Source: Polytrichum commune (taxonomy: Eukaryota > Streptophyta > Polytrichopsida > Polytrichales > Polytrichaceae). Taken from it: a stretch of DNA of 64,000 nucleotides. The stretch spans positions 7,192,001-7,256,000 of the forward strand of contig OX485809.1 in assembly GCA_950295325.1 (NCBI GenBank), in the 5' to 3' direction. This document shows, piece after piece, positions 1-64,000 of the stretch. The notes under the pieces were generated by a model, which made no database searches, was not told where the DNA came from, and worked only from the letters and a program-made list of their open reading frames with translations. Both the position numbers and the translations under genes were made by a program. Each line of letters starts with the position of its first letter. Positions within the stretch are counted from its first letter, which is position 1.

Positions 1-2
1 GC

Positions 3-71
3 AACCCTGAATTGGTAAAGGAGTTGGCCGATGGGCGGTTGGAGGATGCTCAGTTCGTCTGTAAACTTTGA
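3..71 (+). CDS. Possible C-terminal tail of a gene entering from the left
   Basis: An open frame runs from the window edge to a TGA at 69-71 and reads NPELVKELADGRLEDAQF, then four more residues. It could be the end of a protein encoded upstream, for example the TNPD-type transposase that normally precedes TNPA in CACTA elements. Only 22 residues are visible and no motif identifies them, so this is a weak call based on position. Confidence 0.15.
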   Translation, partial: NPELVKELADGRLEDAQFVCKL

Positions 72-390
72 GATGTGTAAAAAGTCGCCTCCCGAGTTGT
101 TACAAAGAGCCAGGAAAATGAGCCAGAATGTTAGTAAAGTGTATTTTTGAACAAACATGAGTTATGACCAGGCACACACTCATCCACAGAAAACAATATT
201 GCCACGAATCTTGCCAACAGATGAGTAGGTACTTGTATATTTCTGCACTTATGAACATTGTGTGCACAATGTCTAGCCTAGTATTTACAGGTGATGTTGT
301 AGACGCATTGGTGTGTGTGCCTCGAGAGGACATCAGTTGACAGTACTACGTGCATGTGTATAACAAGATCTGGTGGTTTAATTGATTGTC

Positions 391-3094
391 ATGCAGGCAC
401 ATGATATGGGTGATGGGGCAGGGCCACAAACACGGCGACTGGTGACATTAAACGTGGTGGCATCACAAGGTGCATCCTTACAAGGTGCACTGGGCAGCTG
501 TGCAAGAGGGGGCCGAGTAGGGGTCGATGCTGCAACCGAATCTGCACGGGCTGTGGCGGAGCCGGCAGGGAAGCATGCGGGCAATCACCGTGCATCACAG
601 AGCACACCGTCACGGCAACCGAGGCTTGCACCCCCTGTTCCCCGATTTGAGGCTTCGGCTGATGCTTCAAAGACAACCAGTAGAGCATACGACCCTGCAC
701 GAAAATTGGCAAATCGGCAAGCATTGAAAGATTATCATGAACAGGTTAGGAAGGGGGTAGCCTCTAGCGAGGAAATCGTTGTCCCATTGACAACAAACGC
801 ATCAGGTATTGTAATTGTGTTGCGATCAAAGTGGCAAGGTGCCATCAGGGCATTGGCACAAAACTATCTAAAGTGGTCAGAGAGGGACTTCGACGAACAT
901 GTGCCGGAGCTCATTGCCTCCATTGACGACAAGATTCGGAAGAAAATGTTCAGCTACTCACCTTACCCATTGGCTCCTACTGCAGTTGTAGATTACCTTA
1001 AATCTAGCATGAAGCACGCAAGATCACGGTGGTGGAGAGCATGGAGGCTAAGTGGTTATGATGACAATAAAATCGCTGTAGGGTGCCCTCCGCATGTTTG
1101 GAAACAATGTCTGAGATTTTGGAAGAGCCCTGAGGGCCAGGCAATTTCCGAAAAGATGGTGCATGCGAGGTCATGTGTTGGCAACCCTTCGCACAGTGGC
1201 AATATACCAGTGACAAGTTTGTTGATGCATACGGTGATTGAACATCCTTTTGTTGCATGCAAGTCAAACCTTTTTGGCACTTAGTATAATTTTGTTGATC
1301 ATGCCTCCATTGACGTCTGGTTTTCTGGAACATGGTATGGTGATACGAAGTGTGCCTGTTGTTGTAGGGTGACCTTTCTCAGCACGAGGAAGGGGTGGGG
1401 TTGGAACTTCCTCATACCAGCGTCGACAATAATGTAGAGACCGAGAAGGGGGTCGATAACATGGTGGAGGATGTCGAAATTTTGAGCCCCATACGACCAG
1501 ATGGTCGTCCAGTATCCGTGAAGTCAAAGTCCCAAGTAAGCGTTGTGAATTGTGGATTTCGTGCATTAAGCAATTTGTTAGTTGCCTAAATGAGGTAGTT
1601 ATACATGGATTGGAGAATTGAAGGGTGCGTGGTCATGGGGAATTGTAGGATGGCATGTGCCCGCAGTATTGCTCCTCGTGTGTGCCTCATTCGGTGTTTG
1701 AATACTTCCGATCTGAATTGAAGGGTGCAGTGGAAGATTTAACGAAACAACTCGGGGAATTGAAGACAAGAGTGGGCGTGGTGTGTCCCTGGGGCGGAGT
1801 GGAAGGAGAGGTGGGTTTTATAACCCCTGACCGGCGAATATTCCTAAATAATATATTCAAACAGATGGCCAATCCTTCTACGGGCGAGGGAGGACGAAAC
1901 ATTCGTGTTCGGCTGGGTGAGAAATTTGATTCCAAAGATGTCGTCCACGACACGCAATGTGTAAATGGTGGGCAATCGGCAGTGGAGGAGAGGTCTTCCC
2001 TTAAAAGGAAGCGAGGGGTTGACATCCAATCACCAAATGTGGACCGAAGTGCTCCTGGGCCGAGAGCCATTGACCTGCAGGGCATGACATGCAGCTTTGA
2101 CGAGGCCTTATACCACATAGAACATGATGGCTTGGGTCGTTCCGGCATTCCTGAAGCTCCATCCCCAATTCAACAGAGTCAGGGGATGCCAAAACGACCA
2201 CGGAGGAGAGAGAGTGCACCCTCTCTCAGAGAGCAGTGTTTGACACCTAGGAAGGGGCCCTCGCAAGGTCCTCGAGGTGGCACTGCACACCAGAAAATCA
2301 GAGCTGGAGCCCCCATTCAAAAGGCAGATGTTCCTCTTTGTCCCCAGGCAAACTCAAGTAAACGGCATGTTGCGTGCAACAATGAGGTAACCATGTCTGT
2401 TGATGGTGGTGTACCTACCCCCTCAGCAGCTGGGGTTGTGATCCCTAAACCAGACGTGCCACGACGTCGAAATTCATCGTCGGTGAGTATGTATACCTTT
2501 GAATTGGTTGTTTTAGAGAAAGTCGTTTATGGTTGTAGGCTAATGACTTTTGAGCTGCAGGTCCTTGAAGCAATGGTGACACCATCACAGGGAGGGCCAC
2601 CACAGTCTGCCCGGCGAGTTATTGGATCAAGAGCACCTGCAGTTGGGGTTCGAGGCGCAAGTGCTCGAACCGTGTTGCTAGTAAGGAAGGGGTGCTTATG
2701 CGTGGGGTGGTTCAATTTGTAGGCTTTGAGGTGCTTGAATTCAACAAACATGCATGTGATTGAATGTTGTGTGGCAATTGCTTGACAGGTTGCAATGCCA
2801 TACGGGTCCATGGTGGAATTGCTTCACCCCCAACGCGCGTCAGAGATTGTAGGACATGGACGTGCACACATCCATGGTAGAAGCAACTCCTCTCATGCTG
2901 TTCTTGTGCCATTTGGAGCACAAGTAGTGACCATCACAGATGTTATGAGCCCCAGCTGCGAGCTCCCCTACCCTGCTCCCCATAGGAATGGTAGAATGAT
3001 GCAGACATTGAACGATGTAGTGGGGTGGAAGGTGTATTGGCCTATTAGGGCCCTGTGTATCCATGTGGTTACTCCTGTTGTACCCATTAAGTGA
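391..3094 (+). CDS. CACTA/En-Spm-associated protein, TNPA-like (plant Ptta/En/Spm family)
   Basis: Five exons join at phase 0 with GT-AG borders: 391-1209, 1368-1535, 1667-2482, 2561-2680 and 2789-3094, giving about 742 aa. Near the end of exon 1 a tryptophan-rich block reads PPHVWKQCLRFWKSPEGQAI, followed by a Ser/Asn/His segment. That layout is typical of the plant transposase family written Ptta/En/Spm (Transposase_24). Exon 3 opens with a short heptad-like stretch (about VFEYFRSELKGAVEDLTKQL). The last exon has the TNP1/En/Spm-type tail: a G-x-G-x-x-H region, SCELPYPAP, then TLNDVVGWKVYWPI. In En/Spm, TNPA-type proteins bind subterminal repeats; that role is inferred here. The first in-frame ATG is at 391, but a cag at 391-395 could instead be a splice acceptor for an upstream exon. 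No stop or frameshift interrupts the model, which is unusual for an old element. Confidence 0.62.
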
Positions 3095-4022
3095 TGCACC
3101 TGTGAGAGAAGCTGACTTGCAGCATGGGCAAGAATCGTAGAATTTTGGCACATGGTGGACTTGTGTTTTAATACCGGGTGTAGGGTAGATGTTAAAAGTG
3201 TGCCGTAAGGGCAACATTTGTATGGACATCCACTTTGGACACTAAGCAGTAAAATCATTTTGAATCAACATTGTAGTCTATGTGCACCTTATTCCAAGCT
3301 TGCATTGCAGCCCGTCCTGAAAAATGACCACTATGTAATTTGTGTCATCTATTGTGAATTTATCATGCAATCCCACTGTGAACATTCAATGCGTAGCAGG
3401 ACCGAGATGCCCAAATTTTTTGCCTACCATGCTGTGGACGGTTGAGTTGCAGAGCTTTGCCAGGTGGGTGTTGCATGTGACTGAAGGGTTTCCACATTCT
3501 CCAACAAATTGAGACATTCATAATTCTTCAGTCATAATTCTTCCCATGACGACAGTTGTACACTAGAATGATATGTGAGCAGATGTTCATCTCCGTCTCT
3601 ATTTTCAATTCATACGCACTGATGTTACTTGCGGTTACACACTTTGTTCTAAAGTATCATATCCTTCTTTTTCTTATAAGCATTTTGAAGTGGGATTGCA
3701 GTTTTGTTGTGTTACATGCACTGGATGATGACATTTTGGACGACAATGTTTTATTTGTGAATGCTTTGTCAAGTTAGAATTTTTCCGTTATTTTAAAATG
3801 TTGTGTTGTTTTTCCCCGATGTTGTTAACTTTTTTACATGAGCACAATTTTGGACATTTGTATTTTTATCGTGTGCTCACACTTAATGTACTTGTAGCCT
3901 TGTTGGACAGAGCAATGTCACTGTCCCCCGGCACTGGTTCCCAATCACTACAAAGCAATGCACTAATGCACGAGTGATTGTGGACTGAACACATCAAAAT
4001 TCCATGTTATTTCGCAGTGACT
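3095..4022. other. 3' flank of the CACTA gene, no second gene seen
   Basis: About 0.9 kb of AT-rich sequence follows the stop codon of the TNPA-like gene. Short open frames here have no recognisable domain. It is most likely the 3' untranslated and subterminal part of the CACTA element. Confidence 0.35.
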
Positions 4023-4044
4023 TCACTACGCAATCCTTGTAGTG
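4023..4044. mobile_element. Possible right terminus of the CACTA element
   Basis: The sequence cactacgcaatccttgtagt (then g) is a short palindrome ending in TTGTAGTG, the reverse complement of the CACTACAA that begins CACTA-type inverted repeats. Further CACTAC/GCAATG motifs lie at about 3952-3990, like subterminal repeats. It lies about 950 bp downstream of the TNPA-like gene, a sensible distance for the 3' end. The matching 5' terminus would be outside the window, so the assignment is inferred. Confidence 0.3.
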
Positions 4045-4135
4045 AAAGTTATGTCCTTTGTGGCTCCCGAATCCGTGATCCATTTGCAAACACTACTCAA
4101 ATGTACTATGTGTTGCATTGCAAAAGCAAATTTGT

Positions 4136-4744
4136 CTATGATCTTCGTATTTTTGGCATTCTCCCTTTCTTTATTATTTGTTTTTTTAAGAAAAATTGTG
4201 TAACATGGTCCGGTTTGCTACAATAAAAACACATCCTTATGCCTTGCCGCCAAGATGGATTGTTTGCTTTATTTTGACGCGACACCATCGTTGCGACGTT
4301 GCTTTGGGACTTCTTCTTGTGCTTCAAGATCTCGTGCATCAAACATTTTGTCATGTACTCCATTGTAAACGCCTTTATTGGCATCATCTGTAAGGCAATG
4401 ATTAAGTACTCGTATGAGGCCAACAACCTCTTGAGCAAAAGACATGACGGTGTTTTCCTCCACATAGGTACCTGCAAACACACAAGTTGATTTGCAAGCG
4501 CTTTGACCTTATTGACATTGTCCAACAAATGGTCGCTTTCTTGCATTTTGCACCTGAAAAATTTGTGATAAATGAAGAGAATGTTAAATAAATGAAGAGA
4601 ATTCTTCGTCTCGTGAATATTGCAAAGGGTTTTTTTCGCCTTCGTAAGTTTTTTACAACTCTTGATGTGCACAAGTTGATTGTCCTCCAAGTTGAAGCCG
4701 ATAATTAACATGATTTTATTTATATGTCTTTGGTACTCCTTCAA
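4136..4744 (-). pseudogene. Ty1/copia retrotransposon gag fragment (UBN2-type plus damaged zinc knuckle)
   Basis: The minus-strand frame has the copia gag layout: a helical UBN2-like capsid part, with a segment around ASYEYLIIALQMMPIKAFTM and a following MEYM...L.HEI motif, then a basic linker, then a CCHC knuckle starting CFYCSKPDH. The last cysteine of the knuckle is replaced (FF), so the C-X2-C-X4-H-X4-C pattern is broken. The frame ends soon after, and no protease, integrase or reverse transcriptase follows on the minus strand at lower coordinates. I saw no primer-binding site or LTR pair. This is a decayed, truncated copy lying antisense to the neighbouring CACTA element. Confidence 0.75.
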
Positions 4745-6240
4745 TATTTTGAGATTGTGTTGGAAGGTGGAACCTTCTCAGCCCAGGGGTGCATCTACAC
4801 TCGATTTATGTATACACATGCGAGAACCTTTATTTAATAGGGAAGATATTTACCTTCCTCAGTTGATTATTTTCCACCTTATCAGTAGTTAGATTTCTAC
4901 AAGATGTTGTTTTCTAACACCCTATTATTATATATAAATTAAATAATCGCATAATTATAATCACTAAATCTCATTTATAAGTAGTAGAAATTTTGTATGA
5001 TTAATTTGCACATACACTACGCATACAATATACTATGCATATATTACACTATGCAAATATTATTCAACACATTATACACATACAACCATCACACTATAAA
5101 CTCTAGCATTCAACCAATATAGAAACAACATACATAGCAATAAAGTAACCTCAATATACATAAGTGTTAACTCCACCATACATAACAAATCAATATCAAC
5201 ATACATAAACCTTCAATAACAACAATGAACATTACACCTTCAACCTTAATATACATCCTGGAATATACATTTAAGGATGGAATATCAACAATACCAACAA
5301 CGAACATTACCATGTAATTAACCTTCAAGTATTAAAACATTCAAGGGACTTTAAAATTCCAACACCTTGAACTCAACCAAAGCAATTATTACATAAACAT
5401 CATGAAGTTCAAAGAACGAACAAACGCTCAATCTTTGAAGCATAAGAATGAGCAGACACAGTGAGCAAACGCTCCTAAAACGAAGCACAACAAATGCTCC
5501 TAAACCGAAGCAAAACGAGCAAATGCTCAATCAAGAGAAACTATGGCAGCCAACTAGATGAGAAAATAAAGTTCTAAAAATGGAAATGACAAATTGAACA
5601 CTACGATCCCTTTTAAAGCCCTAAAATTGCATCTTCTATGTTTGTTTGATGCCCGATACTACCCTAATACCCTGCAAATAGTTCTTACTACCCTAATACC
5701 ACGTGTATAGTTTCTGTACCCCCTAGAAAACCTTGAATATGCCAACCAACCTTTTCATCATTGAATGATGGCATTTTTCATCCAAGGACGACCGTTTCAA
5801 CAAATCCATCCATATGTCCACATACATTTTGTTTATTTCTCATTCAATGTCACTAATGGCAGATGACTTATGTTGAACCTATAAATTTTAAAAATCTAAA
5901 TTTAATTTAATTTGTGTTATTTTACATCTAAATAAAAACAAATAGCACAACTTAAACCACATCATACGTTATATATACTTCTCAAATTCGCATTTAGAAG
6001 ATGTTGTTGTATATCTTATATATATATATATAATGTGTCATTAATAAAATCCACCCTACATTTTTTCGCACGTGGTTTTCTACATTTTTGCTAGTACCGC
6101 CCCTAGTTTCTCGGATCCATTCACTATGTCCTAAAGGTCCATGGAAACCAAAACCATTTACATTTTGAACTTTCAAAGGCTTAATCTCTTTCCGTAGAAC
6201 TTGTCCATGACTTTAGTTCCTTCGCTCTCAAGATATGCCA
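4745..6240. other. AT-rich intergenic DNA with a short degenerate repeat
   Basis: No gene is visible. At about 5420-5533 a motif close to GAGCAAATGCTCCTAAAACG recurs about four times with variable spacing, forming a small degenerate array. A TA run lies near 6020-6032. Nothing else is recognisable. Confidence 0.4.
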
Positions 6241-6249
6241 TCTTCTGCC

Positions 6250-7900
6250 TAAAATATTGGTTTGTACACTCAAAACTTGCAAATCAAGCCCTAGTGTTCT
6301 TAAATGAATCATCTCTCTATCAAAATGCACTTGAAACTCTCAAAACACTCAATTATGCTCATTTTGAACTCAAATGATTAGCCTTAACCCTCAAATGTGG
6401 TTTCCAATACTCAAATCATCCAAAACTCTCAAATATGCTCCTCTTGTGCTCAAATGTCTAGCTTATGCCCAACATGTCATTTCCAACACGTGAATTCCTC
6501 TAATTAGCCCACTATACTCCTTTTGAACTCAAATCACTAGCCTATATGTCAAGTAAGCATTTAAAACTCAAATTACCCAAGTCAAATCATTTAAAACTCC
6601 AAATACGTTCAATGCCCTCAAAGAAACCTCAAAACAACTAAGTCATATTTAATTACGCCCCCTCGCTCTTTAGTTATATTCTTGCAACTTAATGCATTCG
6701 AATAACACCCTTTCAATCTCCAATAAACCCTCTTGCCTTCAAACTTTGTGTTTCCACTCCAGTCCATTCAAATAAGGTCCATTTCAACTCAAAAATGGTC
6801 TCATGGTATCAAATGGACTTTTGGACTCTCAAATCATTCAAGTCGGATTTTGTTCATCACAAATAAGAGCTCTTGCTCTCAAATATGCCCTAGAACTATC
6901 AAATCTCTCAAGTTATATCTTCCTCGCCTCAAATAAGTCTACTTCCTCTCCACAATGCCCAAAGATACTTTAATCACTCAAGTCAGATATCTCATTCTTC
7001 AAATGAGGCCACTTGCTCTCAAATGTGTGTTAGGACTTCTTAATCACTCAAATTATATTTTGTTATTCAAATGAATGTAATTTCTTTTAATGGTATCATT
7101 TTCATTCTTCAATCACTCGAGTAAGATGTTATTGATCTCAAATCACATTCAATGCACTCACACAAGTTTTTCCACATTCAAGGCACTCATCCAATATTTC
7201 CTTCAACTCAAAACACCTTGATTGGTTCTAAACAAACCTTACAACATTCAAGCCTCACAATTTAGTCTTAAAACACTCAAGATAACCAAGTCATATGCAT
7301 TTGAAGGGTAAACACCTCCAAACCTCTCAAATAAACTCCTCAACACTCAAACCTTCCAAGTTAGATGCTCTTTGAATCTAGACATCTTCAATGCTTTCAC
7401 ATAAGCTCTTAAATATTCAAAACATTCAAGTTATGTGCTTTTGAAGTCTAAACACCTTCAAACCTCTCAAACAAACTTCTCAACACCCAAGCCTCTCAAG
7501 TCATGTGCCCTTGGAGTCCAAACACCTTCAAAACTTTCAAACCTTTGAATGCTCAAAACACTAAAGTCAAATGCTTTCGAAGTCTAAACACTTCCAAACC
7601 TTTCAAATAAATTCATTAACACTCAAGGCTAAACACTTGCAAAACACTCAAATAAACCATGAAATGCTCAAAACATTCCAATCAAATGCTTTTGAAGTCT
7701 AAATACCTCCAAACCTCTCAAGTAGGCCTCTCAACACTCAAGACACTCAAGGCACTCAAGTCACATGCTCTTGCATCAAACATACATTCAAGCAAAAGCA
7801 AAAAAATAAAGAAACACTTACAACAACCAAATGCACCCTCAGACACCTCCAATTCTCTAAAGCTCCAAAGCACCAACCCCTTAAGATCCACTCCGTGACC
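6250..7900. repeat. Degenerate ~70-bp tandem satellite rich in CTCAAA/CTCAAG
   Basis: The clearest units start with AAGTYAKRTGC at 7288, 7358, 7428, 7498 and 7564, giving spacings of 70, 70, 70 and 66 bp. Each carries TTTGAAGTCTAAACACCTTC, then CCTCTCAAA and CAACACTCAA. From about 6250 to 7280 the same CTCAAA-rich vocabulary continues with the register mostly lost, so the array looks older at its left side. Composition is strongly strand-asymmetric, with C-rich and A-rich runs on the plus strand and few G. Short open frames across it are by-products. Confidence 0.6.
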
Positions 7901-10900
7901 TCAAAGCAATCAAATCTCTAGGCACTACACTTGCATGTGTGGCCCATAACCTATTGGAAGTCAATAGAATTATAGATGAGATTGCATAAATAAGAACACA
8001 TACGCAAAGACATATGAACAATGATTGGAGTGAGATGGTCTCATACTCTTCTTGTTTTGTGCTTTATTGTTTTTAAAAATTTCCTTGGTTCGTCGAAACA
8101 ATATGGGATAATTCTTATTCCTCTCGGGCCAACGTTGCGGCCTTATTCTAACCTTATTGTTTCTCATGCCTCTTTCATTACAAGTCACCTAACTACGAGC
8201 AGTCTAATGCTCCTCTACCTTCTACAATTCCTTTTAGTATTACATTTCTATTGACTACGAGCAATCTAATGCTGCACCTTCAACATGAAGATTGAGCAGT
8301 GGCATGACTAATGTTAGGTCAATGGAAAGTTAACACCCACATTGGGTTAGAAGGCAAATAACCATGATTTAGGCCAAGAGAGGGTAACTCTCACGGAGAA
8401 ATAAAAGGGCAAATAACATGAATAAAGGAAGAGACACATAGAGCTTGAGATGGACACAGTTGTTATGAGTGGGATTTGAAAGGCCATAGCCAAATCCTAG
8501 GATGAAATGTAGACGAATAAGAGTAAAATGTATCATCTTGTGTAGGTACAAAAGGAAGAATATAGCCTAGTAAGCCTATTCCATCTTGATAGAGCATGCA
8601 AAGATGATAAGGCATAATATTATTTTGGGGTAAGCTATAGGTTGCTAAGGACATTATCTTGGTAGGAAGAAACCACACTAAAGTAAATTTATAACACAAC
8701 AAAGATTATTTGATTAATTAAATTTAGGCCAAAACATATGACCAAAGGTTATAGCCTATCTTGTTGATGTGTTGCCCCATCCGTGTAGATGATTATGGGG
8801 ACAAGTTGTCAAGTCCACCAAAGATGAAGGTGGTGATTACACTTGTGAAGATTTGCATGATGACTTTAAAAGAACTTAACTTTGAAATTATCACAAGCAT
8901 AATTCATGACAATTAAAAACTATGTAATTAGTCAGAAGACACCACCCCATACGTTGTCCTAACTATGAGCCATTGACTACTTGCCAAGCTTTTGAGCTTC
9001 ACGACTGATGTAAAAGATGAAAATAGAGTGCTAGAAGTCCACACACATAGGACAAAACCACACACAATTGAGGAAGCACCAAAGAACCATAAGAGTGTGA
9101 ATTAAGTTTTATTAAGAAGGGATGAAGGAGTAAAAGACATAGATGGTTGTTAGAAACCTTAATCCAATGTGACATTAATCCTTAAATATACTATCTCAAC
9201 CTTCCTTGAGACCTTGTGCCCTAGGTTGTTTTCCTTGTGTTGGTTTAAGTAATGGTAGAAACCTAACTACATCAACCCTTGATGTGCATTGGGGCATATA
9301 TAATATGTTGTGCAAATGAGATGCAAGCACTTAATTTTATTTCTTTTTAAAAACTTGCCCACTACAACCGTATGTCGTGACTCATAGTGAGAACGTATAC
9401 AAGGTAAGTGGGGTTGATTCAACTATTCATCTTAAATGGACACCTACATTTGAGTGGAACGTAGAGAGGTGTGGACTTTAAAACTTGCACCAAAAAGAGA
9501 TGTTTGAAAGGGGTTGGATTACAAGCGCAAAATGTGTCAAATATTCTAGGCTTAATAGTTACTAAAATCGAAGGGAGGGGGCTACATGATCTTGCAATAA
9601 GAACAATAATCTTCACTTTGTTGTTGAATTAGATAATCATATGAGCTATGAGAATTATGAGGAAAATGACAACATAAGGTATTTGGGTTTACTATTCATC
9701 TCTCACTATTGTGTATTTCATATCTTAGAAAAAGTGGGTGCACTCAGGGGGTGGACTCTTCATGAGATACCTAACTGACATGCGTTGGTCTCTATGACAT
9801 TAAACCCCCTATATACAAGAGCCTTATGAAGAAGAAGAAAAATGTTGTGTATTAATAGCATGCTACAAATGGACTTATGTATTTATAATAAGTTTTTCAA
9901 TTGAACGTGGTTAATGCCCCCACTACATATATAAAATATAAATCATGGCTCAAATAGGTTGTTATTACATATAAAATCACAGGTGGGTGCATAGCTATAA
10001 ATATTCATGTATCCTCTTAACTAACACACTTGATGTGCGTGAATGTCTAGGACATCAATTTCTTGAATCCCTAATGATGTGCATGGTGAAGCCTATATTT
10101 GTTGATTGTTGAGTACATACTTCATATTGGTACCATTTCACAAGGAACAAGCACTAGGTAGCCAAAAAGGCATTTTGCGACTTCATATGGGATTTCAATA
10201 TATTCGGACAAACCACTCGTCCAAAAATAACAATGGATGTACACTCCTGGGGACAAGAACATCAAACGACAACAACAAAAGCAACAACACAACAACCACA
10301 ATTTCAGATGTTCGTATTCCATGTTTGCCAACCATCATATTTATGTACTTTTGCAATATAGTGTATGTCATATTGGTGGTTGGAATCGTCCAAAATTCAT
10401 GCATAAATCCAAATATACATAAATCCTAGTTAGGTATAGTTTAATTGACTTTAGGGTGCTGAGTTGTTGATGGAAGTCATGTGGTTGGAGTCAATGTTTG
10501 GAGTGGGTTAGTCATTCATAATCACTATTTGGTCCACTCAATTCCAAACAACTCTCAAATTGATGTGGTCCACACTACATCAATTATGATAAATAGTGTA
10601 GGTTGATGTATGGCGTGACTTTGCATTGGCATTTCAAAAGTGGCTCACAATACCCACCCTCACACAAGAAAATAGCGTTAAACGCTAGTCATACAATGTG
10701 AAACTCCAAGCATTCACTATGTTCTCATTTTGTCACCACTAGTTGCGTGTAAGGTATAAAATGAAAGCTAAATTCAAAAGATGAATCCAAAGAGCTTAAT
10801 CTCACTTCATAAGTTCAAGAATCAAAGAAGAAAACATTAAAAAACTGACAAAAATGGCAATTGATATTTTGATGGTCATTACACCCAAATGTCTAAGGTT

Positions 10901-12030
10901 GAGGAGGCGATCTTGCTGTCTATCAAAAAACTTGAGAAGCTCCATGAAATGGTTGTTGTTTTGTAAAAGAACGAGCATATTTTGAAAAAGATTTTTATCA
11001 TTTGAAGCAACTTCAAGTGATTACGAAAGGTACGTGTTGGTGGTGAGCACCACTTTTATCGTGCATACACTAACTTGAAAGTGAGCAAGCCACTTGTCAA
11101 GCATATTACATTACAATACACATCATACTCAATCTGAAAGAAATAGTGTAACCCACAATGTGGACATCTAGATTTCAATGCTATGGGCTATGCACCTACA
11201 ACGATACTATCCTTAATTTTTTCGGTTTAGAACTAAGCTCAAACGTGTGGTTCACAATATCCACCATAACTACTGTAGTAGAAAGGGGGGAGGTTCCTTA
11301 CAAGACTTTTTAAAACAATTCGATTGTATAATCAACACAACTATGGTCCAAAGCAACACGACTGTAATCGTGTGCTTGTTTGGACCACGGTTGCGTTGAT
11401 TTTACAAGCATGTTGTTTAAATCCATATTTTCTACTTAGTGTTAGATGTCAACACCAATTGGAGCAATGCATGTAGTTCTCCTAGTTGTGTGCTCTTCCT
11501 AGGGGGTCTTGTTAGTAGCCCTAGTAGTGGATTATCCTACATTCTAGTTACAAAAAACCCATAACATTAAACAACTCCTTGATTGCGTATCACATGAGCA
11601 CTATTTTCCTTTAATTTTGGGATTCCATGTTTACGGGAAGCACTTCAGTTGTGTACTATGAACTTTTCGACAAGCAGGGTGTAAATTATCATAGTTTTTT
11701 TGAATTGCATCATCTTTCTTTAGAAAAAGACCGTCGTGTAGCCCCTTAGTAATGTTATGACATGGAAGATGATTATATCTTATAGTGGAACTAATGAACT
11801 TCATACATTCATCCACAAATTTGACATAAGTCGCTACATATTCGGCAACATAACATATCATTATCATCCAACATGAATTTGTCCAAAAACATGCTAATAA
11901 ATTGACAACTTACCGAACACTCAAGGAATTCAAAATAAAGATGTGGTTATGTGATCCGAATCCCAATATTTGGATGATATTTCCCCTTCAATTATGGGAT
12001 GATGAGTGAAAGCACATTGTACAACACAAG
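7901..12030. other. Intergenic DNA without recognisable genes
   Basis: About 4 kb of AT-rich sequence. Open frames are short, overlap on both strands and show no domain. A weak inverted repeat sits at about 10519-10600 (a tcactatttggtccactc arm and a diverged partner). I see no RNA gene or intact transposon. Confidence 0.35.
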
Positions 12031-12095
12031 GTGACCATTGGGTGGGAATCGAACCGGAGAGCTTGTCTCTATGCCATTGGCCATATAGCCGACTA
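12031..12095 (-). repeat. tRNA-like sequence, possible SINE head or tRNA pseudogene
   Basis: On the minus strand a perfect pol III B box, GGTTCGATTCC (plus 12045-12055), lies about 20-30 bp downstream of an A-box-like TGGCCAATGG (plus 12074-12083). The spacing and the CCCACC after the B box fit a tRNA-derived SINE or decayed tRNA. No cloverleaf can be completed and no A-rich tail or target-site duplication is evident, so a functional tRNA is unlikely. Confidence 0.35.
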
Positions 12096-13500
12096 TTATA
12101 ATACTCTTACAAGCGACAGGGACTCAAGAGATGCATTGATTCTTCAACCTTGTACTTACACCCTCGGCTTGTCTTTGGGCCATTGGCCGCCTATCCAATG
12201 CATCGTCACACTTTTGGACTTCCCGAATAGTGCACAAACTTTATCCCATAAACAATCAAGAGAAAAAATGATGATTTTTTATGTTGTAGAGGTGCCACAT
12301 CATCATCATAATGTTCCTCAACATTGTTGACTTGTTCACTTTTGTAAAAATTAAAGTATCTTCATGCAGGGTTACTGCATTGATTATCCCAATCAGTGCA
12401 TGTGGTCTTACTTTGCAAAGCATGCACTATTTTGCCAAGTCTTAGTGGAATGAGTTGTCTCTAAGTTGTTTACAAGAGTCTACTAGATTTGTCATGCATG
12501 ATTCCACATACAACCTCATCGTGTGAGAACTATGGAATATAGGCATTCAAATCCAAACATTATGCTTGCTAGATTCATGGACCCACGTAACATCTTTCCG
12601 TTGCTCAATAATGTGATTGGGAATATTCTTACATATAATCTACCAAAACCAAGTAAAAACTTCCTTCCTTCCTATCCTCGTCATTTTTCCTTGTAATTTT
12701 TTCCGCCTTTGTCTTTCTCCCATTTCTAACTTATCTTTCAACCCACAATAATAGGTGTAAAAAGTGCAGGTTAGGTAGGAGGACCTTAAACTGAGAGGTT
12801 AAAGCATTTGGCATACATGTGGCAAGTATATGAACCAAGTTGGAATTCCAAGGTAAAAAATAAAAATGTCCAGTTGTATTGCAACCCCCTCCCCCCCCCC
12901 CTTTTCAATATTGAATCAAATAGAAATTTATGAAATAAAAAATTTGTTGACACCTAAAATTGTTAGGGGGCCTTGATGTTCACATGATGAACATTCTCGA
13001 ATCAACATGTACTTATTATACAAGATTTTGAGAGTGTGAGTTTTGGGTATTGTCTTGGTTTAAGGTGCTCCTATCTAAACGCAAGAACATTGCATTGACA
13101 ACATTCATTGTCCAATGCATGTGCACATGACCTAATGTGTAGGTCCTTACCCCAACTCTCCTAGTCTTTTTCCGTTCTCTCATACATGTGATTTCCCTTT
13201 GCTTACATTGGTTGCTCCCATTTAATTTTTCTAAACATTTGCAAGGCAATGAGTCAAACTAGGTAATGAGCGCAAATTATAACCGAGTGCAATTGGGGAA
13301 CAAGAGTCTCATGAGCATACCAATCACATGTTGTCACATATAAAGATTTGATCAAGTCATAACTTGGAGATTGTCACACAATGAAGATGGGATGCTATGT
13401 CACATATCATGCATGTATGGAAGGTAGCCCAAGCAAAATTTCTTGACACGTGGAAGACATGTGTGTTGACACTTGTCTTATTTAGGGCCCCTTCGCACAC
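12096..13500. other. Intergenic DNA, no gene seen
   Basis: The stretch has a poly-C tract near 12886-12902 and otherwise nothing recognisable. Open frames are short and without domains. Confidence 0.3.
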
Positions 13501-13507
13501 AAGCCAA

Positions 13508-14245
13508 GGGCAATGACCATGTAATTGTGGGGGCCCTTGACTCTCATCCAAAGAACATATTAATTGTTTAACTAACATGGTTTGTTGGAATTTGCGTCAA
13601 ACCCACCTACTTGAAGGTGGGCATGACACAAATTCTGGCAAATCGTGAAACATTATCCATTTTTTCTATGTAGGAACCCATGTAGATTTTTCATCCATGT
13701 TAGTTTACTTGGGCCTTTAGGCCATCACCTTCTAGTGTGAAGTGAACTTGGATGGTCTCTAACTTTTCGACCAATGAGAGATCTTAGAATGTAATGGTCA
13801 CATGCCTTTAGTCTTGTGTATGAAGTCGGCCCTTAGAGCATGCATACGTCGATCTGAAATTTGTTTACAACTATTCTAATTTGCATGTTTGTCCCAACTT
13901 CAAACATGGTGTGAGTGTCTAAGGGCCATGACCATGTACATGTGAGGGCCCTTGATTCTCATCCAAAGACCGTATCATTGACATGGTCTCCAAAATTTGG
14001 GTCAGGCCCACCTACTTGCAGATGGCGTGATGCAAATTTTGGCAGACCATGAAAATTATTTATGATTTGACATGTAAGAATCTATATAGACTTTTCGTCC
14101 ATAATAATTTCTTTGGACCCGTAGGCCTTCACCTTCTAGTGTGAAGTGAACTTGGACGATCTTGACCTTTTTCAACCAATGAGAGATCTTAGAATGAAAT
14201 GGTCATGGGCCTTCAGCCTTGTGTGTGAAGTGGCCTAAGAATACG
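13508..14245. repeat. Diverged tandem duplication, two units about 405-415 bp apart
   Basis: Unit 1 runs from about 13508 to 13850 and unit 2 from about 13923 to 14245. Shared blocks in the same order include ATGACCATGTA, GGGCCCTTGAYTCTCATCCA, CCCACCTACTTG, CACCTTCTAGTGTGAAGTGA and CCAATGAGAGATCTTAGAAT. The units differ by many substitutions and small indels, so the duplication is old. No coding content is apparent. Confidence 0.7.
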
Positions 14246-16394
14246 TCAAAATGAATCCTCATTTTGCGTATTTGAACCAACGTGGCAATGCCCTAAAGTA
14301 AGCCCTATTTATGAGATAAACTTCAAGTACCTAGTCTTATGATATCCATACGAATTTTAAATGTAGATAATATGAAATGTTGGAGTGCAATATATAGAAG
14401 GCAACTAGATGTTCATTTCATGGTCTAATATTATAATTTTTGTTTCATATAAACATAGAAAAATTGTTGTATGATCAACCCAAGATTTTTCTTCTTAGAT
14501 ACATGTACGGATACATTAAATGTGAGGAACTTCATATGCATATTTCATACAAACGATCTCAATATTTACATGATGCAACAAACATATAAGGTATGTGGGT
14601 GTTAAGTGATTCGTTCTTCATGTTCTTCAACTTCTACCACTCAAATTTATGCAGTGAAATTTTTATCGCAATCAACAAAAATTGGTTCAAACTTCGTTTG
14701 ATCTAGTTAAGATTATCAAAAGTGCATGTATATTGATTCTCTAAATGGCTACCTAAGTCCCCACTCCCCTTGCAATTGTGTTGACAATTGAGTTTAGAAT
14801 GGTTGGTTGATTTTAAACAGGTAGTCCAATCTCTTTGAAACACATGTCTTGTTGGGGTTCTATTCTTAGATCTACCTTAACCACACAAAAATGAAATACA
14901 TAACCAAAGAAGGCCCACATAGTTTAGCCTTAGTTTGTTTGAAGCCAAAATGAGCTTTAAGTGCTTGTAGAACATTAGAACAAATCCTCGATGGCACATG
15001 GTGCAATATAAACTCCATTCCAAAAGTTTGAATCACACCAAGTAGAAGCCTTAAAGTGTAAATTAGTGTGGGCAACTGAAAATTGAGTGGAAAACTTGTT
15101 GTCAACTTATGTAGAGGACACTCGCTACAATAGGGGCAATATATTCAAGATAGTCTCAAAACCTATCTCAAGATGAACAACTATGTAACACTTCCCTACC
15201 TAGTCAAAATCAAATGAACCAAAGTAAAAGATGATGAGATTTCCATAAGCCCATTACAATCCAAAGTCCTTATCGTCCCATATGACTCATTTTTACCATA
15301 GATTCATGTCGGAAAGGGAAGAAGGGGGGGGGGGGGACATTGCTTCTAATGACGCTCCATTGGTTATTTTAACCAATGTAGATCTCAACAATTGTAAGAT
15401 TTATTGCAGTCCACAACAATGTCATATAAACATGACATGAAGAATGAAAGACTCGAGTAGGTTAGTCATTACAACACTTAGATGCTCGAGAAATGGATGG
15501 TGGTGTCATGCACACATGCCTATGAGGGAGCAACCCTTTTCTTAGTACTTAGCCTTTGCATGTGACCCATGTGGTTGGGGGATGATACTTCACCCTTGTC
15601 ATGACATGGATTGTTCCTTTTTTGTTCTTTTGTTTTTGTTTTTGTTTCCTTTCCTCTTGCTAAGGTAGATGGGTCTTTAGTGACTCGTTTTGTTACTTGG
15701 ACCCCTAGATTTGATTGGTATGTGGATTGGTGAGGAACAAAGAGCAATCATCGTAGAGACGCATGTTTAAAAGAGATTGCATTGTGTCTTCAAATATTAA
15801 TAATTGCTTTACACTCAATAGTGAACACAATTGGGAGGACTTATGTATTGGTTTAAGAAATCAACAAACATGCACTTCCGATAACCATAACTTTTTCATG
15901 GGAGGTTCGATTTTCAATTTGGTTTTTGTATATGATTCATCGTAGACTTGCCAATGCAAATATAATCGGGAGAAGTTGGAGAACATGAAATACAAACCAA
16001 ATGACACCACGTACCTTAAACTAGGTTAGTGCTAAGTCGATGAATCGAGTTTCAACACTAGGGGATTCCTCAAAAGATTGACTCAAAGTGACACACATAC
16101 CAATCCATAAAGAACCTAGAATCCACTCTAATTAGAATTAGCCACACTATTTCACCTATTTAAGAACTTTCACATTGAACGAGGTAAAGGAGGGAGCATC
16201 TTCCAAGGGGGGGATACATGTAGTGATAAGATTGATAAGATATTCTATGATTCAATTAATACTAAATTATTCAATCAAGCTTGAGTTAGTAAGGTGCTCG
16301 ACGACAAGCTCTTCTTCTTGGTTTCGTGCATGCTCTTTGGTTCTCGGTGTTTTGGAACTTGTATTTGCTCCGGTTTTGCAAATTGGCAGTGGCT
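14246..16394. other. Intergenic DNA upstream of allantoinase
   Basis: No gene is recognised. Around 14780-14870 there is a short match to a dispersed repeat also seen near 43.7, 46.3, 52.1 and 53.2 kb (TTGAGTTTAGAATGG, then ATCTCTTTGAAACACATG). A poly-G tract lies near 15327-15337. The last few hundred bases should hold the allantoinase promoter and leader, but I see no convincing core element. Confidence 0.3.
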
Positions 16395-19300
16395 ATGGAG
16401 CCTGCGGACCTCCTGCGCCCGCTCCTGCGCGGGTGGACGCTTCCCTTGCTTATGTTCACCCTCGGCTACACGCTCATCTACTTGCCTTACGTCGAAAAAC
16501 AGGTCAGAATCGACGCTCGCTGCCCACTGCAGCTTTAAAAAGTGTTCCATGGATTGGATAGGGTTTACAGGAGCTCTGTGTTTGTTTGTTTTTTTTTGTT
16601 TTTATTCCTCTATCTTCGTACTAGCGGTGCATGATTGTAAGTGTGTAACTTATTGGCCTAGTGGAGCTGTTGATGAGTGTGAGGGTTAAGAGTGAAGAGT
16701 ATCTTAGCTTTTTTATATACAATTTGGATTGGCGTATGGTAAACTTATGTGTTTCTAGTTTGCAATGGGGAATCTGGATTTGCACCTTGTTGAGGGATGC
16801 AGTTTTGATGTAGGACATGCATTGGAGGATGTTTCCTACAGCTTGAAATTTGGTGTTAGATGGATTGGATGGGGTTTACAGGAGCTGTTTGATTGATTGT
16901 TTGTCGATCCCCCTCTCTTCGTACTCTTAGTAATGGTGCATGTTTGTAACTGTGTAAGTTTCTTGGCTTTGTGGAGCCGTTGGTGATTGAGAGCGCTAGG
17001 AGAGAAGAGGATCTTAGCTATTTTATACACAATTTGGATTGGCGTCTGGTAAATTCATACGTTTCTAGTTTGCAACGGGCAATCCGGTTTCACAGCTTGA
17101 CGCGGGATGCAGTTTGATGTTCGACTCACATTGGAGGATGTTTCCTACAGCTTGGAATTTGTTAGATGCATTGGATAGGGTTTACAGGAGCTGTTTGTTT
17201 GTTTGTTTGTTTGTTGATCCCTCTGTCGTCAGACTCTTAGGAGCGTTGCATGTTTGGAGTGTGTAACATTTTGGCTTCACGGAGCTGTTGGATGATTGAG
17301 AGGATTAGGGGGATGGGGATCTTAGCTATTTTATACACAATTTGGATTGCTGTGTGGTGAATTCATGCGTTTCTAGTTTGCAACGGGGAATCCGGATTCG
17401 CAGCTTGACGAGGGATGCAGTTTACTGGCCGATACACATTACGTGCTCTATAGCAAGCGCGTTGTTACTCCAAATGGCGTCGGACCATACGCAGGTATTC
17501 CTCCTCCTCATGCACATCCCCTAGTAATGCTCTATTCCAACTAAGTACTATTTGAGTATTACAGGACTCTAATTTACTGTCTTTCCAGAGTGCTCTGGAT
17601 TAAACAAACCACACAGACAATGTAGTAACCGAGTTGGTTATACACTATAAGTCTAGAGAGTAGTTCTCCTCAAGACTTGGATTCCTTCGTCTCCATCTAG
17701 CATGGATCACCTCAACACAAATTCGTCAGATAGTTGCACTTCAAGTATTTAAGGTCCATAATTATTTAATTGTGCACTGCCACAAGTAGATATTGAACTT
17801 TGATCTCACTTCGACCTCTGGTGCGTGAGAATACCGGTAAGAAGTGAATCCCTGCAAAATGTTGTCGATTTGAGAATTCACATTTGTTCTTAGCACCTTA
17901 CTTGCCTGTACTTTGCATCTACTTATTCCACCTTTTCAACTCCATCTACTGGTGAGTGCTACTATTTTGTAGCAATGCACTAGCAAGTGCTTTGTTCCAT
18001 TTTGTGTACCTATCAATTGTGTAGAAGTACTCGCTATACCTTCTATTGCTAATATGTGAGTTTGAATTTGTGGCAGTGGAGGTTGAAGGTGAGAGGATTG
18101 TCTCTGTGACCAAGAGGAGTGAAGCTCCCAAAAGCCTTTCAGGAGGTCCTCGCGTGCTAGATTATGGAAGTGCTGTCATCATGCCTGGGCTTATTGATGC
18201 GTATGATCGTCCCTACATATCTGTGAATCCAAGCAAATGACTATCCTTATGTCACAACTGTGTGTAATCTTGCTTGTTTGTGATTTCTCCTTTGTCTCAA
18301 TTCTTTGGTTTGGTGAATTTTGAAAACCCTACTGTGTGGAATGCTATGTATCTGTCAGAATGGATATGTTCTGACTGATTCCTGGGACAATTTGTGTTTC
18401 CACAGAATATTACACGTTTATCATAGAGGCACTGACACATGTTACTGTAGTCTATTAGCTTTCTGATCGAGATGTTCTTGTTGCAGGCATGTGCATCTCA
18501 ATGAGCCAGGCCGAACAGAATGGGAGGGTTTCCTAACAGGGACACAGGCTGCGGCTGCTGGTAAGAAGGGCCAGTTTTCCCACTTTGATGTGAAATAACT
18601 CTTTCTGCATGTCTGAAGCTTTTCTCCTGAACTGTCACTCTTTATCATAGATAAGGAGATTTCACCCCAGCAGCTGATGCTAAAGTGAGCTTCGTATTTG
18701 GCTTATTTAGAATCCGCAATTTGAGAGAAGACTCACGCTGAAAGTGAGACAGTTCTCTAACCTACATATTTTAATTTATACATGAATCTGTAGCTGGATG
18801 AAGTTGGTGTGGAAGCGGTGGGAACTTGTCATTGCCATTTCTGTGCATGGTAGAGGTGTTGCTTTGACTTTTTTCTGATAAAAGTTAGTAGGCTATAATG
18901 GCACTTGCCCTTTTCTGTTTGTTGTTCCTGACCTTCATTGCAGAGATGAAGAACCCTGTTATTAACCTGCAAGTGTTTGTCTATGACAGGAGGAACAACA
19001 GCATTGGTGGACATGCCATTGAATTCTCATCCCACCACCACAACAAAGGAACATTTTGAAGAGAAGGTTCTTCATCTTAGCATGTCATTGAATTTGCTAG
19101 TTTGTTTGGGAGCCAGGAACTTGACTTCGACATTCTGCTAGGTTCAATTGCCTCCTGGATTTCCTCTCTGCCTCATGTTGGGGGTGTTTATAGATCCTTA
19201 TTTGTGGTTTTTTCTGCTCATCTAAATTATGTTTATGTGTTGCATGAGGGTGGATGAAGCTGGAAGCTACGAAGGGCAAATTATACATAGATGTTGGTAA

Positions 19301-22300
19301 GTTCTCTAAATTCCAGTGAGGGCCCAACTTGGTAGGCTCTCATCCCTATTGTTGGAATTGCACGCACCATCTGAATGCTTTTCTTGGAAGTAGAATTCCC
19401 CTTTAAGTCAGGGCACTGCAATATTTTCCAATTATTTATTCAGGAACCCTAATAAGACGTCAACAACCAGCGTACTTAGTTATGGTTTGTGTGTCCACTT
19501 CCAACTGGCAGGTTTCTGGGGAGGCCTGGTTCCAGAGAATGCTTACAATGCCACAGTGTTGGAGGAGCTCCTTGAAGCAGGCGCATTAGGCCTCAAAGTA
19601 CTTTTCAAGTCCCAAAGTGCATTTGATCTCATGAAGTTCTTAAAGGAGTGTTATTGCAATTTGTCTGTTTTAGGGCTAGTCTCTGGTCTACTCTGGTTAA
19701 TGCTACGGATTCTTGGTAAATCTTGAAGAATTAATTATTGGTAGTAATTGTGACATAAGCACAACCACTTATTCTTTGGGGTTTGATTTAGGTATTAGTC
19801 TGTCTTTGAAATAGAATTTTGTCCTGCACTTTAAACATGTTCGTGGAGATTTAATATTTTAGTGAGCAATGGCTAGTTGGAACACGAAGTTGTGCATTTC
19901 TCCTTTATCTCTGTGATATCATTACTGTCTTCATACTTGCATGTTCACAACCAGGATAAGGAACTGACATTGTGCTAAAACTGCAAGTCCTTCATGTGTC
20001 CATCAGGAATCAACGACTTCCCAGCTACCACTGCTGATCATATAAAGGTGAGCATCTGGCGTAGGATGTTTTAGTTGATGTCGTCTTCTTAACTCTGGAG
20101 TCAGTGATGTGACTGGAGATTTAGGTGTTTTGTCTATGCAAGGTGATGTTTTTGATTTGGATAGAAATTGATCGTTGCTGTGTGCGTTGATAACTTCCAG
20201 GCAGCACTTCCAGTACTTGCGAAATATGGGCGTCCAATGTTGGTTCACCAGGAGGTTACAGATCCCCCTGCAGAGAGCTCCAGTTTGCTACCTGGGGAAC
20301 CAAACAGCAACGCTCGATTGTACTCCAGATATTTGGCCTCTAGGCCAATCACTTGGTACTTCCACCTCTTCTCTTGCAGTACTTCTACCTCTACTTTTGT
20401 AGTACCTTTTTACACTGCTACCTGAATGATATCTGTTATTCGTTTCCTTACGACTCCAACGTCACAGTTGCATGTTGATGCAAAAGCAAGATTTTGTTCA
20501 CTAATATTGCAAAGCATCTTTATTTCTTAAGAGTTGTGAAATATATCTTGACTTTCCTGGATAAGCTACAAACGAGTTGCAAATACACCATTGTATTCTA
20601 TATGTGTGGTCTATTTACATAAGTATCCATACTTGCTTTGTGCTATTCAGGTGAAGATTGTTTCCTCTTGAATTAATAAACACGTGTAAATTTTTGTCCT
20701 CTCTTTGTATGAATAATGAGACAGTAGTGCTATTCCCTTGCGCCTAAATTTTTCACACGATAATTTGAGGTTTCCTTTTATGTGTATACATTACTTTTAT
20801 ACCAACCTATGTGACATTGTGCAGGGAGCGTACTGCAGTGCAACAATTGATGGAGGTTGCCAAAGATACCAAATCAGGAGGGCCTGCAGAGGGAGCGCAT
20901 GTACATGTGGTCCATCTTTCTGATGCAGAGGAAACTTTGTCGCTCATAAAGGTATACTTGCTTTCACACTTGTGGTTCTGACTATGTATCAAGCAACGAT
21001 TACCATTTGTAGGAGTGCTTATTGACATCACTGAGAGCTTTTGATGATGTGTGATTTCAATGTCAAAATATGTAGAGTTTAACTTAGTGCTTCCCTGCCT
21101 CCGTCTAGTTTCTGCATGTCACTATGGTCTCCATTCCATAATATGGGAACTTGGAAACTCCACACTGTTTTTTTAGTAATATCTACTGGTTCTGCAGGAA
21201 GCAAAGGCAGAGGGGTCCAGTGTGACTGTGGAGACCTGTGCTCACTACCTTGCATTTGCTGCTGAAGACATACCAGATGGTGCCACACAGTATAAATGTG
21301 CTCCACCATTGAGAGATGCTCACCACCGGGAACTTCTCTGGAAATCATTACTGGTCAGTAATTCCCTGCTGCTGCACTCTATTGCAATAATGGTCATTCT
21401 GGGCTCCGGTTTTGTTGGCTCTGTTTGAACAAAGTTCCTTGAACCCTTTGTGTCTCTAACCACTTGTATCACGTGGGGGCTGAGGCTTCCTGTGGAAAAC
21501 ATGTGTAGTTTCCCATGACAAATGTTTTAGATTCTAGTTTACCATTCATTTGAAAGCTCCACATGAAGATTCAATATGTCAATGTTGCAGTATCTCTTGC
21601 CCTCAATTGCAACTCAACTTTTGTTCGTTTGGTCTCTAAACGCTCAATCTTGACGAGGACTTAAATGCATACAGGCTGGAGATATAGACATGATTACAAC
21701 GGATCACTCGCCCTCAACTATAGACTTGAAGTTGCTGGAAGAGGGAGACTTTTTGAAGGCTTGGGGAGGGATTTCTGGCATTCAGGTATTGCATCTTAAA
21801 TTTATTTTCCATCCTCTTAATTCCTCTAATTTCTTGATGAGATTTATTCAGCTGTAATTGTGTTATGTGGTAGATTTTTAGCTGAGGTTGTTTTTGGTCA
21901 GTGCCTACAAATGGCCCACAAACCACTGAAGTTTCTGTCTTTACGAAGAGTCTGGCAACAAGAACATTAATATGTTCTCCCAAGAACATGGTGTGGTGCA
22001 CAATTTGTTCATGTAAAGTTTCCAGTCCAGTAACAATTGAAGCTGAATAGGAGGGAGATGGTTCATATGGGAAGGAGTCTACTTATGGTTATAAGGTGTT
22101 GCAATCAAGGTCTGGAATAGGTCTATAATGTAGATGGAGACAGTTATAAGATTGAGGTTAGAGGACTTGATTGAGGTTATGGTGGTGTATTGAATGAAGG
22201 AGGGTTAACATCCCTTGTAGGTCATCCCTGGGATAGAAAAACACTCACCTGCAACCTCCCTCGCACAAAACCACCTCTTGAAATGCATGAAAGTGATCAG

Positions 22301-23337
22301 CTTTCTACACAAAGTGCATAATGACGAGCCTCACCACATGTTTTGATCCTCTATTCAGTCCATCATTATTTCTATTTAAAAATCATGCTATGACTATCTT
22401 GATGAGATGAGGAAACATACCCTGCAAGTTGGAAGGAAAATCTTTCTGTAGTTGATGAAGTATTTCATGTTGTCTTTGTGCAGTTTTCCCTGCCTGTCAC
22501 TTGGACTCATGGTAGTGCTCGTGGTATGACACTTGAACAAATGGTCCAATGGTGGAGCACTCAACCTGCCAAACTGGTTAACCTCCCCCGAAAGGTTCTC
22601 TCCTGTTCCCTCCATCTTGTACTCTCTTAATTACTGACATTCCTGGTCAACCTTTCAACACCAACAATGAAGCTGAGATCTAATCTAAGGCTTATGTAAC
22701 GTGATGAATCAATTGTGAACTATTCTCATACCAAAACTGGCTTCTCTTGGACTCCCTCATATCTGGTAACAGTTTCAACTCTTAGTTCAATCTCGTAGAC
22801 CATGGAAAACTTGATTCTAAGTCTGTTGCAGGCTCGTACAATCTCACTTAGGCCTTAGAAAGTAAACTGGCACCTTTAAAAGTTAACCTGGGTTTCAAAA
22901 TTCTCTGGTGAAAATATCCAGGGCTCTCTCGAGTATGGGAAGGATGCAGATATCGTCGTCTGGGATCCTGAAGCATCGTTTGTGATTGACAGCAACTATC
23001 CTATATTTTTCAAAAACAAGGTGCGTCTAATTTCTTTTCAGTTGGCTGTTATAACCCTTCACAAAGTGTGTGAATCACTCAGTGATGTACTATAGGGGTT
23101 TTCCAAGTCTCACAAGGTTGGTACTTTCTGGGACATGGCTAAAATTTTGGAGACTAATTCTTGTCTTGAAAACAGGTGACACCATATTTGGGGCACAAAT
23201 ACTCGGGAAAGGTGATTGCAACATTTGCCCGAGGCCGAGAAGTGTTTCGGGAGGGACACCACGCTGCAAAGGCTTGTGGCGCGCCTATCTTCCCAGTCGA
23301 GGGTGTCTTAAGTTCTCCAACACATCAGACAGAGTGA
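16395..23337 (+). CDS. ALN: Allantoinase (allantoin amidohydrolase), 15 exons
   Basis: Allantoinase hydrolyses allantoin to allantoate in purine/ureide breakdown; plant enzymes act in the endoplasmic reticulum. Exons: 16395-16502, 17404-17494, 18077-18200, 18487-18560, 18990-19066, 19260-19296, 19512-19597, 19988-20047, 20201-20355, 20825-20951, 21198-21353, 21675-21785, 22484-22594, 22922-23020, 23176-23337. All phases agree, giving 525 aa, close to the ~500-aa plant enzymes. Residues ~12-32 ([20 protein letters not shown]) form a hydrophobic signal/anchor. Expected binuclear-metal ligands are present: HVH at 109-111, the carbamylated-lysine position in [10 protein letters not shown] (K199), H235 (MLVHQE), H301 (VVHLSD) and D375 (ITTDHSP). 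The start is the ATG just before the hydrophobic segment. Exons 6 and 8 use slightly atypical AAG acceptors and are the least certain borders. Intron 1 holds a three-copy repeat reaching into exon 2. Confidence 0.93.
16551..17430 (+). repeat. Three ~306-311-bp tandem copies spanning intron 1 / exon 2 of allantoinase
   Basis: Copies begin near 16551, 16862 and 17168 with GGATTGGATAGGGTTTACAG. All contain ATTTTATACACAATTTGGAT (or a close variant), then TTTCTAGTTTGCAA and GAGGGATGCAGTTT. In the third copy GAGGGATGCAGTTT is the 5' end of exon 2, which begins at 17404 after CAG. Copy 2 keeps an AG at the equivalent point (17094-17095) and copy 1 does not. Copies 1 and 2 diverge from exon 2 after about 20 bp. 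Confidence 0.85.
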
Positions 23338-24072
23338 TGCTGCTGTTGTTATATAGTCTTCTTGCACGTGCAAAGTGCCAATCGAGTATGAGGGGCAGCT
23401 TCGAATTGTAAAAGAGTGAGTTGGGGAGAGCTCTCCATCCTGGTTAGTGTGTACACAAAAGTTTCACTTCGTTCCCCTTTCTTGTGAGAGAAACAGACAT
23501 AATGTGTGTAGTGTTTTGTGGTGGGAAGTGCGGTTTAGTGTTATGTATATGGAATTCAAACTAGACACCTTGTGCCAGTTTAGCAGGGCAGCATTGCAGC
23601 TCTTATGTACAATTGGTGACATCTGGTGATCTAGGTATATTGCTGAACCTTAAGTTAATTTGGTGAAGCTGCTGCTGTTGGCAAGAATGTTGCAGAGGCA
23701 GAGTTTATAAGTTTCTGATTTTTGCAGTCAATTCTGATGAGATGATGTCTATCAGTGAGGTGATATTAATCCTTAAAATAGGTTAACTCTGGTGATTTTT
23801 TGTTTTTCACACGTAGCTATTGAAATGGTTGTATGTATATGCAAATTAAATTCATTAACTTGGAACTGAAAATATCATTAATGGTAATCCTTCATGCCTC
23901 ACAAAGTGTTTGACATCTCCCAAGATAGTTCGATATTTTCTCCACGTGAAGAACCTGTGGCTTTCCATTAGTCATGTATTTATGCTTTCAGCCAATCAAA
24001 CTAAGTTTCTCATCAAAACATTCAGATTTGTGTTCATGCTGAATTTCTGGAGCAGTAACTTCTAGCTTCAAT
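23338..24072. other. 3' flank of allantoinase
   Basis: About 0.7 kb follows the stop codon. It probably includes the 3' untranslated region, but no polyadenylation site can be fixed by eye. No other gene is seen. Confidence 0.35.
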
Positions 24073-24077
24073 GTTAA

Positions 24078-24998
24078 CCCCTAAAGGACCGGGGGTGTTT
24101 TAGCTTAGGTCATGTTTTCTTGATTAGCTCTTGTAGCAAGCTCAATTTCTTATTAGTGTGGGGTAATTTTCACGATTGGCACCGTTGAAACTAAAGAAGA
24201 CTTACATAGCTTGTTTATGAAAAAAAGATCGACAAGATCGCACAATTTTTGAGAAATTGCCACCGTTGAGAAGATTGATGGAAATTGTTCGGGCAGGGGG
24301 TACTTCGTACTTATGCTGGAATCAGATTGCTTAGAAGTGCTCCAAAACATCTGAAATTTTTACCACACGTAAAGAACATTATGACCCTCATGTGGAATTG
24401 TTTTCGTCAAATTTTGAGGTGTGGAAAAAAAGATATGGGACTCTGAAGTCTCCAAGCAATGAGATTGGGCCCAAAAACTGAAAACTCAAAGAATTCGCCA
24501 AAAATCCAATCCTTCATCATTTTCTGATCGGAAAAGACCATTGGATCCATCTCGCAAAAACAGCCAGGGTCCTCTCCCCGCAAATTTGGGCTTCTTTGGA
24601 ACAATTTCATCCAATTTGCACTTTTCTACAATCAAAAGCCCCCTGGGGACCTTATAGTCCTTAGAAGTGCTCCAAAACATCTGAAATTTTTACCACATGT
24701 AAAGAACATTATGACCCTCATGTGGAATTTTTTTCGTCAAATTTTGAGGTGTCAAAAAAAAGATATGGGACTCTGAAGTCTCCAAGCAATGAGATTGGGC
24801 CCAAAAATTGAAAACTCAAAGAATTCGCCAAAAATCCAATCCTTCATCATTTTCTGATCGGAAAAGACCATTGGATCCATCTCGCAAAAACAGCTAGGGT
24901 CCTCTCCCCGCAAATTTGGGCTTCTTTGGAACAATCTCATCCAATTTGCACTTTTCTACAATCAAAAGCCCCATGGGGGCCTTATGGTCCTTTAGGGG
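24078..24998. mobile_element. Non-autonomous DNA element flanked by TTAA, possibly piggyBac-like
   Basis: The left end at 24074 reads TTAA then CCCCTAAAGGACC; the right end reads GGTCCTTTAGGGG then TTAA (24999-25002). The 13-bp inverted ends are perfect. TTAA duplication with CCC-starting termini is the piggyBac signature. One caution: the base outside each TTAA also continues the symmetry (GTTAAC on both sides), so TTAA may belong to a longer 18-bp inverted repeat with no target duplication. The 921-bp element has no transposase frame and its right part consists of two 330-bp repeats. Confidence 0.5.
24331..24990. repeat. Two near-identical 330-bp tandem repeats
   Basis: Units 24331-24660 and 24661-24990 both begin TTAGAAGTGCTCCAAAACAT and differ at only a handful of positions, so the duplication is recent. 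Both lie inside the TTAA-flanked element, and the second runs into its right inverted end. A minus-strand open frame shared by both copies follows from their near identity and has no recognised domain. Confidence 0.9.
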
Positions 24999-25003
24999 TT
25001 AAC

Positions 25004-26230
25004 CATATGGGTGACCTTTGACGATGCCTAAGTTCTCTTTATGATTATTCTCCAAAGACCCTTGGAAACACCCTTAACAACACATTTTAGATTCTGCAAT
25101 ACCCCTCTTCCTTTCAAGGTTAATTTCTTCTCTGGCCTGGGATTTGCTTTCACCATCCAAGTTTTATTATATTCTATGAAGTTCATGTTATTTATGTTGG
25201 TGCTTCTAAAGAGTAGCACTCTCATCAAAGGGGGTATACCTAGCACTTTTTAGCATTGACACTAATGAAATTGAAGGTGTAGTATGTGTTTGAGATTAGA
25301 GCATCTATAACTATTTTTCACTCTGGATTCTTGTGCTTTCAATTAGTACAGTAGCCTGGACGAAGGTGGATTTACATTAGGGTCCGGGTCCAATAAACTT
25401 GGGGTTGAAACACCCATTGGACCTTAGTTTTAGACTCAAGATTGGAACCAAGCTTGAAGTCTGCTTTCTCAAACTAGGAGTATTATCTTGAGTGGGGACC
25501 ATCGAGATTTGGTGGGAAAGCAGTCACATTGAGGCCGCATCATTTTTGCATGCCTTGGACCTGGACCTTGGTGGAAACTTATTGGGTCTAAATCTATGCT
25601 CTGAAGCAATAGGATCGCTTGATTTTGGAGTTTTTTTGGTCATGGACCATAAGTGTAAGCCCATCCGAAGTATTGGAAACCTCCAATTGCTCGCCTATGG
25701 TTTTTGTGATTAGAAAAAAATCTCTTTGAGCAATTTGAAGGACTGTCGCTTGACAATCACCCATCAATTTACAAACCTTATATCATGCATACATACACAT
25801 CACCTCACACTTATTGACAGTAGCACAAAAAAAAGAAATAAATTGCAAGATAATATCATCCCACCATGGATCTTAGGATGCACATGCAACAACACAATGC
25901 ACATGCTTAGCAAAACTATCCAAGTCATCTACTTCTCAGGAGCTCACCAATACAACATTAGATGTGCCATAAAATGGCCAAAGCTGGCTGCTTTACTTTT
26001 GAACGAATTTGAGGTAGTAATTACCATACATAACTTTCTAAGGTTGCATGTATTTTGTGCAATTGAACATATCCACTTGGGACAAATTCTCATTTGTCAG
26101 CCGTTTGGACAAAGGGAATTAGACTTTGTCGATGTTGGCTTTGAATTGGATTCCTTAACACTTTGTTGACCAACATGTGAGAGGATAAGTTTGTCTTGTT
26201 GTTAAACATGCAAGTTGCTATGTGACCGCC
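25004..26230. other. Intergenic DNA between repeats
   Basis: No gene is recognised. Positions 25755-25960 match 27182-27390 in the same orientation, with shared blocks such as CAATGCACATGC and a preceding ...CACCCATCAATT region. The two could be remnants of one retroelement, but I see no coding domain between them. Confidence 0.35.
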
Positions 26231-26239
26231 ATCAAAGGT

Positions 26240-26520
26240 CGTAGGGTCTCTCAAAGAGAGATGAAATTTTGGTTTGATCCTTCTTTGACAAAGAATTTCT
26301 ATTAAGAGCTTGTTAGCTTGTTGTGTATTGGAGCCTATTTTAAAAGTTGGGTAATTTTTTTGGCATTTCTTCTTGTCGTCTCAAAAACCTTATGGGAAGT
26401 TTAGTATCTGAAATAGGGTATGCACATGGGACCCACTATCCTAAATTCCGAATTGCCTATGTGAGGTTGGCTTGGCCCACTCGTCTGAAGAACAAAGCGG
26501 GGTTTAAGTCCAACACCACT
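26240..26520 (+). repeat. Dispersed repeat, inverted copy at 48.6 kb
   Basis: Blocks TTTGATCCTTCTTTGA, TCTATTAAGAGCT, TTGGAGCCTATTTT and AAAGTTGGGTAAT occur here in order. They recur as the reverse complement at about 48600-48850 inside an aldehyde oxidase intron. The family is unidentified; LTR-retroelement remnants are one possibility. Confidence 0.55.
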
Positions 26521-26599
26521 CTTTGTGTATGGTAATTTTAGCGACTTTGTGTTGATTCTCATTAACTCAATGTTTGGGACTAATCCCATGGTTTCATCT

Positions 26600-26860
26600 C
26601 CTTTACTTTAAAAATATCTCTAATGTTCTCAAGAACATGCATAACATTACTCAACATTGTGCGTTGTGTTCGTTCTATGGGCCTTAAGAATATAACCATG
26701 ACATATGAATCTTGTTGGAAACTCAGTTTGGACCTGAGTCTTCCTACGCATGGTTTCACATCCCATGCTTATATTCCCATGGCTCATAGAACAAACCCAA
26801 CACACAACGCTAAATAATGTTATGGGACCAAGTTTTGAAGATCCTTGGAGTTCTTGCGTT
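26600..26860. repeat. Imperfect long inverted repeat (foldback)
   Basis: The left arm at about 26630-26715 (GCATAACATT...GTGCGTTGTGTTCGTTCTAT...AATATAACCATG) pairs with the right arm at about 26745-26830. A weaker stem continues outward to about 26600 and 26860. The inner loop is small. This is a MITE-like or foldback relic with no coding capacity. Confidence 0.6.
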
Positions 26861-27181
26861 CAAGATGTGCCTTTGGTTTTGGATGAGGAAATTTGGCACC
26901 TCCCATTGATCCATAATGTTATGTTGGAAAATTACAACCCCTCACCTGCCAGCCCATAAGAATAATGTAGGAAGAATTGCTAGGAAGGATTTGGGCTCAC
27001 CACCAATAAGATATGTGGGTGTTATTCAATTCATTTTTCATGTTTTCCAACTTCAACCAATTAGATTTACACAAGAAAACTTATGTTGCATTAGCAAATC
27101 TACGGAGAAGCATCAACACTTACTATCCATGTTCGAAAACAAATTTCTCAAAGGACACCACATTGCACGACACAATGTTGT

Positions 27182-27390
27182 CACCCACCAATTGGCTAAC
27201 CTACTCAAATCATGCACCAATACAAGGCACTACACACTCATCAGCGCATGCACAAAAAAATGACACACCATAAGATAACAACATACCACTGTGGATCCTC
27301 AATTGCATGTGGAACAATATACAATGCACATGCCTAGCGCAATTATGTCTTGACGTCTTATACAAACAAGGCGCAACCATCATCCAAACC
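27182..27390 (+). repeat. Direct-repeat partner of 25755-25960
   Basis: It shares CACCCACCAATT, a CATGCAC-AATACA segment and CAATGCACATGCCTAGC with the copy about 1.43 kb to the left. Similarity is moderate and gapped. No target duplication or primer-binding site is visible, so an LTR identity is unproven. Confidence 0.45.
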
Positions 27391-28627
27391 GGGCCATTAA
27401 TCCTAGCACCGGACCTCATCATAGAATTCATAGAATTCATGTTCACACATGACAAGTATATGGACCAACCATCAAAAGCAAACAAAAGAAATATAGCCCA
27501 CTAATAGATGCAATCCATACACAAGGATGGAAAATAAATCCCTTTGTACTCAACATTGCAGTCAAAGGTGCCATTCACAATAGCAACGTTGACGTACTAG
27601 AAAGTTAGTGTATACTTTTGAATTACTTTCACTTAACACTACGCTTGGATCAATAACTATCCACATTAGTGTGCTTGCACCCATGTGTATATAAACTTCG
27701 AAAGCAAATTTCTCAACAAAATACATCCTCATACAAAACAACTAGCACAAGGAGTAATCTATACTTATGTGTGGATTTGAAAGTCCCCACAATATGCACA
27801 CATGCCTTATATGTGGAGATAAGGAGGTAGTGTGTTGCAGAGTGAATGTCTGCTCGCTAGCTTTAAAGCAAACCGTATGAAACAAAATGAATACAATTTG
27901 CAATGGCTGAAAGGCTTGCAAGCCATCCAAGCTATCTTGTTTTTAAGGTTCTTGGGAGGAGCCTTTAGGGTTGTATAAAAATTGAACAATTTGATTTTTT
28001 TATTTTTTTTATTTTTTTTAAAATTTTTATTGTAGTTGAAGGTGAACAACAACAAGATAATGAGATTAGAAGGTTGGAAGAGGTGACAACCTATGGAAAT
28101 GACAGTTGACAAGAATGGGTCCTTTAGCAACACTTGTCCCTAAGTAGATCCAATAGCATAGCAAGTTATTGCAATGCCAAAAGTTTTTCATGTTATCCGA
28201 AAATATGTATCCCCTTAGTTTTCAAATCCAGATTTTGGTTCAGGACACCAATCATGGGCGATGCAATAGAAGACCTACCCCTCGCAAGTTTGTTGCAAGT
28301 ACATTTTGATCAAGTCCCACTAGACCAATTCAAAGTCTATGACCCCAATTTAAGGGTTATAAACTGATCACCTCATTAACTTAATATGGGAATTATGGAT
28401 TGACATCATGCTTCCATGGATGGAGATGTGTGATGAGTTCCAATGACCCTTCTACTCTTGACCAAGTGATTAGTTATGGACTAGATAACCATAAAGAGAG
28501 GAGTAGATGACTCGCCACTCCATCCGACTCGTCATCCTCCTACTCAAGCCAGTTATCATCACAACCGATCAGCTGACATTGGACATAACTTGAGAATTAT
28601 GGATGGTACCATGCCTACACAGATCAA
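27391..28627. other. Intergenic DNA, no gene seen
   Basis: The stretch includes a T-rich tract near 27990-28030. Open frames are short and unconvincing. Nothing else is recognisable. Confidence 0.3.
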
Positions 28628-29194
28628 ATCTTGTAACAATATCTCGTAACCCTTATGCTCTTGGATGAGCGAACGGTTATGTATTATGAAGTCTTGTAAC
28701 AATATCTCGTAACCCTTATGCTCTGGGATGAGCGAACGGTTATGTATTATGAAGTCTTGTAACAATATCTCGTAACCCTTATGCTCTGGGATGAGCGAAC
28801 GGTTATGTATTATGAAGTCTTGTAACAATATCTCGTAACCCTTATGCTCTTGGATGAGCGAACGGTTATGTATTATGAAGTCTTGTAACAATATCTCGTA
28901 ACCCTTATGCTCTTGGATGAGCGAACGGTTATGTATTATGAAGTCTTGTAACAATATCTCGTAACCCTTATGCTCTTGGATGAGCGAACGGTTATGTATT
29001 ATGAAGTCTTGTAACAATATCTCGTAACCCTTATGCTCTTGGATGAGCGAACAGTTATGTATTATGAAGTCTTGTAACAATATCTCGTAACCCTTATGCT
29101 CTTGGATGAGCGAATGGTTATGTATTATGAAATCTTGTAACAATATCTCGTAACCCTTATGCTCTTGGATGAGCGAACGGTTATGTATTATGAA
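28628..29194 (-). repeat. 63-bp minisatellite, nine units
   Basis: Nine head-to-tail 63-bp units start at 28628, 28691, 28754, 28817, 28880, 28943, 29006, 29069 and 29132. Units differ by only a few substitutions (for example CTCTTGG versus CTCTGGG). Because 63 is divisible by three, the minus strand stays open and would encode a 21-residue repeat ending ...IQEHKGYEILLQD. There is no promoter, signal or known domain, so coding is doubtful; recent unequal crossing-over or slippage explains the pattern. Confidence 0.92.
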
Positions 29195-29945
29195 GTATTG
29201 GTTTTTACGAAGAAGTATTGGCTCTTTAATGTGGGGGGCTCAATAGACAAGGCTTGTAGGCTGAGTCTACATGCCTCATCTCTTCTCTTGAGGGACGCCA
29301 TTGTACATTGAAACCCAGCCTCAAGAAATCAATACCGCACATAATCGGTTGCGAGGTTGTATCGAGCTAGTGATTCCTTGCCACGTGCTTCCTAGTGATT
29401 ATTGTCACATGATCGACCTCCTCGGAGCCAATGAAGGGAGCACCACGTAGCTAGGGGAGATTCAGCCCCAAAATGATTATGAATCTTAGCATGGCTGTGA
29501 TTCATGCAGAAACACTCCGGAGATGGGAGGCAAAGCATAAATTACCTGCGCATGTTGAATCTGGAACTGAGGAAATCTGATTGGGGAACAGCCAAGAGTC
29601 CATGATGATAGGAATCATCATGTGTTATCCATTGGCGGATTGAACCATCCATGGGAAGTAGTTTGGCAGGAATTCACTGGAGCTGCCGCTGCTGCAAGCG
29701 AGTGATGGTGATATCCAATGCTTGTTGTCGTGTTCAAAGATGGAGGAGCCAAGTGGAAGTCATCCGAGATGTGCCACTTTGCATGTCTCCGCTGCAATCC
29801 TCATCCTCCTCGCACTCCTCTTTTTGCATGCACTGTCGTGGGACAATCGCACTCCCTACATCTCAACCTCTTGCATATTCATTTATACTCTATCCAGTGG
29901 TCGTTAGACGTTGAAAAATTTGTCACCAACAACTTCATTTCTCAT
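29195..29945. other. Region upstream of the LEA-like gene
   Basis: No separate gene is recognised. A CACGTG G-box core lies at 29382-29387 and a CCACGTAG at about 29441, either of which could be ABA-responsive elements, but both are 1.1 kb or more from the start codon. A regulatory role is only a guess. Confidence 0.25.
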
Positions 29946-30535
29946 TGAACTTCTCGTTTTGTAAGTTTGCGCATCCGAAGTATATGTAGTACCTCCTAGC
30001 CTCGTTGCTACCTCTTATCTCCTCCGTGACCAGATTAGATTGTCGTCGTTAATCTGCAGGTACAGTATAGTCTGTGGTACAGCTGAATTTGGTGGCTGTG
30101 CTGGAGCTGAGGGTCACTGTTTCTAGATTAGCGTTTGCAAGTTGGTGAATGGGAGTAGGTTAGGGTTGACGTTGTTGCTTGCTCTCACTTCGACATGTCT
30201 TCACTTTGCAGCTAGAATCCGAGCTAAGGACCATTTCATTGAGGATCATCACGAAGAACTCGGTACTTCACCAATACTACTTCTCGTTTTGTAAGTAAAC
30301 ATACCTCCTCGTTGCTGAGAGTGTTGTCGTAGTTTGCATGTGTAGCTGAGTTTGGTTGCTGTGCTGGAGCCCAGGGTTATTGTTTCTAGGATATCGTTTG
30401 CAAGTGAATGTTTGGGAGAGGATTAAGGTTGATAATTCCGTTGCTTTGGTCTCACTTAGACATCTTCCACTCTGCAGCTACCAGGAATTGAGGAGCATTT
30501 CATTTCATTCTAGTCCTCACTTACCATCATCGATG
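29946..30535 (+). repeat. Tandemly duplicated 5' leader and intron of the LEA-like gene
   Basis: Copy A (about 29946-30281) and copy B (about 30282-30535) both start CTTCTCGTTTTGTAAGT, with a good donor. Both continue through GTGCTGGAGC, GTTTCTAG and CGTTTGCAAGT, and end at a splice acceptor (TTTGCAG|CTAGAA in A, TCTGCAG|CTACCA in B) followed by CATTTCATT. Each copy therefore contains a full potential leader intron. The start codon at 30533 follows copy B. Confidence 0.65.
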
Positions 30536-33140
30536 GCGTCCATGATGACTACTACTGCAACAGCGCTCCAAGCGCCATGCAGCAGTACCATTTCCACCTT
30601 GAATGGCAATGTGAAATCGTCGTGCGTCAGATTGCCTGCCAGTAGCCTCGGCGGAATCCGTCTCAATGTCGCCTACTCCACTTCCTCTCTCAGGTAGTAG
30701 CCCAATCCTCCCTCAACACCATTTTCTGGTGCCTCTTTGCCATTAATTTTCGATTGATGTTTCTGGAATTCTCTCGGAGGTGTGGAAGGTGCTCACTGAA
30801 ACAAACACATTTACACGGATTGAGAAGTTGCCACATTGTGATTAAATATGTGGTGTTTTAGAACTTGAACCCTCCCTTGCGTGCATCCTCCTGGTGATGA
30901 AAAATATATGTGAGCAAGATATTTTTCTTCCATGGAAGAGACTTATCTTGTTAGAACAAGCGCACGTTGCCATATCCATTCCACAAATCCTCCCACATCC
31001 ATCCACTTTTTTCTTTTGCGAATGTGGACGTATATCCGTATTTGGGGAGAAAAATTACAAATCTAATGATTCAGAGACACGGTTAAGATCTCATCACTCA
31101 AAGCACCGTAACCTATGGTAGGTAAATGAGTTACCTATAGGTGGAAATCCGATGGGAAATAAATAAGGTCGTTGCTCGTCTCATCTCATGATGTTTATTG
31201 AGTTTGCGGTGGCAAGAAAAGAAGGCATGTTTTGTTGGAAAATCTGGATGATCGCATTCATTTTACCCATTGCAGGTATGGCAATGGGTGGGACTTGGGA
31301 GCCTTCTCAGCAAATCTTCCAACATAATGTCCACTTTCACCAATAACTAATGTTTGTTGTGTGGATATGGGAATGGGTGGGTTTCACAACATTACTAAGC
31401 CTCACGCTCCCTCGCCCATTCTAAATAAAAGAGATCTCACGTTTCATTGGGATTGACCTTGTCACGGCACTAAGATTGAAGCCTTTTTTAGTTTATTTTT
31501 AAAGAGTCACAACATGTTTATTTCCAGTCCTTACCCGGATTATTGTCTTGCCTAGAGTAAGTGGCATTTGGAACTTTGCAATGTTATGCTGCTCTGTATA
31601 GTTTGGACAAAGATTATTGCTGAAGATTGTGTTTTTACTTCATTTTCCCAGCAGCTCCACTCCAGTGAGGCGCCAATTCATCGTCAAGGCAGAAGGGGAG
31701 GGGATCATTGACAAGGTGGCGAGCACCGTGCAGTCTGCAGCCGAGAAAGTGAAGAATTTGGCAGGGCAAGTGGGGGAAGTGTTGAGTGACAAAGGAGAGG
31801 AAGTGAAGGAATCCGCGGAGGAGGCCACTCAGGATGCACAGGGAAAGGCCAAGGAGATTGGTGAGCAAGCCAAGCAAGGTGGGAAGGATTTGGAGAACAA
31901 GACAAAGATCGCAGCCGATTCTGCATCCAGTAAAGTTGATGAGACTGCTGTAAGTTGTTGAGTTAACCTATATGGTCTTCCTCAAACTCAATGGTAGTTT
32001 TCGTCGGCATGATCTCTATGCTTTTCCACTGGTTGTTTCGCACATACTATCTGTGAATTTATTTGCACTTGTGGTGCATGTTAGGGGATAGTGTTTGAAT
32101 TTGGATGAAACGCGGCCTATTTCAGTTCAATAAAGGTCAAACTCATGATAATACCTCTTGGAATGCCAATATGAGTTTGACCTTCAATAAACCGATATTG
32201 ACTGTTTATTGTTCAAACATCCACACTACTGTCAAGCATACACCTGACATAGAAGGTTTCGTATACAAAACAACCAACTCTCGACAAATAGGCATGTTGA
32301 GTTAGAGATTAACGCAAGCTTTGTACGTGTATTCTTTTTTTTATGTGTAGCAGCTGGTAAGGGTATTGAATTGATAAACTTAACCCTAAAACTTGATACC
32401 CAGTGGGTGAAGATAATCAAATTATTATAAAATATGTGAGAGAATGTAAGCATTTTCTTGAAATCTCGCAATGGTGTATGTGTAAAATTCTTGAGTGGGT
32501 ATCAGCGTCTCAACAGTGAAATTTGAAGGATATTATACCATCCAAGTTGAGTACTTTATACCTGTCCCCCCCACACCCTTATTTAACATAGATATCCGCA
32601 CAACATTGGTGTCGACCATATCATCTCGCAGCAACCGGAATTGGCATAATTTCACATGAAGTGATATGAATTCTCGTTGTGTTGAGCTCACTCTTCGTGC
32701 AAGAAGTTTGAAGCATGAGGCTTATGTTTGTGCAACAGGCTGCTCCTCGAGTGTCAGATTTTTTGACTTTTTTGTGGGCGTTGTTGACCATTTGGGCGAC
32801 AATGCAATAGTTCCAGAGGCTTGGAGTAGGTAGAGCTTATTGCTGATGATGAGTGCACGCTTTGAACTGTAATCATTGATTAATTTTTAAAATCAAATTT
32901 TGTATCTGTTGGCAGCAAAAGGCAAAAGGCGCCGCCCAGGACACTTCCGAGGAAGCTAAGAAGAATTTGAGGAAGGCTGAAAGCAAAGGGGAGGATGTCA
33001 AGAGTAGAGCTGAAGATCTGGGCTCTTCTGCTGAGACCAAGGGTAAAGAGGCCATCGACTCTGCCAAGCAGGGTATTGACAGTTCTACCAAGAAAACTAA
33101 CTTGGATAATGTCACCCCATTCTTTCCAGATGAAAAGTAG
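30533..33140 (+). CDS. Plastid-targeted LEA-like (group 3/LEA_4-type) protein
   Basis: Exons 30533-30693, 31652-31949 and 32916-33140 join in phase to give 227 aa. Residues 1 to ~62 are rich in Ser/Thr/Ala with few acidic residues, like a chloroplast transit peptide. The rest is hydrophilic, Lys/Glu/Ala-rich and helix-prone, with LEA-type 11-mer-like repeats such as AAEKVKNLAGQVGEVLSDKG and KAKEIGEQAKQGGKDLENKT, and no cysteine after the transit region. LEA proteins of this kind protect membranes and enzymes during dehydration or cold; the role is inferred. The exon 2 acceptor is a CAGCAG tandem site, so the mRNA may include or skip one serine codon. The start codon is the first ATG after the duplicated leader. 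Intron 2 carries a foldback element. Confidence 0.85.
31385..31600 (+). repeat. Dispersed repeat in LEA intron 1 (copy at 43.4 kb)
   Basis: Shared blocks with 43415-43620 in the same order are CATTCTAAATAAAAGA, GTTTCATTGGG/TTCATTTCATGGGG, ACCTTGTCACGGCACTA and a later TAGAGTA region. Divergence is high. The family is unknown. Confidence 0.5.
32028..32300. mobile_element. Foldback MITE, copy 1 (LEA intron 2)
   Basis: The element is a long imperfect palindrome. Left-arm blocks GGTGCATG, GTGTTTGAAT and GGTCAAACTCAT are mirrored by ATGAGTTTGACC, TTCAAACATCCACAC and AACAACCAACTC on the right. The same palindrome recurs six times in aldehyde oxidase introns. No coding capacity. Confidence 0.65.
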
Positions 33141-35673
33141 AAAGCCTCCACCGAGTTTTGGTTTCTGTGCATAAGTTTTGGTTGGTAACAGCAGCATTTT
33201 GAGAGGCGTACCATTGTAGAAGATAGGTGTAGGGGTTTCACCCACCTGCTCTGTACAAAAGTGATTTTCTGAACATGTATTCAACAAAGTTTTAAGCATC
33301 GATCTTTTCCATTTGGGGTGAGAGTATCAGAATGGAAGATGACCTCTTCCGCAAATACATGATATCTTCCAAATGATTTGATTCAGAATTCATGATGAGC
33401 AAGAAAAGCCAGGAAAAAGTAACATGTATGCGAATGACGATTTTCACGTGAATGGGAGTTTGTTCTTCCTTACCTTGGTCATGTTTTACCAAGCTTCAAG
33501 GTAGGCTTACTTCCTTGTGTAAGTAACATGTGTAAGTTGCTTGTATGATGGTTCCACTGGGGATTGTTTATTGTCAAGTTTGCTTTCATTGAGGATTAGG
33601 TATGTGAAATATTTTATGATTATTTGGTGTATATGCTTCATGAATGTTTTGACTTGCTCGGGGGTATATTAAGATTCTTTAATGGATGGCTTGTGAATGG
33701 CTCCTTTTAGACTGGTTATGAGGGTGATAAGTGGCTTAACTGTCCTCCTAATGTTACAATGTGGGTTGTTTTGAGCAATCTTAGATGGAACCCATCATCC
33801 TCAAAGTTGGAGAGGGCACAAAAGTTCAATTTGGAAGATTTTCCATGTTTTCATGTTGGAAGGAACATGCAAACTACATTTTTTTCGAATTCATCTTGTC
33901 AAGTTGTGCAAAACTGTCACATTGTCCTAAGGGGGAAAACCCCACCCAAATTGGGCATTGTATGTGAAAGATATTGGCTCTTGAATTTGGAGCCTACATT
34001 TGAGTAACACATGGAATTGCCTCCCAAAACAAGCAACACCAACTTAACAAAAATTCTTACATGCTTGGAATATGAGGTTTTTACATGTTATTTTGGCCCA
34101 CATAGTACCATGTGGGCACCACACTACACCAGTAGACACTTCATCTGCATAGATTGCCACCTAGTGGTTTATAAACCCAAATAGAAAATGAGGTGGCAAC
34201 CCATTTGGGTTGCTAGAGCATTTAAAGCTTATGGAAAGAAACAATAGTTGAACTAATGGAACTCAAATCCCATCTATTCAAGGTTTAGGTGCTTCTCACT
34301 TTCATACAACACTGTGAAAACTTTCTTACAGTCACTTAGGAAGGTGACTTGAAAACCTCTAATTGGAAGGTTTTGAGAAGGGCATGAAGATGCATATCAT
34401 GTCTAACATCAAGAGTACATTTTTCAACAACCTATGATATTTTGTAGGACAATTTTAGAGAATTGCCCGCAGAATTATATGCTCTCAAGCTTATTATGAG
34501 TTTGCAACAACAACTCACCCACCTATCCTCTTAGTTAATCAATCAAGCAACTTTGCTTTGTTGACACCTTGTCATACATCTGACACAAATTGACAACCAT
34601 GAGGAAGGCATCATGGGGCCTATCTCAATGGGAAACTTATCTACAACTCAACACCATCAAAAACTGCAATTGATGGTTTCAAAGAGGTTTTTTCTTGAGT
34701 TAAAGAGTGAACTCATTCCATCTCTTGGGCAAGAAACTAACTTATCTCCAATTCAAGGATTTTTTTTTCAAATAGCTCAACAAGATAGTTCTTTCAAAAG
34801 TTTTGAAAATCCCCAGCAGAAAGTTTGTACTATGTGTTTGGAGGGATGTTCTTAGAAAACTCCAGAACATTATCAGAGGTATAATCATGGATGCTTGCTA
34901 GTAGCAAAAGAAAAGAGATAATCAATAAGAAACCCCATTCTGTCAAGGAGATATTTCCAGCCAAAAAACCACACAAGTTTCTTGATAAAAAATTATCAGT
35001 GCTAATAAATTCTAGGTTTGAATCTTCACGTTTTATTCCTTCTTGGACATGAGCTAATTCAACGACATCTAAACAAAAACCACATACAGAAACTTGGTAG
35101 ATTGCACTCCAGATTTTAAGCTCTGCTTTTCAGTCTCATAGATGACATGAGCCTTGTCAATAAGCATGAAAAAACGCCACTATTTAAATGTCTACTCACT
35201 CACTGAACTACGTTAAGACATTAAAAGCCATCAAAACTTCCTCATTAATAATGCCGGATCTTATTGGGTATTTCTGCTAACAGTGCTACATTGAACAAGA
35301 TTCTTACACATGCCAAGTGTCTGCCCTCAGACTCTGCTACAAGGCAAATTTCATGGCAAACAACAAAACTAGTGTACAAAACACTACAAGGGGCAAGAAA
35401 GTTAGCCCTATTACTAACTTCAATACCTAGATCAAATTTGCCTTTCACAAACTCATTGCAGACTGTCCCCACTCGAATGCCTTGAATTTCTGTGTAACTG
35501 AAACCACTTGCACCTGGAACTTGCCAATCCTGCAGATAGAAGTTTGAAGAATAGTGAGATATTACTCAAAACATTCAAACCTACAAAATTAAAATTGATG
35601 GATAATTTATTGAATATTCTGACCAGAAACAACTTCAAATTCAATCATACCTCAAAATTTGTGCAGAAGAATC
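33141..35673. other. Intergenic DNA between LEA and desaturase genes (tail to tail)
   Basis: About 2.5 kb lies between the convergent 3' ends of the LEA-like and desaturase genes. Short open frames at 33759-34007 and 34613-34855 show no domain and no splice-supported extension. No RNA gene or clear transposon is seen. Confidence 0.35.
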
Positions 35674-38600
35674 TTAACCATCAAGCCGAAACTCCACCAA
35701 TCCCACTTTTTGCAAATGGGCAAAGTGAGCTTTCAATGCAGCCCAGAACTGCATACACAAATTGCAGTATTAAAACTATTTTTCCTTCAGATGATGACAT
35801 CTTGTTCACGACCTTTGTTCAAGACCTTTAAGGTACTAAGGCCTTAAAAGTAACACCTTCCTTCTGGCGACATCTATTTTTCATCCTTAAGTTGTCAATG
35901 AGTGCAACAATGTCGTTAAATAACTCATTCTTAAAAGTGATTAATCATATGCAGCATTAAGTACAAAATAACATCACTTTGGCCGTTCATAGTAGTGGTG
36001 CAAGGATGAAAAAACATTTTTCGAAGAGCACCAACTTTGGCCAATCACAATGGCTAATCGGGTATCTATCTACTCAATGAGGCAATGTAAGAAGTGATCC
36101 ACAAAAGGGGGACAACACCTTCATTTAATAGAGGATCCTCACCTACAATAAGGTTGATTTTGTGATGATTCTCACCTAGCAATCCAACACCAATAGACCC
36201 CTTGGTGGAGTGAAAGGCTCTATCCTTAAAACGACTTTTTGAATTTCTATAGGTCACATATGAATTTATCACTTTTTGATATATCTCACATTTTATATCT
36301 CACATGGTATTCTTTTATATCTCACATTTTACCAACAAGTGTGAAATTAGTAGTTTGAACATTAACAACTTTACTTGTAAAAAATTACATCAATTGTGTA
36401 AAAAAACGCATTGTGTACAGAGTACTTACAATTACACCTTATTTCTAGGCAGCATAAGGTGTATGAATGCTTACCGAGGGATAGGCAACATAGGGCACCT
36501 TAAACTCTTCACAAGTCTTTTCCACAATTGGCTGAATGCTTGGGTAGTACAGGTGGCAAATTGCTGGAAATAGGTGATGTTCGATCTACACATACATATC
36601 CAGAAAACCCTTGGTTATGTCAACAACATGGCCTAATAAGGAAGGACAAAGCCACAACTAACATTACAAACTATGAAGTTTCTTACTAAGAAGGTCTTTT
36701 AATTAACTCTTTTGCCAGCAGCCCAATTTCTCAAAACTACTGCATGGGATGTGAGGTTGTGAAAGAATCCAGCACCTGGTTGTTTAGTCCACCAGAAACA
36801 TGACTCCAGAATAATGACCGTGGACTAAAATCTGATGTTGTCGCAACCTGCAGCCACAAACAAAAAGTAACATTGGTCAGTTCAACTTTGGAGCATGTTC
36901 ATAATAAACATGAACCATAACCTCAATATCCTTATCTTTGATCCAAAAACTAGCATTCTTGAAGCAAGAAAGAAAGGAAAATGGGCACGATACTTACAAT
37001 AATCCTTAAATGTCTCCAATATATATCAAAACGTAGAGTGGTTAAAAGATGAGAAAGACCAAGGTAGCTCCAGAACCCACACAGTGCTGATTGCTATCCA
37101 ATAGTGGAAATTCTTATGACTTAATATAATTTACATGCTATGCCTATACATTTTGGAAAGGTTGAACAGCGGGGGCGCATGGGTGGCACAGTGGTCAGCA
37201 TCAAACCTTTCAAAAGCAGCCCACCATTGACAGCATCATGTTGAACTGACTATGCATAATGGCCTGGGACACTTACTCATATTTTAAAATGGGCTGGGAC
37301 AATTTCAAAAGGTTGAATGGAGAGGCTACATTCAACCTTTCCAAAACGGCTGGCTGTTCATATTGGCATATTGAGTGGACAGTGCAGGGATGACCCGGGA
37401 CATTAATTCATATGCATGGGTGCAGCAGACAATACATTTTTGAAAGGTTAAACAGGGAAGCTACATTCAACCTTTCCAAAACAAACTTACCGTTGACATT
37501 GGCATGTTGAGCGGATGGTGCAAATATGGCCAAGGACATTAATTCATATACCCATTTTGAAAAGGTTGAACTCTGAGGGCGCATGGGTGGTGAGGCCATC
37601 CATGGTCAACCTTTTCAAAAGGATGGCCATGGATGGCAGCATGTTAAACGGATGGTGCAAGGATGGCCTGGGACATTAATTCCTATGCAATACTCAAGCA
37701 CACTTGAGCTCAATTGTTCAATTCTACCAAGGACTAAAGGAACAGACAGTGCACTATACAATCCTACTACTGTGGGCCACATTACTTGTTTTCTAGGATA
37801 ATTGATATGACTGACTAATTTACTTTATGCTGGTCCTTGAACTAATACCAAAGGTGCTCGTTGGAAGTATCCAGGAACACATCCCAGATCATGTACCCAC
37901 ATTGTTTCCACCCTGACTAGACAATAAGAGTGGCCCACATCAATTACTTCCACGTTGATTTCCACCCACACTAATAGGATGATTTACTTGGACTTCAAGG
38001 GGAAATATGGATATCCTAATCACCTGCAATGCAGCCCAACCGCCATCCACCTTGGCAGTGCCACTGCTCTCATCTGGGGTTGGGAACTCAACCTCCCCCA
38101 CTACATGTGCCACTTGGAAAAGAAATGCGAGCATCCACCCTGTAATAAGCTGCAATAAATACACACACCAAAGTCCAGCCACAGGACATGAGACCCTCGT
38201 AACATCATCTGTGGAACAAATTTCTGCTTCTGCTGCCATACAAAGTGCTACAAATTCTAAGTTCATGAAGTGCCCATAATCCAGTAGTACTTCACAAAGC
38301 AGCAGTAGATTTGGGTACCTGTGAAATGACATACAACCCTATGAAGGCTGATGCCGAATGAACACCATATAAAGAGGGCAACACGAACATGTAGAAGGAG
38401 TAGAACAGTTTTCCCCCAAAGAAGATGTTGAACTCCAAGGGTGTCATCTTTGCTATCTTCACTCTGTCATACATAAGAAACCATGTCACAACAGGACAAC
38501 AATCTTGTAGGAGCTATTGACAATGTCAACGGATACTTCGATGTTCAGTGCAAATATGACAATTTCAATTTTTAAGAGCTGCACTAAAATATAGTTATCT

Positions 38601-41544
38601 GCTGAACAACACCACTAATGGTTCTCTTGGAAGTTCATTCAATTGCAAGAATGTACATGGAACTACAGTACCCAAAATAACACAAGTAGGAACAAATGCA
38701 GACTGCCCAGTACATTTGTTTGCAAGTCAAACAAAATTGATATTCACCCCAGTATACAAGACCATGTGTATCGTTCACAGTTAGCTCCTAATTAGAATAA
38801 AAGAACAGAGCACTTACGGTCCAATAGATCCTGAAAAATAGGCCATGAAGTCATCCAAGAAAACACTTTTGAGTGCTAGAAGCCCATAGAGCACTGCCAA
38901 GTAGACATGCTGCAAGATTCCACCAGCAACGAAGATTAAATGGATTGAATGAATTAACTATCTTTAGTCTGTACCTATGGATCTTCAGGAAACAAACCTC
39001 AGCTCTGAGATCCAGAAACACTTGACACACAGAGATGTGACGAAAACTACCCGTGCCTGCTCTATACAGAATTTAAAAATATTATGCTTCAACAAATTAC
39101 CTGATAAGCGTGATACCACTGTTTAGGTTGTGTGGACGCCACCCTCCTCACATCAGGATCTTTAACACCTGCACATTGAGGTTTCATGTCTATGAGTTGC
39201 AAACTATAGTCTCCCACACAGTGAGGTCATAAAAAGCAAAGAACCATACTGATCCTCCAGTGGGAAGAAACCAAATTGTGCAGAACAATTACAGGACATG
39301 GCGTGTGATGTGCTGTATAAGGAGCATCTTAGAACCTGTTTTACAAGCAACTAGTAAAGTGCAATCTGGTTCGACACAAGATAATAGTTTTTTGCCACTT
39401 TTGCCACATGTTATATCCACATTGGTCAAGACCGTGTTAAATCCAGTATGGAAATTAGCTTTCAGCACTCAGAGTGTTAAGCCAGACAGCACCCTATGGT
39501 ACTTCTATGGAAGGATAATCTGCAAGATGCATACTCATCCATAAAATAAGCTGGGAATATAATTTACAAACTTACGGATATCAGGGTCATAGTTATCAAC
39601 ATTGGTGAATGAATGGTGTCCCACAACATGCTGCTGCCTCCACATGAAGCTGTAAGCGTAACAAGAGCATTACAATGAGTAAAATTATGGCTTCATCACA
39701 TCAGGAAAATCCCAGCCAGCCAGAACATACATCCTATCCCATAACAAAATTTCAATTTTCTAAATCTCCATATAGTTCCAATCTATGTGCAAAACAATGG
39801 GATGAGATTTACCTGCTCGCACCAACAAGATCCAAAGAAGCTCCCATAATGTATCCCAGATCACACCAAGTGGAATATGCCCCTGTTGAGTATAATTTAA
39901 CCACCAGAGGTTAATGGAGGACAATCTCATGCAGTTCCAAAATGTAAGCATACATTGTACAGGTTATGTATTACAGAATGAAACAGGGTTTCTTGCTTTC
40001 AGGGGCTAATATGCACAGCTGGAGAAAAACCTTCCAATCAAAACATACATGCCAAAATACAAATTTTCATTCTGAGCACTTATAAGAGACAACAGAATGC
40101 AAGGAATGGAGAAACTAATCAGTACATATGACCATATGAACCAAGACAAAAGAGACAACTTACCATGATTACCATCATGTTGTATGGAAACCCCAACTTC
40201 TCCTGCAAAGAAGCCCATGCCAATTGCAAAGCCCAAAGAAAGGAGAAGGCTAGTCGACCAAAAGAATGCCATGTAGTAACACAAAAAGTAGCTACCAATA
40301 ATGACCAAGGATTTCAGGAGCATGTGCGGATGCACTCGGGGGTTTATCTGCGCAGTACACAAAAAAACAACAGAACCAGGTTTATTTGAGCATCCTTTAA
40401 ACAAACTCCTGCAAGTACAACATGACACTAAAGATAGTTAAATTGATTTGGTTGAAGACCGGTACACCTCTAGTTTCAGTCACATATGTACCCTTCACAT
40501 AAAAACCAGTACCAAATTGCACTCGACTCTGTGATGCCTATTTGGATTGTTGGATCATTTCAAACATTTCTGTGACTCGCACCAACCTTTCTTTTTTTGA
40601 AGTATGCCTCCACCCGTTGCTTGATAACCATATAAAAGTCTTCTTGAGCAGCATCCTTATACTCAAGATGGGCGGACTTGAATTTTTCATCATCGATGGA
40701 CAATTTCAGCTCTCCAATACAGTAATTCGCCAGCATTTTCCTGCAGACATCACCCATCCCAGAAACTGAGATACAAGTGAAGATCCCCCTGAACTACAAT
40801 CCCTTGCCTACCAACCAAGTTCCAAACAATTGTCTATTCAAAAAACACATCTGGCTACAAGCACTCCAAAATGGATTGACAGACCCATTATATGCAACAA
40901 TCACGTAGAACTATACATCAAAATAATCACCTGACATAGAGTGGATGGTACGAGTCAAATAGCTGAGTGCAATCCTGCCCTGCTTTGACATAGATGAGGC
41001 TGCCTCCTGGATGTCTGGGAACCCTGAAACAGGCAACAATCTTCCAGCATAGGTACCCATCTGCCAGGCGGCAATTTTGCAACTCATCCATCTACTATTT
41101 CCACAACACAAAGAAAAAATAAATGCAGACTTGCAAGGAAAGCACCGCATAGGGATAGCTTCAATATTGACTACAAAGGGAGAAATGTTGCATTGGCCCC
41201 CCAAGTATTGCACTGACTCTAGAAACTCAACCCTATCGGTTGCCTCCTCCATAGCCAACACGCCAATTTGCAATTGGCAGGTTCAGTCATTCCACAAGTT
41301 CAATACAACCTGTTCTGACATTACAATAAATCCCCTCCTAAAGTTATCAGGGCTTGGGTCTGTACCATCTGGTGACATCGTAAACTTTGCCCCAAATCAC
41401 GAGCCAGCAATCCGTGGGGCTGCTGTGGTGGCTGACATCTTCAAGAGTGTATTTCTCCAAGACAGGGGCCCCTGTGGCGGAAGTATGCAACATCACTTCC
41501 TCCGAAGGTAGATACTCACCAACATCCGATGAATGGGGCGCCAT
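35674..41544 (-). CDS. Delta-5 front-end fatty-acid desaturase, cytochrome b5 fusion, 13 exons
   Basis: Front-end desaturases insert a double bond between an existing one and the carboxyl end; delta-5 enzymes make arachidonic and eicosapentaenoic acids in the ER. Exons from 5': 41366-41544, 40931-41023, 40587-40740, 40164-40347, 39813-39882, 39576-39649, 39101-39168, 38818-38909, 38319-38463, 38024-38149, 36776-36847, 36475-36585, 35674-35748. Phases all fit, giving 480 aa. The N-terminal cytochrome b5 domain has HPGG (64-67) and a second haem His in FDSYHP (H86). The three His boxes are HDGNH (199-203), HVVGHH (234-239) and the front-end-specific QIEHH (419-423, Q instead of H). Hydrophobic membrane segments flank them, and the C terminus is a short cytosolic tail ending RLDG. 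The HDGNHG/QHVVGHHSFTN wording matches what I know of bryophyte delta-5 enzymes rather than delta-6 or sphingolipid delta-8 enzymes. Regiospecificity is inferred. Confidence 0.9.
37140..37690. repeat. About four ~120-140-bp tandem hairpin repeats in desaturase intron 10
   Basis: Units recur with GAAAGGTTGAAC, then an inverted TTCAACCTTTCC, then GGACATTAATTCATAT. Each unit can therefore fold on itself. The units also share GGCATGTTGAGCGGATGGTG-like blocks. Divergence is moderate. The array makes up half of the 1.2-kb intron between exons 10 and 11. Confidence 0.65.
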
Positions 41545-43110
41545 GGCATGTACCTAACCCTGCAAGAAGCACATGAAAACAACATCATCATCATCATCTT
41601 CAGCATAGCCAAGCAAACCAACCAGGCCTTCAGAAATTTGACATCACAGTTCGTAGACACACATCTTAGTCCACATAGTGTGTCCACCGAGTCCTGGATT
41701 CTACACCTTAACCTATTTTGCCAAAACTGCAAACCTCCTCACCTACTGCAAAATTCTTATCGGTCCCCTCAATACACAGGGGCTGATCCCTAGCCCAAGT
41801 CCACCATAATCAGCGGAATTCCACATGGATCAAACGTTCCCATGTACGCCAATGCCGGACAAAGGACCCCAGTCTATACAATCAGCTCCATCTCCCTCCG
41901 AGGCTACTTCCACCGAAAAGATAAACTCTGACCTAAACCTCACATTTTCCACATTCTTGAAGTTAAAAAAGCTACAAGTTCCGCATACCCCCGGGTACAG
42001 CCCTCACCAGCAATGACGACACCACCATCGTCTCTCGAGTACCAATGTGCGAGACCTACAACTCAAATCTTTGCAAAAACCAAACACAAACACACTGTAC
42101 CAAATCCTGCGTGCTAATGCAATAGGGGAGACGAAATCAAGATCCCAATCGAACCTGAAGCAGCAACCGACCGACCGACCGACCGACCTCCCCTGGAGAT
42201 CGATCAATGGGGCCACTCCTCCCACCTCCGCAATCACCACATCCAATCGACAGCACACCTACCCACAATGCCGTCACCAACAACTCCCCCCCCGATGATT
42301 GTTCGGAAGAAAATAGCACACCACGGAATCCCAAGGGCCCCGCACCAAACTCCTTCCCCCGGCGCCCCCGATTGATTCCAGAGGAACGCAAAAAAGCTGC
42401 AAAATCTGGCCCGGATATTTATTTTCCCCTTTCCTTTTTAACACAGCATTGCATCGGTGGCTTCCAATCGGCCTTACATTCGCGGACATGCGATGCCGCA
42501 CCCTGGGTGCAACACCTCCATACCCGGAGATACCCTGTCATCAACGGCAGGGTATCTTCCCAATCCACGAGTGCACCTCCCTCGTTGATAACGACGCCTT
42601 CCCACCCGTGAGGTGATACCCTGATCAGAGTCCGGGTATGTAAGGCCGGTTGTGCTACGTAATCGGGAAGGTACACGCCCTTGTATATCGAGAACCGCCT
42701 CTGTCCCAGCCAATCCTGGGAGGCGTAGAACCCGAGTGGCGAGGTGGGTCTGTAGGAAGGGTGGTTAAAGCGTATGGCAGCGGCTGCATGGTAACATGAG
42801 CTCAGGTACAAAAGATCATGCACTATATGATGATTAGGGGGGGGATGTACCTACCTACCTACCTACCTAGTAGTGCCCATTGTGGGTGATAGGTGCACCG
42901 ATACATGGACAATTCTAGGACTTCACACGGGCTTGGTGGTGGGCCCAGTGGGCCCAATTGGCATTTCAATACGGTTTTTGGCACCTCGGAGCCGGATGTC
43001 ATAACATACCGCAAGGCTAGTTCACACCAAGTCCTAAGGTTCCCAAGTCACTTGAGGCCAATCCGTGCAATCTCAATCGTTGAGATCATGAAAGTTGGGA
43101 CTTGACTTAT
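41545..43110. other. GC-richer region upstream of the desaturase
   Basis: This probably holds the desaturase promoter and leader. Features seen are a (CGAC)n run at about 42168-42188, an 11-bp inverted repeat CGGCCTTACAT at 42469-42479 and 42638-42648 enclosing smaller palindromes (GATACCCTG...CAGGGTATC), and a (CTAC)n run at about 42848-42868. Several overlapping open frames on both strands reflect high GC; none shows a domain. Confidence 0.35.
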
Positions 43111-43414
43111 CACGTCGCATGGGGTCTCAAGTCATAAGTCTCCAAGTATGACACGGAGGCTGACATGGTAACGTTCTTTGGAGGCGAGGCTTGGGACTTG
43201 TGTTGAGAGTTGGGTTGAGCACAAAGCTAAGTTAGGCCCAACTCACATCAAACGTTCCGCAAATATTTATGTATAAAATATCAAGAGCGTACTTTAATGA
43301 TAATACGTCGTAGTTTAATGGTTTCTTGAGGTTCAGAGGTTGGGGCATGGCCTCCGTGTTGGGACTTGCTAACATGAGTGGGACTTGGGGTTTGAGATCC
43401 CGTGTGAACCAACC

Positions 43415-43620
43415 TTGAGTCTCATGTTTGCCCTTTCTAAATAAAAGAAATGCCATGTTCATTTCATGGGGACCTTGTCACGACACTATCAAGACTTAGG
43501 TCATTGGTTGTTTGAGAACCGAAGCATGTGTTGTTCCTAATCCTTGGTCATATTATTCGCTTGATTTAGAGTACGTCATAAGTAGGGCTCAACAATGTTA
43601 CAGTAAGTTAAGTAAACCTT
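43415..43620 (+). repeat. Dispersed repeat (copy of the one in LEA intron 1)
   Basis: It shares CTTTCTAAATAAAAGAAAT, TTCATTTCATGGGGACCTTG and ACGACACTA in order with 31385-31600. The family is unidentified. Confidence 0.5.
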
Positions 43621-43634
43621 CTCAAATATTATAT

Positions 43635-43930
43635 TCCCTACACTCACTTCTCATAGGATAGGAAACACGCAATGTGTGAGAGATGATTAGTAATTTCAAA
43701 TTGTGTACTTAGCCATTTTCCTTGTAGTCTACAAAGCTCAAATGAACAAGTATCTTATTTATTCTTAAAATGAAGATCCTTGAGCTCATTAAATGGTCAT
43801 ATACACCCAACACACACACACACACACACGATTATTCTCAATATGGAGCTTAGAATGGCTGACAAAACTTGAGCCTATAAATTAGTCATTGCATGCCATG
43901 TAGGACTCTATGTAAGTTTTGACTCATTCA
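43635..43930 (+). repeat. Dispersed repeat family F, copy near 43.7 kb, with (CA)n
   Basis: It shares GAGATGATTAG, TATCTTATTTATT, CTCATTAAATGGTCATATA and GAGCTTAGAATGGCT with copies at 51895-52235 and 52965-53300, and more weakly with 46200-46470 and 14780-14870. A (CA)n microsatellite (about 43809-43828) interrupts this copy. The origin is unknown. Confidence 0.5.
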
Positions 43931-44976
43931 AATAACCTTGATCTCTTGACGATGATGATGAAGAAGGAGGGGCTTCCAATCACCACCAACGATTATTAAA
44001 TTTAATGTACTTTAATGGTTGTGATATTGTTGTTATACTCAAACATGTAGTTGAATATTGAGCTTACGGTGCATGGATAGTAGAAAAATATCTATCTTTA
44101 TGGACTACACTGAATATTGTATTTAGTATCACTTACTATTTGGAGTTACACAATGCTATATCTTATTTTATTAGTGTAAAAACATTTTGTTTATCAAGTA
44201 GAGATGTTAATGTCTCATCATGTCCAAACAATCAATATGACATTTGTTGGGGGGAAAAATGAGATACAAAATAAATATTTATAGCATTGCATAATCCAAC
44301 TACACTAAACATCATATTAAGTATCACTGATTCTAATTGTCTTGCTCAATACTAATTGTAAACCACGATGTAGTGTCACCAACACTAAATGTTAACCCAA
44401 CATTATTTGTCATTCCTTGTAAAGCATTTTGGGCAGATTGTAGATTTACAATGTTGCAATTACGATCACTTACCAAGTGATTTTTCATCCAAGTCCATGA
44501 TAATATCTCATAACCCATTGCTGACTAGAGAAGGGTAGGGTTTTGGCCAATGGATGAACTCGTCCATCATCCATGCCCATATTTGTTCACTTATTCATAA
44601 GAGGCGTCATCCAAGAAGTGTTACCATAGTGACATAAAACACCATACAACACTAAATAACATATTTAGTGTAGTATGCTACACTCAATACAAAAATGTTG
44701 AGTGAACCACATAATGGCCATGTACAAAGGGCATTATGGCGTAAAGCATTGTGGAGCAGGCTATAATGCATTGTCACCTCAAAAGAGTGGATTTTGCTAA
44801 ATAATGAACAAATTTTAAAGAACGGAATAAATAACCAGGCTTTTTATGGGAACATAACCAGTTTGTGCATGTCCAAAAACCAAATGTTATGGATGAAATG
44901 CTCTCCACATGGATAGAAAAGCTCGAGGGAGGTGTTGGAAGGGCTCTCCACACATGGATGAAAAGTCATGGTCATG
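43931..44976. other. AT-rich intergenic DNA
   Basis: No gene is seen. CACTAAAT/ATTTAGTGT words recur in both orientations (for example near 44100, 44300, 44380 and 44660), suggesting small decayed inverted-repeat elements whose borders I cannot fix. Confidence 0.3.
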
Positions 44977-44979
44977 GTA

Positions 44980-45699
44980 CAATCTAACCTCATTAATACG
45001 ACACTCGTTTATACAACACCCTCGATATTACGACACATTTTCACAAAACCAAACTTTTAAGTTCAAAACTCCCTCTTTTATACGACTACGGCACTCGATG
45101 ATGCGACATTTAGAATCTCCGTGTTGTCATATTAAAGGGGTAGTTAATGCTAAAATTCCTTTCATCTATGTCATGTACATCTATAATACATCCATTTTCA
45201 CTTGGGCACTACTCAGGAACTTCACTTATCATTGGGAACTTGATGATAATTAGGGTTACTAGTGTAGAATGGACATGGTTAGGGTTAGAGTGGCCTCCTA
45301 CCTTGTATGTTGCTATACATCATGCATCTAGTTTCTTATTAGAGAACTCTTCATACTTTGGGGTTAATGAAATGATTAGTTTCAAAAGTTAGTAGGGAAT
45401 TTAGATAAGATGACAATTGCTAACTTGGGCAAGCAACACCAAAGATCTTTGGACTCCTATTTCAAGAGTTCTTGAGAACATTTGTATTCGTTTGGAGCTC
45501 TAAGTTATTATTTTCATACCACCTATATTGCTTAAACTCGTTGTGTATATTTTTAAGCTCATATTACTCATGTTTTCATATTCTCTCAATAATGCGACAA
45601 CTTTACGCCACTTCTCATATTAATGAGAAGACAACACCTCGATAATACGACTTCTTTTGTGTTTCCCAAAATGTATCATACTAAAGAGGGAGAACAGTG
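44980..45699. mobile_element. Possible pogo/Tc1-like non-autonomous element
   Basis: The left end after TA reads CAATCTAACCTCATTAATAC; the right end in reverse complement reads CACTGTTCTCCCTCTTTAGT. Both are followed by more TAATACGAC-type subterminal copies pointing inward (for example TCGATATTACGACAC, TCGATAATACGACTT). CAGT...ACCTC...TAATACGACA ends with a TA target are typical of pogo-like elements. The ends match imperfectly and no transposase frame is present. Confidence 0.35.
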
Positions 45700-45820
45700 T
45701 TAAAGATATACATACTAGATCGGACAGTATACAAGCAGCGAGGTTTATGGTGTAAAGATACACAAATGTAAACTTCATATGCTGGATTGGCAAGTAAGTT
45801 GAGCCTAATATTCAGTATTT

Positions 45821-48800
45821 TCAGGCATTCTTGCCATGATGATGTGTAGGGGCTGCTGTTGTTGCCAGAGACTGTAAGTGACGCTCCACGTTGTCGAAGC
45901 CACAGAGTTTCTTGACTTTGTCCATGGTTGCCGGCTGGTCGAATTGAAAGGTGTCGTGCTCCAAAGTGCCTCCCAAATAATCTTTGCGAGCTGCAATTAT
46001 CGCACTCCGGATTGCAGAGAAAACTGAGCTTGCGTTCAGAAGGGGAGGCTCACCTGACGCTGCCACATTCAATGTCACAGCCAACTTGCGATTACACTTG
46101 AGAAGATATTGACACAAACACATTGTATGGTTTGATCATTCACTTGATACAGTGATACGAATTGCACACATAAGGTTACCTTCTTCCAATTACCCTGAAC
46201 ACGCACTTAGTACAACTTGACGACAAGCAATCCAGATTGAGGTCATAGCCATTTATCTCGTAGAAAAGTCAGTGCTCATATGGATTTCTTATTCATGATA
46301 GAAGTGAAGATTTTCTTTCTTCTTAGATGATCATATGGGTCCTCGTATTTATGTTGATAGTTGAACTTAGAATAGTTTGATAGAACGAACATTTGAGCAC
46401 ATTGTTCAATCTCTGTTAAACACGTGTCCTTTGGTCTTTGAGCATTGCGCATATTACACTTTCTCAAACTATTGAAATGCCGAGGAATGCTCAAGCTCTC
46501 AATAGTTTTAGTGTGGGATGAAAGCCAGTCATATCCAAGCATCCAATTCCTAAAACCTGCAAGTTTGAACTCTCAACGTGGATGCTCTAGTGTACAGTGG
46601 GCAGCAGCACTAAGTGCTTGAACCAAGTTGCTACACTGTTATATCTGAATTATTGTCGGCCACACTATACATCATCGACCAGCAACAATGAAGACTAATT
46701 ATCGTGGGCCACATTATTTTTCTAGTATCACCTATTCCTACTGAAGTCCATTATCATGCACTACATGATTTACCATGAATGTAGATATAATTTGGGTCAG
46801 TGTTGTTTTAACATAAAAATTAGTCATTACTACAACAAGAGCTTTGGTAATTTGCAACAAGGCAACAAATCGATTTTGAAGAGTTCATATATTTTCTGCA
46901 GCCCACTATGCAAACACATCAAGTCTAGTGCCACACTAAATCAGATATTCAATGTAGCTTCCTACCTTTGGAAGAGAGGATCCGCTTCTTGTTCACGGGG
47001 CTGTTGAACAGCTCCACATTGAAACGCTGGGGAATAAGGTCCATGGTGGGTGGCTTGTATGTCCAAGTACCATCAGATACAACCTTCCCTTTGGAATCCA
47101 GAACAATTTCCTCCGTAAGGAAGAACCCGATGCCAAACACGAAACATCCCTCTACCTGCAAAATACTCATGACAACAAGCTTTATTTCTTGAGAGTTATT
47201 ACAGTTTGTAAAAGGGTTTAAGGATGAACTTGACTATCCTCTTAAGGAAGTCCTACTAAGGGAACGTGCAGCGGGGGGTTGTTATTACAGGATACGTGAC
47301 GATTTGTATGTACCCCCAACAATTATTGATATAATATTTTATATGATGTATGGAATTGATACCATAGTTTAACACTACCTATTCAAAAGAGGAAGTGAAA
47401 ATGAGGTCACCTGCGGCAACAGTGATTGGATGTACATGGTGGTATTTGAGTCTAGGTCATTTATATACGCTCAAAACTCCCTGTAATTCATTCTACATAT
47501 ATATTTAAATATGCTCTGATTGGAGTAATCCATGTCTACTGATGCATATGATAGATGGGCTTATTTTGGATAGGTTCACTTTTGACACTTATAGCTAAAA
47601 AATCAAGACTTACTCTTGAACCCCTCTGAATAACGTCTTGACCCTTAAAATTTTGACAATATATCCTGAAGTCAATAAATGGAAGACTTTCAAAGAGATA
47701 AATAACATCAACTGATTGCCAAATTTAAAGTGTGTTGTGGGTCACCTGGCCTATGTCCACAGCAGGGTTTAAGCTTTTCCCGCTGTCGTGGATGATGTCC
47801 ACAGCTAGAATCCTTGTTGCACCTGTCAAAGTGTTTATTTCCACCTACAAACCCAGCCAATCCATGAGTTGTCATATTTAGCAAATAGAAGAAGAATGTT
47901 TCGCTCAACTATCAGACCAAAATTCAACTTGAGGTATGCACAATAAAATTCCGATTAGATGCCTACCTGTTCAAAGAACATGGAAGTTAAAACAACTTCA
48001 CACAGAAATCCATGAGTACCAAATTTTTGATAGGGTAATTGGCATAGTCAGAAGCATGTACACAGATGTGTGCAATTAAGTTGACTCATGCTAATTTATC
48101 GACATGCCACACTATTTTGGATATTTATTAAGGTGACAAAAGACATGATTTTTTTATTTTTTTTTAAGTGGTTGCCATAAGGTAAATAAACAAAGTTACA
48201 AGTCTTTGTGATACAGTTTTGTTGCAGGTAATTTGCAAACTATTCACAAAGTCAACCTAATTGCACATATCAGAGTAGATAGGAAATAATTAGCACACAG
48301 ATGGTTAATTCGAATTTTCCCCTAATTCCGACATGTACATGCCACAGGAACTTGTAAAATGAATTCTCACCTCACTTAATGCTGACCCGTAGATAAGGTA
48401 GGATGCCGAAGGTGGAGACCACTGTTCATGGGATTGCAAATCAATACCCATATCTCTTGCCTGTACACAACATGTCAATTAACAGTGGAGTTATTCGTAA
48501 AGTCTTGGCATCAAACTCCACTTGAGTTGGCTAAAAATTGACTTTGAGAGCTTATGTTTTCTTGATGCTTAAATTATCATGTTCAAAGAGTGGTGTTGGG
48601 CTATCAAAAACCGGCATTCTAGATTGTCCTATTAGGATGGGTGGGTCAAACTAGCCTTGCATAGGCCAATCCAGGATTTAGGTCGGCAAGTCCCATGGGC
48701 GTATCCTATTTTAGAACCTACAATTCTCTCAAATTTTGGGATGACAAGATTACCCAACTTTCAAAATAGGCTCCAACACATCACGAGCTAATGAGCTCTT

Positions 48801-51800
48801 AATAGAAAGTTCTCTCAAAGAAGGATCAAACCCACAGTTTTGTCCCTCTTTGAGGGACTTTACAAATAACTCTTTTATTCAGCTTATTCCTATCAGTCAT
48901 TAATGAGACATAATACTGGATTAGACATGTATAATTATTGCAACCTTGCAAGGGTTCAAATTTGGATTCACCAAACGCTTGAGCTGGAAAAGGATGGGTA
49001 CCTTTAAGCAAAGAGTTGGCCACGGAACTTTTCCATCAGGTTGTGCCTTTGTAAGGCTCTCTTTGATGGGCAGCAAACGCTCAACTAACACAGCACATGC
49101 CTTCAACGCAGCTTGACATGCGCCCTCAGATGTTGTGCTTCCACCATCAACTCTTGTGTTAGGCAAACTGAAAGTATCGCTTTGGAGAATCCGAATTTTG
49201 TCGAGCATGTCCATACTTTGCTCCTGGCCAACCAAACCTCGTTAACAAGTTGAGATGCGAGTGTCAACACCCTTATGCAAGAATTCATTTTAAAACTAGG
49301 ACACTTACTACCTGTAGAGTGCTGTCTGATTCAACACAAAGTAATTGATTTTTGGCATAACTTGTGCACATGTCATACCCACATTTGTCATGATCATGTT
49401 CAATCCAACGTGGATATTAGCATTCGGCACTCAAAGTGTTGAAGCAGATAGCACCCTTGCAGTTTTCCTTTAACAGTTCCAGAATGGTGAGGATCAAGGA
49501 TGGAAAACAAGATGCCTATACTCCAAACCCTGAACCTGAACTCAAAGTCCAAGAGGTAGCTCAACACCAAACCTATGACCACCCAATGTAGGGGGGGGGG
49601 GGTCGTTTTAGAACACAAATCTAGGACTTCCAAGGAATTTCTCATTTATGAGAGTTTTAATGAATGAGAGATCCTTGGAGGTTGTAGGTTTGCATGCTCA
49701 TAGGTTCTGTGTCGGTGTTGGGTTGAGCTACCTCAACGACTTTGATTTTAGGATTTTAGGTGTGGGGTTTAGGTATCCTGTTTACCATCCTTGATCCAAG
49801 GACCTCTCATTTATAAGAGTTTTAATGAATGAGAGATCCTTTGAGGTCCTAGGTTTGCGTTCTAAGATGAAACCCTCCCATTGGTGTGGGTGATAAGTTT
49901 AGTGTTGGTGTTTCATTGAGCTACCTGTTAATACACAAAATTCTCAAGATGGATTTGTAGGTGATTACCTTGGTCCAGAGCGAGCTAAGGGAATAAGCCA
50001 CCGCTTGTCGCACTTTCGTATACAATCCCTGCCCCATTTCCACACCCCCAATCTCAACAACGATCGACCCGTCTTGAAAAATGCTCACAGTCGCCGTGCT
50101 ACCCTTGACATCGACCACGTACACGGACGGTGTCATTGCCAAGCCTCGCTTGAGCCACTTATTTTGAGCATTAAACTCTTCAACCTCCTTCTCGCGTTCC
50201 GCCTTCTTCGCACACACCTTGAGCTTGTTCCACATTTGCGCCAACGTGTACCCATCAGCTTCACCCAATTCTTTGCCGTAAAAAAGGCTCAAGGTTTCGG
50301 CTGTATGAAAATTCGCGTCACGCACCTTGTCACTACTCATGCCCAAATACGACGCAACTTGGCCCACGATGCAGTCTGCGATGTACGTCCCTTGGACATC
50401 CCCTGGGGCACGTACATACGTCTTTGGGCCATTGTTCGTCTTGCAAATCGTCAATTTGATGTCAATGCTCCCGTAGTTGTATTTTCGTAAGGAGGTGTTG
50501 ATCGAGCTGAGGTTGAAGGCAGTACCGTTTATATACCAGCCTCCTTCGAGTAGAATCTCCGCTTTCAAGCCCGTGATTTTGCCGGTTTTTGTGAATCCCA
50601 CACTGAACTTTGTCTTGGTAGGGGTGCGGCCACCAATCATTTGCATGTCCGTGTTGCGGTCAAGTGATATTCGCACCGGTCTTCGGAGCTTGTATGCAGC
50701 CAACGCAACTGCACAAGAAATCTGCAAATAAACCAGGTTCGCAATGTGAGATTTATAATAATATAAAAATGCCTTAATACAATGTCCTCAATTTCAATCA
50801 GAGCTTTTGTTGGAGTTGGTCCCTTATGATTTTGTATAGGTTATTTTGCATACAATAGAGTTACCCTTTAATTCAACCGGAGTTTTGGTCGTGAGTTGGT
50901 TCGTTTGCATACAATCATGGAGTCGGTGCAGGGTTGAACAAGGAACTTTTAATATATCGGTTCATTGAGGGCCTCAGTTTGGCATACCAAGAGGTGCTAA
51001 AATGAGTTTGGCCCCAATTAACCCATACAGAATGTTCTTCATTCAAACCTCCACACCGATTCCAAGCATGCCCAAAAAAAATTGCATGCAAAACAACCAA
51101 CTCCGGATCAAATCTTCAATTGAATTAAAGAATAATATCTCTAATGTCTTTTTCACTTGTGGTGCATGCTTGGAGGTAGAGTTTGAATGAAGAGCAACCT
51201 ATTTGGGTTGGTGGAGGGCTAACTTCATCTGTTGGTAAACCAAAAATGAGTTTGACCCTCACTGAACCAATACAAAATGGTCTTCATTCAAACCTCCACA
51301 CCACCTCCAAGGATGCACAGAAAAAACACCGAACATGGAAGGTGTTGTATCCAAAACAACCAACTCCCAACAAGAAGTATCTTTGGATCAAAGGATAAGT
51401 CAACTAAACAATTTAAGTTGGCAACTGACATTCTACTTATAAATTTTTTGGGGGATGAACTGAGCTTGAACCACCACAGCCACCCGTACGCATGTGAGAA
51501 AAAAGTACCTTTAAGTTCTGCAACACTTTGCCACCAAATGCACCACCAAGCCGACGTGTAATGACTCGAATATTATGGAGGGGCAAATTTAGACACATTG
51601 ATATAACCATTTGAACCATATCTGGAGCTTGACATGATGTGTACACATTCATGCAACCATCTTCATCCGGAACTGCCAAAGCTGTTTGTGTCTCCATATA
51701 AAAGTGCTTCTGTGAGTAAGTCCGGACCTGCATGTACATTGAGCACAGGCTTCTTGAGTATTTAAAAGTGAAGGACCTATAAGGAACATGTTCAAGAAAA

Positions 51801-54478
51801 TGACAAAGACAATACCATGACACAAAAGAATCTTCGTATGAAAGTGATAATTCACATGATGGTGTCATACAAAAATCCTCACACGTCCTGTTCCACAGTA
51901 AGGTAGATGGGTCTTAAATGGTTATTTTTCCAATTAGTCCACTTCTTGTAAGATATGAAACCCGCGATTAGTACAAGATGCTTAGCGAATCCAACTCATG
52001 CCCGTAGCCACTTTCCTCATAATTTTTTGAGCTCAAATAAATATCTTATTCATTTATCAAAAGTGACGATTGTCATGCTCATCAAATGGTCATATAGGCC
52101 CCCCCAATTATGTTGACTATTGAGCCTAGAATGGCTATCATATTTTGAACACACAGTAGAGTCTCTTTGAAACACATGACGCCTTTTTGGCACCCGTTCT
52201 TGGAGCCACACCAAACCACATACCACTCAAATATAGGTGCACTAATAAGATAAGTAACTGAATAAGGGCTGCTACCTTAATGAGTTGGGCCCTACTATAT
52301 GTTAACAGCCAACAACCTTCATAAGTACATACTACCTTAGCTTACCTCTCCTTCTAGATTGAATTCGGCCTTCTGTAAGCTCTCCTCAACATTTCCAACC
52401 AGCCCAGGTTTAAAAGGAGGATGCTGAGGATAAAAAGAGTTTTTTGCAATGGCATCTTCACAGGTCATAATGGGAGCTTCAAGGTTGTGCGTATCATAGT
52501 CCACCTTCACTTTTCCTGCTGCCAACCTTGCATTGTCGTATGTGTCTGCAACCTGTTGGCAATGATATCCACAACAAATGAAGCTTACAATCAACCTTCA
52601 TCACTACACTAAATATCTGATTTGGTCTTATGTTAAAATTGAAGTGCCACGTATTTATCATGGGCCACTTTAATATTCAAACTCTTTAGAATCAATGCGT
52701 TGTCTTGCTACAGCTCACTGAAGCCTCCTCTCATAGAGGCTAAGTAACTTTTATGTTCTGATAGTACTGACCCACATTAATTTACGTTCAGATAAATCAT
52801 GTGGTCCACAACATTAAACACTAATGAGAAAAGGTGATACTACAAAAATGATGTGGCCATGATTATTTACCTAATTTTCATTGTTGTGGGTCAATGATGA
52901 ATAGTGTGGCCCACACTTAACCAGATATATAGGACATTCCATATATAGCACATAAGTATAAGGTAGAGGTGCCTTAGACGGATACTTTTCTCTCTACACC
53001 CACTTCTTGTACGATATGAAACACACAATTAGTGAAAGATGATTAGCAAATTTAAATCATGCCCATAGCCATCAGCCTCATAATTTCCGGGGTGCATATT
53101 AATATCGTATTCATTATCAAAGTGAAGATTATCATACTCATTAAGTGGTCATATAGTTCCCCCCAATCATGTTGAGCCTAGAATGGTTAGAATATTTTGA
53201 GAACGCAGTCCTATCTCTTTTAAATAAATGATGCCTTTTTGGTGTCTGTTCTTAGATTCGCACCTAACCACATACAACTCAAATACGTGTATCCAGGTTT
53301 TTGTTGTGTATGATTGAGGCACGTCTGCCTTAGTGACTAATCAAAGGGTCAGAATCATCAAACTTACAACAAGTCCCACTGGCTCCCCAACATAGCATGC
53401 CACATCTGCAGCAAATAATGGTTCCTCGTCTCTGGTGAAGTTCATACAACCAATATTTACACCACCTTGGGGTATATCTTGGGCTGAGAGGTAAGCAACT
53501 ACGCCCTCCGATTCAATTGCAACCTGGGTATCTTGGCCCTTGATCGTAGCATATGGCTCAGAACTTAGCACAAATGCAGCATACAGGCAGTGTGGAGGTG
53601 AAGGAATATCATCCACATACTGAGCCTCACCTGAATCAGAAATTGATCAAAAAGACTTAATTGTCGTCTCATTGTTATGAAGGTGATATATGAATGAATG
53701 TGTAATCAGGACAACCGCACTATGAAAAGGAAAGAAATTTTGGGTGTTCAAGGTTACGAAATGTTAAATTCTCAACTGTATTAAAGTTATCCTCTAACTC
53801 AATGTAACTTTTGGTCAGGAGTTGGTGGTTTTGCATACAACACCTTCCATATTTGGTAAGTTTGCAGTGTGTCCTTGGAGGTAGTGTGAAGGTTTATTGG
53901 TTCACTGAGGGTAAATCTCATTTTGGCATGCCAAGAGGTGCTAACATGAGTTTGGCCCTCAATGATCCTACATAGGTTGCTCTTTGTTCAGATTCAAACA
54001 CTACTACCTCCGAGCATGCACCACAAGTGAAAAGAAATTATTGATATTGTATGCAAAACAACCAATGAAAAATCATAGAAGACCAACTCTCAACCAAATG
54101 TCCCATTGAATTAAAAGGTTAACTCTAATATATCCGCATGATGAAATGACTGGAAGTGACAGAAGTGGAGGGAGAGAGTGGAGAGAGGAGAGTTAGGATG
54201 AGACAGGCTACCCCATCACATACCCAGGGGAGGGAATGTGCATTAGAAGAAGGAAATGGTGAGATTTTACGCACCAGAGGCTTGAATCTGGGAGAGAAAC
54301 TTTGGCACGGGCTGCGAAACAGGAAAATGCTCATCGTTCAATGTAATGCTCTGTTTCCCAACATGAGGAATCTGGATGTTCAGCCAAGCATACACAATCA
54401 CAGCAGCATGAAAGCAGTTAGTAATGTGTCAACAATGCATTTTGAACATCCGGATCATCCCATTTGATCATCCCATTC

Positions 54479-54543
<65 letters not shown>

Positions 54544-57500
54544 TCCAATGTTGTCACCGACATAAATAATGGCTTTGCTGTAACCCTTCAAGTTAGTCTA
54601 TTTCTATATGTAGTCCCGAAACAGGCCTCACAAGAATTAGAGGCACCTCGAAGACTTCTTTAGATGGACACAGACAAAGCTGCCCACACCTAATCTCCCC
54701 CAAGGGCAAGCCTCTAGGTTCCCACATGGTTGGTTGAGAACATCCAATTCATCTGGATATCCCCACTATGATGAGGTGAACCAGAGGTGGTAGGGTGCAC
54801 CAGAAAATCAGGTGCTAGGAAGGTCACCCATCCGAGCACTATTCTGGCCTTAGGCATTGTAATCTCGAAGTTCCCATAGGATCTGGGTTAGGGACTTGGG
54901 TTTAGGCCACCTTCCAGGAAAGAGTCCCCTTACAAATCAAATTTGAAATGGCTTATTCCAGTATGATCAACCCACTTACACCTCCAGATTCAGATGAAGT
55001 TGTTGCACAATCAGAACCTATCATGGTATACACTTCAGAGATTCTGATCTGCGGAGAGCAATCACTACAATATACTCAAACTTGTTATGTTCTTCCATAC
55101 TGCATTTGATGATTCACAAGTCCTGCATCAAGGCTGGTGAACTACCATGGACAACAACTCTTGAACACTAAACCCTGAGCATTAAACCCCTGCAAGTTCA
55201 ATCAAACTTAAGTAAAAATTGGAGGCCTCAAGGGCATCAGGTATTACATTGACAAAAACAAACAAGTGTCATAAGAGGATTTTTTACCAAGGTAGCAGGG
55301 GCCACAAACGGTTCTTTAGAGATTAGAGGATTCAGAAACTCAAACAGAAACCCCACTGCAAGGCTGACACGGAACTCCCTCTTGGTTGTCCCTTCCAGTG
55401 GAACAATCTCCTTCTTCAGCAGCCCAATGGCGTCCAACACCAAACTCGCACTCAAAGGCTTTCCCTTGAGCACTTGCTCCACTTCCAAAGCTCGAATTGC
55501 ATGCTTTGTCCCAAACGCACCGAATGCCAACCGTACATCCTGAATTACAACCCCATAGCTCCCACTGGACACTCGTGCCAGGAATGCAGCATTCGTGTAC
55601 GAAACTGCATTGCCAAACGGCCTCGGAGCTCCCCTGAAGGATTTAAACACAGTTTTTAGGTTTGAGCTAGTGGCATCATTTTTAATACCATTGTGGATAC
55701 CATTTTGGGTGCCATTGGTGGATGATGTTGATGGTGATGCAACATGGAGGGGTATGTCGATTGACTGCAAAATGCTGCACTCGTCGCCATGTTGTGCACC
55801 TTTAGCCAAAAACTCCTCGAGTGATAAAACAGCAGTTTTTTGAGCCTGTTGACGACCCATTAAGGTGACAACCTTGACTGATGCCCCTGCACCCAACAGG
55901 ATGGTGGCAAGGTCGGATTCGAAGCCTAATTGTTGAGCCATCATGAGATTGCCTCCCACACTTCCCCAGTTGCGAACGTGCCCCGCAGCTAGTTGTTTCA
56001 AGTGATCAGCTAACCCTTGAGCAATCGCTGGCTCTTTACTTCTGGTCACAAACTCCTCCAAAACCTCTATCAATTCAGCAATGGGAGTGGCCGCACCCAC
56101 TTTGACTCCGTCACAGCTTCGGCGCACCTCCAGGAGTTCAGGTATCTAAAGCAAAAAAGTCGGATCGGAATCTTAATTATGTTGCAACAAACTCAACAAA
56201 AAAATATGCATAAATTCACCATAGCATTCATAAGTGGTGTAGTGAGTGTCAATTCTAGATAAGCATCTTGGAGAGTATACACTCAATACGCATTCTCTTT
56301 GGCAAGTTCTTTACATTTAATCTTGGAAGATAAGGTAGCAATGAGATGTCGACTAATGAGAGTTTAATGCCACTTGACATTGCTTAGCATTTATGCATGT
56401 AATCAAGGACCTTGATTCTTGGACTTATTCTTGAAGCTAGGATAGAAAGAGAACATCCTTACACATACTTAGGAATGCTATGCAGTGACAGTTGAAGCAA
56501 ACTCTCATTTGAAAATCACCTGGCCTATCTCTCACCTTGCTTGTGTCCAAATACACTTGGGGCTTCATCACATTTCGGAGAGTAGGTATACACTAGGCGA
56601 GATTCTTTTTTGGCAAGTCATTTTAAGTTAATCTTGGTAGATGGGAGAAAGCTTTGTCTGAAGATATTAAGTCACAGTGAGATGTCTACTAATGAGAGCT
56701 TAAAGCCATTTGACGATTCTTGCCATGAATGCATGTAATCAAGGACCTTAATTCTTGGACTTATTCTTGAAGTTAGAGTAGAAAGAGAACATCCTTACAC
56801 ATGCTTTACGAAACCTATACAGTGACAAATTAAGCAACTTGGAAATCTGATTCAAGAATCAATCACCGTCTCACTCTGTCTCACCTTGCTAATGTCCACA
56901 TACACTTGGGGCTTCATCATGTCCTTGTAAATTGCAGAGCTCGTGTTTCCCACCACCAGCTTCACCTGCTTCATTGATAAACTTTGTTTCAGGAGATTCA
57001 AAGCCTCAAGTGCATGAGCCAAACTTGGGGCACTCACCCACTCGCGTTTCTCTCCCTTCTTTCCTTTGCAGATCCCAACCACATGCTTGAACCTCACTGC
57101 TGCACAGAGCAACTCAATGGGACTTTTCGTTAGGAGTTCATCCCCTGTAGTTTCCCATTGGTTGTTTTGCATACAAGACCAATAATTTACTTCCTTCCAC
57201 TTGTGATGGTGCATCCTCAGAGGTACTGTTTGAATCTGAATGAAGAGCAACCTATTTTGGCTCCTTGAGGGCCAAATTCCATTTTAGCACCTCTTGGCAT
57301 GCCAAAATGAGTTTGACTTTCACTGAACCGATATGGAATGTTCTTTGGTTCGTCCCCCATAAATTTCCATTTGTTGTTTTGCTCACAAAACCAATTATTT
57401 CTTTCCACTTGCAGTGCATCCTCAGAGGTAATGTTTGAATCTGAATGAAGATCAACCCTAATTCGTGAGGTTCATTGCTCGGGCCAAACTCGTTTTAACA

Positions 57501-60196
57501 TCTCTTGGCATGCCAGAATGAGTTTGACCATCGCTGAACCGTAGTAAGAATGTTCTTCAGTCAAACCTCCACATTACCTAGTACCTCCAAACTCAAAGGG
57601 AATTTTTGTAAGGAGTTTATCCCCTCTGATTTCACATTGGTTTTTTTGCATACAAAATCAATCATTTCTTTCTTCCACTTGTGGTGCATCCATGGAGGTA
57701 GTGTAGAATCTGAATGAAAAGCAACTCTATTTTGGTTCCTGAGGGCCAAACTTTTAGCATCTCTTGGCATCCCAAAATGAGTTTGACCCTCACTGAGCCA
57801 ATATAGAATGATCTTTGTTTCAAACCCTCCTCACTACCTAGTACCTCCAAGCATGCACTGAAATCTCACCAAACATGGAATGTGTTGTATACAAAAACAA
57901 CCAACTGCTGACCAAAACTCTGATGCTGAAGTAGAGGATGTAAATGCTGATGAATGACTACCTTCTTCTGAAACTCCTCTGTTTTGGGAAATCCTTGCTT
58001 CCAATTCCTCCATCAGGAATCTGGGAAACTTAGGATCAGCATTTGGATCATACACTGGCAGATTCTCCTGCTTCGCTTGGGACGCCCCTGACCAACAGGA
58101 ATTGAGACCCAAATCTTCAAGGTCGATGTCCGAAGCGAAAGACTTGCAAGTGTCAAGGATGGGCCGGTATCCAGTGCACCTGCAGATATTGCCTAGCACA
58201 GATTTCTCCAGCGTCTCTGACGTAGGGCCTGATGCAAGATGATGATTATTGCAACCACCGTCTGGAATTAGGGGTATGATGTGTTTGGATGTTGATGTTG
58301 ATGTTTTCTGTTGCTCCTTCTTGAGGCAGCCATAGATGGCCATTGTCATGCCCGGTGTGCAGAAGCCACACTGTGAGGCATGGAATGCGGACAGACGTTG
58401 GTGAATGGAATGAAGGCCGTCTCGCTGATTGCCCAGGCCTTCAGTGGTGGTGATGGCACATCCATCAATGGAGCACAGGAGCACCAGACAGGAAGTCACA
58501 GTTCGCTCCTTCACTTCCTTTGTCTCCGGATTATAGCTTGACAGCATCACCACACATGCTCCACATCCACCTAAAACAACAACACATTGCAATTCATCAC
58601 ACAAGAACAAGCAACAAATGTCATCAATCTATGGTAGCTTGACAGCATCACCACACATGCTCCACATCCACCTAAAACAACAACACATAGCAATTCATCA
58701 CACAAGAACAAGCAACAAATGTCATCAATCTATGGTAGCTTGACAGCATCACCACACATGCTCAACATCCACCTAAAACAACAACACATAGCAATTCTTC
58801 ACACAAAAACAAGTAACAATTGTCATCAATCCATGGTAGCTTAAGAGCATGGCCACACATGCTCCACATCCACTTGACACAAACTCACAATTCATCACAC
58901 AAGAACAAACAACATAGTCATCAATCTATGGTAGCTTGAGAGCACTGCCACACATGCCCCACATCCACTTGACACAAACACAGAATCCATCACACAAGGA
59001 CAATTAAAATCGTTACCAATCAATGGCTCAGTCCCTTGATTACAAAGCTAGAGTTCGTGTAAGATCACACTTCAGCTTGATTCTCACCATTCAACTGTGC
59101 AGGAAAATATCCCAAGAACATCAACCAACCGAAGAAAACTTCTGTAAGCAGCACCTTGAGTAATCCATTACCTAATAAGCAGCCAAGCCTAACACCCCCC
59201 CACCCCGGCCCGCCCTCAATGACAAGCCAGGCGCGTCGAGAAAGAAGAGTCTAACTTGATTACTCGCAGAAACTGAGCTCGAGATTGTATAGTGTGAACT
59301 CAAGTAAGAGTCCTGATCACTTAACGGGCCGATTGCCCTGTTACGAATGTGGAGAACTGCTGTAGGATCACACTCCAACATTGAGTTCCACACTCAGCTC
59401 GAGTTTCGTCATCATTCCACCCAATTTGCAATGCAGACAAACACTTTACCTCACACGCAAAAATCGCACAAAAATCACAACCATCCGCACACACATCACT
59501 CAACAGTCTTCCATCATTTCAATGTAGGCACTGCCTGTGCGTCCCCAGCTTCCAAGCAAGGAATCTCTACAACCACCACTACGCCCCCTTTCGACCTTCA
59601 CTGAACCCAGGCGCAGCACCAAGATGACCAACCACACACACAAACTTCAAAAACCTCCCAAGAGAATTTTGATCGCCCTTTAAGCTGAGCTCAAAATTTA
59701 CATCTATTTTTCTAGATTTCCCTAAATCCCACAACATTCCTCTCAATTAGCATGCGCAAATTGACTAATCAGACCCAAAGAAGAATTAGATCTGTCCACA
59801 GAGACATCATCAACAATCTTCCACCATTTGAACGTGGACACTTGCCTATACCTCCCCAGCCTGACAGAAATGAAAACCCCACAACCACCTCTAGTAAGCC
59901 CCTACGACCTTCCAACAACATACACAAACTGCAGGAAACATCTTCCCAAGAGAATCACCATTGATTGCCCTTTCAAACTGAGCTCATAACACATGTTTTT
60001 GGGGCTGCTCACCTTCACCACATCCTCGCTTGGTGCCTTTGAATCGAGATTCCGTTCGAAGGTAGGAGAGGAGGGTGGTCGAAGGATCCACGGAAGCAAG
60101 CTCCACTCGCTCCCCATTCAATGCAAACACAAGTGGCCGACGCTCCACCACTCCCTCGTCCCCTATCGAAGCTCCCATGTTGCCAACTAACCTCAA
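45821..60196 (-). CDS. AO: Molybdenum aldehyde oxidase (plant AO / abscisic-aldehyde-oxidase family), 14 exons
   Basis: AO oxidises aldehydes to acids using molybdenum cofactor, FAD and two [2Fe-2S] centres in the cytosol; angiosperm members make ABA or IAA. Exons from 5': 60013-60196, 57962-58570, 56885-57063, 55288-56145, 54275-54371, 53368-53630, 52346-52552, 51509-51727, 49969-50721, 49002-49223, 48371-48460, 47746-47844, 46966-47155, 45821-46059. Phases agree, giving 1402 aa. Plant-ferredoxin-type cysteines are C59, C64, C67 and C89; the second cluster is C129, C132, C191 and C193 (QCGFC...GNICRCTGYRP). The FAD domain has VVGNTSSAIYK and NWGSVGGNL. The molybdenum domain has QASGEAQYVDDIP, RRLGGAFGGK, MGQGLYTKV and the catalytic-Glu motif SGEPPLL. 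DIPQGGVNIG and SGEPPLL favour AO over xanthine dehydrogenase. Start 60196 or in-frame ATG 60178. The exon 2 donor and exon 3 acceptor are the least certain borders. Confidence 0.92.
46630..46958. mobile_element. Small inverted-repeat element abutting AO exon 13 donor
   Basis: The left end GCTACACTGTTATATCTGAA matches, imperfectly, the reverse complement of the right end (GCTACATTGAATATCTGATT). About 330 bp, no coding capacity. It ends 7 bp from exon 13 (exon border 46966), so the element sits almost on the 5' splice site. A related element lies at 52610-52932. Confidence 0.45.
48600..48850 (-). repeat. Inverted copy of the 26.3-kb dispersed repeat, in an AO intron
   Basis: Read on the minus strand it shows TTTGATCCTTCTTTGA, CTATTAAGAGCTCATTAGCT, TTGGAGCCTATTTT and AAAGTTGGGTAAT in the same order as 26240-26520. 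It lies in the intron between exons 10 and 11. Confidence 0.55.
50868..51125. mobile_element. Foldback MITE, copy 2 (AO intron 8)
   Basis: The terminal TTTAATTCAA near 50868 is mirrored by TTGAATTAAAG near 51118-51129. Inside are GAGTTGGTTCGTTTGCATAC, GGTGCTAAAATGAGTTTGGC and CTTCATTCAAACCTCCACAC, the family's standard blocks. The left arm is partly degraded. Confidence 0.6.
51145..51405. mobile_element. Foldback MITE, copy 3 (AO intron 8)
   Basis: It lies directly after copy 2 in the same orientation. Blocks are CACTTGTGGTGCATGCTTGG, GTTTGAATGAAGAGCAACCT, ATGAGTTTGACCCTCACTGA, TTCAAACCTCCACACCACCT and AAAACAACCAACTCCC. Confidence 0.6.
51895..52235 (+). repeat. Dispersed repeat family F, copy in AO intron 7
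   Basis: It is collinear with 52965-53300: CACTTCTTGTAAGATATGAA, CATGCCCGTAGCCA, AATGGTCATATAGGCCCCCC, GAGCCTAGAATGGCTA and GACGCCTTTTTGGCACC. Both copies have the same orientation, about 1.07 kb apart, and flank AO exon 7, which resembles paired LTR remnants but with exon sequence between them. Confidence 0.6.
52610..52932. mobile_element. Small inverted-repeat element in AO intron 6
   Basis: The left end ACTAAATATCTGATTTGGT pairs imperfectly with the right end in reverse complement (CTATATATCTGGTTAAGT). Internal GTGGCCCAC/GTGGTCCAC words repeat in both orientations. It resembles 46630-46958. No coding capacity. Confidence 0.4.
52965..53300 (+). repeat. Dispersed repeat family F, copy in AO intron 6
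   Basis: Direct partner of 51895-52235 (CACTTCTTGTACGATATGAA, CATGCCCATAGCCA, AGTGGTCATATAGTTCCCCC, GAGCCTAGAATGGTTA, GATGCCTTTTTGGTGTC). Confidence 0.6.
53787..54127. mobile_element. Foldback MITE, copy 4, most complete (AO intron 5)
   Basis: Full-length palindrome of about 340 bp. The left end GTTATCCTCTAACTCAATG matches the reverse complement of the right end (GTTAACCTTTTAATTCAATG). The inner arms GGAGTTGGTGGTTTTGCATA and TATTGTATGCAAAACAACCA pair, and the centre has CATTTTGGCATGCCAAGAGG. No open frame of note. It best defines the family's ends. Confidence 0.7.
54477..54539. repeat. (TA)n(GA)n microsatellite in AO intron 4
   Basis: A TA run of about 18 bases is followed by a GA run of about 44 bases. 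It lies about 100 bp upstream (in transcript sense) of exon 5. Confidence 0.97.
56270..56900 (-). repeat. Tandem duplication covering the AO exon 3 3' end and part of intron 3
   Basis: The copy at about 56580-56925 contains the genuine exon 3 end at 56885. The copy at about 56270-56570 repeats it with the blocks CATGTAATCAAGGACCTT, GGACTTATTCTTGAAG, GAAAGAGAACATCCTTACAC and CACTTGGGGCTTCATCA. The second copy retains about 35 bp resembling the exon end, followed by a GTGAGA donor. Confidence 0.8.
57109..57915. mobile_element. Foldback MITE, copies 5-7, three units in a row (AO intron 2)
   Basis: Three head-to-tail units lie at about 57109-57345, 57346-57595 and 57596-57915. Each has a TTGTTTTGC(A/T)-type left arm, GGTGCATC or GCAGTGCATCC, GTTTGAATCTGAATGAA, CTTGGCATGCCA-like centres and ATGAGTTTGACC. 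They occupy nearly the whole intron between exons 2 and 3, starting about 45 bp from the exon 3 acceptor. Confidence 0.65.
58534..59022 (-). repeat. Five ~101-bp tandem units repeating the AO exon 2 splice acceptor and first codons
   Basis: Units start at 58534, 58635, 58736, 58837 and 58932 (101, 101, 101, 95 and ~91 bp). The first contains the genuine exon 2 border at 58570. On the minus strand each has TGTTGTTTTAG or a derivative, then GTGGATGTGGAGCATGTGTG, which in the true exon encodes the Fe-S segment GGCGACVVM. Units 1 to 3 are nearly identical; units 4 and 5 have decayed acceptors. Confidence 0.92.
59490..59995. repeat. Diverged tandem duplication in AO intron 1
   Basis: Segments at about 59490-59700 and 59800-59995 share CAACAGTCTTCCATCATTT/CAACAATCTTCCACCATTTG, CTCCCCAGC, CACAACCACC, CGACCTTC, CCCAAGAGAAT and GCCCTTTAA/CAAGCTGAGCTCA-like blocks in order. 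The offset is about 305 bp. The right copy runs up to exon 1 (60013). Confidence 0.55.
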
Positions 60197-60730
60197 CCTC
60201 TAGCCTCAATCACTCCAGCACTAATTTCTAAGCTCCGAATGCATCTTCATCATCAACATCAACAACTCATCGACCCACTCAGCTTACTCCTTACGAATGG
60301 TCTGCAACCGGTCGGGAAACTTCACCAAAACATCAACAAAAACCTTGCCCTACCCTAACTTAGCCTTGACATCCATCCATCATTCCAACTGGTTGCTAAA
60401 AACGCCCATGAATCAGGGGCTACCCGACGACCTTCCAAGACCCCCTGTGCACATGTTCCCAGATATCCTCCCAGATTATGTGAGTTCGGAATGTAATGTA
60501 TCCCAGAAATCTGCATCACTCTTGGTGACGCACCGATCGGGAGAAACTGAAGAATCAGTGAGTCTTGGTGTAATTAATGCGAATGCTGATCATCTTGCTT
60601 GATTGCTGCAGTTGGCAGCTTGCCTGTGGTGCCGGTCTCCCTTCCAAGTTTTAGATATTTCCCAAACTTGTTCAGGTTGAGAGGTTGGCCATTGGTAGCT
60701 CAAAAAAGTGCCAGGCATTACAACAATGAA
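60197..60730. other. 5' flank of aldehyde oxidase
   Basis: Promoter and leader of the AO gene are expected here. An open frame on the plus strand (about 60297-60602) has no domain and is probably spurious. No core promoter element can be assigned with confidence. Confidence 0.3.
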
Positions 60731-62318
60731 GGGCCGGTTCACACTATGGACCATGAAGGCTGACCATGGAAGAGGGCATTTTTCAATGGTCCGAGTTTAG
60801 GGTCCAACTTCCATGGTCCGACTTCTTAAAAAATCAGTTTTTGAAAGCCATGGGCTCCTCACCATGTGTAAAGTGAATATAGACCAAGACGAATGACTAT
60901 GCACCAAAAAGTGAATGTGCTGATTTTTTTTTTTAATGCATGTCCAAAAAGGGTGATTTTTAGAAATAATATCCAAGTTTGACCATTCTCTTGTCTTCTC
61001 TTGGGCTTCACTTGTCTTTACTTCTTATTACATGTGTCGAAGATGTGGCTTGCAAATCTTCTCACACGCAATTTTTACCAAAAACAAAAATGAGAGATTT
61101 CATTTGTACATGTGACATGTAATTTACATGTGACATGTACCTTGTGTTGTCACTACATTAAATAAGATATTTAGTGTTTGATTATATTTAGTGTTGTTAC
61201 CACCATACCTTGCTCAACATTAAATTTCAATTCTTTGATAATTAGTGTTAGAAGATTTGCTAGAAGATATGTTGGTATTCTCCTTTTGTCATTGGTTTTT
61301 TTTTTCATATCCTTACTAACACTAAATTAAAACTTGTAACTTCCACGTATTACCATAGTTGATATTTAGTGTTTGAGTTTACACTCAATGTTACTTACTT
61401 TCATAGGGTTATTGATATTTAGTGTATGCATTTGTATTTGGTGTATCGAGCACTAAATATCTTACTTAGCGTAGTAGAAAACTATGCAAAAAAGAACCGC
61501 AATCTTTTGACCACCCTGATCTACAGTCACTAAATGACTACATGTTTTCCTTTTTCGTTTTGCAACTGTAATTTTTAATATTTTGGGGCGTGTAATATAC
61601 CGTTGGAAAGGTATTTTCAAGACCTTTCCAATGGTGTATTAAAATCCCCTAAATTCCAACTATTTCAGCTGGTAGACCAAGAAAACAAATATGCACTCAA
61701 ATTCTTGAGTTCTAGATGTCCCACATTGTTTGATGAAACATGTTGGACCAAGTTTGAGGGGTAGGGCATGGAAGAAAGGGTTTGTCTCATGGGCTATGAT
61801 ATGATCTTGGCACATAGAGGATGGACTTGCTTCTCAAGATTCATTACATCATATAGATGCTGAAAAGTGTGCCTTGTGAGCCTTGATTAGTGGGAAGAGT
61901 TGTATATAAAGCCCCCCAACCCGTACAAAAGGCATTTAAAGGGTATTATAACGGCATATCTTTGCCATGGGCCCTTGCCTTTTCCTACCAAATAATTAGT
62001 GGGAAGAGTTGTATATAAAGCCCCCCCCCCTTACAAAAGGCATTTAAAAGGTATTATAATGGCGTATCTTTGCCATGGGCCCTTGCCTTTTCCTACCAAA
62101 CCACCTCTCTTGCCTCTCTCACTGCAAAACCCGTTGGACCATGTCAGTGCATTTATTAGGCCTTGAAAATTGTATTTTGGGGACCTCGACTTCCATGGTC
62201 CCTTTGCCATTTTTTTTCCTTGGTGTAATTCGAAGTGGTCCCGGGACAAGTTCAACAACCAATCAACGCTCTTATAGCGCCTCGGTCCGACTTCATGGTC
62301 CATAGTGTAAACCGGCCC
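60731..62318. mobile_element. Non-autonomous DNA transposon, Harbinger-like ends
   Basis: The left end GGGCCGGTTCACACTATGGA matches the reverse complement of the right end (GGGCCGGTTTACACTATGGA). The 28-bp inverted repeat has a single mismatch. Flanks are GAA on the left and TAA on the right, one base from a 3-bp TWA-type target duplication. Element length is 1588 bp with no transposase frame. Inside are a short perfect hairpin near 61592-61641 (CGTTGGAAAGGT/ACCTTTCCAATGG) and a 109-bp tandem duplication at 61886-62100 whose units each contain GTTGTATATAAAGCCCCC. Confidence 0.65.
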
Positions 62319-63577
62319 TAAGAAGTACTAAGGGTGAGGTTCCATGTAGGCCGCTCGCCCATTGGATTCTAGAAAATAATGAGTTGGAGGTGTTTGCATG
62401 TACTTAAGCGCAACTTGCCATCCAACCACATTCTAGGGTTCATTAGAATGTGGAGGGCCGTAGACATGGGTTGCTAGACTTCCATGCATCCACTAAAGAC
62501 TCTTCAACTTACAAGTGCCAGTCACCTAAGGTTTTGAAGACCAATTTTAGAAAGGAGATAAGGTTTTAACGTGGAGGAGGAGGTCAGTAGGTCAACCCGG
62601 ATTTGAGAAGATGGGAGTAGCTACTGTAGTTGGCACATACGAACCCTTTTCCCCACTAGATTCTCTTTACAATTGGGTGTGTTTGTCCTTATTCACGCTA
62701 GAATCTAGTGGGCAAGAGGCCGACACAAAAGCTCATCCTACGTTCTCGATATTCATAGCTTTCTATTGTTGGAAGTTTAGAGTTGTCCTCTTCTCTAATT
62801 TGATGTGTGGTGACGGGATTATATTATTCTTTTTGTGTGTTAAGATGTACACATGCGCAACTCATGCTCCGTCATTTGTGGTTGTTTTTAATGTTTGTGT
62901 AAGCAGTTTTAGAGGCAACCCAATCTCGCCCAATCATGCTCAAACTTATATTTCAAAACGTGTGTACTTGAGCTAGACCGATAGGTGCAATTGGGTTACC
63001 TTCATGAATGGATTGTCTCTTTATCCATGTGAATCGATTTCGATCAAAAATGAAAACACAAAAAACTCATTAACTTTCATTATTGATCTTTATAGCAACC
63101 ATGGTATGAAGATTAACCATTGTCCGTTGTGTGTGTTTGTTTCTATGGTAGTAAGTATCCATAATAGTGTGGAATGTCGCTAGATTAGGGTGGAGATACC
63201 ACTAAGCTTATATGCCATTCTCGTCGGGGATGTTGAACTAGAGCTACCACCTACACCTTATGGACATGATGACCGCAATTGAATGACTTACGTACATGAT
63301 GACCGCATATGAACGCCTTGGAAGTTCATGGCACAACTTCATCGCGATATTATAACAGTCAAAGAGGAAGGAAGGGGGGGGGGGTAGGCAAGGTTGCAAT
63401 TTATGGATGTTTTGAAGTTGTTGCCACTTTATGAACATTGGATAAGACTTACTATCTACCATTCCCAATGCATCCAATTATGCAATCAATGAGGGGAGCA
63501 AGTACAGTCAAGTATATGGAAAAAGTGCTCTAGTATAGTGATTGGGGAGATTTTTGGTCATAACCGGCTAAGATCCG
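62319..63577. other. Intergenic DNA, no gene recognised
   Basis: An open frame of 121 codons at 62611-62976 has no recognised domain and an unremarkable composition; I would not call it a gene. A poly-G tract lies near 63374-63386. Confidence 0.3.
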
Positions 63578-63586
63578 AGTGTTTGC

Positions 63587-63862
63587 GGATTTGTCTAAAT
63601 ACCCCCATCGAGTGTGGCTCGGAGGCCAGGTTCGGGAGGGGGTGGCAGGGGTGGGGTAAAACATGCCCCCTATTTTTTAATTGGGTGGGGCCTTATTTGA
63701 TCTCATAAGGGGCTTCCTAGAGTAATTTGGGGCCGCATGACCTAAATTTAGCCAAAAAACTTAAAAAAATCCCCAAGGGGCCAAAACGGGGAGGGCCATA
63801 AAAATGAACCCCAGCGAACCTAGCCTCCGAGCCACGCTCGATGGGGGTATTTAGACCCACCC
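63587..63862. mobile_element. Mutator-type MITE, 276 bp, with 9-bp target-site duplication
   Basis: Direct repeats AGTGTTTGC at 63578-63586 and 63863-63871 flank the element. The inverted ends run about 47 bp with five mismatches. The left end reads GGATTTGTCTAAATACCCCC and the right end in reverse complement reads GGGTGGGTCTAAATACCCCC; both continue ATCGAG(T/C)GTGGCTCGGAGGC. Long inverted ends starting with G plus a 9-bp duplication fit Mutator-like elements. No coding capacity. Confidence 0.8.
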
Positions 63863-63871
63863 AGTGTTTGC

Positions 63872-64000
63872 TAGTCCAACCGGTTACATGTAGACATCCT
63901 CCGGATTTCCTTGATTAAATTGGGGTATATTCTGAAGATTCTTCTAGAATAACCGGTAATTTTCCTACAGTCTTGAATTTCAACCGGTCATTTCTCAAAC
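63872..64000. other. Window edge
   Basis: The motif ACCGGT(T/A/C) or its variants recurs at about 63877, 63950 and 63981, with another at about 63562 left of the MITE. These may be parts of a further repeat cut by the window edge. Confidence 0.2.

Follow-up and report, generated by a model that had tools for sequence, protein, structure and literature searches.

A five-unit tandem array across the intron 1/exon 2 boundary of a predicted aldehyde oxidase gene in Polytrichum commune

The host gene and the array at its first acceptor

The window (the whole stretch of DNA that was analysed, 64,000 nucleotides) carries a multi-exon molybdenum hydroxylase gene on the minus strand, running from ~60.2 to 45.8 kb, for which at least nine introns were assigned. 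A Pfam scan of ten open pieces of this gene gave matches for eight; exon 1 alone and a piece at 52.3-52.6 kb had none at 0.01. The first four matched pieces hit Fer2_2, FAD_binding_5, FAD_binding_5 with CO_deh_flav_C, and Ald_Xan_dh_C, and the last four MoCoBD_1, MoCoBD_1 with MoCoBD_2, MoCoBD_2 and again MoCoBD_2, so that the 2Fe-2S, FAD and molybdenum-cofactor domains of the xanthine oxidase/aldehyde oxidase family follow one another in minus-strand order. A PDB search with exons 1-3 placed aldehyde oxidases (3.5e-46) narrowly ahead of xanthine dehydrogenases (2.5e-44), and among NCBIfam models the xanthine dehydrogenase small subunit scored best (7.8e-56), with mammalian aldehyde oxidase next (1e-48), neither coming near its cut-off. 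From the hallmarks of the plant-type proteins we tentatively prefer to read the product as an aldehyde oxidase rather than a xanthine dehydrogenase, and the piece at 46135-45824 (minus strand) is presumably its C-terminus. The exon pieces are all open, having been selected as open pieces, and the gene looks intact; the boundaries assigned to exon 4 (its end) and exon 5 (its start), like the exons at ~49.0-47.2 kb, are provisional. The first exons and the intron between them are as follows.

60013..60178, minus strand: exon 1, from the ATG, ending ...GGTGAAG in the minus-strand reading
58571..60012, minus strand: intron 1, 1442 nt, with four extra array units at its 3' end
57962..58570, minus strand: exon 2 (true), beginning GTGGATGTGG
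56885..57099, minus strand: exon 3, with phase-consistent junctions

Exon 1 is followed by the donor GTGAGC, starting at 60012 on the minus strand. Exon 2 matched a PDB aldehyde oxidase (phmmer, 1.2e-30) and Fer2_2 (1.2e-22), in both cases with a query that overran the donor at 57961 and included part of intron 2, and the open piece of exon 3 matched FAD_binding_5 at 0.00058, below the Pfam cut-off. When exons 1-3 were joined, the product gave an ungapped alignment with a PDB aldehyde oxidase over query residues 15-145, which span the exon 1/exon 2 junction.

Across the boundary between intron 1 and exon 2 lie five head-to-tail units (59026-58534, minus strand), numbered here from the exon side.

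58932..59026, minus strand: U5, 95 nt, the unit furthest from U1; altered acceptor CAAG-TGG, first base 58967
58837..58931, minus strand: U4, 95 nt; altered acceptor CAAG-TGG, first base 58872; the AG is displaced by 1 nt, as in U5
58736..58836, minus strand: U3, 101 nt; decoy with intact TTTTAG-GTGGATG at 58772; TGA within its exon-derived part
58635..58735, minus strand: U2, 101 nt; decoy with intact TTTTAG-GTGGATG at 58671; one difference from U1
58534..58634, minus strand: U1, 101 nt; true acceptor, first exon base 58570; contains 37 nt of exon 2

The five-copy array is a real feature. Tandem Repeats Finder (TRF) reported it at 58534-59003 (period 101, 4.8 copies, score 674), and a unit-by-unit reading extends it to 59026; 20 control windows shuffled in two-base blocks yielded no array with a period of at least 60, and their top score was 62. 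The five-fold repeat described in the initial annotation is thus confirmed, as is the content it gave for each unit, namely the end of intron 1, the AG and the start of exon 2: every unit starts within intron 1 (CCAT...), crosses the acceptor and ends at base 37 of exon 2 (...AAGCTA), one base more than the ~36 claimed. The units vary in length, measuring 95, 95, 101, 101 and 101 nt in transcript order. The gap-free alignment of the exon 1-U1 join with PDB aldehyde oxidase identifies the acceptor of U1 as the true one. Within the window nothing outside the array matches it (E up to 1e-3), which argues for local duplication rather than a dispersed repeat or transposon. A structured RNA was rejected, the window being without an Rfam match at gathering thresholds, and a search for tRNA found none.

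Splice signals in the units and products of alternative joins

The extra copies had been taken together as decoy acceptors. All four do lie upstream of the true acceptor in the transcript, but only U2 and U3 keep an intact acceptor, whereas U4 and U5 do not, so that three of the five units carry one. Common to U1, U2 and U3 is TGTTGTTGTTTTAG followed by GTGGATG, and the TTTTAG reported as intact in U2 and U3 is indeed identical to that of the true acceptor. With a rough splice matrix, U2 and U3 each scored 6.87, U1 5.75, U5 1.14 and U4 0.01. Counting both strands, the window holds 7410 AGs, 24 of them scoring at least 6.86 and 60 at least 5.74. U2 and U3 also exceeded all nine acceptors assigned to the oxidase gene (0.37 to 5.83), a ranking that is partly circular, as the same matrix served in part to choose the junctions of the gene, which were picked by eye. 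At 59860, an unrelated intronic AG scored 6.26, more than the true acceptor, and the matrix therefore does not predict use. On these scores the U2 and U3 decoys would, if anything, be better acceptor sites than the true one, in favour of the initial annotation, and since they outscore both U1 and the nine assigned acceptors, real and even heavy use of the decoys is possible.

Translation of the alternative joins gave an early stop at all four acceptors, 609 to 959 nt upstream of the end of exon 2, which is the outcome that regulated unproductive splicing calls for; none of the four joins remains open, and an extra coding use of the units was rejected. Joined to U2, exon 1 gives 88 aa before the TAG in the acceptor of U1, as had been foreseen for both intact decoys. 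The join to U3 instead ends at 58 aa within the unit itself, where a GGA has become an in-frame TGA, and the joins to U4 and U5 are frame-shifted and end after 65 and 70 aa. The earlier expectation that splicing to the two intact decoys would yield dead transcripts is therefore upheld, with a different stop for U3.

What the initial annotation overlooked, besides the loss of the acceptor in the diverged copies and the parallel in lancelets discussed below, is that the intact decoys are AG-GT sites. Joining exon 1 to U2 or U3 would recreate GAAG-GTGGATG, and the duplicate then provides both the GT and the AG of a complete one-unit intron, as expected in intron gain by duplication. This candidate intron, GTGGATGT...TGTTTTAG, measures 101 nt for U3-U2 and for U2-U1, and 202 nt if it extends from U3 straight to U1, with a T content of 0.41-0.43. 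Removal of each such 101-nt unit in a second step after a U2 or U3 join could restore exactly the normal mRNA, and for U4 and U5 joins such a step would be expected to leave the frame unrepaired, from the 1-nt shift.

The strength of the recreated donor bears directly on this possibility. At +4 and +5 its GTGGAT departs from the donor consensus (A and G, respectively). With a score of 2.39 it exceeds two of the nine donors assigned to the gene and falls short of the other seven, and its predicted pairing with the end of U1 snRNA (-6.1 kcal/mol) falls between those of its neighbours in the ranking (-5.6 and -6.3), the nine donors, assigned by eye, ranging from -4.3 to -9.6 kcal/mol and exon 1's own donor lying at -9.6. 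In the window, 299 of 7429 GTs are as strong or stronger. The recreated donor thus appears weak to middling, yet possibly usable.

Stepwise (recursive) splicing, in which exon 1 would join U3 or U2 first and a 101-nt unit would then leave as an intron, can accordingly be entertained as a tentative alternative that we think doubtful. The AG-GT in U1-U3, the candidate 101-nt and 202-nt introns and a donor within the range of those assigned to the gene all speak for it, against which stand the missing consensus bases, the third lowest to middling rank of the donor, and the fact that a direct join to U1 yields the same mRNA, so that the steps are not required. It would be compatible with the passive origin of the array preferred below; the mRNA would then show nothing of the copy number, and the array would amount to a supply of ready-made introns. 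If splicing does proceed stepwise, the locus would lend itself to studying how new introns arise and how the spliceosome selects one of several near-identical acceptors spaced by 101 nt. The fullest form of stepwise splicing, a self-erasing splice array in which every added unit would supply an AG-GT of its own and along which the spliceosome would walk the units in 101-nt steps to arrive always at the same final mRNA, strikes us as unlikely. Were it true, tandem growth at the boundary would be hidden from selection, ready-made introns could accumulate, and array length would act as a splicing delay.

Relation to known boundary-spanning repeats

Structurally the array is of a known kind, the closest known structure being the 'mirage' minisatellites of lancelets, which are tandem repeats over an intron-exon boundary described in the globin gene BflGb6 and in Adh3 (PMC3087553), and likewise in TnC and PGBD5 (PMC3902484). 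As in a lancelet mirage, the repeats here run head to tail across the boundary, with five units that each carry 37 nt of exon start, and the AG/GT signals are found in some units and not in all (three of five). The lancelet mirages reportedly leave splicing undisturbed, which for PGBD5 is suggested, and vary in length, with copy number differing between haplotypes (PMC3087553, PMC3902484). In BflGb6 the units are reported to be homogenised inside the cluster, with the cluster boundary excluded (PMC3087553). Unlike those animal examples, ours is a plant gene with units of 95-101 nt; a limited search of the open-access literature found no plant gene described as a mirage. If the present gene is spliced only to U1, the lancelet layout also occurs, and is tolerated, in a plant enzyme gene.

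The nearest plant parallel is the potato RdRp gene, in which a two-copy tandem duplication over the intron 1/exon 2 boundary made a new intron, supported by 106 RNA-seq reads and adding exon sequence; the acceptor, pyrimidine tract and putative branch site were copied, and the donor came from formerly exonic sequence (PMC4974935). The present array likewise duplicates the first intron/second exon boundary of a plant gene together with the acceptor, pyrimidine tract and putative branch site, and its candidate donor also derives from formerly exonic sequence. It differs from the two-copy potato case in having five copies, and in that removal of the candidate AG-GT intron would add nothing to the mRNA. 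In the AGGT model of intron gain by Rogers, a repeated AGGT supplies AG and GT and thus one new intron per unit (via PMC4974935); there the AGGT lies inside an exon, whereas here it lies at an existing acceptor. Among the stwintrons of the yeast Lipomyces, one intron is described that can leave either at once or through two successive reactions (PMC7138796). The same could apply here, with the difference that the duplication there covers a few bases at the donor, while here an acceptor region is repeated in units of 95-101 nt. A ratchet point of recursive splicing is an acceptor directly followed by GT, and the intact units have GT right after the acceptor AG, although the donor so formed (GTGGAT) is weak. 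Recursive splicing at such points is mentioned elsewhere (PMC4674806), and in Drosophila new introns that are still weakly spliced have been argued to be sheltered by nonsense-mediated decay (PMC2809761).

Origin of the array and other repeats in the window

The 101-nt units differ little from one another (U1-U2 1/101, U2-U3 6/101, U1-U3 7/101). U4 differs from U1 and from U2 at 13/95 positions, from U5 at 15/95 and from U3 at 17/95, and U5 from U1 and from U2 at 21/95 and from U3 at 22/95; U4 and U5 have in common the 6-nt length difference and the changed acceptor. The outer units on the intron side are thus diverged, and the outer unit on the exon side, U1, is nearly identical to U2. These divergences fit staged growth, and their simplest reading would be an early duplication, then one that yielded U4 and U5, and then recent growth of U3, U2 and U1 on the exon side, a pattern that gene conversion could mimic. 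At this one locus the intact decoys are the less diverged units, which is easier to reconcile with drift, or with selection against decoys, than with a conserved regulatory element. A comparison of U4 with U5 for coding constraint on the decoys, which has little power, gave no hint of it, with 4/37 exon-derived and 11/58 intronic sites differing (Fisher p 0.39).

Taken with the comparisons above, the analysis makes it likely that a ~100-nt segment across the intron 1/exon 2 boundary was duplicated in tandem, stepwise, to give a minisatellite of mirage architecture, in which the two outer units would be older and have no acceptor and the two units adjoining the true one would be young and have kept theirs. 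The normal mRNA would most likely be made through U1, with some leaky splicing to U2 and U3 expected from near-equal acceptors; the products of such splicing may shed a 101-nt unit when the recreated AAG-GTGGAT is spliced again, or would otherwise carry an early stop and be subject to nonsense-mediated decay. The array would then be a passive, neutral or mildly costly by-product and no regulatory device. Since mirage repeats exist in lancelets and a two-copy case in potato, a passive genome accident is most likely. The window is moreover rich in arrays, with six of period 60 or more including this one (3158 of 64,000 bases), and given the number of introns in the gene it is unsurprising that one array lies across one boundary; these other arrays, together with the diverged direct repeats in introns 1 and 2 described below, mean that a boundary-spanning array needs no special cause. 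Against this explanation, U2 and U3 outscore the true acceptor (6.87 vs 5.75).

A regulatory reading is possible from the presence and strength of the sites, which are its basis. In it, U2 and U3 would take a substantial share of splicing, the early-stop products would be degraded, enzyme would be lowered or tuned, and array length would set expression. Acceptors that equal or beat the true one on the rough matrix, and early stops in all four alternative joins, favour such unproductive splicing, which we nevertheless consider improbable: the acceptor is absent from the more diverged copies, the reverse of conservation, U2 and U3 joins could be respliced into the normal product, and lancelet genes of the same layout are reported with normal splicing (PMC3087553, PMC3902484). 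That the assembly wrongly multiplied near-identical units, chiefly U1 and U2, is very improbable, for although these two differ at a single position and one lancelet mirage was reportedly assembled aberrantly in a genome draft (PMC3087553), U3, U4 and U5 carry substitutions of their own and U4 and U5 a length change, so that four kinds of unit can be told apart. The preferred explanation remains a passively grown minisatellite of the mirage type, spliced mostly through U1.

Further diverged direct repeats are present in both introns that flank exon 2. Intron 1 holds a second, older direct repeat in two pieces (59484-59696 and 59795-59989, ~74-76% identical). In intron 2, three diverged tandem copies (57111-57351, 57348-57557 and 57590-57821; 77-83% identical) end just before the exon 3 acceptor, and related copies at 53789-54112 (inverted), 51151-51365 and 31983-32279 in the window indicate that this repeat is probably dispersed and mobile-element-like. 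About 1.7 kb upstream of the oxidase start codon lie two copies of a 108-nt unit (61886-62100, 94% matches).

Further from the gene, nine copies of a 63-nt unit (28629-29200, 98% matches) encode a minus-strand 21-aa repeat in a 226-codon frame. Seven unrelated Pfam families match the whole of this protein, some above cut-off and with no single stretch passing, and these matches are likely to be a repeat artefact. An open frame with an HDGNHG motif at 40006-40437 (minus strand), without a Pfam match at 0.01, presumably resembles a membrane fatty-acid desaturase, and 4136-4777 holds a gag remnant of a copia-type retrotransposon (PF14223, 2e-13).
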